Below, piece by piece: positions 1-64,000 of a stretch of 64,000 nt of DNA; the stretch's first letter is position 1, and every line of letters starts with the position of its first letter. The stretch comes from Arthrobacter zhangbolii. GTDB lineage: Bacteria; Actinomycetota; Actinomycetes; Actinomycetales; Micrococcaceae. The DNA lies in assembly GCF_022869865.1 (NCBI RefSeq), contig NZ_CP094984.1, positions 310,001 to 374,000 on the forward strand. The letters run 5' to 3'. Position numbers and translations under genes: made by a program. Under the pieces are notes generated by a model. That model was not told the DNA's origin and ran no database searches. It was given only the letters and a program-made list of their open reading frames with translations.

Positions 1-1
1 G

Positions 2-547
2 TTCTCCTTCCTGGCCATCACCACCAGCGTCCTGATCTTCCTGGGCATCCCGCTGCTGGCGGGCTTCCTCACCCGCATCCTGGGTGAAAAAGCCCGCGGC
101 CGGGACTGGTACGAGCAGAGGTTCCTGCCAAAACTCGGCCCCTGGGCGCTCTACGGCCTCCTGTTCACCATCGTTTTGCTGTTCGCGCTGCAGGGGGACA
201 GCATCACCTCCCGCCCGCTGGATGTCGCCCGGATTGCGCTGCCGCTGCTGGTGTACTTCATTGTTGTGTTCGGCGCCGGCATGGTCCTGGGCAGGGTCCT
301 GGACCTGGGGTACCCCCGCACTGCCACGCTCGCCTTTACCGCCGCGGGCAACAACTTCGAACTGGCCATCGCCGTGGCGATCGGCACCTACGGCGTGACC
401 TCCGGGCAGGCACTAGCCGGCGTCGTCGGGCCCCTGATCGAAGTGCCCGTGCTGGTGGCCCTGGTCTACGCCGCCCTGTGGGCGCAGAGGAAATACTGGC
501 CCGCTGCTCCCGTCCCCGCCGTTTCCACAGAAAAGACCAACCGATGA
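2..547 (+). CDS. acr3: ACR3-family arsenite efflux permease (C-terminal part)
   Basis: This is the 3' end of an arsenite/H+ antiporter whose start lies before the window, so only about 180 residues are seen. The translation is almost all membrane segments. It contains the ACR3-type stretch FTAAGNNFELAIAVAIGTYG and ends in a charged tail after VALVYAALWAQRKYW. Proteins of this family pump As(III) out across the cytoplasmic membrane. The TGA stop overlaps the ATG of the next gene (ATGA, 544-547), so pump and arsenate reductase are translationally coupled. Upstream genes, probably including arsR, are not visible. The family call is firm; the substrate is inferred from family and the neighbouring arsC. 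Confidence 0.9.
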   Translation, partial: FSFLAITTSVLIFLGIPLLAGFLTRILGEKARGRDWYEQRFLPKLGPWALYGLLFTIVLLFALQGDSITSRPLDVARIALPLLVYFIVVFGAGMVLGRVLDLGYPRTATLAFTAAGNNFELAIAVAIGTYGVTSGQALAGVVGPLIEVPVLVALVYAALWAQRKYWPAAPVPAVSTEKTNR

Positions 548-957
548 GCGCCAGCCAGAAACCCTCCGTCTTGTTTGTCTGCGTGCACAACGCCGGCCGC
601 TCACAGATGGCCGCCGCCTACCTCCGCAGCCTGGGCGAGGGGCGGATCGAGGTCCGGTCCGCCGGCTCCGCCCCCGCCGGGTCCGTGAATCCCGCCGCCG
701 TGACTGCGATGGCCGAAGACGGCATCGACATGTCCGCGGAGCTGCCCAAGGTGCTGACCACGCAGGCCGTGCAGGAATCCGACGTGGTGATCACCATGGG
801 CTGCGGCGACGCCTGCCCCATCTTCCCCGGGAAACGCTACGAAGACTGGAAACTCGAGGACCCCGCCGGCCAGGGCGTGGAAGCCGTCCGGCCCATCCGG
901 GATGAAATCAAGGCCCGGGTTTCCGCACTCATCACCGACCTGCTGACCGCGACCTAA
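544..957 (+). CDS. arsC: Arsenate reductase, LMW-phosphatase type (ArsC)
   Basis: This 137-residue protein reduces arsenate to arsenite for export by the overlapping ACR3 pump. The active-site loop is near the N terminus (FVCVHNAGRSQMAAAYL), a CX5R loop as in low-molecular-weight tyrosine phosphatases. MGCGDACPIFPGK and EDWKLEDPAGQ follow, the latter carrying the conserved catalytic-loop Asp. This arrangement fits the thioredoxin- or mycothiol-linked ArsC class common in actinobacteria. Which thiol donor is used cannot be told from sequence alone. The start ATG overlaps the upstream stop by 4 bp and the match to family length is complete. Confidence 0.93.
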   Translation: MSASQKPSVLFVCVHNAGRSQMAAAYLRSLGEGRIEVRSAGSAPAGSVNPAAVTAMAEDGIDMSAELPKVLTTQAVQESDVVITMGCGDACPIFPGKRYEDWKLEDPAGQGVEAVRPIRDEIKARVSALITDLLTAT

Positions 958-982
958 TACCCGCGCTGAAGAGGAACACACC

Positions 983-2452
983 ATGAACATTTCCGATCTT
1001 CCCGTCGCCGTGATCGGTGCCGGACCGGTAGGGCTGGCCGCCGCTGCCGAGCTGCTGGAACGCGGCCTCACCCCGCTCATTTTCGAAGCCGGGCCAACAC
1101 CGGCTGCCGCCGTGGCGTCTTGGGGCCACATCCGGCTCTTCTCACCGTGGCAGTACGACGTCGATCCTGCCGCCCGCCGGCTGCTCACCGCTGCCGGGTG
1201 GCAGGAACCCGACGCCGACACCCTGCCCACCGGCGCCGAGCTGCAGGAAGGGTACCTGCAGCCGCTGGCTGCGCTCCCAGCGATCGCCGGCGCCCTGCAC
1301 ACCTCCACCCGGGTTGTGGCCGTCAGCCGCGACGGCCTGGATAAAACCCGCACCGGCGGCCGGGAGGGCACGCCGTTCCTGATCCGCACGGAAGACGTCC
1401 GGGGTACGGCAGCCGAGTACCGGGCACGCGCCGTCATTGACGCTTCCGGCACCTGGAATACCCCGAACCCGCTGGGACAGGCCGGGCTGCCGGCCCCCGG
1501 GGAAGCCGAGGCGCTGGCGGCAGGGCTGATCACCGGTCCGCTGCCTGACGTTCTTGGCAGGGACCGTGCACGCTTTGCCGGTAAGCACGTGCTGGTGGTC
1601 GGCGCCGGCCACTCCGCCGCGAACACCCTGCTGGCCCTGACTGAGCTGGCCGAACAGGAACCCGGAACCCGGATCAGCTGGGCCATCCGCAGTGCCTCCG
1701 CGGCCGGGGTGTACGGCGGCGGCGACCTGGACGGGCTGCCGGCCCGTGGCGCACTGGGCAGCCGGCTGCGCAACCTGGTGCAGGAGGGCCGGATCGAGCT
1801 GCACACCTCCTTCACCATCACCGGGTTCACAACCGACGGCACCCTGGCCGTGGCCGGGAAGACGCCGGCCGGGGAAAAGCTGCTGGAGGTGGACCTGCTG
1901 GTGCCCGCCACCGGCTTCCGCCCCGACCTGGGCATGCTGCGCGAAATCCGGCTGGACCTTGACCCTGCCGTGGAGGCGCCGCGGGAACTCGGACCGCTGA
2001 TTGATCCCGAGTTCCACAGCTGCGGCACAGTGGCACCGCACGGCGCCACAATGCTGTCCCACCCGGAGCAGGACTTCTACATTGTGGGCATGAAGTCCTA
2101 CGGCCGGGCGCCCACCTTCCTGATGGCCACCGGCTACGAGCAGGTCCGTTCCATTGCTGCCGCATTGGCCGGAGACCGGGAGGCCGCCGATGACGTGCAG
2201 CTGGTCCTGCCCGAAACCGGTGTCTGTTCCACGGATCTGGGCGGCAGCTGCGACGCACCGGCGGGCGGCGGAGCAGCTGAAGCCTCCTGCTGCGGAACCG
2301 AGCCGGTGGAACCGGAGCCTGCGTCGTCGTCGTGCTGCAGTGCGCCGGAACCGGAGCCTGCGTCGTCGTCGTGCTGCAGTGCGCCGGAACCGCAGTTCCT
2401 TGGCATTCCCACCGGACTGGCCCACGGCCGTTCAGCAGCACGAGGGAACTGA
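983..2452 (+). CDS. ArsO-like FAD/NAD(P) flavoprotein with cysteine-pair tail
   Basis: This 489-residue flavoprotein is the third gene of the arsenic operon, 25 bp after arsC. It has an N-terminal FAD dinucleotide fold (VAVIGAGPVGLAAAAELLE, residues about 8-26), a second Rossmann fold (VLVVGAGHSAANT, about 202-214) and the PATGFRPD motif of flavin monooxygenase-like enzymes. Flavoproteins of this type (ArsO) are common in ars operons, but their reaction is poorly defined. The last 60 residues are unusual: three vicinal cysteine pairs (436-437, 451-452, 464-465), two of them in an exact 13-residue repeat EPEPASSSCCSAP. These could bind As(III) or another thiophilic metal, which is inference. 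A general NAD(P)-binding oxidoreductase role is the safe call. Confidence 0.85.
   Translation: MNISDLPVAVIGAGPVGLAAAAELLERGLTPLIFEAGPTPAAAVASWGHIRLFSPWQYDVDPAARRLLTAAGWQEPDADTLPTGAELQEGYLQPLAALPAIAGALHTSTRVVAVSRDGLDKTRTGGREGTPFLIRTEDVRGTAAEYRARAVIDASGTWNTPNPLGQAGLPAPGEAEALAAGLITGPLPDVLGRDRARFAGKHVLVVGAGHSAANTLLALTELAEQEPGTRISWAIRSASAAGVYGGGDLDGLPARGALGSRLRNLVQEGRIELHTSFTITGFTTDGTLAVAGKTPAGEKLLEVDLLVPATGFRPDLGMLREIRLDLDPAVEAPRELGPLIDPEFHSCGTVAPHGATMLSHPEQDFYIVGMKSYGRAPTFLMATGYEQVRSIAAALAGDREAADDVQLVLPETGVCSTDLGGSCDAPAGGGAAEASCCGTEPVEPEPASSSCCSAPEPEPASSSCCSAPEPQFLGIPTGLAHGRSAARGN
2312..2389 (+). repeat. Exact 39-bp tandem duplication in coding sequence
   Basis: Two identical 39-bp units (2312-2350 and 2351-2389) lie in frame in the 3' part of the ArsO-like gene. 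Each encodes EPEPASSSCCSAP. The lack of any base difference between units points to a recent slippage or duplication event, so copy number may vary between strains. Confidence 0.95.
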
Positions 2453-2486
2453 ATGCCGGCTGCACGGGTCTTTTCAGGTTGCCCAA

Positions 2487-2535
2487 TGTACAGCTAACGG
2501 CCCTATCGGCCGGTCAAAAGCCCGTTAGCTGTACA
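2487..2535. repeat. Perfect 14-bp inverted repeat with 21-bp spacer
   Basis: The arms TGTACAGCTAACGG (2487-2500) and CCGTTAGCTGTACA (2522-2535) are exact reverse complements, 35 bp after the stop of the ArsO-like gene. No T-tract follows, so it is not a textbook intrinsic terminator. It could be an operon-end hairpin, a recombination site or the ends of a very small mobile-element remnant. I cannot decide which. Confidence 0.75.
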
Positions 2536-2678
2536 CTCGACGGCGTCGCCTGCGGGAGTTCCCACGCTTGGTGACTGGTGGTGCACGTGGGACCTCACCG
2601 GAAACATCCGCACCACTGACTGGGAAGTTCTGCGGTGGTCAGGGCGGCAGCAGGAAACAGGCCCCCAAACCAGCAGAA

Positions 2679-2706
2679 AGCCGGGCCTCCCTGGGGCTGC
2701 CCGGCT
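2679..2706 (-). terminator. Hairpin terminator of the small minus-strand gene
   Basis: The arms AGCCGGGC (2679-2686) and GCCCGGCT (2699-2706) pair perfectly. Read on the minus strand, the stem is followed by TTTCTGC, and it lies about 30 bp past the stop codon at 2737. Confidence 0.6.
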
Positions 2707-2736
2707 CCGCTGTGAAGATTGGTGCGCGAACGAGTG

Positions 2737-2865
2737 CTACTTCTGCTCGTCGTCCTTGTTGCCGCTCATGGCGTCCTTGGCCTTGTCCTTGGCCTGGTCC
2801 ACCTGCTCGGGGTGATTCTTGGCCGCGTCCTTTGCCTTGTCTGCCATTCCGCCCAGATCTGCCAT
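2737..2865 (-). CDS. Small KAKD-rich protein, MT0933/Rv0909 antitoxin-like
   Basis: This 42-residue hydrophilic protein starts MADLGGMADKAKDAAKNHPE and is dominated by lysine, alanine and aspartate in short amphipathic heptads (DKAKDAAK, DQAKDKAKDAM). It resembles the small actinobacterial family annotated as MT0933-like antitoxins and also, loosely, CsbD-type stress proteins. No toxin-like partner lies beside it, so an antitoxin role is not supported by context. The start is chosen because GAGGAAAGG stands a suitable distance upstream; a longer in-frame ATG at 2937 has no such signal. A hairpin terminator follows. Confidence 0.6.
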   Translation of the reverse strand: MADLGGMADKAKDAAKNHPEQVDQAKDKAKDAMSGNKDDEQK

Positions 2866-3013
2866 GGGATTCTGCCTTTCCTCGCTAGGGGCCGAAGCGC
2901 CTGCCCACTGCCTCGGTTGGTAGGACCCATCCTGCACCCGGGCGCCACCGAACGTAACCCCTGTCAGGTACGCCGGCGGAGGGCAGGCCCCTTGACTAGG
3001 TGTCCTCAGAGAA

Positions 3014-4036
3014 CTAGGCGCTTTCCTCAGAGACGCGGATGAGGATCTTGCCGGTGGTGCCGTTTTCGACGGCGTCGTGTGCCGCAGCGGTTTCCTCCAG
3101 CGGGAACCAGGTCAGCGGCAGTCCGGCGGAGCCGCCCACCGGCAGGGCACCGTCGCGGAGGGCTGCGGTGATGTCCTCGGCGGCAGCATGCTGGGCGTCT
3201 TCACCCACCGTGTAGATGAGCACACCCTGCCAGCGGACGTTCTTGGCGAAGCTGGCCACGATAGGTGCAGTGAATTCCTCGCCGTTGTTGTTGGCGTAGT
3301 AGGCAATGCTGCCGTGGTTGGCGATCACCTCCACGTCGAGGGCGGCGTTCTGCGCGGGGGAGACCTCCACAATCTGGTCCACACCGTTCGGGGCTACCTC
3401 GCGGATCCGGTCCGCTTCGGCGTCGTCGGGGTAGCGGACAATGTGGTGGGCGCCGGCGGCAGTAGCCAGCTCAGCCTTCGCATCGCTGCTCACCGTGGCA
3501 ATCACGGTGGCTCCGGCCCAGACGGCGAACTGGATTGCAGCGTGCCCGACGGCGCCGGCACCGCCCTGGACCAGAACGGTGCGTCCGGCGAGGGCCCCGG
3601 GGGCGAGCCGGGCAGGGCCGTGTTCATGCACGGTCAGGGCGCGGTGCGCCGTCATGGCGGGCACGCCGAGGCTGGCGGCGACGTCAAACCCGATGCCTTC
3701 AGGCAGCTTCACCGCACGGTCCGCGGGGAGGACAGTGAATTCCTGTGCAGTGCCCGTGGGGCGGCCGTGCGCTGCCAGGTAAATCCACACGCGGTCACCT
3801 GGCTGCAGGTGCGTGACCCCGTCGCCGACGGCGTCCACCGTACCGGCACCGTCCTGGTTCGGCACCACCTCGGGGAACGGAGGTTCCCCGGCAGCGCGGG
3901 CCTTCCAATCGGTGGGATTCACGCCGGAGATAGCGACGCGGACCCGCACTTCGCCCGGACCGGGCGCGGCGACGTCGCGCTCCGCGAGTGAAAGGACGGA
4001 TGAAGGACCGGTGGCGGAGTACACGATTGATTTCAT
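3014..4036 (-). CDS. Zinc-independent quinone oxidoreductase (MDR family)
   Basis: This 340-residue medium-chain dehydrogenase/reductase of the zeta-crystallin type would reduce quinones or reactive enones with NADPH. The N-terminal GroES-like domain (ISGVNPTDWKARAAGE) lacks the zinc-ligand cysteines of alcohol dehydrogenases. The cofactor fold carries VLVQGGAGAVGHAAIQ. The C terminus has the usual TTGKILIRV ending. The chosen ATG begins MKSIVYSATGPSSVLS, a standard family start; a longer version from 4102 adds 22 residues that do not look conserved. It stands alone, with its promoter region shared with the divergent PucR gene. Confidence 0.85.
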   Translation of the reverse strand: MKSIVYSATGPSSVLSLAERDVAAPGPGEVRVRVAISGVNPTDWKARAAGEPPFPEVVPNQDGAGTVDAVGDGVTHLQPGDRVWIYLAAHGRPTGTAQEFTVLPADRAVKLPEGIGFDVAASLGVPAMTAHRALTVHEHGPARLAPGALAGRTVLVQGGAGAVGHAAIQFAVWAGATVIATVSSDAKAELATAAGAHHIVRYPDDAEADRIREVAPNGVDQIVEVSPAQNAALDVEVIANHGSIAYYANNNGEEFTAPIVASFAKNVRWQGVLIYTVGEDAQHAAAEDITAALRDGALPVGGSAGLPLTWFPLEETAAAHDAVENGTTGKILIRVSEESA

Positions 4037-4137
4037 GGGCGGTACAAGTGCGGTGACCGGCGATCTATTCCCGCCGGCTGCCTTCCGCGGAGGTACACCC
4101 ATCGCGGAAAAACCGGTAACGGGTTAGCCTGACCCCT

Positions 4138-5244
4138 ATGTTGACCGGCTCGGACAACCCGCGCGAGGAAACTCTGGCACATCGTGGTGCCGGGGCTCCC
4201 CGCCGGGCCGATGTCTGGGAAGTCTTCGACGAACTGCTGGAACGGGAGGCCGACCCGTCAACAGTTCTGCAGAGTGTGGCCAGGGTCCTGGGCCGCGGAG
4301 CCGGTTTCCGGGCGCCGGACGGGGCAGGGCTCACCGTTGATGCGGACGGGGCGGTACGGCGCGGCACGGGTCCCCTCCCTAGTGGCGCGCGCCGGATCCC
4401 GGGAGGTCTGCAGGTTTGGCTGGACGGACCGCCATGCCCGGAGGAGGATCTGCTCCTGCGGCGCCTCGGGATAACTGTGAAGGTGGCCCTGCGGCAGTCA
4501 GCCAGGGATGCCCTACCGGCCGCCGAGGTGGTTTTTGATGCGAACCGCCGTCCGGATGAGCGGCTCACGGCGGCACGGCAGCTGGGGCTTTCCGCGGCTG
4601 AACTGCTCACCGTCATCGCGATCAGGGGCCCGGCGGAGGGGGTGCAGGAACTGGTGCGGCGGATCGGGAAAACGGCCTCGGTGCTGTGTACCTACGATGA
4701 CGGGAAGGCCCTGTTTCTGGCAGCCGCAGGCATAGCGGATGCGCTGCAAAGCCTGGCCGTACCCACCGGAGTGCGGGCGGCGTTCTCACGCGGCGTCAAT
4801 GTCCTGGACCTGCCGGCAGCACACGCCGAGGCACTCCTGGGGCTGCGCTACGCTCTGCCGGCAACCCATGACAGTGCGCCCTATCCCACGAGTGAAGCGG
4901 TACTGGTGGAGACAGCGGCCTTGGGCGGGTATGCCCTGCTGCCGGCGTACCTGACCCGGGAGCAGATAGACACCGTGGAGGACGTCCACGTACTCGATGC
5001 CTTGCGGAAGGCACACGGTCCGGAGATGCTGCGGATCCTCGAGGCGGTCGCGGCAACGGATTCCGTCCGGCAGGCAGCGCGCTCGGTGTATCTGCACCAC
5101 AACTCCGTGGCCTACCGGGTTGAGCGCGCCGAGCTGGCACTGGGCTTCACCATCACGGAACCGTACGGACGGACCCGGCTCTTCATTGCCCTCTGTCTGC
5201 GCCGGGTCCGCGACTCCGCGGAGCAGGACACGTCCGGCACCTAA
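4138..5244 (+). CDS. PucR-family transcriptional regulator
   Basis: This 368-residue regulator ends in the PucR C-terminal helix-turn-helix (SVRQAARSVYLHHNSVAYRVERAELALG, about residues 308-335). A GGDEF-like middle part of the CdaR/PucR type (VLCTYDDGKALFLAAAG) precedes it. Members usually control catabolic genes next to them in response to a small-molecule substrate. About 150 bp downstream in the same direction are a Baeyer-Villiger monooxygenase and an esterase, making these its likely targets. No operator could be assigned with confidence. Confidence 0.85.
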   Translation: MLTGSDNPREETLAHRGAGAPRRADVWEVFDELLEREADPSTVLQSVARVLGRGAGFRAPDGAGLTVDADGAVRRGTGPLPSGARRIPGGLQVWLDGPPCPEEDLLLRRLGITVKVALRQSARDALPAAEVVFDANRRPDERLTAARQLGLSAAELLTVIAIRGPAEGVQELVRRIGKTASVLCTYDDGKALFLAAAGIADALQSLAVPTGVRAAFSRGVNVLDLPAAHAEALLGLRYALPATHDSAPYPTSEAVLVETAALGGYALLPAYLTREQIDTVEDVHVLDALRKAHGPEMLRILEAVAATDSVRQAARSVYLHHNSVAYRVERAELALGFTITEPYGRTRLFIALCLRRVRDSAEQDTSGT

Positions 5245-5395
5245 GGCCTGGCCGGGTCCTGAAACCGCCAGATGGCGTGCGCCGGAGGCTTTGTTGAGCC
5301 ACTTGGCCGAAGACGTGTCCCCGGGTTCGATACAGACTGATGGGCACCAGAAAGCCTGGGCCGGCAATGACGCCGGAAAAGGACGGAGTGTCCCG

Positions 5396-7072
5396 ATGAC
5401 TGTATCGGACGGGCAAACAACCGACTACGACGCCGTAATTGTGGGCGCAGGGTTCGCAGGCATGTACATGTTGAAACGGCTGCGCGATGACCTGGGGCTC
5501 AACGTACGGGTCTTTGAACGGGGAGACGGGGTAGGCGGGACCTGGTACTGGAACCGGTACCCGGGGGCGCGGTGCGACGTTGAGTCACTGTTCTATTCCT
5601 ATTCCTTCTCGCCGGAGCTCCAGCAGGAATGGCAATGGACCGAGCGCTACCCGACCCAGCCGGAGATCCTGCGGTACGCAAACCACGTAGCTGACCGGTT
5701 CGGGCTTCGTCCCGACATTGCCTTCTCCACCTCGATCGACAGTGCCCGGTACGACGAAGCGCAGGATCGCTGGACGGTGTACACGGACGACGGCCTCGTC
5801 ACCACCGCGCAGTACCTGATTACCGCCGTCGGCTGCCTCTCCGCCTCCCGCGTGCCGGACTTCGAGGGCATGGAGACCTTTAGCGGGCCGACGTACCACA
5901 CCGGGCGGTGGCCCCATGAGGAGGTCGACTTCACCGGCCGCCGGGTGGCGGTGATCGGCACCGGATCCTCGGGAATCCAGTCCATCCCCGTGATTGCCGC
6001 TCAGGCGGCGCATGTCACGGTCTTCCAGCGGACCCCGAACTTCTCGGTGCCGGCGGTGAACGGGCCGTTGAGCGCTGCAGAGATCGAGCAAACCAAGGCG
6101 AACTACGAGCAGCTGCGTCAGGCGGCACGGATCTCGCCCACCGGGACGAATCCCGCGGCCCCCATCGGCAGCGCACTTGAACTGCCCGAGGATGTCCGGA
6201 CCCGGGAAATGAAGGAGCGTTGGGACTACGGCGGTGCGGGCTTCCTGTCCGCGTTCATCGATACGGGGGTAAACGCCGAAGCCAATGAGGTGGTGGCGGA
6301 GTTTGTCCGTGACCGGATCCGCGAGGTTGTTGAGCGCCCGGACATCGCCGACCTGCTGGTGCCGCGGGACCATCCGATCGGGACGAAGCGGATCTGCGTG
6401 GACACCGACTACTACGCAACCTACAACCGGGACAACGTCACCCTCGTCAGTGTCCGCGAGACGCCGATTGAACGGATCACCGAGCGCGGTGTGGTGGTGG
6501 CAGGGGAACTCTACGAAGTGGACGACATTGTCTACGCCACGGGTTTTGATGCGATGACCGGCCCACTGAACGCCATCGACATCCGCGGGACGGACGGCGT
6601 GGCACTCCGGGAGAAGTGGGTAGCCGGGCCCCGCACCTACCTGGGCATCGCCAGTGCGGGGTTCCCCAACCTCTTTATGATCACTGCCCCCGGCAGCCCG
6701 TCCGTGCTGAGCAACATGATGGTCTCCATAGAACAGCACGTGGACTGGATTACCGACCACATCGCGTACGCCCGGGACCACGGCGTCACCAGGACCGACG
6801 CCGACCCGACGGCGGAGGAGAACTGGGGCGACCACGTCAACGAGGTAGCCAACATGACCCTCCATCCCCGGGCGGCGTCCTGGTACATGGGCGCCAATAT
6901 CCCCGGTAAGCCCCGGGTCTTTATGCCGTACATCGGCGGTGTCGGTGCCTATCGCCAGCTGTGTGACCAGGTGGCAGCGGATGGTTACCGCGGTTTCACC
7001 CTCAAAACCTCCAACGATGTACGCCCCTCCCGGCAGTCAGCTTCGCAGGCCCCGGTGCCTGCCGAATCCTGA
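5396..7072 (+). CDS. Baeyer-Villiger monooxygenase
   Basis: This 558-residue class B flavoprotein inserts one oxygen atom from O2 next to a ketone carbonyl, giving an ester or lactone and using NADPH. It shows the N-terminal FAD site GAGFAG, the GGTWYWNRYPGARCD stretch, the Baeyer-Villiger fingerprint FSGPTYHTGRWP (FxGxxxHxxxWP) and the NADPH fold GTGSSG. Length matches cyclohexanone/cycloalkanone monooxygenases. The ATG at 5396 follows AAAGGACGGAG; longer frames upstream run through the PucR gene and are not real. The esterase gene starts 43 bp after its stop, so ester hydrolysis is the expected next step. The actual ketone is unknown. Confidence 0.93.
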   Translation: MTVSDGQTTDYDAVIVGAGFAGMYMLKRLRDDLGLNVRVFERGDGVGGTWYWNRYPGARCDVESLFYSYSFSPELQQEWQWTERYPTQPEILRYANHVADRFGLRPDIAFSTSIDSARYDEAQDRWTVYTDDGLVTTAQYLITAVGCLSASRVPDFEGMETFSGPTYHTGRWPHEEVDFTGRRVAVIGTGSSGIQSIPVIAAQAAHVTVFQRTPNFSVPAVNGPLSAAEIEQTKANYEQLRQAARISPTGTNPAAPIGSALELPEDVRTREMKERWDYGGAGFLSAFIDTGVNAEANEVVAEFVRDRIREVVERPDIADLLVPRDHPIGTKRICVDTDYYATYNRDNVTLVSVRETPIERITERGVVVAGELYEVDDIVYATGFDAMTGPLNAIDIRGTDGVALREKWVAGPRTYLGIASAGFPNLFMITAPGSPSVLSNMMVSIEQHVDWITDHIAYARDHGVTRTDADPTAEENWGDHVNEVANMTLHPRAASWYMGANIPGKPRVFMPYIGGVGAYRQLCDQVAADGYRGFTLKTSNDVRPSRQSASQAPVPAES

Positions 7073-7115
7073 CTCCGTCGAATCACTCCCACCTCCCAAC
7101 AGAATGAAGGACGCC

Positions 7116-8102
7116 ATGACCCTGAAACCCGCTTCATCCATCAGTTCCCGGCATCTGATTGACCCTGAAATTGTCGATCTGCTCGACGTTTTCCCGGTCC
7201 TGAACCTTTCGTCTGAGACGCTTCCGAGTGTCCGCGAAATGATGGGAGCCCCGGTCGAGGATGCCCCGGACCCCCAGGAGCTCTTCCCCGACGTCACGAC
7301 CACCGAGTACTTCGTCCCCGGCGCCGAGGGCGACCCCGACGTGCGGGTCCTCTACTACGAACCCAAAAACAAAACGACGACGTCCTCTGCCGGCATGGTC
7401 TGGATCCACGGCGGGGGATACGTCATTGGGTCCGCCGACGCCGACGAGATTCTGTGCCGCCGGATTGTCGCCGAGACCGGGGCATCCATAGCCTCGGTGG
7501 ACTATCGGCTCGCCCCCGAGACAGCGGCGCCGGGTCTGGTGGAGGACTGCTATGCCGCGCTTCGGTGGCTGCACGGAAAAGCCGCCGAGTTCGGTATCGA
7601 TGCTGCCCGTATCGCGGTGGGCGGTGCCAGCGCCGGCGGCGGGCTGGCTGCCTGCCTGGCGATCCTGGCCCGGGACCGCGGCGAGTTCCCCATCGCCTAC
7701 CAGCTGCTCATCTACCCGATGCTGGATGACCGCACGGCCAGCACCCGGGACCCGCACCCGTACGCCGGTGAGTTCCTGTGGACGCAGTCGGACAACCGCT
7801 TCGGCTGGACCTCGATCCTTGGCCACGAACCGGGCATCGACGGCGTATCACCCTATACGGCCGCTGCCCGGGTGGAGAGTGTGGCCGGACTGCCGGCGGC
7901 GTTCATCAGCGTGGGTGCCCTGGACCTGTTCCTGGAGGAGGACATCGACTATGCCCGCCGGCTGATTGCCGCAGGCGTGCCCACCGAACTGCATGTTTAC
8001 CCCGGGGCCTACCACGCCTATGACATGAACCCGCAGGCCCAGGTCACCGGGTCCTATTTCCGGGACTTCCTGGGCGGACTGAGCCGGTCACTCAAGGGTT
8101 AG
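7116..8102 (+). CDS. HSL-family alpha/beta hydrolase (esterase)
   Basis: This 328-residue esterase of the hormone-sensitive-lipase family has the oxyanion-hole motif HGGGY (in MVWIHGGGYVIG), the nucleophile elbow GGASAGGG, a catalytic Asp in VGALDLFLEED and the His in YPGAYHAYD. The start at 7116 has AAGGA five bases upstream; the nearby ATG at 7104 lacks a ribosome site. Placed directly after the Baeyer-Villiger monooxygenase, it probably hydrolyses the ester or lactone that enzyme makes, as in known acetone, cyclohexanone and cyclopentanone pathways. No signal peptide, so it is cytoplasmic. Confidence 0.9.
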   Translation: MTLKPASSISSRHLIDPEIVDLLDVFPVLNLSSETLPSVREMMGAPVEDAPDPQELFPDVTTTEYFVPGAEGDPDVRVLYYEPKNKTTTSSAGMVWIHGGGYVIGSADADEILCRRIVAETGASIASVDYRLAPETAAPGLVEDCYAALRWLHGKAAEFGIDAARIAVGGASAGGGLAACLAILARDRGEFPIAYQLLIYPMLDDRTASTRDPHPYAGEFLWTQSDNRFGWTSILGHEPGIDGVSPYTAAARVESVAGLPAAFISVGALDLFLEEDIDYARRLIAAGVPTELHVYPGAYHAYDMNPQAQVTGSYFRDFLGGLSRSLKG

Positions 8103-8118
8103 CTGCACTGTTTGAAAG

Positions 8119-8149
8119 AGCGGCGGTCCGGTACACCCGGGCCGCCGCT
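8119..8149. terminator. Bidirectional hairpin between esterase and murJ
   Basis: The stem AGCGGCGGTCCGG (8119-8131) pairs with CCGGGCCGCCGCT (8137-8149) around a 5-base loop, with a single G-T wobble. It lies between two convergent genes. The T-tract is poor, so termination may be Rho-assisted. Confidence 0.65.
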
Positions 8150-8179
8150 TCGGCGTCCACAGCCGCTTTCAGGCCGCGC

Positions 8180-9904
8180 TCACCGGCCGAAGCGCTCGCG
8201 GACCAACCCGATCAGCTGCTTGAGCTCGCTGACCCGCAGCAGCCGCAGCATGCCCAAGTAGACGGCGAGCATCAGCACACCGCCCACGGCCAGCACCACC
8301 ACGGAGTTGAGCCTGGACTGCCAGAAATAGCCGCCCACCTCGTTGGCGCCGAACACCCCGCACAGGGCTGCGCCGGAAGCGGCGGCGGCAAGCCCGGCGA
8401 GGGCAAGCCGGACATACACGTCGAAAACGTGCCCGGCACCGTAGGGCCCGATGGCCCGGGTGAGGAAGAGATGGCTCACGACGACGGCGATCACGTTGCC
8501 CAGGGAGTAGGCAGCCGCGAGCGTGGGCACAATAAAACGCGGGTCCAGCATGCCGGCGGTCAGGGCAAGGGCCACCCCCACGGCGGAGAGGATCAGCTGG
8601 ATTTTCAACGGCGTCCGAACATCCTCGGCGGCATAAAAGACCCGGGTGAGGAAGAAGTTGATGCTCAGGAACGGGGTACCGACGGCGAGGATGGCGATGA
8701 TGGTGCCGTTGAGCGTGGCCACCTCGGGGGATTCGCTGAAGAGCATGCCGAGCGGGCCGGCCAACGCCAGCAGGGCGGCCGCGCCGAAGACAGTGGCCAC
8801 GCCGGTGAACCGCAGCCCCCGGGAGAGTACCGCCCGCACTGCGGCAAGATCGCCGTTCGCGGAGGCGGCGGAGAGCTGGTTGAACATGATGGTGGCCAGG
8901 GACAGGGCTATGACGGCGTGCGGAAGCTGGTACATCAGGACGCCGGTATCCAGGTTGCTGGAGCCTGCAATCTGAACCGGCGGATCCTGCGCCAAAAGAC
9001 CTTTCCGTGCGTCGGAGGCGATGGTGGCAATGCGCAGGTTTACGAAGTACAACCCGTTGCCCACCAGCATCGTGATGATGGTGACGGACGCCAGTCTGCC
9101 GGTCCGTCCCAGCCCGGTCCCACGCAGGCCGAACCTGGGTTTCAGGCCCAGCTTGAGCCGTTGAAGGGGAATAAGCAGGACCAGGGCCTGCACGGCCACA
9201 CCGAGTGTCATGCCCCCTGCTACCAGGAGGGTCTGCGCCGAGGTCCAGGTCTCGGGGGTGTGCTCCTGCGTGCCTTCGCTGCCCATCACCACCAGGAAGA
9301 CCGTCAGAAACGCGATGGACACCACGTTGTTCACCACGGGAGCCCACATATAGGGGCCAAAAGAGCCGTTGGCATTCAGGATCTGGCCCACCACGGCATA
9401 CATCCCGTAGAAGAAGATCTGCGGCAGGCACCAGTAGGCAAACAGCGTGGCCAGCTGCAGGCGTTCATCGGTGAAACCGGTGGTCAGATCCACGATGAGC
9501 GGGGCCGCGAGGGTCGCCAGGACCGTGAGGACCAGCAGTACGGCGGCGGCGAGGGTCAGCAGCCTGCTGACGTAGTCCGCTCCGCGGTCCGGCTGCCTGC
9601 TCGCGCGGATGATCTGCGGAACCAGGACGGCGTTAAAGACGCCGCCGGCAACCATCAGGTAAATGAAGTTGGGCAGGCTGTTCGCCGAGTTGAACGGATC
9701 CGAGACCCCGCCGGCCGTACCGATGGCGGCGGCAAGCAGCGCCGTCCGGATGAGGCCGAGGATCCGGGAGGCCACGGTGCCGGCCGCCATGACGGCGCCG
9801 GCGCGGACGGTTGCTTCCGCCCCCGGCCCCGCCTCTGCGGGGCCGTCAACGGCCGCGGGCGCCGCGTTCGGCTGCGGACCGGAGGGTGTACTCATATCGG
9901 CCAT
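8180..9904 (-). CDS. murJ: Lipid II flippase MurJ
   Basis: This integral membrane protein of about 574 residues belongs to the MurJ/MviN branch of the MOP exporters, which flip lipid II across the membrane for peptidoglycan synthesis. The first segment ASRILGLIRTALLAAAIG and the motif PNFIYLMVAGGVFNAVLVP are typical, as are MYQLPHAVIALSLATIMFNQL and FFLTRVFYAAEDVRTPLKIQ. About 14 hydrophobic segments are visible. The N terminus carries an extra proline/alanine-rich stretch of about 35 residues. Start could be 9904 (MADMSTP) or 9895 (MSTP); neither has a strong ribosome site. Actinobacterial MurJ is often chromosome-terminus-proximal near trxB/rnpA, which is not the case here, so this may be one of two copies. 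Confidence 0.88.
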   Translation of the reverse strand: MADMSTPSGPQPNAAPAAVDGPAEAGPGAEATVRAGAVMAAGTVASRILGLIRTALLAAAIGTAGGVSDPFNSANSLPNFIYLMVAGGVFNAVLVPQIIRASRQPDRGADYVSRLLTLAAAVLLVLTVLATLAAPLIVDLTTGFTDERLQLATLFAYWCLPQIFFYGMYAVVGQILNANGSFGPYMWAPVVNNVVSIAFLTVFLVVMGSEGTQEHTPETWTSAQTLLVAGGMTLGVAVQALVLLIPLQRLKLGLKPRFGLRGTGLGRTGRLASVTIITMLVGNGLYFVNLRIATIASDARKGLLAQDPPVQIAGSSNLDTGVLMYQLPHAVIALSLATIMFNQLSAASANGDLAAVRAVLSRGLRFTGVATVFGAAALLALAGPLGMLFSESPEVATLNGTIIAILAVGTPFLSINFFLTRVFYAAEDVRTPLKIQLILSAVGVALALTAGMLDPRFIVPTLAAAYSLGNVIAVVVSHLFLTRAIGPYGAGHVFDVYVRLALAGLAAAASGAALCGVFGANEVGGYFWQSRLNSVVVLAVGGVLMLAVYLGMLRLLRVSELKQLIGLVRERFGR

Positions 9905-9953
9905 CGTTTCACGGCACACCGGGAGGCAGCCGCCTCCCGGCACGGGCGCGCAG

Positions 9954-11501
9954 CTACCGGACCGGGTCCTCGCCAGCCCAGGCCTTCGCATAGAAGCGTG
10001 GCGACAGGGAATCCAGCAGCAGGGAGTATGCCTCGGGTTCCAGCGCCTGCGCCGAGCTTTCCGGGACCGCCGGGGCGAAGGCGGAGACGCCAAGCCCGGC
10101 GGAGTTATCCCGCAGGGTCAGGCCGGCGGCTTCGAGCAGGGTCGGGTACATGTTCAGCTGGTCAATGTCGGAGCGCAGCGGCTGGCTTCCGCCGGGAACC
10201 CAGACGCGGTTGAAGATGGTGCGGTTGGGGTGGTGGTCCAGCTGTTCGTGGAACGCGTCGCCGGCACTCATGTGCTTAAGGTGATCGCCCATGATCACCA
10301 CCGCTGTGTCCTCGAGGTATCCCTGGGCTTCCATGTACTCCACAAAGCCGGCCACCTGGGTGAGGGAGCAGGCGAACACGGACGTGACCGCGCTATCCGT
10401 GTCCACATCGCAGTAATCGTAAATGTGGACCGGCTCGTGGGTGTCCAGGGTCAGCACGGAGAGGTTGAATGGCTGCCCGGTGCGTTCTGCCTCGGCGTGC
10501 AGCTCGTCCATCTGCTCCTTGGCGTGGGCGAGCAGGCGCTCGTCGCTCAGGCCCCAGTCCTTGCGGAAGTTCTCCTCGGGTTCCCCGGTGGCGCGCCATT
10601 CGTTGAGGCCCTTGACCTCGGAGTAGCCGTGGCTGCCCAGGAAGGTGTCCTTCGCGGCGAACGAGGAGTTGGCGCCGCCCAGGAAGACGCTGGTGTAGCC
10701 GTGGTCCTCCAGGGCGTCGCCCAGACAGGTGGAGCCGCCCAGATAGGTGTCGACGTCTTCGCCGAGTTCGTTGGTGGCACTGCCGCCGCCCAGGCCCGAG
10801 CCCTTCAGGGGAATGCCGCACTGGGTGGAAACCAGGCCGGCCATGGTCCAGCCCCCGCCGTTGTACTGCTGCAGGTTTTCCACGCTCTGCCAGCCTTCTT
10901 CGGCCGGGGTGGCTTCCTTGAGGGGAGCGAAGGCGTCCTTTTCGAAGAGCTGGTCATCGGCGAGGGTGGCTTCACCGGATTCGAGGTAAATGGTCACCAG
11001 GTTGCGCTTGTTCTCCGCGCCGGTGACGTTCGGCTCCGCGTAGTAGTCCCCGATGTCATAAGGGGAATTCGCGGCCTTGATGTAGTCGCCAACGCCCACA
11101 GTGGTGGCGAAGGCCGTGGTGCCGCCGATGACCACCGCGCCCACCAGGACGGTGGAGACGCTGCGCATGACCCAGCGCGAGCGCGGGGAGGAAAGGTGCT
11201 GGCCCCGGGCGCGGTGCTTGCGGCGCCGGGAACGCTGCCAATAGGCGATGGCCAGGGTGATGAGCACGGGCAGGACGCCGACGCCGAGGATGCCCATCCA
11301 GACGATGGATCCGCCTCCGCCGTCGGTTTCCACCGACACGAGGTTCAGGAGCATCTGCCCTACCGTGATCTCGCCCCAGAACATCCGGATGCCGATAGCT
11401 GCGATGAGCAGGGTGAGGCCCAGCCAGATGAGGAGGTAGACAAGAAGATGCCCTACCACGGCGCCGCTCCGTCGGGCCACGTGAAGATTACGGCCGGACA
11501 T
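9954..11501 (-). CDS. Membrane phosphoglycerol transferase-like sulfatase-fold enzyme
   Basis: This 515-residue protein has three N-terminal membrane segments (about residues 15-38, 65-87 and 110-133) and a large outer alkaline-phosphatase/sulfatase-fold domain. Family signatures are NLVTIYLESGEATL, GWTMAGLVSTQCGIPL (the Thr region of the OpgB/LTA-synthase nucleophile), TLDTHEP and MGDHLKHM, which supply metal ligands. Enzymes of this type move phosphoglycerol groups onto extracellular polymers such as teichoic acids or membrane oligosaccharides. The exact acceptor here is unknown. It lies just upstream of murJ on the same strand, with a 50-bp gap, fitting a cell-envelope pair. Confidence 0.85.
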   Translation of the reverse strand: MSGRNLHVARRSGAVVGHLLVYLLIWLGLTLLIAAIGIRMFWGEITVGQMLLNLVSVETDGGGGSIVWMGILGVGVLPVLITLAIAYWQRSRRRKHRARGQHLSSPRSRWVMRSVSTVLVGAVVIGGTTAFATTVGVGDYIKAANSPYDIGDYYAEPNVTGAENKRNLVTIYLESGEATLADDQLFEKDAFAPLKEATPAEEGWQSVENLQQYNGGGWTMAGLVSTQCGIPLKGSGLGGGSATNELGEDVDTYLGGSTCLGDALEDHGYTSVFLGGANSSFAAKDTFLGSHGYSEVKGLNEWRATGEPEENFRKDWGLSDERLLAHAKEQMDELHAEAERTGQPFNLSVLTLDTHEPVHIYDYCDVDTDSAVTSVFACSLTQVAGFVEYMEAQGYLEDTAVVIMGDHLKHMSAGDAFHEQLDHHPNRTIFNRVWVPGGSQPLRSDIDQLNMYPTLLEAAGLTLRDNSAGLGVSAFAPAVPESSAQALEPEAYSLLLDSLSPRFYAKAWAGEDPVR

Positions 11502-11647
11502 GGCTACACCTCTCGTTCTGGACGCACGTTTCTCCGGGCACCCTTGACATTCACCCGTTCTCGGGTCATAGAAGACTAATACCGTTAGGGTACCCGTTCA
11601 ACATGATGGTGCGTTTAGTAACCAGTTGCACACCCGTTGCAGCATGC

Positions 11648-12721
11648 TCACCAGCCGCCGCGCGTGGGGGTATGGCCCTTCCTGGCGTTCTCCGGCATGG
11701 CCATTTCCGCCCGCAGGCCAAGCAGCCGGATCGGGCGGCCGGGCTCGATGGCCCGGGCGAGCTCCAGTGCCCGGTCCAGGACTTCGCCCGGGTCGCGGGT
11801 TTCCGGGATCTTCCTGGCGTGGGTCTTGGTGGTGAACGGTGCGTAGCGGACCTTCAGGGTCAGCCCGATCACCGGCCGCCCTTCGGCTTCCACGTCTTTC
11901 AGGACGTTCGCGGCCAGCTCCCGCACGGCGTCCTCTACCTGTGCCGCCTCGGTGAGGTCCTGCTGGAAGGTGGTTTCCCGGCTGTGTCCGCGGGCCACCC
12001 ACGGGGTGTCGTCAACGGTACCGGCGCCGTCGCCGCGGCCCAGCTCCGCGTACCAGGGGCCCATCTTCGGCCCGAACTCGGGCACCAGCGACTGCGGATC
12101 GGCGGCGGCCAGCTCCGCAACGGTGGTGATGCCCAGCTTCACGAGCCGGGCGGAGATTTTGTTGCCAACGCCCCACAGCTCCTTGGTGGGCCGGGCCCCC
12201 ATGACCTCCAGCCAGTTCTCCTTGGTGAGGCGGAAAACCCCGGCGGGCTTGCCCAGGTCGGTGGCGTTTTTTGCCCGCACCAGGGTGTCGCCGATGCCCA
12301 CGCTGCAGTGCAGTTGCGTCTGCTCCAGGACTGCGGACTGCAACTGGCGGGCGTAGGCCTCGGGATCGTCCGTGGACGTGCCGACGAAGGCTTCGTCCCA
12401 GCCCAGGACCTGCACGACGGCGCCGGGCCGGGCGCGCAGCGTGGCCATCACCGTCTCCGAGGCAACGAGGTAGGCGTCGGCGTCGACCGGAAGGATCACG
12501 GCGTCGGGCACCTTCCGGGCCGCAATCCGCAGCGGCATCCCGGAGCCAACCCCGAAGGCCCGGGCTTCGTAGGAAGCTGTGGAGACCACCGCCCGTTCCG
12601 TGGGGTCACCGCGGCCGCCCACGATCACCGGCTTGCCGGCAAGTTCCGGGCGCCTCAGCACCTCGACGGCGGCAATGAACTGGTCGAGGTCAACATGCAG
12701 CACCCAGGGGATAGCGTCCAC
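11648..12721 (-). CDS. dinB: DNA polymerase IV (Y family)
   Basis: This translesion polymerase is of the actinobacterial DinB type, about 357 residues from a GTG start. It begins WVLHVDLDQFIAAVEVLRRPEL with the metal-binding Asp of the first catalytic motif. It also has VVSTASYEARAFGVGSGMP, the LGWDEAFV motif (an alanine-for-serine variant of the canonical SxDE), and the little-finger domain from about residue 235. The C terminus is short, without an obvious beta-clamp-binding peptide of the QxxLF type. The GTG at 12721 is preferred; an earlier TTG at 12760 would add 13 poorly conserved residues. Confidence 0.87.
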   Translation of the reverse strand: MDAIPWVLHVDLDQFIAAVEVLRRPELAGKPVIVGGRGDPTERAVVSTASYEARAFGVGSGMPLRIAARKVPDAVILPVDADAYLVASETVMATLRARPGAVVQVLGWDEAFVGTSTDDPEAYARQLQSAVLEQTQLHCSVGIGDTLVRAKNATDLGKPAGVFRLTKENWLEVMGARPTKELWGVGNKISARLVKLGITTVAELAAADPQSLVPEFGPKMGPWYAELGRGDGAGTVDDTPWVARGHSRETTFQQDLTEAAQVEDAVRELAANVLKDVEAEGRPVIGLTLKVRYAPFTTKTHARKIPETRDPGEVLDRALELARAIEPGRPIRLLGLRAEMAMPENARKGHTPTRGGW

Positions 12722-12794
12722 GCGACCAGTGTGCCGCAGGCACCGCTGCGGGACCAGCAAAAATTTCCCGACAGAACCGCGAACAGTGCAGTCC

Positions 12795-13376
12795 TCAGCC
12801 GTTGCCGGCGGCCAGGCGCGCTACCTGCCGGAGGATGCGCGCGGCACGCACGGCGTCGTTGGGGGCGGTGACCACCTGCAGCAGGACCGGATACCGGGCC
12901 GTGCGGCTCAGCGCGGCAAACGCGGCGGCTGCGGCGGGATCGGCGTCGAGCGCGGTCTGCAGATCCGTGGGGACGTCGAGCGCGGCCGCCCCGGAGTAGG
13001 CGCTGTCCCAGCGGCCGTCCGCCTTGGCACGGGAGATTTCGGCGTAGCCGCGTTCCCGCATCCGGCCCGCAGCAATAAGGCCTGCGGTCAGTTCGATGTT
13101 CCGCTTCGACCACAGCGACCGCGCCCGGCGCGGCGTGAAGTGCTGCCGGTAGGTTCCCTGGTCTCCGCTGTTCCGCCGCCCGTCAATCCAGCCGCTGCAC
13201 AGGGCCTCCTCCAAGGCCTGGGCGTAGCTCAGCGACGTGGGCGACTGAACGCCCTTCTTCGCGAGGACCAGCCGGACACCGTTGCTGCAGGATTCGTTTT
13301 CCTCCAGCCACTCCCGCCAGGCGGCGGCGTCAGCCACAGTCAGTTCGGGAACGGCAGGAGATGGGATTGCGGGCAT
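12795..13376 (-). CDS. YdeI/OmdA-like family protein (copy 1)
   Basis: This 193-residue soluble protein carries the family core AWREWLEENES, SYAQALEEALCSGWIDGRR, YRQHFTPRRARSLWSKRNI and GRMRERGYAEI. The family is annotated YdeI/OmpD-associated or bacteriocin-protection-like; no biochemical role is established. A paralogue of the same layout occurs at 47079-47705. Two further starts (ATG 13394, TTG 13397) are possible, but the MPAIPSPAVPEL start leaves the conserved part intact. Confidence 0.78.
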   Translation of the reverse strand: MPAIPSPAVPELTVADAAAWREWLEENESCSNGVRLVLAKKGVQSPTSLSYAQALEEALCSGWIDGRRNSGDQGTYRQHFTPRRARSLWSKRNIELTAGLIAAGRMRERGYAEISRAKADGRWDSAYSGAAALDVPTDLQTALDADPAAAAAFAALSRTARYPVLLQVVTAPNDAVRAARILRQVARLAAGNG

Positions 13377-13456
13377 GCTTCGAGTCTGGCGCATCAACAG
13401 GACAGATACTGTCCGCTATCCGGTGCGGACCGGCGCCGACCGTCGGCCCGCACCGT

Positions 13457-14617
13457 TTACACCGCCAGTGCTGCGTGCGGGTAAACGGCCTGACGGCGCT
13501 GGAACTGCAGCACGTCCTTGTTCCGGATGACGCCGTCGCTGATTTCGATCGCCTGCCGGATGGTGTCGTTTTCCGCCCAGGCCGCGGGGCCGCCGATGAC
13601 GGTTTCCAGGAACGGCAGCAGGGCCTCGCTGATTTCCCAACTGGCGGAGTTCCACAGGTAGGACGGACTGTGGTCCACGGCGTAGTAGTTGATGTGCTCA
13701 CCCACCTCGAACATGGGGACCGCGAAGGTGGTGGTTTTCGCCCACTCGAAGCCCATGCCCTCATCGCAGGACACATCCACAATCAGGCTCCCGGGCCGGA
13801 AGGCGGCCAGGTCCTCGGTGCGCAAATAGGTCAGCGGGGCATTGGGATCCTGGAGCGTGCAGTTCACTACGATGTCGCTCTGGGCCAGGAACGGGGCAAG
13901 CGGCACCCGGCCGCGTTCGGTGATGACTTCGCTGAGGAACGGCGCAGAGTCATTGTGGTCGAACTGGGCTATCCGCACCGAGTGGATAGGGGAGCCCACT
14001 GCCGCGACACCGCGGTTGGTCAGTACCTGGACGTCGTGGATGCCGTGCGCGTTCAGTGCGGTCACGGCCCCGCGGGCGGTGGCACCGAAACCGATAACGA
14101 CGGCGCTGAGCCGGCGGCCGTAATCGCCCGTGACGCCGGTCAGGGCGAGGGAATGCAGCACGGAGCTGTAACCGGCCAGCTCGTTGTTCTTGTGGAACAC
14201 GTGCAGGCCGAAGCCGCCGTCGCCGGCCCAGTGGTTCATGGCCTCGAAGGCAATCAGCGTGAGTTTCTTATCGATCGCGAGCTGGGTGATGGCCCGGTCC
14301 TGCACACAGTGCGGCCAGCCCCAGAGGGTCTGCCCGTCCCGCAGCTCGGCAAGGTCCTCCGGCTGCGGCTTGGCCAGCAGGACGACGTCGGCCTCCGCCA
14401 CTACCTGGGCCCGGGGGAGGATTGCGCCCACCAGCGGTTTCAGCACGGTGTCGGACACACCGAAACTCTCGCCGTACCCCGTTTCGAGGATCAGCTGCTG
14501 CCGCACCTCCGGCGCGATGCGTTCCAGATGCAGCGGGTGGAGGGGCAGCCGGCGTTCGGCGGGCTTGCGGGTGCTGGCCAGGACACCGAGAGTGAGATGG
14601 TGCTCGGGGCCGGTCAC
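13457..14617 (-). CDS. N5-(carboxyethyl)ornithine synthase-like dehydrogenase
   Basis: This 386-residue member of the alanine dehydrogenase / transhydrogenase superfamily is closest to N5-(carboxyethyl)ornithine synthase, which joins pyruvate and the ornithine side chain by NADPH reduction. It contains LSAVVIGFGATARGAVTAL for the nucleotide fold, LIVDVSCDEGMGFEWAKTT and SYLWNSASWEISEALLPFL. The GTG start at 14617 overlaps the TGA of a 49-residue protein by 4 bp, so the two are translationally coupled. It is longer than the classical lactococcal enzyme (about 313). The substrate is therefore not certain; an alanine- or saccharopine-dehydrogenase-like reaction remains possible. Confidence 0.75.
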   Translation of the reverse strand: MTGPEHHLTLGVLASTRKPAERRLPLHPLHLERIAPEVRQQLILETGYGESFGVSDTVLKPLVGAILPRAQVVAEADVVLLAKPQPEDLAELRDGQTLWGWPHCVQDRAITQLAIDKKLTLIAFEAMNHWAGDGGFGLHVFHKNNELAGYSSVLHSLALTGVTGDYGRRLSAVVIGFGATARGAVTALNAHGIHDVQVLTNRGVAAVGSPIHSVRIAQFDHNDSAPFLSEVITERGRVPLAPFLAQSDIVVNCTLQDPNAPLTYLRTEDLAAFRPGSLIVDVSCDEGMGFEWAKTTTFAVPMFEVGEHINYYAVDHSPSYLWNSASWEISEALLPFLETVIGGPAAWAENDTIRQAIEISDGVIRNKDVLQFQRRQAVYPHAALAV

Positions 14618-14763
14618 TTCTTTTGGTTGCTTGCTGGCTTTGAGCCGGTGGCCTTGTCCATGGAACCGGACGGAGCTGCTGCGGCCTTCTTCTCGGCGCG
14701 TTTTTCCTTGATGGATTTGCCGGACTTCTTGGATGCTGCTTGGCGCGGGGACTTGTCTGACAT
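14614..14763 (-). CDS. Lysine-rich small protein, 49 aa
   Basis: This short, very basic protein (MSDKSPRQAASKKSGKSIKE then EKRAEKKAAAAPSG) has a strong ribosome site AGGAG just before the ATG. Its stop overlaps the start of the carboxyethylornithine-synthase-like gene. It has no membrane segment, and a lysine/alanine helix makes nucleic-acid or ribosome binding possible. Similar short proteins occur in other Micrococcaceae as I recall them, but no function is known to me. The coupling suggests at least a translational role for the downstream gene. Confidence 0.72.
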   Translation of the reverse strand: MSDKSPRQAASKKSGKSIKEKRAEKKAAAAPSGSMDKATGSKPASNQKK

Positions 14764-14921
14764 GTTCGCTCCTGTAGCGGAACCGGAGGGGTTCCTGACT
14801 CTGAACCATACAGGTCCGGTTCGTCTCCGGGTTACGCATGTTTTTGCGGAGTACCCGGGCTTGCCCCGACCCTGGGTATACCGGTTATGACCGCCGTGCA
14901 TGATGCAGAAGCCGCCGCGAT

Positions 14922-15380
14922 CTACTTCAGCGATAAGGCCCCGGTGGGTGAGACCTTGTACAGGCCCACGGTGCCGGACCCGCCCTGCTCCGCGAGCGAT
15001 TTGGACCGGACCTTCACCTCGAAGGATCCGTCCGGCTTCTCAAACACGTCGTACACCAGGTCCGGGCTGTTCTGCAGGGAATCGGCGACGATCTGCTGTG
15101 CGGTGTCGGCAGTCAACGGGGCCTGGGCCCCCGGGAGGGCCGGTGCGGACACGGCAGGCGGTTCCGCGGTCGCCTCCGGGACTGACACTTCGCCCGCAGG
15201 CGGTGAGGGCTGCCGGGTGATCGGAGCGGGTGCCGCTGACTTCGCAGCCGTCGCGGAAGGTGTCCGGGACGGTGCGGGATCCGCCGCCTCCGGGCTGACG
15301 CTGCAGCCGGAGACAGCCGCCGCCGAGAGGACTAAAGCGGACAGCATTAAAACGGTGGTCCTGGTTGAACTGTTTTCCAT
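14922..15380 (-). CDS. Putative lipoprotein of unknown function
   Basis: This 152-residue protein has an N-terminal signal with a lipobox (VLSAAAVSGC, Cys at residue 26). A proline/alanine/serine-rich linker follows, then a small C-terminal domain of about 60 residues (TADTAQQIVADSLQNSPDLV, FEVKVRSKSLAEQGGSGTVG). It should be anchored outside the membrane. AGGGGG lies upstream at a slightly long distance, so a TTG at 15386 is an alternative start. I do not recognise the terminal domain. Confidence 0.7.
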   Translation of the reverse strand: MENSSTRTTVLMLSALVLSAAAVSGCSVSPEAADPAPSRTPSATAAKSAAPAPITRQPSPPAGEVSVPEATAEPPAVSAPALPGAQAPLTADTAQQIVADSLQNSPDLVYDVFEKPDGSFEVKVRSKSLAEQGGSGTVGLYKVSPTGALSLK

Positions 15381-15454
15381 ACGCAAAGCGATTTCCCCCT
15401 GAACAACTGTTAGGCAACCTATCTGCGGGAGCCTAGGCGATGGCGGACCGCCGC

Positions 15455-16456
15455 TCAAACCCTGGAAGAGGCCGCTGTGGTTCCGGACGTTGGCGGATGA
15501 CCATTTCGTTCGTGTGGCTTTGCCGTCAACGCCGGTGCAGGAAACGCGCGGGCCGCAATCAGTGAATAGGCCAGCAGGAAGGCGAGCGAAAACGGGAGGG
15601 CCGCCAGCGGCATATCGGTGGCGTTGGGGTCTGACAGCCCCACCGATCCCAGGGCAAAAACTCCGACATTGTTGATGACATGCAGGGCGATGGCCGCTTC
15701 GAGGCCGCCGGTGCGCCAGGCCAGCCAGCCCGTGGCAACAGCGAAGGCGGCAACATCAATCTGCCCCACCAGCCCGTACCCGTGGCCGAGGACAAACAAC
15801 GGAACCGGCAGCAGGATTGCAAAGGCCGGATGCCGCAGCCAGGAACCTATGCCCTGCATCAGCAGGCCGCGAAAGGCGTATTCCTCTGCGGTGGCCTGCA
15901 GCGGCACAACGGCCAGGACCACCAGCAGCAAAAGCCACACGTTGCCGGAGCTTCCGTCCCCGCGGCCCTCACTGGCCTGCACCCAAGCCTCCGGCAGCAG
16001 CAGGCTCAGGCCGTTCCACACCACAAACAGCACTGCGGCCAACCCGAGCAGGCGGGGAAAGACGCGCCAGCGCAGCCGGCCGGTGACGGATGAGAGTGTG
16101 CCGGCCGGACGCCTGCCTCCCCAGCGGACGCCCAGTGCTGCCGCCGGCCACAGAAGGCAGATTGTGGCAAGCATAAAGAGCAACTGGGCGGGATCGGTGA
16201 GGTCCGCGTCCACGGAGACCGCCCGGTCCACGGCGGTGCCAATGGAAGGCACGAAGATGCCCGCCACCACCAGCGCAACCACTGTCAGCAGCATCAGGAC
16301 TGCGAACACAGCTACGGCAACCAGAAGGGTGGTTAGCGGGTGCCACCACCTGTTGCCGGGGCGGGCGAGGGCCGCCCGGTGATACGGGTAGGGCTCCGCT
16401 GGGAGCCGGGGCAGGTTAGGGACCGGCGGCTCCCGGTGCGGGTCGGTGAATGTCAT
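15455..16456 (-). CDS. CPBP-family intramembrane metalloprotease
   Basis: This 333-residue membrane protein is of the CAAX-protease/bacteriocin-processing (CPBP) family. The three signature blocks are present: ATAEEYAFRGLLMQ (EExxxR), FVLGHGYG (the second-motif His) and HVINN near the C terminus, the last two supplying metal ligands. About eight hydrophobic segments surround these. The N terminus is proline-rich and cytosolic (PHREPPVPNLPRLPAEPYPY). Substrates are unknown; bacterial members act in protein processing or immunity to self-made bacteriocins. The ATG at 16456 is the first sensible start, because upstream frame sequence is the shadow of the histidine kinase gene. Confidence 0.85.
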   Translation of the reverse strand: MTFTDPHREPPVPNLPRLPAEPYPYHRAALARPGNRWWHPLTTLLVAVAVFAVLMLLTVVALVVAGIFVPSIGTAVDRAVSVDADLTDPAQLLFMLATICLLWPAAALGVRWGGRRPAGTLSSVTGRLRWRVFPRLLGLAAVLFVVWNGLSLLLPEAWVQASEGRGDGSSGNVWLLLLVVLAVVPLQATAEEYAFRGLLMQGIGSWLRHPAFAILLPVPLFVLGHGYGLVGQIDVAAFAVATGWLAWRTGGLEAAIALHVINNVGVFALGSVGLSDPNATDMPLAALPFSLAFLLAYSLIAARAFPAPALTAKPHERNGHPPTSGTTAASSRV

Positions 16457-16588
16457 GAAACCAGCCTGACCGCAGCATGCCGGCTCCCGCTTCGGCCATC
16501 GGGTCCTAACCGCCTGCCGGATGGAGGAGATAACCTCATGCTTTCGGCCAATTGCGGGCCCGGCACACAGCTCACTAGGATCGGTGGA

Positions 16589-17761
16589 ATGCCGCCTCTG
16601 AGACAACGCCACAGCGCCTGGAGAGTGGCCGGTATTACTGCCGGGACCGGGGTGGCCGGGCTGCTGCTTTTCCTGGTGGTCCAAGGCGCCATGATGCCGC
16701 CCGAAGGCGAAGAGGTCACGGGCAGGTTCGCCGCCCTGATGTTCCTGGACTTCCTCCTGGGCCTTGCTGCGCTTGGGCTGCTGCCCCTTGCCCTGCGCCG
16801 GGCACCGGTGGGTGCCGGGCTGGCCATCATCGCCGTGAGCGGGCTCTCCAGCCTGGCTTTCCCGGCGGCCTGCCTGTGCATTATCCGCATTGCCGCGCTG
16901 CGGCGTCCCAGGTACGTGGCCGCGACCGCGGCAGTCTTTACCGCGGGGATGGCCGCCGGCACAGCCGTCAACCCCGGTGATCCGATCGACGGCGAGATCT
17001 GGTGGGTGCTCGTGGCCGCAGTGGTCCCGCTGGTGGTCCTGGTGCTTGTCGGCCTGAACCGCGGCGCGCGGCAGCAGTTGATTGTCTCCCTTCACCACGA
17101 AGCGGATAGTGCACGCCGGGAACAGGACGCCCGCGCGGACCAGGCGCGGCTGGCCGAACGCACCCGGATCGCCCGGGAAATGCACGACACCCTGGCCCAC
17201 CGGCTCAGCCTGATCAGCATGCATGCAGGAGCCTTGGAATACCGGACGGATCTGGACGCCGAGACCATCCGTTCCACGGCCGGGATGCTGCGGGAGACCG
17301 CGCATAAGGCAGCAACGGAACTGCGCACCGTGCTGACGGTCCTGCGGGAGGACGAGGCGGAGGCTGCGCCCCAGCCGAACATCGCATCCATTCCGGCATT
17401 GGTGGATTCCGCGCGTGCGGCCGGCACCGAGATCACCCTGAGTATTGAACCGGCCCTGCTGGCCACCGGGGAGGATGCTCCCGCGGACGCCACCTCCCGC
17501 CACCTGTACCGCGTGGCGCAGGAAGGCATTACCAACGCCCAGAAACACGCCCCGGGCCATCCGGTGACCGTGTCCCTGACCGGTGCCCCCGGACACGGGA
17601 TTACCGTGAAAGTGAGCAATCCGATTTCCGGCTCTCCGCACCGCTCGCCGGATGGGCTGGGCCTGATCGGGCTGGCCGAACGGGCCCGGCTGTCCGGTGG
17701 GTCCTTTGAATCGGGGGCCCGCCAGGGCGTTTACATGACCAAAGTGGAGGTGCCGTGGTGA
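16589..17761 (+). CDS. NarL-type sensor histidine kinase
   Basis: This 390-residue kinase has four N-terminal membrane segments (about residues 15-140). A cytoplasmic HisKA_3 dimerisation helix follows (RTRIAREMHDTLAHRLSLIS; phospho-acceptor His about residue 199) and then an ATP-binding domain with the N-box QEGITNAQKHAP and G-box GLGLIGLAERARLSGG. No extracellular sensor domain is visible, so it probably senses a membrane or envelope signal. Its TGA overlaps the response-regulator start. The trailing ATPase domain is short but contains the expected motifs. Confidence 0.9.
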   Translation: MPPLRQRHSAWRVAGITAGTGVAGLLLFLVVQGAMMPPEGEEVTGRFAALMFLDFLLGLAALGLLPLALRRAPVGAGLAIIAVSGLSSLAFPAACLCIIRIAALRRPRYVAATAAVFTAGMAAGTAVNPGDPIDGEIWWVLVAAVVPLVVLVLVGLNRGARQQLIVSLHHEADSARREQDARADQARLAERTRIAREMHDTLAHRLSLISMHAGALEYRTDLDAETIRSTAGMLRETAHKAATELRTVLTVLREDEAEAAPQPNIASIPALVDSARAAGTEITLSIEPALLATGEDAPADATSRHLYRVAQEGITNAQKHAPGHPVTVSLTGAPGHGITVKVSNPISGSPHRSPDGLGLIGLAERARLSGGSFESGARQGVYMTKVEVPW

Positions 17762-18420
17762 AGGCGGACAAAGTGCGGGTAATGGTGGTGGATGATGAGC
17801 CCCTGATCCGGGCGGGGCTGCGGCTCATCCTCGATGGGGCGCCGGACCTTTCCATTGTCGGTGAAGCGGGCGACGGTGAAACCGCCGTCCGGCTCGCCGC
17901 CGAGCTGGAGCCCGACGTCGTACTGATGGACATCCGCATGCCCCGCCTGAGCGGGATCGGAGCCACTGAACGCATGACTGTGCTGCCCGTCCCGCCCAAG
18001 GTGATTGTCCTGACCTCATTCGAGACGGATGATTTCATTCTGTCCGCGCTGCGGGCCGGGGCCAGCGGTTTCCTGCTGAAGGACACCGCGCCGGCCGACA
18101 TAGTCTCAGCGGTCCGCGCCGCGGCGGAGGACAAGCTGCGTTTCTCCCCGGGAATCCTTAAACGTATTGTCGCGGCCGCAGCCACGGTCCGGCCGGCGCC
18201 CGCGGTACAGCCCAATCCGCTGCTGGAGCTCAGTGAGCGGGAGCGCGCCGTGGCCCGTGCCGTTGCCCGCGGCCTGACCAACACGGAAATAGGCGCCGAA
18301 CTCTTCGTCAGCGTGGCTACGGTGAAAACCCATATTGCCAGTGCCTTCACCAAACTCGACGTCACCAACCGTGTCCAGTTGGCCGTGACCGTCCTCCAGG
18401 CCGACGCACCGGCCGGGTAG
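17758..18420 (+). CDS. NarL/LuxR-type response regulator
   Basis: This regulator of about 220 residues is paired with the kinase just upstream. The receiver domain has VMVVDDEPLIRAGLR, the phospho-acceptor Asp in VVLMDIRMPRLSG (residue 58) and the Lys in GFLLKDTAP. The C-terminal LuxR helix-turn-helix reads LSERERAVARAVARGLTNTEIG, then VSVATVKTHIASAFTKLDVTN. Two GTG codons (17755, 17758) follow GGAGG; the second has better spacing. Targets are unknown. The divergent gene next to the pair encodes a CPBP membrane protease, a common neighbour of such systems. Confidence 0.92.
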   Translation: MKADKVRVMVVDDEPLIRAGLRLILDGAPDLSIVGEAGDGETAVRLAAELEPDVVLMDIRMPRLSGIGATERMTVLPVPPKVIVLTSFETDDFILSALRAGASGFLLKDTAPADIVSAVRAAAEDKLRFSPGILKRIVAAAATVRPAPAVQPNPLLELSERERAVARAVARGLTNTEIGAELFVSVATVKTHIASAFTKLDVTNRVQLAVTVLQADAPAG

Positions 18421-18454
18421 CTTCGGGACCGTTGCCGCCCTGCTTCTCCTAAAA

Positions 18455-18498
18455 GGGGAAGCCGGCAGGCCGCCATCACTGCGGCCTGCCGGTTTCCC
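18455..18498. terminator. Strong bidirectional intrinsic terminator
   Basis: The core arms CCGGCAGGCCGC (18462-18473) and GCGGCCTGCCGG (18481-18492) are perfect around a 7-base loop. They are extended by GGGGAAG/TTTCCC with one wobble. The hairpin sits between the convergent response regulator and enoate reductase genes. Confidence 0.85.
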
Positions 18499-18522
18499 GC
18501 GCCCGGGGGAAGGTGCGCCCTC

Positions 18523-20640
18523 CTAGAGCTCCGTGGCAACCTTCCACGAGGAGTGGATAGCGCCGTGGATGTAGTTGACGGCGCCGGCGTCGCCCACAAC
18601 GTCGACGTCGATGCCCAGGTCCGCCGCCCGCAGCTCGTCCGCCAGTGGTGAGGCCGACGTCGTACCGTCTGCGTAGACCACCATGTCCGCGGGAGCCGTG
18701 AAGGTCTCTTCGCCCACGGTCCACTCCACGCTCTTGGGCGTGATGCGGGTGATGGAGGCGTTGCGGTGGATTTTCACCCCGTGCTTCTCGGCATCCTTCA
18801 CCGCGGTCCAGCGCCGAGGCATGGCCAGCGGCAGGCCGAGCTGCTGCTTTTCGTGCAGCAGCGTCACGCGGCGGCCGCGCTCGGCGAGGAATTCGGCCAG
18901 TTCCAGGCCCACCAGCGAACCGCCGATCACCACCACGTCCTTGCCCATCGGCAGCCAGAACTTGGTGAACTGGCGGACAAACTCGGGGCTCTTGGTGACG
19001 CCGGAGAGCCGGCCCAGCTTGCCCAGGGTGCTCAGTACCGCACCGGCTTCCTCGGCAGTGGCCGTTCCGAGCATCATGGCGCGCAGCGTGTCACCGGTCT
19101 GCACCACGGGCAGGTCACCGCCGGGGAAGTCCGGCTTGGGGCGGACGGCGCCGGTGGCAATGATGACGTGGTCCGGGTGCAGGGCCCGGATGGATTCCAC
19201 CGTGGCCGGGGTGTTGAGCTTTACCGCAATGTTCAGCCGCCGGATTTCGGACTTGAACCAGCGCAGCAGCCGCTCGTTGTCGGGGGTGGTCATGGTGGAG
19301 AACCACATGGTCCCGCCCAGGCGGTCCGACTTGTCCACCACGGTGACGCGGTGGCCGCGTTCGGTCAGCACGCGGGCGCTTTCCAGGCCCGCGGGGCCGG
19401 CGCCGACGACGACCACGTGCTTGGTGGCGGAGGCGGGCTTCAGCGGCAGCAGCGCCTCGTTGCCCAGTGCAGGGTTGACGGCGCAGAACGGGGTGTCGTC
19501 AAAGAAGTTCTCGGCCACGCAGAGGTAGCAGTTGATGCACGGGCGGACCTGGTCGAACCTGCCGTCGCGGATCTTGTTCGGCAGTTCCGGATCGGCCAGC
19601 AGCTGGCGGCCCATGGCTGCGAAGTCGATCTGCCCGGCGGCCAGTGCCTTCTCGGACACCTCCGGCAGCATACGGCCGACGGCGATGACGGGAACGCTGA
19701 CCTGCTTTTTGATCTCGGCAGCGTTCTCCAGGTAGGCGCCGACCTTGTTGGGCAGCGGGCCGTCGGTGAAGTTATCGAACGGGTTTCGGCCCCAGCCGGT
19801 GACGTGGATGGCGTCCGCGCCGGCGGCTTCGAACAGCTTCGAGGCTTCGGTGGCTTCCTCGAGGGTGAGTCCGCCGTCCTGTCCGTATTCCTGTCCGGCG
19901 ACACGGACGAGGATGGCCAGGCGGTCGCCGACGCGCTCCTTGACGGCGCTGATGACCTCGCAGGCCAGCCGGGCCCGGTTTTCCAGCGAACCGCCGTACT
20001 GATCCGTGCGCTTGTTGTCGCGCTGGTTCAGGAATACCCCGAGGATGTACCCGTGGGCTGCGTGGATTTCGATGGCGTCGCAGCCGGCCCTGGCGATGCG
20101 CTCGGCGGCATCGGCCCAGGTCCTGACCAGCCACGCGATGTCCTCGGCGGTCATCTCGCGGTATTCGGTCTGCTTGCCGGCCGTGGCGGCACCCATTTTG
20201 CCCAGCTCTTCGCGGGTGCTGTCAGCCAGGGCGGACATGTCATAGGTGTAGTCGGGCTGGTTCGGGGCGAGCACGGGGCGGTCATTGGCCACGTCCACGC
20301 GGGCGACCTTGCCGTGGTGGGTGGACTGGATGCACAGCTTGCTGCCGGCGGCGTGGACGGCGTCGGCCAGTGCCTTGAGGCCGGGGATGTATTTGTCATC
20401 GGAGAGGCCCGGCTCCTTCATGGAGGCCGCGCCGTACGGGAAGGCGATGGCGCAGGCGCCGGTGATGATCAGGCCTGCACCGCCGGCGGCGCGGGCCACA
20501 TAGTGGTCAATCTCCGGCTGCTCGATCTCACCGTGCTCCGAGACATTCATGTCCATCGCCGGGAGGACGATCCGGTTGTGCGTTTCCATGGGGCCGATAC
20601 GGCCCGGAGACATCAGGTGGGGGAAGGTTTTAGTACTCAC
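18523..20640 (-). CDS. FMN/FAD/4Fe-4S enoate reductase (2,4-dienoyl-CoA reductase-like)
   Basis: This 705-residue protein fuses an Old Yellow Enzyme barrel (residues about 8-345; HAAHGYILGVFLNQRDNKRTD, YGGSLENRARL) to a cysteine cluster (CINCYLCVAEN and a later FCAVNP) for a 4Fe-4S centre. Two nucleotide folds follow (HVVVVGAGPAGLESA and VVVIGGSLVGLELAEFL). This is the architecture of 2,4-dienoyl-CoA reductase, trimethylamine dehydrogenase and bile-acid enoate reductases, so the substrate is uncertain. The start is GTG, with weak ribosome site. A TetR-like palindrome (20660-20676) lies 20 bp upstream and probably controls it. Confidence 0.87.
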   Translation of the reverse strand: MSTKTFPHLMSPGRIGPMETHNRIVLPAMDMNVSEHGEIEQPEIDHYVARAAGGAGLIITGACAIAFPYGAASMKEPGLSDDKYIPGLKALADAVHAAGSKLCIQSTHHGKVARVDVANDRPVLAPNQPDYTYDMSALADSTREELGKMGAATAGKQTEYREMTAEDIAWLVRTWADAAERIARAGCDAIEIHAAHGYILGVFLNQRDNKRTDQYGGSLENRARLACEVISAVKERVGDRLAILVRVAGQEYGQDGGLTLEEATEASKLFEAAGADAIHVTGWGRNPFDNFTDGPLPNKVGAYLENAAEIKKQVSVPVIAVGRMLPEVSEKALAAGQIDFAAMGRQLLADPELPNKIRDGRFDQVRPCINCYLCVAENFFDDTPFCAVNPALGNEALLPLKPASATKHVVVVGAGPAGLESARVLTERGHRVTVVDKSDRLGGTMWFSTMTTPDNERLLRWFKSEIRRLNIAVKLNTPATVESIRALHPDHVIIATGAVRPKPDFPGGDLPVVQTGDTLRAMMLGTATAEEAGAVLSTLGKLGRLSGVTKSPEFVRQFTKFWLPMGKDVVVIGGSLVGLELAEFLAERGRRVTLLHEKQQLGLPLAMPRRWTAVKDAEKHGVKIHRNASITRITPKSVEWTVGEETFTAPADMVVYADGTTSASPLADELRAADLGIDVDVVGDAGAVNYIHGAIHSSWKVATEL

Positions 20641-20659
20641 AGTGGTACTTTACCGCTGA

Positions 20660-20676
20660 TGTTTACACCGTAAACA
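20660..20676. promoter_or_regulatory. Palindromic operator upstream of the enoate reductase
   Basis: TGTTTACACCGTAAACA has perfect 7-bp arms around ACC. It sits 20 bp upstream of the reductase start in the divergent region shared with the methyltransferase operon. The form suits a TetR- or GntR-type repressor. No such regulator gene lies next to it. Confidence 0.65.
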
Positions 20677-20770
20677 CACGCTGTCGGGTGGGCCACGTAC
20701 AGCCGTTCCTACCCCTCGGCGGGCGCCCGGGCGGGCGTTTTCCCTCCCCCCGGTTGAGTACGCTGGAAGG

Positions 20771-21391
20771 ATGCGCAAGGAAACCCTCTGGGAAGCTAAA
20801 AAGAAGCAAAATCCGGGACACTCCGCCTGGTATATCCAGCGGTTCAAGCAGATGCGGGAGCAGGGCGTGGACCTGCACGGCGAGGCCCGGCTGATCGACG
20901 CCATGGTGCCGCGCGGCGCTCGGATTCTCGACGCCGGCGCCGGGCCCGGCCGGGTGGGCGGCGAGCTGGCGCGGCGCGGGCACGCCGTCGTCGGCGTGGA
21001 TGTGGACCCGGAGCTGATCGACGCTGCCCGGAACGACCATCCCCAGGCCACCTGGCTGGTCGGGGACCTGACCGAACTGGACCTGCCCGCCGAGGGCATC
21101 CGCGAACCGTTTGACCTGATTGTCTGCGCCGGCAACGTGATGACGTTCCTGGCCCCCGGCACCGCCCGTGAAGTGCTGGCCCGGATGCGTGCGCACCTCG
21201 CGCCGGAAGGACGGGTAGTGATCGGTTTCGGTGCCGGGCGCGGTTACGACTTCGGGCAGTTCTTCGCCGACGCCGAGGCAGCCGGGCTGGGCGTGGACCT
21301 GAAGCTGTCCACCTGGGACCTGCGCCCGCTGACCCCGGACGCCGGCTTCCTGGTGGCGGTACTCTCGGCCGCACCCGGCGGCGGGGAGTGA
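20771..21391 (+). CDS. Class I SAM-dependent methyltransferase
   Basis: This 206-residue methyltransferase has the SAM motif I ARILDAGAGPGRVGGELARR at about residues 50-69, the acidic end of the next strand (VVGVDVDPELID) and FDLIVCAGNVMTFL for the post-II region. A lysine-rich N-terminal stretch (KKKQNPGHSAWYIQRF) precedes the fold. It resembles family members annotated as generic methyltransferases, so the acceptor is unknown. Its TGA overlaps the next gene's GTG by 4 bp (21388-21391), making it the first gene of a four-gene operon. Confidence 0.8.
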   Translation: MRKETLWEAKKKQNPGHSAWYIQRFKQMREQGVDLHGEARLIDAMVPRGARILDAGAGPGRVGGELARRGHAVVGVDVDPELIDAARNDHPQATWLVGDLTELDLPAEGIREPFDLIVCAGNVMTFLAPGTAREVLARMRAHLAPEGRVVIGFGAGRGYDFGQFFADAEAAGLGVDLKLSTWDLRPLTPDAGFLVAVLSAAPGGGE

Positions 21392-22443
21392 GACGTCCCG
21401 TCCTGCTGGACTCCGACGCCCCGTCGGCAGCGTGGCTGGACGCGTTAGCCGACCTGGCCCGCCGGGCCGCGGCGGTGGAAGGATCTGTCGACGCCGCCCT
21501 GGGCCTGCTGGCACCGGCTGAGACGCTGGCGCCGCTGCCCGGCACCGGCACCACGGTGCGGCTCTGGGAGCTGCTGGCCACCCTGGGTGCGGCAGACCTT
21601 ACCGCGGCCCGGGTAGTCGAGCCCCACCTCGACGCCCTGGCCATTCTTGCCCAGGCCGGCCTGGACCATCCCGGAAGCGCGGGTTCCGCCGGGGCTTCCT
21701 GGGGTGTGTACGCCGCCGAAGGCTCCGGGCTCCGGCTGGATGCCCGGCCGGAAGGCGGCGGCTGGCGCCTGGCCGGCACCAAACCCTGGTGCTCCCTGGC
21801 AGCACAGCTGGACCGTGCGGTGGTCACCGCGCATACCGGCCCCGGCACCCGCCGGGCCTTCGCCGTGGACCTCCGCCATGCCGGTGTCCGTCCCGGCCGG
21901 GGGACCTGGGCCAGCCGCGGGCTGACCGCCGTGGACAGCACCGCGGTGGAGTTCACCGACGTGCCGGCGGTGCCCGTGGGCGGGGATAACTGGTACCTCC
22001 AACGCAGCGGCTTCGCCTGGGGCGGTATCGGCGTTGCCGCGGTCTGGTTTGGGGGTGCCGTGGGGGTTGCCCGCCGGCTGGCCGCCGCCGCCCGAAACCG
22101 GGAACCGGACCAGATTGCCCTCATGCTGCTGGGCCAGACGGACACCGCCCTGCACGCGGCCCGCCGCGTCCTGGCCGCCGCGGCGGCTGACGTCGATGCC
22201 GCCCGCGCGGACGGGCCCGACGGCGCGCTGCTCGCCGGACAGGTGAGGGCGGTGGTGGCGGACGCCGCCGAGCAGGTCCTCCGGCTGGCCGGGCACGGGC
22301 TGGGTCCGGGGCCGCTGACCGGCGAGGAGGAGTACGCCCGGCGGGTGGCGGACCTGCAGGTCTATCTGCGCCAGCACCACGCCGAACGGGACTCGGCAGC
22401 CCTTGGCCGCGCCCTGCTCACCGCCGGGGGAGAACCATGGTGA
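21388..22443 (+). CDS. Acyl-CoA dehydrogenase-like protein of a PIG-L/GT2 operon
   Basis: This 351-residue protein has the acyl-CoA dehydrogenase fold pattern: a helical N-terminal half, a middle beta part (GGGWRLAGTKPWCSLAAQLDR, then RAFAVDLRH) and a helical C-terminal half rich in alanine. It is shorter than typical members, and I cannot locate the usual catalytic glutamate with confidence. It may therefore be a dedicated oxidase or dehydrogenase for a carrier-bound or glycosylated substrate rather than a beta-oxidation enzyme. Its stop overlaps the PIG-L gene start by 7 bp. This gene trio (acyl-CoA dehydrogenase, PIG-L/methyltransferase, glycosyltransferase) recurs in other bacteria as I recall it, with no assigned product. 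Confidence 0.75.
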   Translation: MRRPVLLDSDAPSAAWLDALADLARRAAAVEGSVDAALGLLAPAETLAPLPGTGTTVRLWELLATLGAADLTAARVVEPHLDALAILAQAGLDHPGSAGSAGASWGVYAAEGSGLRLDARPEGGGWRLAGTKPWCSLAAQLDRAVVTAHTGPGTRRAFAVDLRHAGVRPGRGTWASRGLTAVDSTAVEFTDVPAVPVGGDNWYLQRSGFAWGGIGVAAVWFGGAVGVARRLAAAARNREPDQIALMLLGQTDTALHAARRVLAAAAADVDAARADGPDGALLAGQVRAVVADAAEQVLRLAGHGLGPGPLTGEEEYARRVADLQVYLRQHHAERDSAALGRALLTAGGEPW

Positions 22444-23786
22444 GCTTCACGCACCGGGACCCCACCCCCGGAGAGAACATCTGGCAGCCGGTGCTGGCCG
22501 GCCTGCCCGGGCTGGCGGACGTGCTTTCGGAGCCGCCGCGCCGGATGGTGGTCCTGGCCGCGCATCCGGATGATGAGTCCCTCGGCGCCGGCGGGCTGAT
22601 CGCGACCCTCGCGGCGGCCGGCACCGCCGTCGACGTGGTGGTGGCAACCGCCGGGGAAGCCTCCCACCCCGATTCCCCGACCCACACTCCGCAGACCCTG
22701 ACCGTGCTGCGGGAAGCGGAGCTGCGCGCCGCCGTCGCGCGGCTCGCTCCGGATGCCAGGGTTCACCTGTTGGGGTTGCCGGACGGGCAGCTGGCCGCCC
22801 GATGCGCGGAGCTGGACACCTTCCTGGCCGGGCTGGTCGGCACCGACACGGACGGCCTCTGGCTGGCTGCCCCCTGGCGCCGGGACGGGCATACCGACCA
22901 CGACGCCGCCGGAGCCGCTGCCGCCCGGCTGGCCGCCAAGGCCCGGGTACCGCTGCTGGAATACCCGATCTGGCTCTGGCACTGGGGCGCCGCGGCGGAC
23001 CTGCCGCAGGGCATGCACACGCTGGCCCTGCCCCGGGACGCCGCTGCCGCCAAGGCCGCGGCAATGGGGGAGCACCGCAGCCAGGTGGCTCCGCTTTCGG
23101 ACCGGCCGGGGGACGAGGCGCTCCTGGCGCCGGAGGTCCTGGCGCACTTCGAGCGCCCCTTCGAAACCTTCATCGTGACCGTACCGCGGACCGGCAAGCA
23201 GGTTTTCGAGGACCTCTATGCCTCCTCGCCGGACCCCTGGAACTTCGGAGACAGCTTCTACGAACGGCGCAAACGGGAGCTGACCCTGGCCCTGCTGCCC
23301 CGGGAACGGTTCGGCCGCGTCTTTGAACCCGGCTGCTCCATCGGCGTGCTCACCGAAGAGCTGGCCCGGCGCGCGGACAGCGTCACCGCCATGGACATTT
23401 CCGCGCGCGCCCTGGAACTGGCCCGGCAGCGGATCGGGGCGGACCAGCGGATCCGGTTTAGCCAGGGCTCCATTCCCGAGGACTGGCCGGAGGGCAGCTT
23501 CGATCTGGTGGTCCTCTCCGAGATCGGCTATTTCCTCACCCGGGAGCAGCTGCGCGAAACGGTCCAGCGGGCGGCGGCCGCCCTGGACCGAGACGGCGTG
23601 CTGCTGCTCTGCCACTGGCGGCATCCGATCCGGGACTGGCCGATGGACGCGGACGAGGTGCACGAGGTGTTCCGCGCCGGCAGCGGCCTGGAACTGCTGG
23701 CTGAACACTCTGAAGCCGACTTCCGCATCGACGTGCTGGTACATCCGCCGGCCCGGTCCGTGGCAGAACGCGAAGGGCTGCTGTGA
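22437..23786 (+). CDS. PIG-L deacetylase / SAM methyltransferase fusion
   Basis: This 449-residue bifunctional protein has an N-terminal PIG-L/LmbE zinc deacetylase domain (residues about 36-220). It shows the metal motif AAHPDDESLGAGG (His43, Asp46) and a second site WRRDGHTDHDAAG. The C-terminal NodS-like methyltransferase (about 245-430) shows VFEPGCSIGVLTEELARR and MDISARALELA. PIG-L enzymes remove acetyl groups from N-acetyl-glucosamine-type sugars, as in mycothiol and GPI synthesis. A fused methyltransferase suggests that the freed amine or an adjacent group is methylated. It overlaps both neighbours (7 bp and 4 bp), indicating coordinated, near-stoichiometric translation. Confidence 0.87.
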   Translation: MVSFTHRDPTPGENIWQPVLAGLPGLADVLSEPPRRMVVLAAHPDDESLGAGGLIATLAAAGTAVDVVVATAGEASHPDSPTHTPQTLTVLREAELRAAVARLAPDARVHLLGLPDGQLAARCAELDTFLAGLVGTDTDGLWLAAPWRRDGHTDHDAAGAAAARLAAKARVPLLEYPIWLWHWGAAADLPQGMHTLALPRDAAAAKAAAMGEHRSQVAPLSDRPGDEALLAPEVLAHFERPFETFIVTVPRTGKQVFEDLYASSPDPWNFGDSFYERRKRELTLALLPRERFGRVFEPGCSIGVLTEELARRADSVTAMDISARALELARQRIGADQRIRFSQGSIPEDWPEGSFDLVVLSEIGYFLTREQLRETVQRAAAALDRDGVLLLCHWRHPIRDWPMDADEVHEVFRAGSGLELLAEHSEADFRIDVLVHPPARSVAEREGLL

Positions 23787-24475
23787 CCCGGCCGCACGTC
23801 GGCGTCGTCATTCCTGCCCGCGATGAGGAACAGCTGCTGCCCCGCTGCCTGGCTGCAGTGGCCGCCGCCGTGGCGGCACTAAAGGGCCGGGTTGTCCCCG
23901 CGGAGGTGAGCGTGGCCGTGGTGCTTGACTCCTGTACCGACGGCTCCGCCCGGGCGGCAGCGCAGGCGGGCCGGCGGCTGGGCCTGGACCTGCACCTGCT
24001 GCAGACGGATGCGGGGTCGGTGGGTGCGGCCCGTCATGTTGGCACCGCCGCCATGCTTGGGCTTGGTGCGCAGTGGATTGCCGTCACGGACGCGGACACT
24101 GTGGTGCCGGCCAGTTGGCTGGTCATTCAGCTGGGCTTCGCCGACGCCGGCTATGAGCTGGTCCTGGGCACCGTGGAGCCTGACGCCGCTGACCTCAGCG
24201 CGGAGCACCTGGCACGCTGGCATGCCGAACACCGGCTGACCGAAGGCCACCCCCACATCCACGGGGCGAACATGGCCTTCTCCGCACGTGCCTACACCGC
24301 CGCCGGCGGCTTCGAACCCCTGCACATCCACGAAGACGTCCAGCTGGTCTCACGGATCCGGGCCGCCGGGGCAGGCTGGACCGCCACCGACAGGATGCGG
24401 GCGGTCACCTCCGGTCGGCTGGACGGGCGGGTGCCGGCCGGCTTTTCCGGCTACCTGCGCCGGCTCGGGGCCTGA
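23783..24475 (+). CDS. Family 2 glycosyltransferase
   Basis: This compact GT-A glycosyltransferase of 230 residues starts with GTG, overlapping the previous stop by 4 bp. It shows VGVVIPARDEEQLLPRCL, the nucleotide-sugar motif VTDADTVVP (DxD) and HIHGANMAFSARAYTAAGGFEP, ending at HIHEDVQLVSRIRAAG, with the catalytic Asp in ED. It has no membrane anchor, so it likely works on a cytoplasmic acceptor. It closes the four-gene operon and may attach a sugar that the PIG-L/methyltransferase protein then edits. Confidence 0.83.
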   Translation: MTRPHVGVVIPARDEEQLLPRCLAAVAAAVAALKGRVVPAEVSVAVVLDSCTDGSARAAAQAGRRLGLDLHLLQTDAGSVGAARHVGTAAMLGLGAQWIAVTDADTVVPASWLVIQLGFADAGYELVLGTVEPDAADLSAEHLARWHAEHRLTEGHPHIHGANMAFSARAYTAAGGFEPLHIHEDVQLVSRIRAAGAGWTATDRMRAVTSGRLDGRVPAGFSGYLRRLGA

Positions 24476-24496
24476 GCTTTCGCACCGGCAGGAAAA

Positions 24497-24542
24497 CGCC
24501 GACGGCGCCGCCCGGCGGAGAGGCCGGGCAGCGCCGTCGGCG
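24497..24542. terminator. Long bidirectional hairpin terminator
   Basis: CGCCGACGGCGC pairs with GCGCCGTCGGCG, and the inner arms GCCCGGC and GCCGGGC pair around a 6-base loop. It lies between the glycosyltransferase stop and the convergent oxygenase gene. Confidence 0.82.
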
Positions 24543-24563
24543 CGGTGGTCCTGGAAACAGGGC

Positions 24564-25595
24564 CTACTTGCCCGCCACCAGCTCCGGGTGGTGCAGCTTG
24601 GCCACCTGCGGGTGGGCACGCAGCCAGCCCTTAAGCACGTTGGCGCCGTAGGAGGCCAGCATGGGGTTGTCCGGATCATCAGAGATCCCGCGGGACTGAC
24701 CGGCCAGCGCCGGCGGCAGCTGCACCGGGTCAATGACGGCGTCCAGCCGCGGGGACCAGAAGAACGGAATGGCGTACCGGTCCACGCCCGGTGCCGGTGC
24801 CAGCACCCGGTGGATGGTGGCCGAGAGGTAGCCCTGGGTGGCTACCTCCAGCATCTCGCCCAGGTTCACCACCAGGGCGCCGGGGATGGGTTCCACCGGG
24901 ATCCAGGTGTCGGACTCGTGCGGCTTCACTTCCAGCCCGCCCACCGAATCCTGCAGCAGCAGCGTGACGAAACCGTAGTCGGCGTGCGAGCCAACTCCCT
25001 GCGTGCCCGCTTCCTTCACCACGCCGCCCACGTAGTGGATGAGCTTGGCCATCCAGGCCGGGGTGCCCTCAAACGGTTCGGTGAAGTGGTCCTCCGGCAG
25101 CTCCAGGGACACGGCGATGGCGGCGAGCAGCTCCGCACCCACCTCGGACATCCGCTCGGCCCAGGCCATGGACGTGCTGCGCAGCTCGGGCAGTACCTCG
25201 TCCGGGAACAGGTTCGGGCCCTGTACCAGCCAGTACGGCTGATCGGCCGGGTAGTCCGCGGCGGGCTCGCGTTCCGGTCCGAAGTCCACCTGTTCACGCG
25301 AATCCGGGCGGCCGCGGGTGATTTCGGTGCCGAGCCGGGTGTAGCCGCGGAAGTGCGGGGACTTGCGGTTGTCCAGGGCAAGCCGGTCCTCCAGGGGGAG
25401 GTCGAAGAACCGCTTGGTCACACTGAACAGGTCCTCCACCATCGCTTCGCCGGCACCGTAGCCAACGAGCTGGAAGAAGCCGATCCGGTGCGTCGCATCG
25501 CGCAGCTGGTCAATGAATTCGGGGTTGAAGGAGCCGTCGGCATTGCGGGCCGTGCTCAGGTCAAGAACAGGAATTGACTCGGGAATCGCACTCAT
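24564..25595 (-). CDS. Isopenicillin-N-synthase-like 2OG/Fe(II) oxygenase
   Basis: This 343-residue non-haem iron oxygenase is of the IPNS/2-oxoglutarate superfamily. It has the N-terminal DIOX_N-like segment (IPVLDLSTARN, IGFFQLVGYG) and the jelly-roll iron site VGSHADYGFVTLLLQD (HxD) with the distal His in ATIHRVLAP. The downstream RYAIPFF supplies the usual arginine. Bacterial members oxidise unknown small molecules, and nothing nearby fixes the substrate. The ATG start is clear and length matches the family. The divergent glutathione peroxidase gene starts 150 bp away. Confidence 0.85.
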   Translation of the reverse strand: MSAIPESIPVLDLSTARNADGSFNPEFIDQLRDATHRIGFFQLVGYGAGEAMVEDLFSVTKRFFDLPLEDRLALDNRKSPHFRGYTRLGTEITRGRPDSREQVDFGPEREPAADYPADQPYWLVQGPNLFPDEVLPELRSTSMAWAERMSEVGAELLAAIAVSLELPEDHFTEPFEGTPAWMAKLIHYVGGVVKEAGTQGVGSHADYGFVTLLLQDSVGGLEVKPHESDTWIPVEPIPGALVVNLGEMLEVATQGYLSATIHRVLAPAPGVDRYAIPFFWSPRLDAVIDPVQLPPALAGQSRGISDDPDNPMLASYGANVLKGWLRAHPQVAKLHHPELVAGK

Positions 25596-25745
25596 TCCGG
25601 CAACGTATCACCGGGCCGAGTCAACTCTGAACCGAATGTTACGAAGTGCTATCCGCCACTCTCCCAACCCGCTGCGGATAACCGGAATTGGGTGTCCGGT
25701 CCGCTGATGCGATGAAATGGGAGCACGTCAACGGAAAGGCACACC

Positions 25746-26258
25746 GTGCAGAACAGCACCGAGAACAGCACCCTCTACGGGATTCCCCTGACCCTTCTGG
25801 ACGGCACCGAAACCACGTTCGGGGACCTGTTCAGCGGCAAGGCCGTGCTGGTGGTCAACGTGGCGTCGCGCTGCGGATACACGCAGCAGTACGAAGGGCT
25901 GCAGGCCCTCTACGAGACCTACCAGCACCGGAACTTCGCCGTCCTTGGTGTGCCCAGCAACCAGTTCGCCGGGCAGGAACCGGGCACGGCAGAGGACATC
26001 GCCGAGTTCTGCTCGCGCAACTACGGCGTGAGCTTCCCGCTCGCGGCCAAGACCGACGTCAACGGACCCGCCCGGCACCCGCTCTACGCCGAGCTGACGA
26101 AGTTCCGCGACGGGGACCTGGGTGAGGAGATCGGCTGGAACTTCGAGAAGTTCCTGGTTACCGATTCCGGTGAGGTGGTGGGCCGCTTCGCCTCCGCCGT
26201 CGCTCCCGGCGCCCCGGAAATCCAGGAGTCCGTGGAGGCCGTACTGCGCCTCGAGTAG
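25746..26258 (+). CDS. Glutathione peroxidase family (thiol peroxidase)
   Basis: This 170-residue peroxidase has a cysteine, not selenocysteine, in the active site (VNVASRCGYTQQYEGLQ, Cys43). The supporting Gln/Trp/Asn residues lie in GVPSNQFAGQEPG and IGWNFEKFLV. Cysteine-type bacterial enzymes normally take electrons from thioredoxin and detoxify lipid and hydrogen peroxides. Start is GTG with GGAAAGG upstream. It is monocistronic and ends 6 bp before a convergent HAD gene. Confidence 0.92.
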   Translation: MQNSTENSTLYGIPLTLLDGTETTFGDLFSGKAVLVVNVASRCGYTQQYEGLQALYETYQHRNFAVLGVPSNQFAGQEPGTAEDIAEFCSRNYGVSFPLAAKTDVNGPARHPLYAELTKFRDGDLGEEIGWNFEKFLVTDSGEVVGRFASAVAPGAPEIQESVEAVLRLE

Positions 26259-26264
26259 GCAGGC

Positions 26265-27167
26265 TCAGAGAACGACGGCGTCGTCCGCAGCCTCGCCCGC
26301 GGCCATCGCCACCCAGCGCTCAAAGTAAAGCGCGCCGGCGTCGTCGTGGATCAGGGACCCGGCCGTGAGGACCGGATAGTCCGTCTCCGGCACGCCGTCC
26401 GCGGGCCGAACGTCCACGTGTGCCACCTCAAAGCCCAGCCGGGACAGCTCATCCGCCATGGCGTAGTCGGTGCGGGAATCGCCCACGGTGCGCCAGGTGC
26501 GCGGCACCTCTGTGCCCTCCGCTTCAAGCATCGCCAGGGCCCGGCGCGCACCCAGGTCCTTGCCCACCCCCACGGCTTCAATGTCGGTGGAGATGATGGT
26601 CGGGTCAATCCGGAAGGACACGTTCCCGGCGGCATCGGGAATGGTGCGGTCCAGCCGCTGCCCGCCCAGGCCCGCCAGCCCCAGCTGCTCCAGCGCGTCG
26701 GCGTCGAACAGGCCCTGCTCGGAGAGGTAGTCGGCATTGTCCACGTGTACGTGCTGTTCCACGGACAGCATGGCCAGCTTGGTCTCGTCGAAGAACATGG
26801 TCCGCGAGTACTTGTCATCCACCAGATTGCGGATTGTTTCGGCGTAATCGCCGGGGACCTTCAGCTCCGGATCCACCTGCGGCTGGTCCGGGCCGGTTCC
26901 GTCGAAGGAGAACCAGACCGCGCCCTTCTCGCAGACGGCATGGACCCGGACGCCCTCCGGCAGCCCGGCAGCGATCATGGGCTGCATGACCTGCTGCCGG
27001 ATGAAGTCATCGGAGCGTCCGGTGTTGAAGATAACGGGCCAGCCGGCCACGGCCAGCGAGACCAGGTCGCGGATGATGGCCGGGCGGACGGTCCTGGAGA
27101 CAGGGCTGGCAACGGGGCCGTCGACGTCGAGCAGGAGACCAAGGCGGGAAGCGGAGAAGTTCACCAC
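26265..27167 (-). CDS. HAD-superfamily hydrolase
   Basis: This 300-residue HAD phosphatase opens with the DxD motif in LGLLLDVDGPVASPVS. It ends its core with GDSRTDYAMADELSRLGFEV, motif IV of the fold carrying the acidic metal ligands. Motif II is in VIFNTGRSDD. It has a cap domain in the middle (about residues 80-200). Proteins of this type hydrolyse phosphomonoesters, but the substrate is unknown. The GTG at 27167 (or 27164) precedes the conserved N terminus; an ATG at 27245 would add 26 unusual residues. Confidence 0.75.
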   Translation of the reverse strand: MVNFSASRLGLLLDVDGPVASPVSRTVRPAIIRDLVSLAVAGWPVIFNTGRSDDFIRQQVMQPMIAAGLPEGVRVHAVCEKGAVWFSFDGTGPDQPQVDPELKVPGDYAETIRNLVDDKYSRTMFFDETKLAMLSVEQHVHVDNADYLSEQGLFDADALEQLGLAGLGGQRLDRTIPDAAGNVSFRIDPTIISTDIEAVGVGKDLGARRALAMLEAEGTEVPRTWRTVGDSRTDYAMADELSRLGFEVAHVDVRPADGVPETDYPVLTAGSLIHDDAGALYFERWVAMAAGEAADDAVVL

Positions 27168-27309
27168 TCCAGTATCGCGTCTTTGGCGGAGTCCGGAGTG
27201 CGCGCCGGCACGGGAGCGGAAGGTAAAAGAGTGCCAATCTGGCATTCTGACGGGCCCGCGCCCGAGCGTCGCTGTTTCTTTGGGTGCCGTTGTTCTTTAC
27301 TCTGTACTA

Positions 27310-27609
27310 GTGATCTTCAAAGCTGTTGGCGACGTACGCCCCTACCCTGACCATGGATACGTAACACCGAAGGACTGGGCGGCTGTACCTCCCCGGCAGG
27401 TTCGGCTGGATGAGTTGGTAACTACGAAGGCCACGCTGGACCTTGGTGCACTGCTGGCCGAGGATTCCACCTTTTTCGGAGACCTGTTCCCGCACGTCGT
27501 CCAATGGAAGGGCACCATGTATCTCGAAGACGGACTGCACCGGGCCGTACGGACGGCCCTCCACCAGCGGACTATCCTGCACGCACGCGTGCTGGTCCTC
27601 GATGACTAA
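27310..27609 (+). CDS. Rv3412-like conserved actinobacterial protein
   Basis: This 99-residue protein (PYPDHGYVTPKDWAAVPPRQ, TKATLDLGALLAEDSTFFGD, FPHVVQWKGTMYLEDGLHRA) matches, from memory, a small actinobacterial family that includes Mycobacterium Rv3412. The family is sometimes labelled VapB-like but has no proven role. The conserved acidic and His residues suggest a ligand-binding or enzymatic fold. The GTG start is inferred by homology; longer frames read through the HAD gene. The gene overlaps the next one by 8 bp, and the two form a conserved pair with a LytR_C protein. Confidence 0.7.
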   Translation: MIFKAVGDVRPYPDHGYVTPKDWAAVPPRQVRLDELVTTKATLDLGALLAEDSTFFGDLFPHVVQWKGTMYLEDGLHRAVRTALHQRTILHARVLVLDD

Positions 27610-28285
27610 CAAGCCTCCCGACGAAGCTCCCGACGGCACGCCCGTTGAGGATGATTCGAGGGAATGGCACGGTCACCGGATCATTACCGGCGGCGAACTG
27701 GACGAGGTGTTTGCGCCCTCCGACGAGCCGGAACTGATCCAGCGGTCAGCACGTCGGCGGCGGCTGCATACCGCGGTGCTGGGGTTCCTGGCTTTCCTGC
27801 TGCTGCTGGCGGTGGTGCTGGCGCAGGGACTGGTATCCGGCTGGGTGCGGCTGCCCGCTGCAGAGGCGCCCACTGCCCAGGCAGGCCCGGTGGACGAATG
27901 TCCGGCCGGGCCTTTTCCGTATCTGGACCCGGCCACGGTGAGCGTCAATATCTACAACTCGACGGCGGCGCCGGGCCTGGCCGGCAGCGTGGCCACGGAT
28001 CTGGGGGACCGGGGCTTCCAGATAGGCACCGTGGGCAACTCCAGCGTGAACCGGGCCGGGATGACGGCGCTGGTGCTGTCCGGGACCTCCGGCTTCGCCG
28101 CCGCCTACACAGTCCAGCAGCACATTCCCGGCACCCAGTACGTGCACGATGACCGGACGGACGCCTCCGTGGACGTGGTGATTGGCTCCGGGTATGAAAA
28201 CCTGCAGCCGGCCGAACAGGCAGTGGCCGCCGGTCCCGGGCCGCTCAGCTGCCCCGGCGCGGATACCTCACCTGCCGCGGGGTAA
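27602..28285 (+). CDS. LytR_C-domain membrane protein
   Basis: This 227-residue protein has a cytoplasmic N terminus (about 60 residues), one membrane helix (TAVLGFLAFLLLLAVVLAQG, about residues 56-75) and an outer C-terminal LytR_C domain. Domain motifs are VSVNIYNSTAAPGLAG, GDRGFQIGTVGNS and VVIGSGYENL. The domain is found at the end of LytR-CpsA-Psr wall-polymer ligases; here it stands without the catalytic part, as in several actinobacterial genes. It overlaps the Rv3412-like gene by 8 bp. A wall- or polymer-binding role is inference. Confidence 0.8.
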   Translation: MTNKPPDEAPDGTPVEDDSREWHGHRIITGGELDEVFAPSDEPELIQRSARRRRLHTAVLGFLAFLLLLAVVLAQGLVSGWVRLPAAEAPTAQAGPVDECPAGPFPYLDPATVSVNIYNSTAAPGLAGSVATDLGDRGFQIGTVGNSSVNRAGMTALVLSGTSGFAAAYTVQQHIPGTQYVHDDRTDASVDVVIGSGYENLQPAEQAVAAGPGPLSCPGADTSPAAG

Positions 28286-28346
28286 CCGGGGCCCACGGCG
28301 CGCTGCGGGCCCCCGGCTTCCTGCGGCCCGGTTTCCTGGGCCCCGG
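28286..28346. terminator. GC-rich hairpin between convergent genes
   Basis: The arms CCGGGGCCCA (28286-28295) and TGGGCCCCGG (28337-28346) pair perfectly, with further GGGCC/GGCCC pairings in the loop. It lies just after the LytR_C stop and before the end of the DsbA-family gene. There is no clear T-tract. Confidence 0.5.
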
Positions 28347-28360
28347 CACCTGCTGCGGTC

Positions 28361-29077
28361 CTAGCTGCAGCCGTCCGGGCCGCAGGTCGGACCGTCGGCG
28401 GAGCCGGAGGCGGGCGTGAGGTTAACCAGCGGGTGTGACTCCTGCCAGGCCTGTTCCAGCGCCGAGGAGAACAGGTCCGCGGGCTGGGCCCCGGAGATGC
28501 CGTACTTCTCATCCAGGACAAAGAACGGCACCCCGCTGATCCCCAGGGCGCGTGCCTGCGCGATGTCCGCGTTCACGGCGTCGGTGTATTCGTCGGAGGC
28601 AAGCATGGCCTGCACCCGCCCGGCGTCGAGTCCCAGACCGGCACCGATCTCCGCGAGGGTTTCCGCCGAACCGATGTCGCGGCCCTTCTCAAAGTGGGCC
28701 GAGAGCAGTGCTTCCTTGGCGGCGTCGGCCGCTGCGTTGCCGCCTTCGGCACGGGCAAGGTGGATCAGCCGGTGCGCGGAGAAGCTGTTCGCGACCACCA
28801 GGGAGTCATAGTCATAGGACAGGCCCTCGCCGGCGGCCTGGACGGTGACCTGTTCGAGCATGCCGGCAAGCTGTTCGGGATCAATGCCCTTGCGCTCGCT
28901 GAGGTACTGGACCTCGGTGCCGTCATAGTGCTCAGGAAGGGTGGGATCAAGCTGGAAACTGTGCCACTGCACTTCCACCTCGTCCCGGTGCGGGAAGGTG
29001 GCCAGTGCGGCTTCGAAGCGGCGCTTGCCGATGTAGCACCACGGGCAGGCAATGTCGGACCAGATATCAATCTTCAT
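28361..29077 (-). CDS. DsbA-family (FrnE-like) thiol oxidoreductase
   Basis: This 238-residue cytoplasmic protein of the 2-hydroxychromene-2-carboxylate isomerase / FrnE branch has the CPWC active site in IWSDIACPWCYIGKRRFE (Cys11 and Cys14). It also has the conserved LDPTLPEHYDGTEVQYLSER and the cis-proline in ISGVPFFVL. The C terminus ends TCGPDGCS, a second Cys pair that FrnE-like proteins often carry. FrnE proteins in Deinococcus act in redox and metal tolerance. The start at 29077 has AGAGGG upstream. No signal peptide is seen. Confidence 0.9.
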   Translation of the reverse strand: MKIDIWSDIACPWCYIGKRRFEAALATFPHRDEVEVQWHSFQLDPTLPEHYDGTEVQYLSERKGIDPEQLAGMLEQVTVQAAGEGLSYDYDSLVVANSFSAHRLIHLARAEGGNAAADAAKEALLSAHFEKGRDIGSAETLAEIGAGLGLDAGRVQAMLASDEYTDAVNADIAQARALGISGVPFFVLDEKYGISGAQPADLFSSALEQAWQESHPLVNLTPASGSADGPTCGPDGCS

Positions 29078-29197
29078 ACCCTCTGCAACGCGGAAAGGAC
29101 CGGGTGCCATTCCCGCACGGCCTGAGCCTGTGCGGAAACGGTTCCGGTCCTTTCCTGTGCGGATACTGAAGCGGTATCCGCACCCGCCCCCCAGGGG

Positions 29198-30829
<1,632 letters not shown>

Positions 30830-30867
30830 GGCGTTCTCCTTGGGGTGATTCAAAGCTGTGGGGTGAT

Positions 30868-30910
30868 CCGGCGGGGGCCGGCGGCCGGTGTGGCCGCCAG
30901 CCCCCGCCGG
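30868..30910 (-). terminator. Hairpin between aceA and aceB
   Basis: CCGGCGGGGGC (30868-30878) pairs with GCCCCCGCCGG (30900-30910), with inner arms GGCGGCC and GGCCGCC. On the minus strand it follows the aceA stop by about 15 bp. It may be a partial terminator that lowers aceB relative to aceA, or an mRNA-stabilising stem; T-tract is weak. Confidence 0.6.
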
Positions 30911-30924
30911 CTAAATAGCCGGGG

Positions 30925-32223
30925 TTAGTGGAACTGGCTGGACTCCGTGGAGCCGGCCAGGGCCAGGGTGCTGCCTTCGGGGTTCAGTGCGGTGGAGATG
31001 GCATCGAAGTAGCCGGTGCCGACCTCGCGCTGGTGCTTGGTGGCGGTGTAGCCGCGGGACTCGGAACCGAACTCCTTCTCCTGCAGTTCCACGTAGGCGC
31101 TCATGCCGCTGCGTGCGTAGCCGTGGGCCAGATCGAACATGGAGTAGTTCAGAGCATGGAAGCCGGCCAGGGTGATGAACTGGAACTTGAAGCCCATGGC
31201 ACCGAGTTCGCGCTGGAACTTGGCGATGGTGTCGTCATCCAGGTGCTTCTTCCAGTTGAAGGACGGCGAGCAGTTGTAGGCCAGCATCTGGTCCGGGAAC
31301 TCGGACCGGACGGCTTCGGCGAACTTGCGGGCCATTTCCAGGTCCGGGGTGCCGGTTTCCATCCAGATCAGGTCCGAATAGGGAGCGTAGGCCTTGGCCC
31401 GGGCGATGCAGGGCTCAATGCCGTTGCGGACCTTGTAGAAGCCTTCGGCGGTGCGCTCGCCGGTGATGAATTCCTGATCGCGCTCGTCGACGTCGGAAGT
31501 GATCAGCGTGGCGGCCTCGGCGTCGGTGCGGGCGATCACCACGGTGGGGGTACCGGCGACGTCGGCCGCGAGGCGGGCGGCGTTAAGGGTGCGGATGTGC
31601 TGGCCGGTGGGGATCAGGACCTTGCCCCCGAGGTGGCCGCACTTCTTCTCCGAAGCGAGCTGGTCTTCCCAGTGCACGCCCGAGGCGCCGGACTGGATCA
31701 TGGACTTCATGAGCTCGTAGGCGTTCAGCGGGCCGCCGAAGCCGGCCTCGGCATCGGCCACGATCGGCACCAGATAGTCATCCACGCTCTGGATGCCTTC
31801 GGCGAATTCGATCTGGTCGGCACGCAGCAGGGCATTGTTGATGCGGCGGACCACGGTGGGCACGGAGTTGGCCGGGTACAGGGACTGGTCCGGGTAGGTG
31901 TGGCCGGAGTTGTTCGCATCGGCTGCGACCTGCCACCCGGAGAGGTAGATGGCCTTCAGGCCGGCCTTGACCTGCTGCACTGCCTGGTTGCCGGTGAGGG
32001 CGCCCAGTGCGTTGGTGTAGCCTTCGTCGCCGGCGTTGCGGAGCTGATCCCAGAGCTTCTCGGCACCGCGGCGGGCCAGGGTGTGCTCTTCCTGGACGCG
32101 GCCGCGCAGCTTGACGACATCTTCGGCGGTGTAGTCGCGCTCAATGCCTTCCCAGCGGGGATCGGTGGCCCATTCCTGGGTGAGCTGTTCTGCCGTGGGG
32201 GCGGTGTTCTGGTCCTGGCTCAT
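30925..32223 (-). CDS. aceA: Isocitrate lyase
   Basis: This 432-residue enzyme splits isocitrate to succinate and glyoxylate, the entry step of the glyoxylate shunt. The catalytic hexapeptide KKCGHLGGK is present, as are [29 protein letters not shown] and the terminal region [20 protein letters not shown]. The start ATG is preceded by GAGGAGATTTA. Together with aceB downstream and the RamB-like gene divergent to it, it allows growth on acetate and fatty acids. Confidence 0.97.
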
Positions 32224-32337
32224 TACTAAATCTCCTCGAATTCATCTCACTCGTTCCGGTCCGCTTCAAACCGGAATTTCCTGCTGTGAACTAAGCCTGT
32301 GCCAACAACAACCCCTCTTCTAGGGTTTTTCTATGGA

Positions 32338-32353
32338 AAGAAATGCGTTTCTT
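32338..32353. promoter_or_regulatory. Palindrome in the aceA / RamB-like divergent region
   Basis: AAGAAATGCGTTTCTT has 6-bp arms (AAGAAA/TTTCTT) with a 4-base spacer, 115 bp upstream of aceA and just before the regulator start at 32371. It is a candidate autoregulatory site for the RamB-like protein. I could not match the known RamB half-site with confidence. Confidence 0.45.
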
Positions 32354-32370
32354 CGCGTATTGTGAAAAAC

Positions 32371-33888
32371 GTGACGAGTGCAACATGGAACCGGCCCAGT
32401 CCCGAGCCCCGCAAGCGCGGATCGGCCGCCGGAAAGCAGTCCGCAGGCGACTCCGACCGCACGCTGGATGTGATCAGCCTGGGCCGCCGGGTGCGGCATC
32501 TGCGCAAGGCCAAGGGGATGACCCTCGATGATCTGGGCGCCGCCGTCGGAACCGTCGCCTCCCAGCTGTCCCTGATCGAAAACGGGAAACGCGAACCCAA
32601 GCTCGGCATGATGCAGGCGCTGGCAGCCGCCCTGGACGTCAGCATCGATTCCCTGTTGGGCGCCGAGCCGCCCAGCCGGCGGGCGGCACTGGAAATTGAA
32701 CTGGAGCGGGCGCAGCGCGGCCCCCTCTATGCCTCGCTCGGCCTGCCCAAGGTGCGGATCGGCTCCCGGCTGCCGTTGGACGTGCTGGAATCCTTGGTCG
32801 GGCTGCAGGCCGAGCTGGAGCGCCGGCTCAACGAACAGGTGGCCACTCCCGAGGAGGCCCGCCGGGCCAACGGCGAGCTGCGGGCCATGATGCGCGAGCG
32901 GAACAACTACTTTCCCGAATACGAGGCCGAGGCGCAGAAGGTACTGGATTCGGTGGGGCACACCTCCGGCCCGCTGTCCCAGCACGTGATCGCGGACATC
33001 GCCGCGCACCTGGGGTTCAGCCTGCACCACGTGAATGACCTGCCGCACTCCACCCGCTCCGTGACGGACCTGAAGAACCGGCGCATCTACCTCACCCAGT
33101 CCCAGCGCTCGGACCACGATCCGCGCTCGGTGCTGCTGCAGGCACTGGGCCATTACGTGCTGCAGCACCAGACTCCCAGCAGCTATGGCGAATTCCTTAG
33201 CCAGCGGGTGGCCACCAACTACTTTGCCGCCGCGCTGCTGTTGCCGGAGAAAGCCACGGTGGAGTTCCTGCAGCGGGCCAAGGCCGCGAAAGAAATAGCC
33301 GTGGAGGACATCCGTGATGCTTTTGCCGTGTCCTATGAAACCGCGGCGCACCGCTTTACCAACCTCGCCACCGAGCATCTGGGCATCCCCACCCATTTCC
33401 AGAAGGTGCACGAGAGCGGGATTGTCTACAAGGCGTATGAGAACGACGGCGTGACCTTCCCTGCGGACCACACCGGCGCCATTGAGGGCCAGCCGATCTG
33501 CCGCTATTGGACCTCGCGGGAGGTCTTCTCCGTGCCGGACCAGTTCAGTGCGTTCAACCAGTACACCGACACCCCGGCCGGCACGTACTGGTGTACGGCC
33601 CGGGTGGAACGCGGCTCGGCGGGGAAGTTCTCCGTAAGCATCGGGCTGCCGTACCAGCATGTGAAGTGGTTCCGCGGCCGGGACACCACCGAACGGTCCA
33701 AGTCCCGTTGCCCGGATCCGGACTGCTGCCGCACGCCGCCGGGCGAGCTGTCCTCGGAATGGTCCGGCTTCGCCTGGCCCAGCGCCCGGGCGCACTCGCA
33801 CCTGCTGGCGGCACTGCCGCCCGGCGCCTTCCCGGGAGTGGACGAAACCGAGGTGTATTCCTTCCTGCAGTCCCATTCCGAGCAGTGA
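32371..33888 (+). CDS. ramB: RamB-like XRE regulator of acetate metabolism
   Basis: This 505-residue regulator has an N-terminal Xre helix-turn-helix (GRRVRHLRKAKGMTLDDLGA, then SQLSLIENGKREPKLGMM). A middle ImmA/IrrE-like region (LLQALGHYVLQHQ, SQRVATNYFAAALLLPE) follows, then the short-chain-fatty-acyl regulator domain with a cysteine-containing C-terminal part (SRCPDPDCCRTPPGELSS). In Corynebacterium, RamB represses aceA, aceB, ack and pta in acetate-free growth. Its position divergent to aceA supports the same job. GTG at 32371 is the assumed start; ribosome site is weak and earlier starts exist. Confidence 0.87.
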   Translation: MTSATWNRPSPEPRKRGSAAGKQSAGDSDRTLDVISLGRRVRHLRKAKGMTLDDLGAAVGTVASQLSLIENGKREPKLGMMQALAAALDVSIDSLLGAEPPSRRAALEIELERAQRGPLYASLGLPKVRIGSRLPLDVLESLVGLQAELERRLNEQVATPEEARRANGELRAMMRERNNYFPEYEAEAQKVLDSVGHTSGPLSQHVIADIAAHLGFSLHHVNDLPHSTRSVTDLKNRRIYLTQSQRSDHDPRSVLLQALGHYVLQHQTPSSYGEFLSQRVATNYFAAALLLPEKATVEFLQRAKAAKEIAVEDIRDAFAVSYETAAHRFTNLATEHLGIPTHFQKVHESGIVYKAYENDGVTFPADHTGAIEGQPICRYWTSREVFSVPDQFSAFNQYTDTPAGTYWCTARVERGSAGKFSVSIGLPYQHVKWFRGRDTTERSKSRCPDPDCCRTPPGELSSEWSGFAWPSARAHSHLLAALPPGAFPGVDETEVYSFLQSHSEQ

Positions 33889-33921
33889 CGCTGCTCCCGG
33901 CCACGGATTAGGGTAGGTGCC

Positions 33922-34806
33922 ATGCCCGAGATGCCCGAAGTGCAGGGACTCGTTGATTTCCTGCGGACCAAGCTGCTGCCCGCCGACGCGCCCCCGGCCG
34001 TGGTCTCCGATGTGGAGGTGCTCTCCTTCTCCGTGCTGAAAACGGCCGGGGTTCCGGTGGAGGAACTGCGAGGACAGCCGGTGCAGGGCGTGGAGCGGCA
34101 GGGGAAATTCATCATCCTCTCCGCCGGCGGCGTGCACCTGGTGATGCACCTGGCCAAGGCGGGGTGGCTCCGCTGGTCCGATGCCCTTAAACCGGGACGG
34201 CTGCGGCCCGGCAAGGGGGCCATGGCGCTGCGGGTGCGGTTCGCCGCCGACGCCGCCGGCAAGGAGCCCGGATTCGATCTCACCGAGGCCGGCACCCGGA
34301 AATCCCTGGCGGTCTACCTGGTGCGGAACCTGGAGGAAGTTCCCGGCATCGCGCGGCTGGGACCGGAAGCGCTGGACGTCGGCTTTGATGACTTTGCCGC
34401 ACTGCTCTCCGGCCACTCCGGGCAGGTCAAGGGGCTGCTGCGTGACCAGTCGGTGATTGCCGGGATCGGCAACGCGTACAGCGACGAGATCCTGCACGCG
34501 GCGCGCCTGTCACCGTTCGCCAATGCCGCGAAGCTGGACGCCGACGACGCCGGGCGGCTGTTCGTAGCCATGCGCACCACCCTGGAGGAAGCGATCGCCA
34601 CGGCCTCCGGACGGCCGGCGTCGGCGCTGAAGGATTCCAAGCGTAAGGCGCTGCGGGTCCATGCCCGGACCGGCGAACCCTGTCCGGTGTGCGGGGATAC
34701 GGTCCGCGAGGTGTCCTTCGCGGACTCCTCCCTGCAGTACTGTCCCACCTGCCAGACCGGCGGCAGGATCCTCGCGGACCGGCGGATGTCCAAGCTGCAG
34801 AAGTAG
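33922..34806 (+). CDS. Fpg/Nei-family DNA glycosylase
   Basis: This 294-residue base-excision repair glycosylase begins MPEMPEVQGLV with the catalytic Pro2/Glu3 pair. It keeps the conserved lysine in VERQGKFIILS, the helix-two-turn-helix DQSVIAGIGNAYSDEILHAA, and a C-terminal zinc finger (CPVCGDTVREVSF, then YCPTCQTGG with ILADRRMSKL). The substrate is oxidised purines or pyrimidines; Fpg versus Nei cannot be settled from sequence by eye. Start is firm because Pro2 must follow Met. A strong terminator follows. Confidence 0.88.
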   Translation: MPEMPEVQGLVDFLRTKLLPADAPPAVVSDVEVLSFSVLKTAGVPVEELRGQPVQGVERQGKFIILSAGGVHLVMHLAKAGWLRWSDALKPGRLRPGKGAMALRVRFAADAAGKEPGFDLTEAGTRKSLAVYLVRNLEEVPGIARLGPEALDVGFDDFAALLSGHSGQVKGLLRDQSVIAGIGNAYSDEILHAARLSPFANAAKLDADDAGRLFVAMRTTLEEAIATASGRPASALKDSKRKALRVHARTGEPCPVCGDTVREVSFADSSLQYCPTCQTGGRILADRRMSKLQK

Positions 34807-34838
34807 GCCCTCGCAGGCAACGGCCAAGCACAAAACAA

Positions 34839-34880
34839 AAAAGCGGCGGGTCCCGGATTTTTCCGGGACCCGCCGCTTTT
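34839..34880. terminator. Perfect bidirectional intrinsic terminator
   Basis: The arms AAAAGCGGCGGGTCCCGG and CCGGGACCCGCCGCTTTT pair without mismatch around an ATTTTT loop. It ends the glycosylase gene and the convergent subtilase gene. Confidence 0.9.
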
Positions 34881-34910
34881 GCCTAGCCGGAGGCTACCTG
34901 CTGCACTCGG

Positions 34911-37900
34911 CTACCTGCTGCACTTCACAGCGCCGTAGGCGGCCGTGTACTCGGCCTTCTCAGCCTTCCCCTTACCGAGGAACTTGTAGGAAGCCGTTAC
35001 CTCGCCGGCGGTGACGGAGAGCTGGCGCGTCTTGATGACCGCGGTGCCGGTCTCGCCCGGCTCCAGCTTCATGACCTTGGCCTTGCCGTACGGGCTGTTG
35101 AGGTCAACGTCCGCGCGGCGGTCGCCGTTGTTCTGCACGGTCACAGTGATTTCGGCCTTGAAGGCGTTGCACTTGCTGACCGCGCTTACCGGGTTGACCA
35201 CCTTGGCCGGAACGTTGATCGGCAGGACTTCCGCCCGGCCGCCGTCGCCGTTGGTGCCGCTGAGATCGCCGGTGGCGTTGTGCAGGTGCAGGAACAGTGC
35301 CTTGGCGTCGGTGGTGCCGGCGCTGCGGGTCACGTCCAGCTTGCCGCCGTCGACGTCGGCGAACAGGGCATCCGCGGTGGCGCCCTTGAACGTCAGTGCC
35401 GGGTTGGCGGCGTCGAAGGGAATGTACTCCGTGGCGTCAACCGGGACGCTGTTGCCCTGGTCATCCACGTTGTAGGGGCTCCACGTGGTGACACGGTACT
35501 GCAGCGGTGCGGACGCCGCATTGACGTCCAGGCCCAGCGCCAAGGCGGAAACCGGAAGGGTCACCGCGTTGGTGTCGAACGTGTTGCTGTCCGTGTCGCC
35601 GAGGACGCCGTTGGCACCCGTCTGGTCCACCAGTTCGGCACTGCCGTCCGGGTTCAGCCGGTAGGTGGAGATCAGGACCAGGTCCAGGTCATCGGCGCGG
35701 GTGGTGAAGGCGACGTAGTCCGGAACGGAGTCCCCGTTGGTGTCAATTTCCACGTCGATTTCATTCGAAGCACCCAGGATCGCCCAGTTGCCCCACGTGC
35801 TGACACCGAAGTTCACCACGGCATCCTGCGGGTCTTCACCGGCGGACTTGAGCGTCGGGATGTTGGAGGAAGCACCCACGGACTGCACATCCATGGCGTA
35901 CATCGAATCCATCTTCACGGTCTCGAGGCGGGGGCTCTCGGCGCCCAGCACCAGAGGCGCCACCATGGAGAGGTAGCGTGAAGCGCCCTCGCCCTGGTTC
36001 AGGTCCCGTCCCTGCAGGGTGACGGTGCTGGTGAGGGTATCCGTGTCAGCGAAGGGGATCTCCGTGCCGGCGCTCATGTCCGAGGTCGGCTTGGGAGCCG
36101 AGTAGACCGGAACGCGCAGGGTGGGAGTTCCCTTGCCTTCCAGCTGTACGCGGCCGGAAACGTCGGAAAGGAACTGGCGTGACAGGCCGAGTTGCTCGAG
36201 GGCGGCAGCGGAGTCAGCCGTCTTGGTCAGTGCCGACGGATCGGAGATGCTCAGCGTGACATCCACGGTCGCCTTGCCATTGGCAGGCACGTTGACCGAG
36301 GGGGTGGTGCTGATGTCGACGCCGGGCATGGTCGTTGCGCCCAGGTAGCTCACGGTGTAGTTCTGCGGGCGGTCGGACTTGTTCTCCACGGTGACCTGCT
36401 TGGTGAGCACCAGAGCTTCCTTGCCCAGTTCCAGGACACCGAAGTTCACGCTGGTCAGTGCCTGGTCATCCGTGGCGTAGGCCAGCGTCTTGTTGTTCAG
36501 GGCGTCCAAAGTGTCCACCCGGCCGGAACCGACGCGGTTGGGGCCCTGTACGGCTCCGTCCGCGGTCAGCAGGTCATGGGTGGCGGTGTTCATGATGGCG
36601 GACTTGACCTCGTAAGCGTTCAGATCCGTGGCGGCGTAAACCAGGGCGGCAATGCCGGCCACATGCGGAGTGGCCATGGACGTGCCGCTCTTGACCGATG
36701 CACCGTCTCCGGAACCGACTGCCACCGAACCGATGGAGGAACCGGGGGCAGCGACGTCGGGCTTCACAATGCCGTTGGAGCCATGGACTCCGCGGGAGGT
36801 GAACGGGCTGACGGTGTCGCCCTCGCCTGAAGGGGCACCTGCGGTGGCCATGTAGGACGGGGACAGCTTCAGCGTCAGGGTTCCGGCCAGGGCGGCCGGC
36901 CGCAGGCGGTCCGAGGATTCGGCGTTGAGCTGGATGCCGGGGATGGTGGCGTTTCCGCCGATGCCGGACTCAAAGACCGAACGGGGGGAATCCAGCACAA
37001 CGCCGGTGGCGCCGGCGTTCTGGGCGTTGTTGAAACGCACGGTTGAGCCGCAGGGGAAGGCACCGTCCTCTTCCCACTGGATCCAGACCCACTTGCCCGC
37101 CAGCGAACCGGCGGGGTACGGGTTGCAGCCGAAGGCATTGTTCGCGGGAGCCGGGACCACGTCGCCGGTGAGTTGTTCTTCGGTGACGGCCGGATCGGAG
37201 TAGTTGAAGTTGGCGGAGTACTGTCCGGCTACGGGGCCGGCGAGTTCCTCGGGCGCCAGGACATCGGCGCGGTCCAGGGTGACCTGGCTGCCGATGGTGC
37301 TGGCAACGGTCAGGGCCGAGCGCGCGTTGCCCGGTGAGCCGCCGATGTCGTACACGTCGCCGGCGTTGCCGGAAGCGACGACGGACAGGATGCCCTGCTG
37401 GGTCAGCTTGTCCACAATGTCGTTTTCGGGATCATCCACCGGGGAGTAATCGGAGCCCAGGGACATGTTGACCACCTGGGCGCGGTCCGAGAAGTCGCCG
37501 TCGCCGTTGGGGTCCAGGACGTAGTCCAGTGCCTGGCCGACCACCTCGGAGGAACCGGCGCAGCCGAAGACCCGGATGCTGACCAGCTGTGCGCCGGGGG
37601 CGGAGCCGGGGCCGATCCGCATGCCGTTGACCTGCTCGGCCGTGAGGGTCGAGTAGTCGCCGCGGAACGTGGTGCCGTCGTCGTTGGTGCCGTAGCCCGC
37701 CGCTGTGCCCGCCACATGGCTGCCGTGCCCGCCGCAGTCGAGCGGGTTCAGGTCCGGGCGCGGGACGGGCTGGTACGTGGGGGAGGAGGGGTCGGCGTCG
37801 TAGTCGTCGCCCACCAGATCGTATCCGCCAATGAACTTGGCCGGATCCACCAGACCGGTGTCCGCGGCGGGAATGGTGGGGGAAGCCTGGGCGGCCGCGT

Positions 37901-38537
37901 AGGCCTCCAACGTTCCGGGCCCGCCGAAGTCGCTGTGGGTGTAGTCAATGCCGGTGTCCAGGACAGCGATGGTGATGCCTTCGCCGGTCTGCTTCCGTTC
38001 CACCCAGGTGTTCAGTGCGCGGGTGTCAATATCCGCGCCCTTGTTCCCGATGGTCTTCGGGACAATCTTGGTAATCCGGGCGACGTCGTCGCGGGAGGCG
38101 AGGGCACGGATGGCCTCGGCATCACCGATAATGGCGGTTCCCGGAAGGGTGTTGGTGGTGGTGTAGAGGGTGCTGGCGTCGGCCTCGGCGGCTACGGATT
38201 CAGCCTGGGAGGCGATGTTGCTGCGGATTTCTTCGACCAGCGGTTTGTTGACCACCGGATCGGCCTTGCCCTCCTTGACTTCCTCGGGCTGCGTCTGTTC
38301 AAAGGCGCCTTCGCCGGTGAACTGGACATAGACCGAAACCGTGCCGGAGGCGTCCCGCAAACTGGGGGCGACCTTCAGGGCTTCGAACTGCTCAACCGAG
38401 ATTCCTCCCGTGAGCCCGTTGGCGTCAGTGGTGGTCTCGGTGGCCTGGGCCGGTAGGCCCAGGGCCGCGGTGAGTGCTACCCCGGCGAAGGCGGCAGTGA
38501 GCACCGCGCCGGGTTTGTGATGAATGGACAATCTCAT
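34911..38537 (-). CDS. Secreted subtilisin-family (S8) peptidase with PA domain
   Basis: This 1208-residue preproprotein has a signal peptide (about residues 1-33, ending LPAQATE) and an inhibitor-like propeptide. The S8 catalytic domain has Asp194 (AVLDTGIDYTHSDF), His271 (GGHGSHVAGTAAG), the oxyanion Asn (SVVASGNAG) and Ser620 (SGTSMATPHVAG). An inserted protease-associated (PA) domain lies between the Asn and Ser blocks (VVPAPANNAFGCNPYPAG, GATGVVLDS). Two or three beta-rich C-terminal domains follow, ending at KCSR. No LPXTG or membrane tail, so it is released. Start at 38537 follows AAGGAG. It probably scavenges extracellular protein. Confidence 0.92.
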   Translation of the reverse strand: MRLSIHHKPGAVLTAAFAGVALTAALGLPAQATETTTDANGLTGGISVEQFEALKVAPSLRDASGTVSVYVQFTGEGAFEQTQPEEVKEGKADPVVNKPLVEEIRSNIASQAESVAAEADASTLYTTTNTLPGTAIIGDAEAIRALASRDDVARITKIVPKTIGNKGADIDTRALNTWVERKQTGEGITIAVLDTGIDYTHSDFGGPGTLEAYAAAQASPTIPAADTGLVDPAKFIGGYDLVGDDYDADPSSPTYQPVPRPDLNPLDCGGHGSHVAGTAAGYGTNDDGTTFRGDYSTLTAEQVNGMRIGPGSAPGAQLVSIRVFGCAGSSEVVGQALDYVLDPNGDGDFSDRAQVVNMSLGSDYSPVDDPENDIVDKLTQQGILSVVASGNAGDVYDIGGSPGNARSALTVASTIGSQVTLDRADVLAPEELAGPVAGQYSANFNYSDPAVTEEQLTGDVVPAPANNAFGCNPYPAGSLAGKWVWIQWEEDGAFPCGSTVRFNNAQNAGATGVVLDSPRSVFESGIGGNATIPGIQLNAESSDRLRPAALAGTLTLKLSPSYMATAGAPSGEGDTVSPFTSRGVHGSNGIVKPDVAAPGSSIGSVAVGSGDGASVKSGTSMATPHVAGIAALVYAATDLNAYEVKSAIMNTATHDLLTADGAVQGPNRVGSGRVDTLDALNNKTLAYATDDQALTSVNFGVLELGKEALVLTKQVTVENKSDRPQNYTVSYLGATTMPGVDISTTPSVNVPANGKATVDVTLSISDPSALTKTADSAAALEQLGLSRQFLSDVSGRVQLEGKGTPTLRVPVYSAPKPTSDMSAGTEIPFADTDTLTSTVTLQGRDLNQGEGASRYLSMVAPLVLGAESPRLETVKMDSMYAMDVQSVGASSNIPTLKSAGEDPQDAVVNFGVSTWGNWAILGASNEIDVEIDTNGDSVPDYVAFTTRADDLDLVLISTYRLNPDGSAELVDQTGANGVLGDTDSNTFDTNAVTLPVSALALGLDVNAASAPLQYRVTTWSPYNVDDQGNSVPVDATEYIPFDAANPALTFKGATADALFADVDGGKLDVTRSAGTTDAKALFLHLHNATGDLSGTNGDGGRAEVLPINVPAKVVNPVSAVSKCNAFKAEITVTVQNNGDRRADVDLNSPYGKAKVMKLEPGETGTAVIKTRQLSVTAGEVTASYKFLGKGKAEKAEYTAAYGAVKCSR

Positions 38538-38899
38538 TGCGCTCCTTGAACATTCCACCGAGCGCTACCGGGACGTCCAGGGACTGTTTCCGGCTGCTGA
38601 CACACTGCGGCAGGTTTTCCGTTGTGCCCCCAACCCCCGTCGAGGAGTGTCAGCGTGCACGTGACGGCCCCCAAAAACCAAGCCGTAGGGACACAATAGA
38701 GGAGCATTCCAATGCTGCAAAGGTTCGCATTAATAGGCGTGAATTAGTTGCCCTAACCTTGTTTTTGGAGGGACTTGACTGTATTTTCTCCACCGCGCCG
38801 GAGGAATCCGCAGATTGTCGGGATTCGGACGCGGGCTGCGGCATTATGGTTTCGACCGTACGAAATACGAGCCGCATTATTGGAAGGCGACATCCTGCT
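38538..38899. other. Divergent promoter region, subtilase / TM2-Ltp gene
   Basis: This 362-bp gap lies between two genes that read away from each other. The part near 38690-38790 is noticeably AT-rich. Short inverted repeats are present (GCATTCCAATGC near 38704; TTTCG and CGAAA flanking ACCGTA near 38850). A TTGACT near 38774 resembles a -35 element, but I cannot place a matching -10. No coding sequence is supported. Confidence 0.5.
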
Positions 38900-39670
38900 A
38901 TGAGCACTACCGCTGCGACCGATTACAAGAGTGCGACGATCACCGGAAAGTCCTTTGTCGTCACTTGGCTCCTCTCGCTTTTCCTTGGTGGTCTGGGCAT
39001 TGACCGCTTTTATCTGGGCAAGATCGGCACCGGCGTCCTGAAACTCCTGACTGGTGGCGGCTTCGGTATCTGGGCGCTTGTTGACCTGATCATCACCCTG
39101 ACGGGTAACCAGAAGGACAAGCATGGCCGCCCGCTGGAGGGTTACAAGCAGAACAGGAAGACGGCGTGGATTGTTACCGCCATTGTCTGGGTTCTCAACG
39201 TGATCCTCTCGGTGGTGATGGTTTTCACCCTGACGACGGTTGTCGTCGCGGCTGTCGAGGAAAACGAGGCGGCAGCCGAAACCAACAACGCGATGCCGAC
39301 CCCGACCTACTCCGCACCGGCCCAGGCCGCTCCCCCTGCTCCTGCTGCTCCTGCCGTCCCGAAGAGTGATGACAGGGCCCAGGCCCTGAGCAGTGCCCAG
39401 TTCTTCAGCGATGACATGCATATGAGCAAGGCCGCCATCTATGACCAGCTTGGCTCGGAATACGGCAAGTACACCCCGGAGGCTGCGCAGTACGCCGTCG
39501 ACAACATCACCGCCGACTACAAGACCAATGCACTGGAATACGCGAAGATTCTCCAGGAAGAACTGTCCCTGCCCACCGAGGAACTGAGGGAACAGCTGGC
39601 GTCCACTTCCCAGTACGGCGCAAAGTTCACCCCCGAGGAAGCCGACTACGCCATTGAGACCCTGAAGTAG
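38900..39670 (+). CDS. TM2-domain protein fused to Ltp-type C-terminal repeats
   Basis: This 256-residue protein joins an N-terminal TM2 membrane domain (KSFVVTWLLSLFLGGLGIDR then FYLGKIGTGVLKLL; residues about 17-65) to a third membrane helix (TAWIVTAIVWVLNVILSVVM). A proline/alanine linker and two C-terminal Ltp-type repeats follow (AQFFSDDMHMSKAAIYDQL, YGKYTPEAAQYAV and LREQLASTSQYGAKFTPEEA). Ltp repeats occur in host cell-surface lipoproteins and in phage TP-J34 Ltp, which blocks phage DNA entry. They are common in actinobacterial surface proteins without phage ties. Here they would sit outside the membrane. Function is not established. Confidence 0.75.
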   Translation: MSTTAATDYKSATITGKSFVVTWLLSLFLGGLGIDRFYLGKIGTGVLKLLTGGGFGIWALVDLIITLTGNQKDKHGRPLEGYKQNRKTAWIVTAIVWVLNVILSVVMVFTLTTVVVAAVEENEAAAETNNAMPTPTYSAPAQAAPPAPAAPAVPKSDDRAQALSSAQFFSDDMHMSKAAIYDQLGSEYGKYTPEAAQYAVDNITADYKTNALEYAKILQEELSLPTEELREQLASTSQYGAKFTPEEADYAIETLK

Positions 39671-39691
39671 CCAGGGCCTGGAACAGGCTGC

Positions 39692-39737
39692 ATACGCAAA
39701 AGGGACCTCCCCTGGCCGGGAGGTCCCTTTTGCGTAT
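39692..39737. terminator. Long perfect bidirectional terminator
   Basis: The arms begin ATACGCAAAAGGGACC and mirror GGTCCCTTTTGCGTAT, 20 bp perfect around a 6-base loop and followed by TTTTTGC. The hairpin separates the TM2-Ltp gene from the convergent kinase gene. Confidence 0.92.
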
Positions 39738-39762
39738 TTTTGCGGAGGGTAATGACCCGGAA

Positions 39763-40608
39763 CTACAGAGCGGGACCCTGCCCGGCCTTACCCTGCCACA
39801 GGGCATCAAACGGCGCATTCGAGGAGACCCGGTTGCGGATACCTTCGGTCACGAAGGCCTTGGCGGTCTTTGCCGCTTCCAGCGGGGTGGCGCCCTTGCC
39901 CAGTTCGGCGGTAATGGCGGCAGCGAGGGTGCAACCGGCGCCGCTGACAGCAACATCGCCCACCTTGGGTGCGCGCAGCACCTCCATGGTTTCACCGTCG
40001 TAGAACACGTCGACGGCGTCGTCGCCTTCCATCCGCACACCGCCCTTGGCCAGCACCACCGCGCCGCTGGCCTCGTGGATGCGCCGGGCCGCTTCCTTCA
40101 GGTCCTCAACGGTCTCGATGGAATCCATGCCGGAAAGGGACATGGATTCGAAGTGGTTGGGGGTCACGAAGGTTGCCAGCGGAAGGATCTGGGCCTTGAG
40201 TGCCTGGTCCGTGTCCAGGGCCGCGCCGGGTTCCTGGCCCTTGCAGATGAGAACCGGGTCCAGCACCAGGTTTTTCCAGTCCTGGGCCTGCAGTGCCTTG
40301 GCAACGACGTCGATGGTTGCCGGGGTGCCGAGCATGCCGATTTTGACGGTATCCAGGTCATAGGCCGTAGTAATGGCCTCGAGCTGGTCCGCGATGACCT
40401 GCGGATCCACCGGCACGAAGCGGTGGTTCCAGGAGTCCTTCGGGTCGAAGGACACGATGCAGGTCAGGGCCGTGATCCCGTAAACGCCCAGTTCCTGGAA
40501 CGTCTTCAGATCGGCCTGGGCACCGGCACCGCCGGTGGCCTCGGAACCGGCAATGGTCAGCGTGACGGCCGGAGCTGTGGCCGCGGAAGAGTGTGTGTTT
40601 GCAGACAT
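39763..40608 (-). CDS. PdxK/ThiD-family vitamin kinase
   Basis: This 281-residue ribokinase-fold kinase phosphorylates pyridoxal or hydroxymethylpyrimidine. It shows TIAGSEATGGAGAQADLKTF, TALTCIVSFDPKDSWNHRF, FVTPNHFESMSLSG and the anion-hole block VGDVAVSGAGCTLAAAI. The SFDPKDSWNH stretch is close to Bacillus-type PdxK/ThiD proteins, so a pyridoxal-salvage role is at least as likely as thiamine synthesis. No thiamine genes or TPP riboswitch occur nearby, which leans toward pyridoxal kinase. Start at 40608 is MSANTHSSAAT. Confidence 0.8.
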   Translation of the reverse strand: MSANTHSSAATAPAVTLTIAGSEATGGAGAQADLKTFQELGVYGITALTCIVSFDPKDSWNHRFVPVDPQVIADQLEAITTAYDLDTVKIGMLGTPATIDVVAKALQAQDWKNLVLDPVLICKGQEPGAALDTDQALKAQILPLATFVTPNHFESMSLSGMDSIETVEDLKEAARRIHEASGAVVLAKGGVRMEGDDAVDVFYDGETMEVLRAPKVGDVAVSGAGCTLAAAITAELGKGATPLEAAKTAKAFVTEGIRNRVSSNAPFDALWQGKAGQGPAL

Positions 40609-40723
40609 GGGTCCATCTTCCACCCAAAACGGGAGAAGCTGCCACCCGTCCGCTATGCGCTGACGGCACGCCGCCGGCGCGTGCCGTGACGGCACACCTG
40701 CCGCTGCCGCCGCCGTCGTTCGG

Positions 40724-41377
40724 TTACGGATCCCGGCGGATGCCGCGCAGCAGCGAGACCACGTCCTCCACGATGTTCCGGACCACGGGAAGCCGGGACA
40801 GGATAACGAGTTTGGCGATCAGCGGGGCAAGGTTCGCAGCCAGCCGGTGGGAGCGCCGCTGCCCGGGGGAATGGTCATAGACCCAGAACAGGCTGATGCC
40901 CATGTGGACAAGCCAGAGGAGTTCAGGCAGGTCATCGCGGATGGCCAGCGGCGGCTGCGGCCGGGCGCTGGTAACCGCCTGGCGGAAAAGGGCAATGGAC
41001 TTCCCGCGTCCGACGGCGGCGTCGGCCTGGCGGTTCGGTGCCATGGCATCGCGCAGGAAGTGTGCGCCGAAGGCGTGGTAAGGCTCAAGGGTGGTCAGCC
41101 AGGTGCCCAGGATGACCGCGAGGTTCTCGCCGAGGTTCTGTCCCTCGCGGATCAGCGGCAGGGCCAGGGACCGGTGCTCATCCTGCAGTGAGCGGTACAG
41201 CTCGTGGATGAGGTCATCCTTGGAACGGAAATAGTAGTAGGCGTTGCCCACGGAGACGCCCGCCTCCAATGCGATGGTGCGCATGGTGGTTTTTTCGTAG
41301 CCCTGGCGAGTGAACAGGTGCAGCGCGGTGTCGATGAGGAGCCGGCGCGTCTGTTCGCTCTTGACGGTGACGGCCAA
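40724..41377 (-). CDS. TetR-family transcriptional regulator
   Basis: This 217-residue repressor has an N-terminal TetR helix-turn-helix (TRQGYEKTTMRTIALEAGVS, then VGNAYYYFRSKDDLIHE). A C-terminal ligand-binding helical domain follows with a long TetR_C-like segment. Start is TTG, supported by AAGGGAG at correct spacing. A clear palindromic operator (41422-41439) lies about 45 bp upstream, suggesting autoregulation and possible control of the divergent YhhQ transporter gene. Confidence 0.88.
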   Translation of the reverse strand: MAVTVKSEQTRRLLIDTALHLFTRQGYEKTTMRTIALEAGVSVGNAYYYFRSKDDLIHELYRSLQDEHRSLALPLIREGQNLGENLAVILGTWLTTLEPYHAFGAHFLRDAMAPNRQADAAVGRGKSIALFRQAVTSARPQPPLAIRDDLPELLWLVHMGISLFWVYDHSPGQRRSHRLAANLAPLIAKLVILSRLPVVRNIVEDVVSLLRGIRRDP

Positions 41378-41421
41378 TGATGCTCCCTTATGCAGTATTT
41401 CCAGCGTTCAGTAGACCACAG

Positions 41422-41439
41422 TTTTGAACACGTTCAAAA
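41422..41439. promoter_or_regulatory. TetR operator palindrome
   Basis: TTTTGAACACGTTCAAAA has perfect 8-bp arms around AC. It lies between the divergent tetR and yhhQ-like genes, in a typical operator position for TetR-family autoregulation. Confidence 0.8.
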
Positions 41440-41590
41440 AGCGGTACCGGATGGGGAAATATACGCCGGAGCGGACGGGCGGCCGGACATGGCAGAATGG
41501 ATGCGGCCCTGCGGGGCTGCCCGGGGCAGCGGGCACAGTGCTAATACAGCCGGCGGACGCCAGGCGAACCACTACCGAAACGGAAATGCC

Positions 41591-42328
41591 ATGACTGCAC
41601 AGCCACGGGCAGCTGCAAAAACCCCTGCAATCTACGCCTCCCGCGGGAGCTCCCAGTATGACCTGATCCTCACGCTGATGTGCGTGGTGATTGTCATTTC
41701 CAACATCGGCGCCAGCAAGGGCGTGCACTTTGACCTGCCGGGCGGTTTGGAGATTGTCACCGACGGCGGGTTTTTCCTGTTCCCGCTGGCATACATCCTC
41801 GGCGACGTGGTGTCCGAGGTGTACGGCTTTAAGGCTGCCCGCCGTGCGATCTTCACCGGATTTGGCATGGCGCTGCTCGCCGTCGTCAGTTTCGCGATCA
41901 TCATTGCGCTGCCCGGTTTCGATGATGCCTACGGGCAGGAAAAGCAGGCCGCGCTGGAGGTGGCGCTGGGCCCGGTCTGGCAGATAGTGCTGGCCAGCCT
42001 GCTCGGGTTCCTTGCGGGCCAGCTGCTGAACTCGCTGGTGCTGGTGCGGATGAAGGAACGGTTCCGGGAAAAAGCCCTGGCCGGACGGCTGATGGCCTCC
42101 ACCGGTGTGGGGGAGTTCGCGGACACCCTGATTTTCTGCGCCGTGGCGGCACCGGTGATCGGGATTACCGACGCCGCCGGGTTCCTGAACTACGTGATCT
42201 TCGGATTCCTTTACAAAACCCTGGTCGAGTTCCTGTTTGTGCCCGTCACCGCCGCCGTCATCAAGGTCATCAAGCGGCGTGAACCAACGTACGCCGCCCC
42301 TGAGCTGGAGCCCGCGGCCGGGCGCTAG
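41591..42328 (+). CDS. yhhQ: Queuosine precursor transporter (YhhQ/VUT family)
   Basis: This 245-residue membrane protein of the VUT/YhhQ family imports preQ0/preQ1 for queuosine tRNA modification. Typical blocks are LILTLMCVVIVISNIGASKG, FFLFPLAYILGDVVSEVYGF, RAIFTGFGMALLAVVS and GVGEFADTLIFCAVA. About six helices are seen. The tgt gene, whose enzyme inserts preQ1 into tRNA, lies 655 bp downstream on the opposite strand, which supports the family assignment. Start at 41591 follows GGAAATGCC. Confidence 0.9.
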   Translation: MTAQPRAAAKTPAIYASRGSSQYDLILTLMCVVIVISNIGASKGVHFDLPGGLEIVTDGGFFLFPLAYILGDVVSEVYGFKAARRAIFTGFGMALLAVVSFAIIIALPGFDDAYGQEKQAALEVALGPVWQIVLASLLGFLAGQLLNSLVLVRMKERFREKALAGRLMASTGVGEFADTLIFCAVAAPVIGITDAAGFLNYVIFGFLYKTLVEFLFVPVTAAVIKVIKRREPTYAAPELEPAAGR

Positions 42329-42442
42329 GCTCCGAATACGGCTCTCCCGGGGCCTGCCCTGCCGGGGAGAAATCCGTCCCGTGATGTGCAAGGGTAGGGG
42401 AACGCACGCGTTTACCTTCACCGATACGGCGGGAGCAAAAGC

Positions 42443-42661
42443 ATGAGCAACGGCATGAACACTGAAGAACCGGTTTCCAACCCCGGCGCCAAAGCAGCAG
42501 ATGAAAACCTGGCAGGCACCCGGGATGAATTCAACGACGAGGTCACGAAGGCATTGATCGAGGAATCCCGCGAGGATTCCAGCCCCGGCGATACCGAGCG
42601 TGATTCCCAATCCGCCCTCGAAGAGGACGAAGACACCCTGGCAAAGCCGGACAATTCATAA
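42443..42661 (+). CDS. Small acidic protein, 72 aa, unknown
   Basis: This hydrophilic protein is rich in Glu, Asp and Ser (TRDEFNDEVTKALIEESRED) with no membrane segment. A good ribosome site (GGGAGC) precedes the ATG. It is followed by another short acidic gene 45 bp on. Nothing in it matches a family I know; it looks like the disordered acidic proteins scattered through Micrococcaceae genomes. Confidence 0.62.
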   Translation: MSNGMNTEEPVSNPGAKAADENLAGTRDEFNDEVTKALIEESREDSSPGDTERDSQSALEEDEDTLAKPDNS

Positions 42662-42706
42662 CCGCCGGATACCCCGGCTTTTTCGAATAATCCACAGGAG
42701 GACACA

Positions 42707-42937
42707 GTGCCCCAGGACAAAGATTTCGAACACAATGAGACCAAGGCTGAGGAACAGCTGCAGATAGTTGATCCGCCGGTTCCCGGACAGGACGAGGACG
42801 CAGAAAGCGGCCAGCAGCAGGCAGGCCACGCGGACGGTTCCCCGACGGGCGGCGCGGAGGATCCAGGCGCTGAACGGCAGAACCCGACGGATGAGCCGGA
42901 CCAGGACAACGAGCCGCTGCCCCGGGCCTGGAACTAG
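42707..42937 (+). CDS. Small acidic protein, 76 aa, unknown
   Basis: This 76-residue, Gln/Glu/Asp-rich protein (FEHNETKAEEQLQIVDPPVP, DEPDQDNEPLPRAWN) is probably disordered. GTG start with AGGAGG at ideal spacing. It is in tandem with the 72-aa acidic gene and may form one transcription unit with it. Function unknown. Confidence 0.6.
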   Translation: MPQDKDFEHNETKAEEQLQIVDPPVPGQDEDAESGQQQAGHADGSPTGGAEDPGAERQNPTDEPDQDNEPLPRAWN

Positions 42938-42982
42938 CCTGCCGGGTAAACCCCGGTGCCAGGTGCTGCAGCGGCAGGGAAC

Positions 42983-44314
<1,332 letters not shown>

Positions 44315-44443
44315 TCACCACATTTATTCAGGCCTGCCATAAGGCGGCGATACGTTGGACGGCGGAAGTAAAACTCCACAGAGACCAGGGCCCGTCACGG
44401 ATAACCCCGACGCCGAACAACAGGAAAGGCAGCAGCTACAGCT

Positions 44444-45481
44444 TTGACGCACCTGCAGGAGATGTTCAGGATGGGGCCCGCGCACAACGATCACCACGCG
44501 GCGGTCCGCTGCGCCGTCGGCATTGGCCTGCCGCTGCTCCTGGTGCTGTTCCTGGGGCGGATAGACTTGGCCATCTTTGCAAGCTTCGGTGCGTTCACCG
44601 GGATCTACGGGCGGAACGAACCGCACCGCCAGCGCCTGGGCCATCAGGGCCGGGCCGGCGCCCTGATGCTGGCGGTCATCCTGGCGGCTGCACTGTGCGC
44701 GCGCCTGGACCTGGATGCCTGGGGCACCGTGGTGGGCACTACCCTGGTTGCCGGGCTGGGAACCGTGGCCACCGGTTTCTGGCGGCTGCGGCCGGCGGGA
44801 TCGCTGTTCCATATCTTCGCCTTTGCAGCCATCTCCTCCGTGCCCAACCAGCCGCCGGTCTGGCAGGGCATGCTCACCGCAGTGCTGACCGTGTCCTTTT
44901 CCATTCTGATTGGCCAGTCCGGGATGTTCCTGAGGAAGTACCGGACCGCCTGGGACAAACCCGCACGGCCGCGGTTCTCCGCTGCCCAGCGGCGGTTCAT
45001 CTATCTGGACGGGCTGCAGTATGCCGTGGCCGCCTCGCTGGCCGGCTCCATTGCCACCCTGCTGGGGATCGGCCACAACTACTGGGCCATGGTCGCGGCC
45101 ACCGTTCCGCTGGTGGGCCAGACCGTACGGCACCGGGTTTACCGGGGCCTGCAGCGCATCCTGGGCACGTTCGGCGGCCTGCTGCTGACCGCACTGATCC
45201 TGCTGCCCGGGCTGGAACCGTGGCAGATGGTCCTGGTCATCGCGGCCTGCCAGTTCGGCGCGGAAATGTTCATCGCCCGCCAATACGCCCTGGCCCAAGT
45301 GGTGGTGACGCCGCTGGCCCTGGTCAGCACCGAGCTGGCCCACCCGAGCAATCCGATGCACCTGCTGCAGGACCGCGGCATTGAAACACTGATCGGCGCC
45401 GCCGTCGGCATGGCCGTTGTGCTGGCCATGCACCTGCGCCGGAAACACCTGCGCAGCGGTGCGCCGGGGCCGCTGAACTAG
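44444..45481 (+). CDS. FUSC-family membrane protein
   Basis: This 345-residue protein has two sets of hydrophobic helices separated by a cytoplasmic loop (FLRKYRTAWDKPARPRF, then SAAQRRFIYLDGLQYAVAAS). The conserved element GHNYWAMVAATVPLVGQTVRHR and RGLQRILGTFGGLL match the FUSC/aromatic-acid exporter type. Such proteins may export aromatic acids or unknown solutes. TTG at 44444, ATG at 44462 and ATG at 44471 are all possible starts. Its stop shares bases with the stop of the convergent gene (CTAG at 45478-45481). Confidence 0.78.
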   Translation: MTHLQEMFRMGPAHNDHHAAVRCAVGIGLPLLLVLFLGRIDLAIFASFGAFTGIYGRNEPHRQRLGHQGRAGALMLAVILAAALCARLDLDAWGTVVGTTLVAGLGTVATGFWRLRPAGSLFHIFAFAAISSVPNQPPVWQGMLTAVLTVSFSILIGQSGMFLRKYRTAWDKPARPRFSAAQRRFIYLDGLQYAVAASLAGSIATLLGIGHNYWAMVAATVPLVGQTVRHRVYRGLQRILGTFGGLLLTALILLPGLEPWQMVLVIAACQFGAEMFIARQYALAQVVVTPLALVSTELAHPSNPMHLLQDRGIETLIGAAVGMAVVLAMHLRRKHLRSGAPGPLN

Positions 45482-46344
45482 CCCCGGACGGCGATCAGTT
45501 CGGTACGGATCCGGCGCTCAAGTTCGGCGTCGGAAAGGGTCTGCGACCCGCCGTGGGCACGCAGGTACAGCAGCGAGTTCAGGCGCAGGATCCGCCATTC
45601 CCGCTCACTGTCCGCATTGCCGGCCTCGGCCGCCCGGTGGATCTCCCTGTCATACAGGTTCGGCTCGTTCAGCTGCCGCTGCAGCAGCTCGGCGGCCAGC
45701 TTGGCCTTCAGCGGATCCGTTTCGGAGGCGTCCGCCGCGCGGACCGCCTGGCTGTAGGCGGCGGCACTCTCGTCGTCGCCGGCCTCATGGGTGATGTGCG
45801 CAGCGAGCGCCAGGGTGCCCTGGATCCAGTTCCAGCGCCCGAAGTTCCCGTCGAAGGGCAGCCCGGTGATGATGTTGCAGACCTTCAGGGCGTTTTCCGC
45901 ATCGCCGAGGTCCACAAACAGGAGATGCGCCAGATCACGCACATCCTGCAGGTTGCTGCCGGACTTCACGTTCAGGCCGCGTTCCAGCCGGGAGGTGATC
46001 TCCTGTACTGCCGCATTCTCCGGATGGGCCGCCGCGGCAGCGGAGAGGATCTCCGCCGCGTTGTCCTCTTCGGACGGGATCCGGCGGACGGCGTCCGACG
46101 GCGAGCCCTCGGGTGCCGGAGCCAGCACCCGGACCGAGGAGGCGTACGCCAGGCGCACGGTTTCCCCGTCCTCAAGCTTCACGATGACCAGCGCCGGAGT
46201 GCCGAAGTCATCATCCTCCAGGCTGGTGCCCGCCACTGGAGCCAGCGGTGCGGCGGCGCCGTCGCCCGGGACCAGCTGCTGCCCGGGGGAAAGCAGCTCC
46301 GCATTGACCCGGAATGTATACGATTCCGGCTGGCTCTCAGACAT
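45478..46344 (-). CDS. Conserved Micrococcaceae protein of unknown function
   Basis: This 288-residue cytoplasmic protein has a beta-rich N-terminal part (YTFRVNAELLSPGQQLV, TPALVIVKLEDGETVRLAYA) and a helical C-terminal part of tetratricopeptide-like character (NALKVCNIITGLPFDGNFGR, TLALAAHITHEAGDDESAAA). It resembles a DUF family of Arthrobacter relatives as I remember it, with no role assigned. TATAAT occurs about 43-48 bp upstream of the ATG on the minus strand, next to a small inverted repeat CCAAAGC/GCTTTGG (46376-46403). Confidence 0.7.
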   Translation of the reverse strand: MSESQPESYTFRVNAELLSPGQQLVPGDGAAAPLAPVAGTSLEDDDFGTPALVIVKLEDGETVRLAYASSVRVLAPAPEGSPSDAVRRIPSEEDNAAEILSAAAAAHPENAAVQEITSRLERGLNVKSGSNLQDVRDLAHLLFVDLGDAENALKVCNIITGLPFDGNFGRWNWIQGTLALAAHITHEAGDDESAAAYSQAVRAADASETDPLKAKLAAELLQRQLNEPNLYDREIHRAAEAGNADSEREWRILRLNSLLYLRAHGGSQTLSDAELERRIRTELIAVRG

Positions 46345-46375
46345 GGCGATTCCTTCGTGGTTGGACCTCGGCTCC

Positions 46376-46403
46376 CCAAAGCCCCCATTATATAAAGCTT
46401 TGG
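46376..46403 (-). promoter_or_regulatory. Promoter-like site with inverted repeat
   Basis: CCAAAGC and GCTTTGG flank an AT-rich stretch that reads TATAAT on the minus strand (46387-46392), an unusually good -10 element for this GC-rich DNA. It lies about 45 bp upstream of the unassigned gene at 45478-46344. No clear -35 is seen. Confidence 0.45.
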
Positions 46404-46412
46404 TTACGCCGC

Positions 46413-46952
46413 TCAGCGGCCCCATCCGGCCGAGGCGAGGGCCTGACGGAGCAGGTCGCCGCGGCCGCCGGAGAACTCGGCATAGATTTCCGGACTCAGG
46501 GCTTCCTCCGGAGTGAGCCAGGACAGTTCCAGGGCATCCTGGCGCGGACTGCACTCACCGGTCACCGGAATCAGGTAGGCCAGGGCCACGGCATGCTGGC
46601 GTTCGTCCGTCAGCCCGCTTTGCGACGGCGACGGGAAGAACTCGGCGACGGCGAACGGCACCAGGGTGGGCGGCAGCTGCGGGAGGGCAAGCGGCCCAAG
46701 ATCCTTTTCCAGGTGGCGCAGCAGGGCACCCCGGATGGTCTCCCGGTACATCACGCGCCCGGACACGAAGGAACGCACCATCCGGCCTTCGGGTGTGGCC
46801 TGCAGCAGCAGCCCGACTTCCGTGACGTAGCCCAGCGGGTCGCAGCGGACCGGCACTGCTTCCACGTAAACCATGGGGAGCCGCTGCCTGGCTTCATAGA
46901 GGTCTTCCTCGGAGAGCCAGCCTGGATAGGGATCAGGAGTACGAACGTTCAT
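46413..46952 (-). CDS. NUDIX-like protein (DUF4916 type)
   Basis: This 179-residue protein has a NUDIX-type fold pattern (VYVEAVPVRCDPLGYVTEVG, GRVMYRETIRGALLRHLEKDLG). The canonical Nudix box Gx5Ex7REUxEExGU appears altered, with the second glutamates missing, so hydrolase activity is doubtful. The family is common in actinobacteria and annotated as DUF4916. It lies upstream of the unassigned gene at 45478-46344 on the same strand. Confidence 0.78.
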   Translation of the reverse strand: MNVRTPDPYPGWLSEEDLYEARQRLPMVYVEAVPVRCDPLGYVTEVGLLLQATPEGRMVRSFVSGRVMYRETIRGALLRHLEKDLGPLALPQLPPTLVPFAVAEFFPSPSQSGLTDERQHAVALAYLIPVTGECSPRQDALELSWLTPEEALSPEIYAEFSGGRGDLLRQALASAGWGR

Positions 46953-47078
46953 AGGAGTGTTCTACCCCAAAGCCCCCGCACCCGTCATTCGGCACGCTGG
47001 GCTTCGGCCATCGGCTGAACCGGTGCGGAACCGCACCGGACGCTTCCCGCCCCCTCCGCCGGTGCCTAGACTTGGGCC

Positions 47079-47705
47079 ATGACACGGGAGTTTCCCGAGC
47101 TCCTCCTGCCGGACGCGGGGGCATGGCGGCAGTGGCTGGAGCACAGCTACGCACAGTCCCAGGGAGTGCGTCTGGTATTGGGCCGCAAGGGCGGCAGCGT
47201 CACCAGCCTGACGTACCGCACTGCCTTGGACGAAGCCCTGTGCTTTGGCTGGATTGACGGGCAGGCGAACAAGCGGGACGAGGAAAGCTACCTGCAGCGT
47301 TTCCAGCCACGTGGTCCGCGCAGCATCTGGTCGCTGCGCAACGTAGGGCATATTGCCCGGCTCGAAGCGGAAGGCAGGATGCATCCGGCCGGCCGGGATG
47401 CGGTGCTCAGTGCCAAGGTGGACGGGCGCTGGGATGCCGCGTATGCCGGGTCCGCGGCGGCTGAAATCCCCGATGACCTGCGCGCGGCCATCGCACAGGT
47501 CCCCGAGGCCCAGGCGATGTATGACGTCCTGACCGCGCAGAACCGGTATGCGCTGTACTTTCGGCTGAAAACCCTCAAAACGCAGGCCGCCCGCGAACGC
47601 CGGATTGCCGCCTTTGTGCAGATGCTGAGCGAACAGCGTGCCCCCTACCCGCAGAAACGAATGCCCGGGCCCTTGCCATCCGCCGACGGCCCGCGGGACG
47701 CTTAG
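47079..47705 (+). CDS. YdeI/OmdA-like family protein (copy 2)
   Basis: This 208-residue soluble protein has the same layout as the copy at 12795-13376: AWRQWLEHSYA, TYRTALDEALCFGWIDGQAN, YLQRFQPRGPRSIWSLRN, GRMHPAGRDAV. It is longer at the C terminus (RRIAAFVQMLSEQRAPYPQK), which is the OmdA-type tail. Two related genes in one 64-kb window suggests gene duplication or separate recruitment. No biochemical role is known to me. Confidence 0.8.
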   Translation: MTREFPELLLPDAGAWRQWLEHSYAQSQGVRLVLGRKGGSVTSLTYRTALDEALCFGWIDGQANKRDEESYLQRFQPRGPRSIWSLRNVGHIARLEAEGRMHPAGRDAVLSAKVDGRWDAAYAGSAAAEIPDDLRAAIAQVPEAQAMYDVLTAQNRYALYFRLKTLKTQAARERRIAAFVQMLSEQRAPYPQKRMPGPLPSADGPRDA

Positions 47706-47726
47706 GATCCAACCAGGAGGTCCACG

Positions 47727-48599
47727 ATGTGCCGGCTCTTTGGGATGCACGCAGGGAAAACCCCCGTCCACGCGACCTTCTGGCTGCTGACGGCACCGGA
47801 CAGCCTGGCCCGGCAAAGCCGCAAGGAAGCCGACGGGTTCGGGATAGGCACCTTTGCCCCGGACGGAACACCGGAAGTCGACAAGGCCCCGGTAGCCGCG
47901 TATGAGGACGTGAAATACGCGCAGGAAGCACGGGAGCTGGAAAGCACAACCTTCCTTGCCCACGTCCGCTACGCCAGCACCGGCGGAAACACCGCGGTGA
48001 ACACCCACCCCTTTGTGCAGGACAACAGGCTGCTGGCGCACAACGGGGTGGTGGAAGACCTGGATGTGCTGGATAACCGGCTGCGCCAGCTCGATGCCTA
48101 TGACCTGGTGCGGGGCGAAACCGACAGCGAACGCGTGTTTGCCCTCATCACCGCCGAGGCAAGGAACAACGGCGGAAACGTGGGCGCGGCCATCGGCACG
48201 GCACTGACCTGGGTGGCCCGGAACCTGCGGCTTTATGCCGTGAACATCATCCTCACCACACCAACCGACGTCTGGGCCGTCCGCTACCCGGACACGCACC
48301 CGCTGTATGTCCTGCAGGAGGCGGCGGAAGGCCCCCACAACGAAAAGCACAGCGAGCGGATCTCCCTCCACAGCGAGCAGATGGGCCGGGAGCAGCGGCC
48401 CGCGGTTCTGCTGGCGACGGAAAAGATGGATGCCAATCCCAACTGGCGGCTGCTGGATTCCGGGGAGCTGCTGCATGTGGACAGCAACCTGCAGGTGGAC
48501 AGGAGCTTCCCGTTGCCGGAGCATCCGCAACACCTCATCACCCTGGCGGACCTGGACCCGACGGCCGCCGCGTCGCAGCATCCGCTAAAGGTCAGCTGA
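47727..48599 (+). CDS. Class II glutamine amidotransferase
   Basis: This 290-residue stand-alone Ntn glutaminase domain has Cys2 as nucleophile (MCRLFGMHAGKTPV), LAHVRYASTGGNTAVNTHPF, and LLAHNGVVEDLDVL with the oxyanion Asn. It is of the YafJ/EgtC type rather than a synthase. In actinobacteria such proteins act in ergothioneine (EgtC) or unknown peptide hydrolysis; no egt genes lie nearby. The ATG has AGGAGG upstream, 21 bp after the YdeI-like gene, so both may be co-transcribed. Confidence 0.88.
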   Translation: MCRLFGMHAGKTPVHATFWLLTAPDSLARQSRKEADGFGIGTFAPDGTPEVDKAPVAAYEDVKYAQEARELESTTFLAHVRYASTGGNTAVNTHPFVQDNRLLAHNGVVEDLDVLDNRLRQLDAYDLVRGETDSERVFALITAEARNNGGNVGAAIGTALTWVARNLRLYAVNIILTTPTDVWAVRYPDTHPLYVLQEAAEGPHNEKHSERISLHSEQMGREQRPAVLLATEKMDANPNWRLLDSGELLHVDSNLQVDRSFPLPEHPQHLITLADLDPTAAASQHPLKVS

Positions 48600-48633
48600 A
48601 CCGCCGGGGATCCCCGGCCGGAACCGGCACGGG

Positions 48634-49764
48634 TTAGTCCGGGTCCGCGCCCGCCCGGTGCACGCGGGCGGCGGCCTCCAGGATCATCCAGGCCTGCAGC
48701 TGGGTGGAGAGCCCGACGGCGGAACCGCCCGGGTAGGCAGCCGCTGCCGGTTCCAGCGGGCGGATGCCGAACACCAGCCAGTCACCGCGTTTGCTCCGCC
48801 CGTCCCAGAGTGCCTGCGCGGTGGCATCCACCAGCGCGGCAGCCGTGCGTCGGTCCGATTCCGGCAGTGCGGGGGACACCGCCGCCTGCGCCAGGTACCG
48901 CGCCAGGATGCCGGTGAAGAGCCCGCCGTCACCGGTGCCGTGGGTGCGCAAAACCCGCACCCCGCCGTCGTTATCCGTCAGGTGCGCGGCCACGCCGTTC
49001 ACCAGGTCCGTTGCCCGGGACAGGTTGGCGCTGCCGCCAAGCTCCAGCAGGGCACCGAGGACCGGGCCCTGGTTGTAGCTGAACACCCGGGATTCCAGCT
49101 GCGGATGCCCGCCCACCATCTTCACGCCGTCCATGTACAGGCCGGTCTGGGGATCTATCAGCGTGGCGTTGAGCCAGTCCACCAGTTCCTGCGCACGGTC
49201 CCGGGAACCGCTTCGGACAAAATGCAGGGCCGCCGGGCCGGTGGCCGGCGTGTTTTTGAACGTCCGGTCCCGGTTCCAGTACAACCCGCCACCCAGTTCC
49301 GGCGTGTGCGCGGAGACCAGCGCGGCGTTCAGCGCCTGCAGGATTTTCCGGTAGGGCCGCTGCCGGTCCCGCGATCCGGACAGCAGGTTCAGCCGGCCAA
49401 CGGCCAGGGCGAGCCAGGCCATGTCGTCGTAGAAACGGTTGGTGTAGCGCATCCGGTTGCGCAGGCCGATGGTCCTGACCAGGGTGGCCGCCAGGTCCGC
49501 TGCGGACGGCAGATCGGGACCGCGGAACGGAGTGCCGGTGCGGCGCTCGCGGAGGGCGGCGTCCAGAAGGGCATCCACATAGTGCGCCTGCCACCAGTAG
49601 TGCCAGGGCTGACGCAGCTGCTGCAGGCGGGACGCCGGCCGGCTGGTGGCGGCAAGATGGGTTCCCGGCAGCCCCGCGAGCTGGCGGCCAAAGGCGGCGC
49701 TCACGGCAGCGCCGGCCGCCTCGGCGCGGGCGTCGGCATCCATGTCCGGATCCTCGAAGAGCAT
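48634..49764 (-). CDS. Glycoside hydrolase family 76 protein
   Basis: This 376-residue alpha/alpha-barrel enzyme resembles alpha-1,6-mannanases. The catalytic DD pair lies in NRFYDDMAWLALAVGRL, and the conserved TGLYMDGVKM, ESRVFSYNQGPVLGALLEL and GTGDGGLFTGILARYL follow. There is no signal peptide, so it would act inside the cell unless the start is wrong; the ATG lacks a strong ribosome site. Intracellular GH76 proteins are known in actinobacteria and could process mannose-containing lipoglycan fragments. Confidence 0.85.
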   Translation of the reverse strand: MLFEDPDMDADARAEAAGAAVSAAFGRQLAGLPGTHLAATSRPASRLQQLRQPWHYWWQAHYVDALLDAALRERRTGTPFRGPDLPSAADLAATLVRTIGLRNRMRYTNRFYDDMAWLALAVGRLNLLSGSRDRQRPYRKILQALNAALVSAHTPELGGGLYWNRDRTFKNTPATGPAALHFVRSGSRDRAQELVDWLNATLIDPQTGLYMDGVKMVGGHPQLESRVFSYNQGPVLGALLELGGSANLSRATDLVNGVAAHLTDNDGGVRVLRTHGTGDGGLFTGILARYLAQAAVSPALPESDRRTAAALVDATAQALWDGRSKRGDWLVFGIRPLEPAAAAYPGGSAVGLSTQLQAWMILEAAARVHRAGADPD

Positions 49765-49905
49765 GCGCCCACCCTAGACCAGCAGCCGAGGATGCGGCAC
49801 CGGCCCGCGCACAGTAGGCTCGACCTGCCGGTGTGATCTGCGCGACAGTTCTCCGGCGGCCGGGGCAGGTACCCCGGTTCGAATTCGGTACTTCAGGAGG
49901 AATGC

Positions 49906-50679
49906 ATGGACATCGCAGGTGCGTCGGCAATAGTGACCGGGGGAGCCTCCGGGCTCGGCCGGGCCACGGCACGGAAACTTTACGACGCCGGCGCCTCCGT
50001 GGTGGTGGTGGACCTGCCGCAGTCCGGCGGGCTCGCCTACACCGAAGAACTGGGCGACAACGCGCACTTTGTCCCCGGCGACGTCACCGATCCGGACCAG
50101 ATGCAGGCCGCCGTGGAAGTCGCCATGGCCGCAGGGCCGCTCCGGGTGGCCGTGAACTGCGCCGGTATCGCCACCCCGGGGAAGGTCCTGGGCCGCGACG
50201 GTGTGCTGCCGCTGGAGGACTTCGCCCGGGTGGTCAGCGTCAACCTGATCGGCACGTTCAACGTGTCCCGGCTGGCCGCCGCGGCGATGGCCGAAACGGA
50301 CCCGGTGACGGCCAACGGCACCGAGGAGCGCGGGGTCATCATCAACACCGCCTCCGTGGCGGCCTTTGACGGGCAGATCGGCCAGCCCGCCTACGCCGCG
50401 TCCAAGGGCGGCGTTGCCGCAATGACCCTGCCCATGGCCCGCGAACTGGCCCGGCACCTGATCCGGGTGGTCACCATTGCGCCGGGGATCTTCGAGACAC
50501 CCATGATGGCCGGGCTGCCGCAGGCCGCCCAGGACTCGCTGGCCGCACAGGTTCCGCACCCCTCGCGGCTGGGCCGGGCCACGGAGTACGCCTCCCTGGC
50601 CGCGCACATCATCGAGAACCAGATGCTCAACGGTGAAACCATCCGGCTGGACGGCGCCATCCGGATGGGACCGCGCTGA
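49906..50679 (+). CDS. Short-chain dehydrogenase (3-hydroxyacyl-CoA type)
   Basis: This 257-residue SDR has [19 protein letters not shown] for NAD binding, VNCAGIAT, the Ser-x12-YAASK catalytic pair ([24 protein letters not shown]) and [10 protein letters not shown]. The form is close to type II 3-hydroxyacyl-CoA dehydrogenases. The ATG follows AGGAGGAATG. The acyl-CoA dehydrogenase gene starts 5 bp after its stop; the pair fits two steps of beta-oxidation or of branched-chain/aromatic acyl-CoA breakdown. Confidence 0.9.
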
Positions 50680-50684
50680 CCCTG

Positions 50685-51881
50685 ATGACGCACGCCCCGC
50701 AACTGAATCTGCCCGACGCCGACTTTTACGGTTTCGAAGGTCTGCTGAGTGAAACCGAGCAGGAGAAACTGGCGCAACTGCGCCGCTTCCTCGCCGATGA
50801 AGTGCTCCCGTACGCCGACACCTGGTGGAACGAGGCCCGCTTCCCGGCGGAGCTGCTGCCGAAACTGGCGGACCTGGGCCTGTCCACACCCGTACAGCAG
50901 GGGTACTCGCCGCTGTTCGCGGGACTGGTGATCGCGGAGATTACCCGTGCGGACACCTCCATTGCCACCTTCTTTATGGTCCACCATGACCTGTTTGTGG
51001 AGGCCCTGCATGCCTTCGGCTCCGAGGAGCAGAAGGACCGGCTGCTCGAGGACGCACGGGCCCTGCGCATCACCGGCGCCTTCGCACTGACCGAGCCTGA
51101 GCATGGTTCCGACGTCGCCGGCGGGATGGCCACCACCGCGGTGCGGGACGGGGACACCTGGATCCTCAACGGCACCAAACGCTGGATTGGCAACGGGACC
51201 TTCTGCGACTACATGGTCCTGTGGGCGAAGGAGCCGGGAACCGGCCGGACCCGCGGGTTCCTGCTGAACGCCAACCTGCCCGGCGTCACCCGGACCCGGA
51301 TCGAAAACAAGACCGCACTGCGCACCGTGCAGAACGCGGACATTGTCCTGACCGATGTCCGCGTGCCCGAAGCGGACCTGCTCGCCGGCGTGGACAGCTT
51401 CGATGACACCAAGCAGCTGCTGCGCGGCTCACGGATCATGGTGGGCTGGCAGGCAGTGGGCGCGCAGATGGCCGCGTTCGACGTCGCCCGGGACTACGCC
51501 GTCGGGCGCCTGCAGTTCGGCCGCCCGCTCGCCTCCTTCCAGCTCATCCAACAGCAGCTGGTCCAGATGCTGGGCAACACGGTGGCCAGCACCGGAATGC
51601 TGGCACGGGTCACGGAACTGGAACACGGCGGCTACGCAGCGCGCAGCGGTTCACCCGGCGAAATGGCCCGGGCTGCACTGGCCAAGTCCTACGCCAGTGC
51701 ACGGATGCGCGAAAGCGTGGCGATAGGCCGCAGCCTGCTGGGCGGGAACGGGATAGTCACGGATTACCGGATGGCCCGGATCTTCGCCGACGCGGAGGCG
51801 ATCTACACCTACGAGGGCACCTACGAAATCAACAGCCTGATTGTCGGGCGGGACATTACCGGGGTTTCCGCGCTGCGGTAG
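50685..51881 (+). CDS. Acyl-CoA dehydrogenase
   Basis: This 398-residue flavoenzyme has GAFALTEPEHGSDVAGGM, the FAD-binding DGDTWILNGTKRWIGNGT, LASFQLIQQQLVQML and the C-terminal IYTYEGTYEINSLIVGRDIT. The Glu of YEGTYEIN is the catalytic base of the glutaryl-CoA and related dehydrogenase type. ATG overlaps nothing but is only 5 bp after the SDR. Substrate chain is unknown. Confidence 0.93.
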   Translation: MTHAPQLNLPDADFYGFEGLLSETEQEKLAQLRRFLADEVLPYADTWWNEARFPAELLPKLADLGLSTPVQQGYSPLFAGLVIAEITRADTSIATFFMVHHDLFVEALHAFGSEEQKDRLLEDARALRITGAFALTEPEHGSDVAGGMATTAVRDGDTWILNGTKRWIGNGTFCDYMVLWAKEPGTGRTRGFLLNANLPGVTRTRIENKTALRTVQNADIVLTDVRVPEADLLAGVDSFDDTKQLLRGSRIMVGWQAVGAQMAAFDVARDYAVGRLQFGRPLASFQLIQQQLVQMLGNTVASTGMLARVTELEHGGYAARSGSPGEMARAALAKSYASARMRESVAIGRSLLGGNGIVTDYRMARIFADAEAIYTYEGTYEINSLIVGRDITGVSALR

Positions 51882-52024
51882 TGCTCTGTCCCGTCCCGGC
51901 GCCTGCGGGGGCCTGGAACGGCGGCAACGAAATTCCGCGCTCGCAGAGCTCGCGGGAATATTAAAGCCGCCTTCCTCCAGGCCCCCTTCGGCGCCGCATT
52001 CGCTGCCGGTATGGGAGAAAGCGA

Positions 52025-52075
52025 CCGGTTTGGGAAACCCCTGCCACTTCGCAGCGGAGGGATTTCCCAAACCGG
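52025..52075. terminator. Hairpin terminator between convergent genes
   Basis: CCGGTTTGGGAAA (52025-52037) and TTTCCCAAACCGG (52063-52075) pair over 13 bp. The inner bases also pair partly. It lies between the acyl-CoA dehydrogenase gene and the end of desD. Confidence 0.75.
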
Positions 52076-52092
52076 CAGCAGACAGGGGTGGG

Positions 52093-53991
52093 CTAGTGCC
52101 CGCGCGACGCCGGACGGAACCCGGCCAGCGGGTTGGGGATGCGCCCGGAGAACTGCAGGCCGCCGGACGGATCGCTAAGGTCCAGCATCTGCTGGTTGTT
52201 GCGCAGCTGCAGGCGGTTCAGGCAGGAGAGGACGAAATCCTCCGCAAAGAGATCCGATGCCGCAAAATCACCGGCAAATTCGGGATGGGCGTCCTGGTAC
52301 TGCGCCACGGTCTCGGCCACCTCTGCCCAGAAGTCCTGCTGGTCCAGGATGCCGTCCTCATGCAGGAGGGCGGACAGGAAGCGGAAGAAGCAGTCGAAGA
52401 CATCAGTGAAGAGGGAGAGGACCTTTTCCTCCGCCGGGATCTGCACGCGGACACGGGATACCTCTTCGGGCAGTTCCACTTTCTCGCCCATCACCACAAT
52501 CTCTTCGGCAATGTCCTTCATAAAGACCCGCTGCGGCACGCCGTCGCGCAGCACCAGGATCAGGTTTTCTCCGTGCGGCATAAAGGCCAGGTCATAGGCG
52601 TAAAAGCAGTGCAGCAGCGGCACCAGATAGGCCTCCAGGTACCGGCGGAGCCACTGCCGGGCGGGCAGACCGGACCGGCTGATGAGCGCCGAGGCAAACG
52701 GCGTCCCGGCCGCGTCCGTGTGCAGCAGGGAGGCCATGGTGGCCAGCTGCTCGCCGTTGTCGAGCTGGTCCAGCGGACTTTCCCGCCATAGCGCCGCCAG
52801 CATCTTCCGGTACGGGGAGCCCTTGGGCGCCGCGGCGTCGTAGTAGCGGTTGGTGTATCCGATGGCGGCCACCTCGCGCAGGATCCGGAAGTCCGCCGCC
52901 TGCAGGGCGGGATCCGCAGAGACCAGGCCGTGCAGCCAGTCATTGATCGCCGGGGTAGCCACCATGTACTCGGGGGAGAGGCCGCGCATAAAGCCCATGT
53001 TCACCACGGACAGTGCGGTCTTTACGTAGCAGCGGGAAGGCTTGGACCGGTTGAAGAAGGTACGGATGGACTGCTGGGCCTGATAGGTGTCCTCGCCGGT
53101 GCCCAGATGGACAATGTGCCGGTTGGCGACGTCGGCGGCGAAGGTGACGCTGAGCTTGTTCCGCCACTGCCAGGGGTGGACGGGCAGATAGTAGTAGCCG
53201 GCCGGGTCCAGGCCGGCGGCGGCGAGGGCCGACTCAAAGGCCGCGAGTGTGGCGGCGCCGAGTTCCTTGTGCAGATGCCGCCGGTAATCCATCCCGGCCA
53301 CCGCAGTGAACCGGGTCCGGTCCGCCCGTACCGCGATCCACTCCAGCCGGATAGGCGCGCCCGCTTCCGGGGCGTAGGCCAGGTAATCACCGGATCCGAA
53401 CCCCAGCCGCCCGTTGTTGGCCACAAAGCAGGGATGCCCCTCGGTCATGGAACGCTCCACGGCCTGGAAATCCGCTGCCGGATCCGCGCCGCCGGTAAGA
53501 CCGGCTGCCAGCAGCCCGGAGTCCGGAGCATCGGGGGCATCCTTGAACGCGGCGGAGGCGAGCGTGGAGGAAATCTCCTCCAGGTACACGGGCAGCATCT
53601 GCTCATTGATGCCCAGCGTGCCGGCGAATTCGGTGATGAAATCCAAGGCGTCCAGGGCAGCGCCGGCCCCGTCCAGGGTGCGTTCGATGCTCTCGGCGGC
53701 GACATTCCAGTGCTGCAGCGCAAGCACGGTGGCCCGGAACCGGTATACGGCACGGCCGTCATCCGACGTCAGCCGGAACATGCCGTCCCGGCCGGTTTCT
53801 TCCAACGGCTGCAGGATGCGCTCGTGGGAGAACTCGGCAATCGCCTTGCGAACCAGATGCCGGTTGGCGCGGTTCCAGCGCTCGGGCGTGAGGTGTGCGG
53901 TGGTGCCGGGTGAGGTGGTGCCGGGTGAGGTGGTTTCCGGGCCAGGGGCCGGGGCAGCGGGTGTGGCAGCGGGGGCGGCTGTGCGTGTCAC
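52093..53991 (-). CDS. desD: NIS siderophore synthetase, DesD type
   Basis: This 632-residue IucA/IucC-family ATP-dependent synthetase joins and closes hydroxamate units to make desferrioxamine-like macrocycles. Signatures include TEGHPCFVANNGRLGFGSGD, LPVHPWQWRNKLS, the NTP-binding PSRCYVKTALSVVNMGFMRG and FMPHGENLILVLRDGVPQRV. An unusual N-terminal stretch is rich in Pro, Ala and Thr (about residues 1-30). GTG at 53991 overlaps the upstream desC stop by 4 bp. It is the last gene of the desABCD operon. Confidence 0.92.
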   Translation of the reverse strand: MTRTAAPAATPAAPAPGPETTSPGTTSPGTTAHLTPERWNRANRHLVRKAIAEFSHERILQPLEETGRDGMFRLTSDDGRAVYRFRATVLALQHWNVAAESIERTLDGAGAALDALDFITEFAGTLGINEQMLPVYLEEISSTLASAAFKDAPDAPDSGLLAAGLTGGADPAADFQAVERSMTEGHPCFVANNGRLGFGSGDYLAYAPEAGAPIRLEWIAVRADRTRFTAVAGMDYRRHLHKELGAATLAAFESALAAAGLDPAGYYYLPVHPWQWRNKLSVTFAADVANRHIVHLGTGEDTYQAQQSIRTFFNRSKPSRCYVKTALSVVNMGFMRGLSPEYMVATPAINDWLHGLVSADPALQAADFRILREVAAIGYTNRYYDAAAPKGSPYRKMLAALWRESPLDQLDNGEQLATMASLLHTDAAGTPFASALISRSGLPARQWLRRYLEAYLVPLLHCFYAYDLAFMPHGENLILVLRDGVPQRVFMKDIAEEIVVMGEKVELPEEVSRVRVQIPAEEKVLSLFTDVFDCFFRFLSALLHEDGILDQQDFWAEVAETVAQYQDAHPEFAGDFAASDLFAEDFVLSCLNRLQLRNNQQMLDLSDPSGGLQFSGRIPNPLAGFRPASRGH

Positions 53992-54524
53992 GGGGTAACT
54001 CCTTTGAGCGCAGCGGCGAAGCCGGCGCGGGTGCAGAAACTGAGGCTGGCGGTTTTGTCCGGCAGTTCGATGAGCCGGTCCGGGACAAATCCGAAGCGGG
54101 CATTCAGGGCGGCGATCTTGGTGTTGCGGACATCCGGCTCCACGACAATCCGGTCCACGGCGGGATCGCCGAAGAGGAACTCCAGCACGGCGCGGAACAC
54201 AGCGGATGTGAAGCCCGGCTGCGGTGCATCCGGCGGCCCCACCAGCAGATGCATTCCCAGATCGCCCTTCTCCACCGGATAGGTTCCGGCCAGCGGGGAA
54301 TGCGCCGGGGCGTAGCTTTCCGCCAGGAACGCCGGGGTGCCGTCCTCCCCGCGGCCCAGCCAGGCATGGTGGTGCGGGTTGGCGGCAATGCCGGTGTATT
54401 CGCGTTCGACGTCGGTCACAGAGGCATTGAGCATGCCCCAGAACCTTGCGTAGTCCCGGGTCATCCAGCTGTGCAGTAGCGGGGCGTCGGCGGCGGGGTT
54501 CACGGGAGTGAAGCTGAAGTTCAT
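53988..54524 (-). CDS. desC: Acyltransferase of hydroxamate siderophore synthesis, DesC type
   Basis: This 178-residue GNAT-like acyltransferase of the IucB/DesC type acylates the N-hydroxy amine with acetyl- or succinyl-CoA. It shows HSWMTRDYARFWGM, EKGDLGMHLLVGPPD and VDRIVVEPDVRNTKIAALNA. Both neighbouring genes overlap it by 4 bp. The acyl donor, which decides the final siderophore, cannot be read from the sequence. Confidence 0.9.
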   Translation of the reverse strand: MNFSFTPVNPAADAPLLHSWMTRDYARFWGMLNASVTDVEREYTGIAANPHHHAWLGRGEDGTPAFLAESYAPAHSPLAGTYPVEKGDLGMHLLVGPPDAPQPGFTSAVFRAVLEFLFGDPAVDRIVVEPDVRNTKIAALNARFGFVPDRLIELPDKTASLSFCTRAGFAAALKGVTP

Positions 54525-55897
54525 GCGCGGGCCTCCGACTGCTCGGCAGGTTCGTCTTGGACCGGCACCGCGGTGTTTTGCGGGGCGCCGAACTCCTGGA
54601 AGGTGATGGAGGTTTCCACGGGGTAGACCTCCCGGCCCAGCACGGCGCGGATAATCGCGGAGTTGCGGTAGGCGGCCATCCCCAGGTCCGGGGTGACAAA
54701 ACCGTGGGTGTGCAGTTCGGCGTTCTGCACGAAAATTTCGGCCGGTTCGGTGCCGATTCCGTACCAGCGGTCGACGTCGAAGCGTCCCGCGGCGTCACGG
54801 CGGATCCGCTGTGCGATGCCTGTCAGGAACTCCGGTTCCCGGTAGGTGTAGCCGGTGGCCAGGACCACGGCGTCACTTTGCAGGCTGAACGGGCGGTCCT
54901 GCTCGGTGTGGTGCAGCTCCAGCGTGGATGCTCCCGTCGCGGGGTTGACTGTTGCCCCGCGCAGCTCCAGGTGGGTGAGCAGCCGGGTCCGGGGTTCCGC
55001 GCGCAGGCTCTTGGCATACAGGGTGTCGTAAATGGTGTTGATCAGATCGGAATCGATGCCCTTGTACAGGTTCTTCTGCTGCGCGATGAGCCGGTCGCGG
55101 GACGCCCCGGGCAGGGCATGGAAGTAGTCGACATAGTCCGGCGAAGTCATTTCCAAGGTGAGCTTGGTGTACTCCAGCGGGAAGAACCGGCCGGACCGGG
55201 TGACCCAGTTCAGCTCATACCCGTGGCCGTCCATCTCCTCCAGCAGGTCCAGGTACAGCTCGGCGGCGCTTTGGCCGGACCCGACAATGGTGATGGATCG
55301 CTTCTGCTGCAGCTCCTGTTTGCGTGCCAGGTAGTCACTGTTGTGCAGCACGGTGGCGCCGGTCTGCCGCAGGGATTGCGCGGCGGGCGGCAGGTAGGGC
55401 CGGGTCCCGGTGCCCAGCACCAGCCGCCGGGTCCGGTACCTCCGGATGCCTGCCGCGCTCTGTGCGGTCACCTCGTACACGGATTCGCCGCCGTCGGACA
55501 GGTGCACGATGCCGGTGACCCGGTGCCCGAACCGGACGCCGGGGAGCTGATCGGCTACCCAGCGGCAGTACGCGTTGAACTCAGCCCGCAGCGGATAGAA
55601 GTTCTCCCGGATGTAGAACCGGTACAGCCGGTTGGTCTGCTTGAGGAAGTTCAGGAAGGAATAGCGCGAGCACGGATCGGCCAGCGTCACCAGATCGGCC
55701 ATAAACGGCACCTGCAGGTGCGCGGACTCGAGCATCATGCCCGGGTGCCAGTCAAAGCCGCTGCTGCTGTCCAGGAACAGGGTGTTCAGTTCCGGCAGGG
55801 GATCAGTGAGTGCGGCCAGACCCAGGTTGAAGGGCCCGACGCCGATGCCCAGCAGGTCATAGAGTGGTTCGGTTGCAGCGGCTTCCGCGGCGCTCAT
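54521..55897 (-). CDS. desB: L-lysine/diamine N-monooxygenase, DesB type
   Basis: This 458-residue flavin N-hydroxylase adds OH to the terminal amine of cadaverine (DesB) or lysine. FAD-binding motif is LLGIGVGPFNLGLAAL; NADPH motif is ITIVGSGQSAAELYLDLL; the substrate/FAD motif ATGYTYREPEFL is present. DWHPGMMLESAHLQVPF is typical of the family. ATG overlaps the desA stop by 4 bp. With the neighbouring decarboxylase the likely substrate is cadaverine. Confidence 0.93.
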   Translation of the reverse strand: MSAAEAAATEPLYDLLGIGVGPFNLGLAALTDPLPELNTLFLDSSSGFDWHPGMMLESAHLQVPFMADLVTLADPCSRYSFLNFLKQTNRLYRFYIRENFYPLRAEFNAYCRWVADQLPGVRFGHRVTGIVHLSDGGESVYEVTAQSAAGIRRYRTRRLVLGTGTRPYLPPAAQSLRQTGATVLHNSDYLARKQELQQKRSITIVGSGQSAAELYLDLLEEMDGHGYELNWVTRSGRFFPLEYTKLTLEMTSPDYVDYFHALPGASRDRLIAQQKNLYKGIDSDLINTIYDTLYAKSLRAEPRTRLLTHLELRGATVNPATGASTLELHHTEQDRPFSLQSDAVVLATGYTYREPEFLTGIAQRIRRDAAGRFDVDRWYGIGTEPAEIFVQNAELHTHGFVTPDLGMAAYRNSAIIRAVLGREVYPVETSITFQEFGAPQNTAVPVQDEPAEQSEARA

Positions 55898-57444
55898 GCT
55901 GCGGCTCCGGCGAGGTAGTCGGCTCCGGCACGGCGAATGAGCGCGAGGATCTGGCGCATGTCCTCCAGCGTGGTGTCCGCGTTGAGCAGGGTGAACTTCA
56001 GGAAGTGCCGTCCGGCCACAGTGGTGCCGGCCACGAGCGCCTTGCCCGAAGCGGAGAGGGCCCGCCGGATGTGCAGGTTCAGCGCGTCGGACGTCTCCTC
56101 ATCGACCTTCCGCCCGTCCGGGCCGGCCGGCCGGTACCGGAAGACCAGTGTGCTCAGCTGGACAGGTGCTGCGGTGTCGAAGTCCGGGTCGGCTTCCACC
56201 AGCTCCCCGGTGGCGGCTGCCAGATCGATGGCCGCGTCGAGAAGTGCGCCCACGCCGTCGGCCCCCATGATCCGCAGGGTGAGCCAGAGCTTCAGTGCAT
56301 CAAACCGGCGGGTGGTCTGGATGCTCTTGTCCACCTGGTTGGGGATGGCGTCCCGGGCGGCGCTTTCGGGATTGAGGTAGTCGGCGTAGTAGGTCACGTG
56401 CCCGAGCATCGCGGCCTCGCGGACCAGCAGGGCGCTGGAGCTGACCGGCTGGAAAAACGTCTTGTGGTAATCCACCGTGACTGAGTCTGCGGCGCCGATG
56501 CCGTCGAGCAGGTGGCGGTGGCGCCGGGAGGTGATCAGCCCGCCGCCGTAGGCTGCGTCCACGTGCAGCCATGCGCCGTGCTCCTCGGCCAGCCGGGCGG
56601 TCTGAAGCAGGGGATCGATGCTGCCGAAATCCGTGGTCCCGGCGGTGGCGACCACCGCCATGGCGCGTTCGCCCCGTGCAGCGCTCGCGGACATGGCTGC
56701 CTCGAGGGCCTGCATGTCCATGCGGCGGTTGGCGTCGCACGGAACCGGAATGACGGCGTCGTACCCCAGGCCCAGCATCGATGCGGATTTGCGGATGCTG
56801 AAGTGGCTGGCTTCCGAGGCGAAGATACGCAGCCCGCCAAGCAGCTCGGGCAGCCGCCGCCCTTTATGGCCGGGGTCCGTGCGCAGCGCTGCCACCGCGC
56901 GGTTCCGTGCGATCAGCAGTGCCTGCTGGTTGGAGGCGCTGCCCCCGCTGGTGAACACGCCGTCGGCCTGCGGTCCGAGTCCGAGCCGGTCTGCGGTCCA
57001 GCGGATCAGCCGCTGTTCAATCAGGGTTGCGCCGGCGCTCTGGTCCCAGGTGTCCATGGAGGAGTTCACCGCTGAAAGGATCGCCTCGCCCACCAGGGCA
57101 GGGATAACCACGGGGCAGTTCAGGTGCGCGGCATATTTGGGGTGGTGGAAGTACACGGCATCGCGCAGGTACACCGATTCCAGCTCGGCGAGGGCCGCGG
57201 CGGTGTCCGGCAGCGGGGTGTCCAGATCCACGCCGGCCACGGCCGGGGCCAGATCTGCCGGCGCAATGCCGCTGAACGGGCCGGCAGCGGTTTCGACTTT
57301 TGCCGCGACTGCATCGATGGCCAGACGCATACCGGCGGCATAGCGGGCGCTGTTGCCGGCATTGAACAAATGCCCGCCTGCGAAGGCCTCGTCAACGTGG
57401 AAACGGATGTCGCCGGACGGGCCGGCGTGATGCAGCAAGGACAC
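55894..57444 (-). CDS. desA: PLP-dependent lysine decarboxylase-like enzyme, DesA type
   Basis: This 516-residue group II decarboxylase converts lysine to cadaverine for siderophore assembly. PLP binds Lys328 in SVTVDYHKTFFQPVSSSALL. Other conserved parts are GVFTSGGSASNQQALLIARN and WLHVDAAYGGGLITSRRH. The start is GTG with AAGGGAG upstream. It leads the desABCD operon. It could instead be a 2,4-diaminobutyrate decarboxylase, but its place favours lysine. Confidence 0.9.
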   Translation of the reverse strand: MSLLHHAGPSGDIRFHVDEAFAGGHLFNAGNSARYAAGMRLAIDAVAAKVETAAGPFSGIAPADLAPAVAGVDLDTPLPDTAAALAELESVYLRDAVYFHHPKYAAHLNCPVVIPALVGEAILSAVNSSMDTWDQSAGATLIEQRLIRWTADRLGLGPQADGVFTSGGSASNQQALLIARNRAVAALRTDPGHKGRRLPELLGGLRIFASEASHFSIRKSASMLGLGYDAVIPVPCDANRRMDMQALEAAMSASAARGERAMAVVATAGTTDFGSIDPLLQTARLAEEHGAWLHVDAAYGGGLITSRRHRHLLDGIGAADSVTVDYHKTFFQPVSSSALLVREAAMLGHVTYYADYLNPESAARDAIPNQVDKSIQTTRRFDALKLWLTLRIMGADGVGALLDAAIDLAAATGELVEADPDFDTAAPVQLSTLVFRYRPAGPDGRKVDEETSDALNLHIRRALSASGKALVAGTTVAGRHFLKFTLLNADTTLEDMRQILALIRRAGADYLAGAAA

Positions 57445-57762
57445 TGCGGACTCCCTTGAAAGTGCATTTCGGAAAGGTAACGAAGAAACAGTGGACCACT
57501 CGGGCGAATTACGTCAATATTTCATGACGTAATTCAGAAAAGCCCGGGAATCCGGGGTGGAATGGAGGTCATAGTTGTCCCAATCCCGGGTTGCACGGGC
57601 ATAATGACGCGCGCGGAACCGGCCTGCAGATGCAGTGAACAGCAGGGTGTACCCGGCGGTTCGCATCCCCTGCGGGTGGCACCGGCCCGGATGAATCAGT
57701 AGGCTTACTAAATGGGCCGCACGGGTTGCGGTCCGGTTTCCCGGACGTGAAAGGCAAGGTTT
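57445..57762. other. Divergent region between desA and an acidic-protein gene
   Basis: This 318-bp gap holds the 11-bp inverted repeat (57506-57535) and, near 57700-57710, AGTAGGCTTACT, a short near-palindrome that loosely resembles half of a DtxR box. I see no canonical iron box, no RNA gene and no coding sequence. Confidence 0.5.
57506..57535. promoter_or_regulatory. 11-bp inverted repeat in the desA promoter region
   Basis: GAATTACGTCA (57506-57516) and TGACGTAATTC (57525-57535) pair perfectly around ATATTTCA, centred about 75 bp upstream of desA. It lies at operator distance and could bind a regulator of siderophore synthesis. It does not match the DtxR/IdeR consensus. Confidence 0.55.
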
Positions 57763-58233
57763 ATGAGCGAGCAGAGCATTCCTGATCCCGAACTCGGCGA
57801 CGATCCGGTTCTGGCCGACGACGTCGCAGCGGTTGCCACCCCGGACGAACTGACGGTGGTCTCCGAAGACGAGCTGCTGGAGCAGGACCAGCTGACGGAC
57901 GCCGAAGACCTCACCTATCCCGGCGCGGCCGAAGACAACCCCGACAACTGGCAGGCAGACCCGCTGATCCGCGGAGAAGCTCCGCTGGATGAGCCCGGCG
58001 CCCTCTCCGACCAGGCCCTGCGCGAGGAGACGGCTGAGGAACGCTTCCTCGACGGCGAGAGCCAGATTCCGCCGGAGGAACCCACCATCGGCGAAGCGGC
58101 GTCCGACGTTGATTTCGGTGATCCGACCGTGGGTGACGAGGAAGACGCCAGCGACGACCCGGCGCACCTCGGTGGCAACCCCCTGGCCGATTTTGATCCT
58201 GAAGACGTGCCGGACCCGGACGCAGAGCGCTAA
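57763..58233 (+). CDS. Acidic protein of unknown function, 156 aa
   Basis: This protein is very rich in Asp and Glu with Pro and Gly, low complexity and no membrane segment (DDPVLADDVAAVATPDELTV). It likely is disordered. The start is supported by AAAGGCAAGG. A second small gene follows 43 bp downstream on the same strand. No family is recognised. Confidence 0.65.
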   Translation: MSEQSIPDPELGDDPVLADDVAAVATPDELTVVSEDELLEQDQLTDAEDLTYPGAAEDNPDNWQADPLIRGEAPLDEPGALSDQALREETAEERFLDGESQIPPEEPTIGEAASDVDFGDPTVGDEEDASDDPAHLGGNPLADFDPEDVPDPDAER

Positions 58234-58276
58234 TTCCTGCCCAAGGTCACTCCCGGGGCGGCACTAGGCTGGTTCC

Positions 58277-58582
58277 ATGCCTTCTTTCCGTGTGCAGTTG
58301 AACATCCTCGGTCTGAAGCCGGGCAACCCGCCCGAGGCAGTAATGGAAACAGCCGTCGCCGCCCTGGGATCGGCCCACCATGTTGAGGCAAACCAGCTGG
58401 ACATCGTCTCCGGGGTGCCGCGGATTACGCTGCGGTTCACCGTCCCGGATGACGAATTCTCCGTGGAAAACTCCCGCGCCCGCCGTGCCGCCATCAACAT
58501 GCGCGCCGCCGTCGAGGAAGTAGCCAACGGCCGGGACCTTCGGGTGCTCCGCCGGATGCGCGGACGCTGGACGGTGCTGTAG
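58277..58582 (+). CDS. Conserved small protein, 101 aa
   Basis: This small alpha/beta protein (SFRVQLNILGLKPGNPPEAV, RITLRFTVPDDEFSVENSRA) has alternating beta strands and a helix, ending RRMRGRWTVL. It may have an ACT- or ferredoxin-like fold, which is a guess. The ATG start follows the acidic-protein gene by 43 bp. Its function is unknown. Confidence 0.65.
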   Translation: MPSFRVQLNILGLKPGNPPEAVMETAVAALGSAHHVEANQLDIVSGVPRITLRFTVPDDEFSVENSRARRAAINMRAAVEEVANGRDLRVLRRMRGRWTVL

Positions 58583-58603
58583 GCACCGGAAGGCCCAGAA
58601 GAA

Positions 58604-59506
58604 TCAGCCGGGAAAAGCGTCTAGGGAAAGCCGGCTGCGGTACTCCACCGGCTCACGGGTCAGCGGATCCGTAAAGCGCACCGACCGGGCCAGCAGCTGC
58701 AGCGGCCTGGCATAGTCATCCGGTGCCTGCGGCAGCAGTTCGGGGTAGAAGGAATCGTTGAGGATCCCGATGCCCTGGGACGCCATATGCACCCTGAGCT
58801 GGTGGGTTTTGCCGGTGTGCGGGGACAGCCGGTACCGGCCCAGTCCGTCCCGGCTTTCCATCAGCTCAATCAGGGTTTCCGCATTCGGCTCGCCGTCCAC
58901 TTCCTGGGCCAGCAGATAGGTGCGGGACTTGATCATGCGGCTGCGGACGGTCAGCGGCAGCGCCAGGTCCTCGCGGACGGGGGCCACGGCCTCGTACTCC
59001 TTGCTGATCCGCCGTTTCTCGAACAGGATCTGGTACCTGCCCCGGGTCTCGGGGTTGGTGGAAAACAGCAGCACGCCGGCCGTCATCCGGTCCAGCCGGT
59101 GCATCGGAATCAGGTCCGGGATTCCCAGCTGCACCCGGAGCCGCACCAGAGCCGACTCGGCCACATACATCCCGCCCGGCGTCGTCGGCAGGAAATGCGG
59201 CTTGTCCACCACCAGCAGGTTCTCGTCATGGTGCAGGATGCCGATGTCCACGGGTATCCGCTCTTCCGGCGGGAGCTCACGGTAGTACCAGATGAAGGTG
59301 TGCTCGTTCAGGGGCGTGGCTGCGGTCAGCGGAACACCGCCCAGGCCCACCACCTCGCCGCGCTCAAAACGGTTCACAATCCCGTCCGGATCCACATGGC
59401 CAAAACGCTCCAGCACATAGTCCATGGCGGTCTTCCACGGCCCCTCTGGCGGCAGGCGCAGGCGGGTGGCATTGACTCCGTTGCGCACGGGAAGCGGGGA
59501 TTGCAT
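58604..59506 (-). CDS. RluA-family pseudouridine synthase
   Basis: This 300-residue synthase has the motif IPMHRLDRMTAGVLLFS with the catalytic Asp, LLVVDKPHFLPTTPGG, and LSPHTGKTHQLRVHMASQGI. Targets would be uridines of rRNA or tRNA; the exact site cannot be told. The N-terminal part holds a degenerate S4-like region (ERFGHVDPDGIVNRFERGEV). A GTG one codon upstream is also possible as start. Confidence 0.9.
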   Translation of the reverse strand: MQSPLPVRNGVNATRLRLPPEGPWKTAMDYVLERFGHVDPDGIVNRFERGEVVGLGGVPLTAATPLNEHTFIWYYRELPPEERIPVDIGILHHDENLLVVDKPHFLPTTPGGMYVAESALVRLRVQLGIPDLIPMHRLDRMTAGVLLFSTNPETRGRYQILFEKRRISKEYEAVAPVREDLALPLTVRSRMIKSRTYLLAQEVDGEPNAETLIELMESRDGLGRYRLSPHTGKTHQLRVHMASQGIGILNDSFYPELLPQAPDDYARPLQLLARSVRFTDPLTREPVEYRSRLSLDAFPG

Positions 59507-59586
59507 CACGGTTTCAGGATATCGGGTGCCCGGGCTTAAATTTGGGCTGGGCCTTTCTGCCCGCGAACCCTGCGAAACGGAGCCCG

Positions 59587-61113
59587 GTGGCCACCAAACC
59601 AGTTATTCCTCCTGCTGAGCCGAGCACGACGACGGCGCTGACGCCCGAAGAGCGCCAGTCCGTCCTGCGCACCCTGCGGTCACCAAAACTGCTCAAAACC
59701 GAGGTCCTGGCCGGGCTTGTCGTGGCCCTGGCGCTGATCCCCGAGGCGCTGGCATTCTCCGTGATTGCCGGGGTGGATCCGCGCATCGGCCTGTTCTCCG
59801 CCTTCACCATGGCCGTGACCATTTCCTTCCTCGGCGGCCGCCCGGCAATGATCTCCGCCGCCACCGGCGCCGTGGCCCTGGTCATCGCACCGCTGGTGGC
59901 ATCCCACGGCGTGAACTACATGATTGCCGCCGTGCTGCTGGCCGGCGTCGTCCAGGTGCTGCTGGCCGTGCTGGGGGTGGCGAAACTCATGCGCTTCATT
60001 CCCCGCCAGGTCATGGTGGGCTTCGTCAACGCGCTGGCCATCCTGATCCTCGTTGCACAGGTGCCCGAGCTGCTGGGCGTCCCCTGGCTGGTCTACCCGC
60101 TGGTGGCGCTGGGGCTGCTGATTGTCTTCGGCCTTCCCCGGCTCACCACAGCGGTACCGGCATCCCTGGTGGCCATTGTGGTGCTCACCGCCATTACCGT
60201 CGGAGCGTCCCTGACCGTGCCGACCGTCGGGGACAAAGGCGAACTGCCGGAAAGCCTGCCCTCCCTGCTGCTGCCTGACGTCCCGTTTAGCCTGGACACC
60301 CTGCAGGTGATTTTCCCCTACGCCCTGGCCGTGGCGTTTGTCGGACTGCTGGAATCCCTCATGACGGCCAAGCTGGTGGATGACGTCACTGACACCCGCT
60401 CCAATAAGACCCGGGAAGCCTGGGGCCAGGGAGCGGCCAACATTGTGACCGGATTCTTCGGCGGGATGGGTGGCTGCGCGATGATCGGGCAGACCATGAT
60501 CAACGTGAAGGCCTCGGGCGCCCGCACCCGGATTTCCACCTTCCTCGCCGGCGTGTTCCTGCTGGTACTGGTGGTGGTGTTCGGCGATGTAGTGGCGGTC
60601 ATTCCCATGGCCGCCCTGGTGGCCGTGATGATCTTCGTGGCGGTGGCCAGCTTCGACTGGCACAGCATCCGCCCGTCCACACTGAAGATGATGCCGAAGA
60701 GCGAGACCGCCGTTATGCTCGCCACCGTCGCCGTCACGGTCTGGAGCCACAACCTGGCCATCGGCGTCGGCGTCGGAGTGCTCGTGGCCATGGTGCTCTT
60801 CGCCCGGCGGGTAGCCCACTTCGTCACCGTGGACCGCACGGTTGACGACGACGGCGCCGTGGCCACCTACACGGTCAACGGCGAGTTGTTCTTCGCCTCC
60901 TCGAATGATCTCTACTCCCAGTTTGAGTATGTCCGCGATCCCGCCCGTGTGGTCATTGACCTCAGCGGTTCGCATGTCTGGGACGCTTCCACGGTGGCCG
61001 CCCTGGATGCGGTCACGGAAAAGTACCGCCGGCGCGGAACCGAAGTGCAGATTGCCGGGCTCAATGACGCCAGCGTGCAGATGCGGAATCGGATGACCGG
61101 CCGGCTGGGATAG
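59587..61113 (+). CDS. SulP-family anion transporter with STAS domain
   Basis: This 508-residue protein is of the SLC26/SulP type. It has about 10-12 membrane helices (LAGLVVALALIPEALAFSVI, QVMVGFVNALAILILVAQV, TGFFGGMGGCAMIGQTMIN) and a C-terminal STAS domain (residues about 415-500, VVIDLSGSHVWDASTVAALD). It transports sulfate, bicarbonate or other anions. GTG at 59587 with GGAG upstream is the best start. Neighbours do not fix the substrate. Confidence 0.92.
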   Translation: MATKPVIPPAEPSTTTALTPEERQSVLRTLRSPKLLKTEVLAGLVVALALIPEALAFSVIAGVDPRIGLFSAFTMAVTISFLGGRPAMISAATGAVALVIAPLVASHGVNYMIAAVLLAGVVQVLLAVLGVAKLMRFIPRQVMVGFVNALAILILVAQVPELLGVPWLVYPLVALGLLIVFGLPRLTTAVPASLVAIVVLTAITVGASLTVPTVGDKGELPESLPSLLLPDVPFSLDTLQVIFPYALAVAFVGLLESLMTAKLVDDVTDTRSNKTREAWGQGAANIVTGFFGGMGGCAMIGQTMINVKASGARTRISTFLAGVFLLVLVVVFGDVVAVIPMAALVAVMIFVAVASFDWHSIRPSTLKMMPKSETAVMLATVAVTVWSHNLAIGVGVGVLVAMVLFARRVAHFVTVDRTVDDDGAVATYTVNGELFFASSNDLYSQFEYVRDPARVVIDLSGSHVWDASTVAALDAVTEKYRRRGTEVQIAGLNDASVQMRNRMTGRLG

Positions 61114-61127
61114 GCGTGTTCCCCGGG

Positions 61128-62039
61128 CTAGGCTGCCCGGGAACCGCTGTGGTCCGCTGCCAGGGCAACGAACGCCTGCCGGCACTGGTTCGCCGTCGGC
61201 CGGTCTGTCGGTTCCAGGGCGGTCATGGCAGTGAGGAGCTGAATCCAGCCGGCGGGCAGCCCGGCGGAAATCTGGGGACCCCGGACCGTCCGCACCACCA
61301 TGGATTCAACCTGCGGCAGGTCGAAGGCACGGACACCCGTGATGGACTCCAGCAGGACGAGTCCCAGGGAGTACACGTCGGTGGCGCCGGTCAGGTCTGT
61401 TCCGTGGACCTGTTCCGGACTCATATACGGCAGGCTCCCGTAGGACTGCTGCTCCCCGCCGCCCTGGGCGTCCACGGCTGTTCCCAGATCGGCAATCTTC
61501 GCGGTCCCCGACCCCGGGTCGAGCAGGATGTTTGAAGGCTTGATGTCCCGGTGGATGTAGCCCGCTGTATGCACTGCCGACAGACCCTCCGCAAGCTGGC
61601 GGCCGAGGTCCGCCGCTGCTGAGGGAGAATACGGTCCGAACCGGGCGACAGTCCGCCGAAGGTTCTCGCCGGGGACCAGGTCCATGACAAGGTAGGGCGT
61701 CTGCACGCCGGTCTCCGGATGGCTGATGGCGCCGTGGGCAACCAACTGGAGCACATGATCGCTGCTCACTGCCGCCAGGGCTGCTGCCTCCCGGGACGCT
61801 TCGTGACCCTCGGGCGAATGGCCGAGTGGTGCAGAAAAAATCTTGACGGCCACTTTGGACAGCGATGCCAGATCAGTCGCCTGCCAGACGTAGGCGGCGG
61901 CGCCCCGCCCAATGGGCTCATCCAGGCAGTACCGGCCGTCAAAGAGTACATGGGCACTGAATCCGGAGCTGTCTGTTTGGCCCTTCTCTGCGGGCAGGGA
62001 CCGGGAAATCGCCGTCGATGCAGCCCCCGCTCCGGCCAT
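61128..62039 (-). CDS. Soluble Ser/Thr protein kinase
   Basis: This 303-residue Hanks-type kinase lacks the usual membrane anchor and PASTA repeats. It has IGRGAAAYVWQATD, the ATP Lys in KVAVKIFSAP, the catalytic loop YIHRDIKPSNILL, and ADLGTA in place of the common ADFG. The PEQ in YMSPEQVHG replaces APE. The DLG variant occurs in several active kinases, so it may still work. The ATG follows GGGGGA. Upstream lies a 160-bp region with a perfect 12-bp palindrome. Confidence 0.87.
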   Translation of the reverse strand: MAGAGAASTAISRSLPAEKGQTDSSGFSAHVLFDGRYCLDEPIGRGAAAYVWQATDLASLSKVAVKIFSAPLGHSPEGHEASREAAALAAVSSDHVLQLVAHGAISHPETGVQTPYLVMDLVPGENLRRTVARFGPYSPSAAADLGRQLAEGLSAVHTAGYIHRDIKPSNILLDPGSGTAKIADLGTAVDAQGGGEQQSYGSLPYMSPEQVHGTDLTGATDVYSLGLVLLESITGVRAFDLPQVESMVVRTVRGPQISAGLPAGWIQLLTAMTALEPTDRPTANQCRQAFVALAADHSGSRAA

Positions 62040-62074
62040 GTTGTCCCCCAGTGATTCGTAAACCTTTAGTTAGT

Positions 62075-62086
62075 TTATCTAGATAA
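62075..62086. promoter_or_regulatory. Palindromic site TTATCTAGATAA
   Basis: A perfect 12-bp palindrome in an AT-rich patch lies 36 bp upstream of the kinase start. Its form suits a MarR-type dimer, and a MarR gene is adjacent on the same strand. Confidence 0.6.
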
Positions 62087-62199
62087 TAGCAAAGCGAAAG
62101 GTAATCCGGGCGTATGTATGTCCATTGAGGGGGAGTGGCGGTGTCTGGTCTGGCCATCCCGAAGCGGGTGGCATTTCCGGCGGAGCCGGGTGAAGTGGC

Positions 62200-62727
62200 C
62201 TAAGGGGTGGGTGTCGGGGCGGCGTCCGCCGGTGGCTCTTCCAGTGAATCCCGCAGCCGGTTCATAAAGCGGATGACGACGTCGGCCTCGGCGGGGGAGA
62301 GTTCGGCGGCGGCCTGCATCATGCGCCGGTGCATGTCCCCAACGGTCTCCCGGACTTCCTCATCGGACGTTTCGGTAGGGACAATCTCCCAGGCTCGCCG
62401 GTCATTCGGGCGTGCGCGCCGCTGGACATAGCCACCACGTTCCAGGCGGTCAATCAGCGCCGTGGTGGAGGCAGTGGAAATGCCCAGCAGCCGGCTGAGG
62501 TCCTTGGGTCCCAGGCTTCCGCCCGCCTGGCGTGCCTGCATGAGGTAGCGCATGGCAAGCAGGTCATTCTCATTCATGCCCATGGAGTCCTGGGTGCGCC
62601 GGCGGATCTGCGTTTCGGTGGCACGGTAGCTCCGCACGGCGTCGAGTACGTCGCGGGCCCGCGGGTGCTCCGGATCCGGGGTGTACCAGTACCCGCCCTG
62701 ATCGCCGGGCTGCTGGGGGATGTCCAT
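62200..62727 (-). CDS. MarR-family transcriptional regulator
   Basis: This 175-residue regulator has the winged helix-turn-helix MNENDLLAMRYLMQARQAGG, LGPKDLSRLLGISTASTTAL, IDRLERGGYVQRRARPNDRR. It lies between the kinase gene (same strand, downstream) and the divergent iron-binding lipoprotein gene. Likely targets are itself, the kinase or both. Start at 62727 has a distant AGGAGG, about 15 bp off. Confidence 0.85.
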   Translation of the reverse strand: MDIPQQPGDQGGYWYTPDPEHPRARDVLDAVRSYRATETQIRRRTQDSMGMNENDLLAMRYLMQARQAGGSLGPKDLSRLLGISTASTTALIDRLERGGYVQRRARPNDRRAWEIVPTETSDEEVRETVGDMHRRMMQAAAELSPAEADVVIRFMNRLRDSLEEPPADAAPTPTP

Positions 62728-62794
62728 TCGCCCAATCCTAGTCCTCCTGAAGGCTAGCCCGGCTAGGGAACGGTGCGACACAATTCACACTGTA

Positions 62795-62820
62795 ATTAGG
62801 ACATAAAAATATGAGCTAAT
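62795..62820. promoter_or_regulatory. Imperfect palindrome in MarR/lipoprotein divergent region
   Basis: ATTAG and CTAAT arms, with inner CAT and ATG pairs, flank an A-rich centre over 26 bp. It is the most AT-rich part of the intergenic DNA and may be a MarR operator overlapping the promoter. Confidence 0.4.
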
Positions 62821-62854
62821 GCGTTCGGGTGTGGTCTGATGTTGTTTGTCCGAT

Positions 62855-62873
62855 TTAGGACAGCCTTACTTCA
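62855..62873. promoter_or_regulatory. IdeR/DtxR-like iron box
   Basis: TTAGGACAGCCTTACTTCA matches the actinobacterial iron box TTAGGTTAGCCTAACCTAA at 14 of 19 positions by eye. It is 18 bp before the siderophore-binding protein start. The site suggests iron-dependent repression. Confidence 0.65.
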
Positions 62874-62890
62874 GAGTGATAGGAACACCC

Positions 62891-64000
62891 TTGCCCGCAC
62901 CCAGCGTCCCGCCGTCCATGTCCTCCATCGGGCCTTCGCGCCGAACCGTCCTTGGCGGAGCCGGTCTGGGCTTCCTTGCCCTGGCGCTTGGCGCCTGCTC
63001 ATCCCGGGAGACCGTGGGTGCGGGCAACCCGGCAGCCTCCGCCGGGTCCGGAAGCTTCACCGTGACGGACATGCGCGGCGTGCAGGTGTCCTTTGACGCT
63101 CCGGTGCAGCGAATCGCCACCACCGTGATCCCCTCCCCGTCCATGCTGGCTGCCGTGGACGGCGGCTACGGCCGGATTGCGGGCATCAATGAGTCCACCC
63201 TGCAGGCCAACCAGCAGGGCCTGTTCGGCGAGATGTTCCCGGAATCAAAAAAGACCACCACCATCTCCCCGTCCAGCTTCACGCCGAACATTGAAACCAT
63301 CACCGACCTGGAACCCGACGTTGTTTTCCAGTGGGCGGACCAGGGCGACGGCCTCGTGGAGCCGCTCGAAAATGCCGGGTTCAAGACCGTCTGCCTGCTC
63401 TACGGCACACAGGAGTACCTGGAAACCTGGGTGTCCCTGTTCTCCACCATCCTCGGCAAGCCAGGGCGCGGCACCGAAATTGTCGATTGGATGCACACCG
63501 AAATCTCGCGGCTGCAGGAGGAACTTTCCGGCGTCACAACGCCCGTTCGGGTGGTGCACCTGGGCCAGTCCGGTGACGGCTATTCGGCCTCGAACAAAAC
63601 CTCCTACATGCACTATTGGATGGAACTGGCCGGCGGGCAGAACATGGCCGCAGACAACATCTCCGCCGAGAACGTGGTGAGTGCCGAACAGCTGATCGAA
63701 TGGGATCCGGAGGTCATCACACTGGGCGGCTTCGACGCCCGCACTCCTGCAGAGGTCTATGCGGACAAGTCCCTTGCCTCGGTGTCCGCCGTGAAGAACC
63801 GCCGGGTCTACAAGGCCCCACTGGGCGGTTACCGCTGGGAGGTGCCCTGCGCGGAGTCGCCGCTGATGTGGCAGTGGGCGGCGGAAATCTACCACCCCGA
63901 CCGCACGGGCCACACACTGCGTGCCGCCATGAAGGAAAAGATCAGCTACCTCTACGGATACGACGTCTCCGAAGGGCAGATCGACGCCGCCCTGCGGCTG
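62891..64000 (+). CDS. Iron-siderophore ABC transporter binding lipoprotein (partial)
   Basis: This gene is open to the end of the window (about 370 residues seen). It encodes a periplasmic-binding-like lipoprotein. From the ATG at 62918 the signal reads SRRTVLGGAGLGFLALALGAC, a Tat-like twin arginine followed by a lipobox Cys (residue 27). The FepB/FhuD-type domain follows (TVTDMRGVQVSFDAPVQRIA, PNIETITDLEPDVVFQW, EQLIEWDPEVITLGG). It should capture ferric siderophores for an ABC importer encoded beyond the edge. TTG at 62891 has AGGAAC upstream and is the likelier start. The desABCD operon 5 kb away suggests its ligand. Confidence 0.88.
   Translation, partial: MPAPSVPPSMSSIGPSRRTVLGGAGLGFLALALGACSSRETVGAGNPAASAGSGSFTVTDMRGVQVSFDAPVQRIATTVIPSPSMLAAVDGGYGRIAGINESTLQANQQGLFGEMFPESKKTTTISPSSFTPNIETITDLEPDVVFQWADQGDGLVEPLENAGFKTVCLLYGTQEYLETWVSLFSTILGKPGRGTEIVDWMHTEISRLQEELSGVTTPVRVVHLGQSGDGYSASNKTSYMHYWMELAGGQNMAADNISAENVVSAEQLIEWDPEVITLGGFDARTPAEVYADKSLASVSAVKNRRVYKAPLGGYRWEVPCAESPLMWQWAAEIYHPDRTGHTLRAAMKEKISYLYGYDVSEGQIDAALRL

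Follow-up and report, generated by a model that had tools for sequence, protein, structure and literature searches.

The stretch of Arthrobacter zhangbolii DNA analysed here (the window, 64,000 nucleotides) carries a widespread three-gene cassette that encodes an acyl-CoA dehydrogenase (ACAD)-like flavoprotein, a fused PIG-L de-N-acetylase/NodS-like methyltransferase and a family 2 glycosyltransferase (GT). A sequence-only reading had described the locus as an operon of four genes. Its four plus-strand ORFs, with overlaps of 4, 7 and 4 bp, agree with the ORF coordinates, and Pfam and NCBIfam back the identities that it assigned (methyltransferase, ACAD-related protein, PIG-L/methyltransferase fusion and family 2 GT), but the four-gene boundary is wrong. 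The features of the locus are as follows.

20771-21391, + strand: gene 1, generic class I SAM methyltransferase (Pfam, NCBIfam)
21388-22443, + strand: gene 2, ACAD-fold flavoprotein homologue, 351 aa (Pfam; structure model, pLDDT 93.8)
22437-23786, + strand: gene 3, bifunctional PIG-L de-N-acetylase/NodS-like N-methyltransferase, 449 aa (Pfam, NCBIfam; model, pLDDT 94.4)
22524-23171, + strand: PIG-L half of gene 3, about residues 30-245 (HPDDE 43-47, HTDH 152-155)
23184-23783, + strand: NodS-like methyltransferase half of gene 3, about residues 250-449 (DPW lid motif in common with NodS)
23783-24475, + strand: gene 4, short family 2 glycosyltransferase, 230 aa (DAD and ED motifs)
24497-24542, no strand assigned: stem-loop separating two converging genes (only its - strand has a T tail)

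The hairpin had been taken for the operon terminator. A stem of 20 pairs is indeed present, but its T tail sits on the minus strand, where it serves the converging gene (24564-25595), and the plus strand has no T run past the stem. A promoter scan of the locus found none, a result of little weight for a genome of this kind.

A neighbourhood comparison had been proposed to see whether gene order is kept in relatives, and genes 2-4 do stand in order in 77 of the best 80 of 115 confirmed actinobacterial loci (the named loci, with up to 6 kb per side). The two genes that flank the locus in the window (one for an OYE-type oxidoreductase, the other for a 2OG-Fe(II) oxygenase) recur in 2/80 and 1/80 of the same set, so the cassette order is beyond chance. 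Two of the exceptions (L056, L104) lie near contig ends, and the third (L097) contains a full-length fusion match whose PIG-L part was missed by the counting rule. Within these best 80 of 115, PIG-L lies immediately 5′ of the methyltransferase in a single frame in 79, the ACAD-like gene adjoins upstream on the same strand in 78 and the GT2 gene adjoins downstream in all 80. Because the named loci were retrieved with peptides of the fusion protein as query, the fused state is biased in this set; the bias does not extend to how often the ACAD-like and GT genes are present. In the family sample, the fusion protein was matched in 71 of 149 genomes, the window's own included, and all three genes were in order in 28 of the 29 loci examined, which exclude the window's own, were drawn from the 71 matching genomes and could share species with the named loci. 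In the phylum sample, 52 of 396 genomes, again with the window's own, matched the whole fusion or either half. On the named, family and phylum counts, therefore, the conserved unit is genes 2-4, patchy yet tightly held. A further constant partner gene was rejected, since the commonest neighbour cluster beyond the three cassette families, a Dps-like one, occurs in only 21 of the 173 loci, many of them short.

Gene 1, which overlaps the ACAD-like gene by 4 bp, has a relative in a single one of the best 80 of 115 named loci, and for this reason it was dropped as a member of the pathway. That locus (L035) is from Arthrobacter yangruifuii, whose PIG-L/methyltransferase protein is 91% identical. Relatives of gene 1 were absent from the 20 distant actinobacterial and the 21 plasmid loci, and from the 29 family-sample loci, which are too short upstream for a good test. 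In the methyltransferase tree, gene 1 (row L202) places among the outgroup.

The PIG-L domain of the fusion protein scores 81.7 bits against a Pfam cut-off of 28.2. Across 40 aligned sequences, window included, H43, P44, D45, D46, E47, H152, D154 and H155 are invariant, T153 of HTDH being the sole variable residue among the HPDDE/HTDH positions; the protein thus has both the family score and the metal-site motifs of a PIG-L de-N-acetylase. The methyltransferase half is kin to NodS. NodS is its closest solved structure, the N-terminal DPW lid is present and the two group together in the tree, for which 9 of the 21 other PF08241 matches in the genome served as outgroup (8 were left out without a methyltransferase-profile match and 4 below 20 bits). 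It scores 52.6 bits with the NodS family PF05401 (54.6 in the genome search; gathering cut-off 24), a permissive model: 6 of 14 control genomes also have a match above that threshold. With the NodS equivalog NF041650, the window protein reaches 53.8 bits, far from the cut-off of 300, and does not qualify as an equivalog; three single-domain relatives score 73.8 to 74.8 bits. The deacetylase is exchanged among relatives: 32 of 41 loci have PIG-L, and Rubrobacter-type relatives carry a NodB-type enzyme. A role in anti-phage defence was considered and rejected; the only overlap is a methyltransferase one with mad2 (genes 1 and 3, 72 and 71 bits), genes 2 and 4 having no match in that search.

The ACAD fold is predicted by the model to span the whole length of the gene 2 product, which bears the signature DLxx[YF]LRQ close to its C terminus. 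Its match to Acyl-CoA_dh_M (30.8 bits) falls below the curated Pfam cut-off of 33.3, and there is no NCBIfam match. The catalytic Glu of these enzymes lies at either the C-terminal MCAD 376 position or the helix G IVD 254 position, both of which were mapped by aligning the sequence with those of the ACADs encoded in the same genome. The usual Glu is absent from both, and in this respect the protein is not an acyl-CoA dehydrogenase. Residue 329 is Gln in 46 of 47 aligned rows (the remaining row is a gap), residue 330 is non-acidic in all 46 rows having letters and residue 212 is Gly in 40/47 and Asp in the seven rows of NodB type. The earlier remark that the catalytic base is unclear accordingly holds for positions 329/330 and 212, but must be tempered by the nearby residue 333, which is Glu or Asp in 42/47 rows and is thereby a candidate for a base that has been displaced. 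ACAD-fold flavin monooxygenases of the DszC/TdsC type rank high in Foldseek at about 20% identity, but are not ahead of true ACADs in other comparisons, VIA-align among them; the absence of KijD3 from the 50 VIA-align rows carries no weight against kinship. The likeness to class D flavin monooxygenases is one of fold only, plus a reductase-type neighbour gene in Rubrobacter.

Beyond the named loci, we compared 20 distant actinobacterial regions picked from the 52/396 matching genomes and 21 plasmid regions taken from match lists (L171 and L180 represent one plasmid, as judged by record length and position); both sets were hand-picked and are hence not random, and the trifunctional and NodS loci (L187-L191) were excluded from the cassette counts. 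The fused PIG-L/methyltransferase occurs in 1/20 and 0/21 of these regions, respectively, the two being otherwise nearly always separate genes. All 20 distant regions have ACAD-like and GT matches, often in different order or strand, where the GT profile could pick up unrelated GT2 genes; 20 of the 21 plasmid regions have an ACAD-like match and 18 a GT match. The cassette stands in the window's order, annotated or matched, in Acinetobacter, Kitasatospora, Pandoraea and Sulfitobacter. The GT lies elsewhere or on the opposite strand in Deinococcus AJ005, Komagataeibacter, Bradyrhizobium, Sphingomonas, Roseivivax, Sphingobium, Novosphingobium and Jiella, and a GT match is absent from the examined regions of Roseomonas, D. 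wulumuqiensis and D. radiodurans. In Legionella the set is ordered differently, and the ACAD-like protein is detected by the custom profile only; in Cupriavidus the PIG-L gene is about 3 kb away, Paraburkholderia has methyltransferase and GT only, and in an unannotated Nostoc record each of the four domains has a profile match. All or most of the cassette thus occurs in Actinomycetota, Pseudomonadota, Deinococcota and one cyanobacterium, including Deinococcus radiodurans and Acinetobacter.

A stress-type gene is listed in 11 of the 19 annotated plasmid regions: Dps (L116, L122), catalase (L120, L122, L175, L179, L182, L183), trehalose genes (L115, L121), Ku/LigD (L119) and general or universal stress proteins (L117, L179). 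Such genes are absent from the other eight (L118, L176, L177, L178, L180, L181, L184, L185). A Dps profile, partly built from the same named loci, matches in 20 of the best 80 of 115 (1.0 Mb), three at only 80 to 94 bits and nine not independent because all are Arthrobacter; in the window's genome (3.46 Mb), the one ferritin-family gene is distant from the cassette. In a study of two colistin-dependent A. baumannii mutants, a set of GT, SAM-methyltransferase, LmbE and ACAD-related genes, marked there as an operon, is 31- to 62-fold down, and trehalose-synthesis and catalase genes are within the same 33 down-regulated genes (PMC5660220). Other papers place such genes next to blsA in Acinetobacter (PMC6240043) and report that a katE-dtpC operon protects against drying (PMC13232832); the catalase in Table 2 of PMC5660220 is probably this katE. 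Drying is also reported to lower several acyl-CoA dehydrogenases (PMC13130816), which could not be related to the cassette's ACAD-like family.

The sequence-only reading had proposed that the sugar is deacetylated, methylated and built into a product by the GT. This logic is strengthened by the NodS-like fold, tree position and lid motif of the methyltransferase half and by the replacement of PIG-L by a NodB-type deacetylase in some relatives; stronger than before, it now has about an even chance of being right in full. Our own preferred reading, in which we place confidence and doubt in equal measure, is that genes 2-4 form a cassette for an aminosugar glycoside or glycoconjugate, made by glycosyl transfer, deacetylation, N-methylation and flavin oxidation, with a role in stress. 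The family 2 GT would put an N-acetyl-hexosamine on an acceptor, the PIG-L half (or the NodB-type enzyme in Rubrobacter-type loci) would take off the N-acetyl group and the NodS-like half would N-methylate the liberated amine, the fusion perhaps passing the free amine between its two active sites. The flavoprotein may then oxidize the resulting compound, with the N-methylated amine as the likeliest site, acting as the amino-sugar oxygenases of ACAD fold do and not as a fatty-acyl-CoA dehydrogenase. Such a route would parallel the NodB and NodS steps by which Nod factor is made, its purpose being survival of drying and oxidation, not symbiosis. The substrate, each reaction, their order and the stress role are all meant in this conditional sense.

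It is somewhat unlikely, but conceivable, that the cassette instead modifies a cell-surface polysaccharide or lipid-linked glycan, the amine being methylated on a polymer or carrier so that surface charge shifts under stress. The GT2 matches include lipid-carrier enzymes (ArnC-type chains) and, at 42-49 bits, the NCBIfam models MftF and EpsD; the Sphingobium cassette continues from a GT4 and more GTs, and a UDP-galactopyranose mutase gene lies near the cassette in Deinococcus AJ005. Against this, none of the 12 neighbour-cluster representatives inspected, a minority of them compared with family models, looked like a flippase or polymerase, and the window GT lacks a clear membrane helix, its most hydrophobic 19 residues being borderline at 1.63; hydrophobicity is uninformative as a membrane test here, the fusion protein reaching 1.87. 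We consider it rather improbable that the flavoprotein is a true dehydrogenase whose base has moved, with the acyl or prenyl chain of a glycolipid as its substrate and the head group modified by the deacetylase and methyltransferase: the conservation of non-acidic 329/330 and of Gly 212 argues against it, as does, more weakly, the lack of an acyl-CoA ligase or acyltransferase among the 12 neighbour clusters, while the acidic residue 333 speaks slightly in its favour.

Glycosyltransferases of the MshA/BshA type belong to a different GT family. This speaks against a low-molecular-weight thiol or cofactor pathway, mycothiol- or bacillithiol-like, in which the PIG-L enzyme would deacetylate a GlcNAc glycoside. 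The annotations of the plasmid regions include no cysteine ligase, and the fusion protein reaches only 20.6 to 41.8 bits with the NCBIfam models BshB1, BshB2, MshB and Mca (cut-offs 182 to 277), on which kinship with these deacetylases was rejected; we regard such a pathway as highly improbable.

If the preferred aminosugar reading is true, an unassigned metabolite or surface glycan contributes to survival under stress, and the question of where NodS came from can be put to the test. The fusion, a self-contained bifunctional protein, allows both substrates to be screened directly. It is tempting to speculate, although we think it unlikely, that at least four phyla make a stress-protective, N-methylated and N-oxidized aminosugar glycoside by an ancient module of common origin with NodS, from which the N-methylation of nodulation was recruited.

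As the sequence-only reading had supposed, literature searches, covering few subscription journals, found no characterized pathway with this gene set, which the available passages of PMC13232832, PMC6181384, PMC12029717, PMC13130816 and PMC9814549 do not mention. The nearest parallel is the rhizobial Nod factor system, in which NodB and NodS (with NodC) likewise bring together a de-N-acetylase, an N-methyltransferase and a family 2 GT; the cassette methyltransferase groups with NodS, and Rubrobacter-type loci have a NodB-type deacetylase. In contrast to that system, the window's deacetylase is of PIG-L type and fused to the methyltransferase, an ACAD-fold flavoprotein is added, scores fall far below the NodS and NodB equivalog cut-offs, QxxRW occurs in only 2 of 27 GTs and the cassette is found outside symbionts. 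The NodA model has no match in the genome and equally none in control genomes. DszC/TdsC, KijD3 and the ORF36 nitrososynthase resemble the flavoprotein in fold, high Foldseek rank and absence of the usual ACAD Glu, but the cassette protein is shorter, and a similar use of cofactor and oxygen would be a prediction from the fold. The proteins that NCBI names trifunctional glycosyltransferase/SAM-methyltransferase/polysaccharide deacetylase unite the same three kinds of domain in one chain, and in the tree their methyltransferase portion falls with NodS and the cassette; they have CE4 where the window has PIG-L, and no adjoining ACAD-like gene is listed. Finally, ACICU_02432-02435 of Acinetobacter baumannii, known from transcript data, match the locus in their four product types and order and are marked as one operon (PMC5660220, Table 2), with deacetylase and methyltransferase unfused.

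A perfect inverted repeat lying in the window between the gene for an OYE-type oxidoreductase and gene 1, which encodes a class I SAM methyltransferase, looks like a repressor operator, and the OYE-type gene is perhaps a target of this putative site. The two features, together with four candidate open reading frames of the window, are as follows.

18523-20640, OYE-type gene, - strand
20660-20676, inverted repeat TGTTTAC-ACC-GTAAACA, perfect 7 bp arms
13361-14887, candidate ORF, 509 aa, no Pfam match
14887-15399, candidate ORF, 171 aa, no Pfam match
17604-18599, candidate ORF, 332 aa, no Pfam match
26265-27245, candidate ORF, 326 aa, no Pfam match

Among the relatives' loci, the ACAD-like proteins of Deinococcus carry about 400 additional N-terminal residues (plasmid regions L116, 3572-5932, L177 and L181), as judged for L177 and L181 from annotated length; a Pfam search of the L116 extension returned no match. 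The cassette is interrupted in D. wulumuqiensis (L177) by a TnpB gene between the ACAD-like and PIG-L genes, and in D. radiodurans (L181) by a helicase gene between the PIG-L and methyltransferase genes. On an Acinetobacter soli plasmid (L115, 5857-6881), the ACAD-like match is divided between two reading frames, and the annotation places no gene there.

In a cyanobacterium and in Sinorhizobium, a GT2 glycosyltransferase, a NodS-type methyltransferase and a CE4 deacetylase are joined in one protein (L187, 2964-6437; L188, 3417-6416), the Sinorhizobium gene lying within a run that includes further glycosyltransferases and an ABC transporter.
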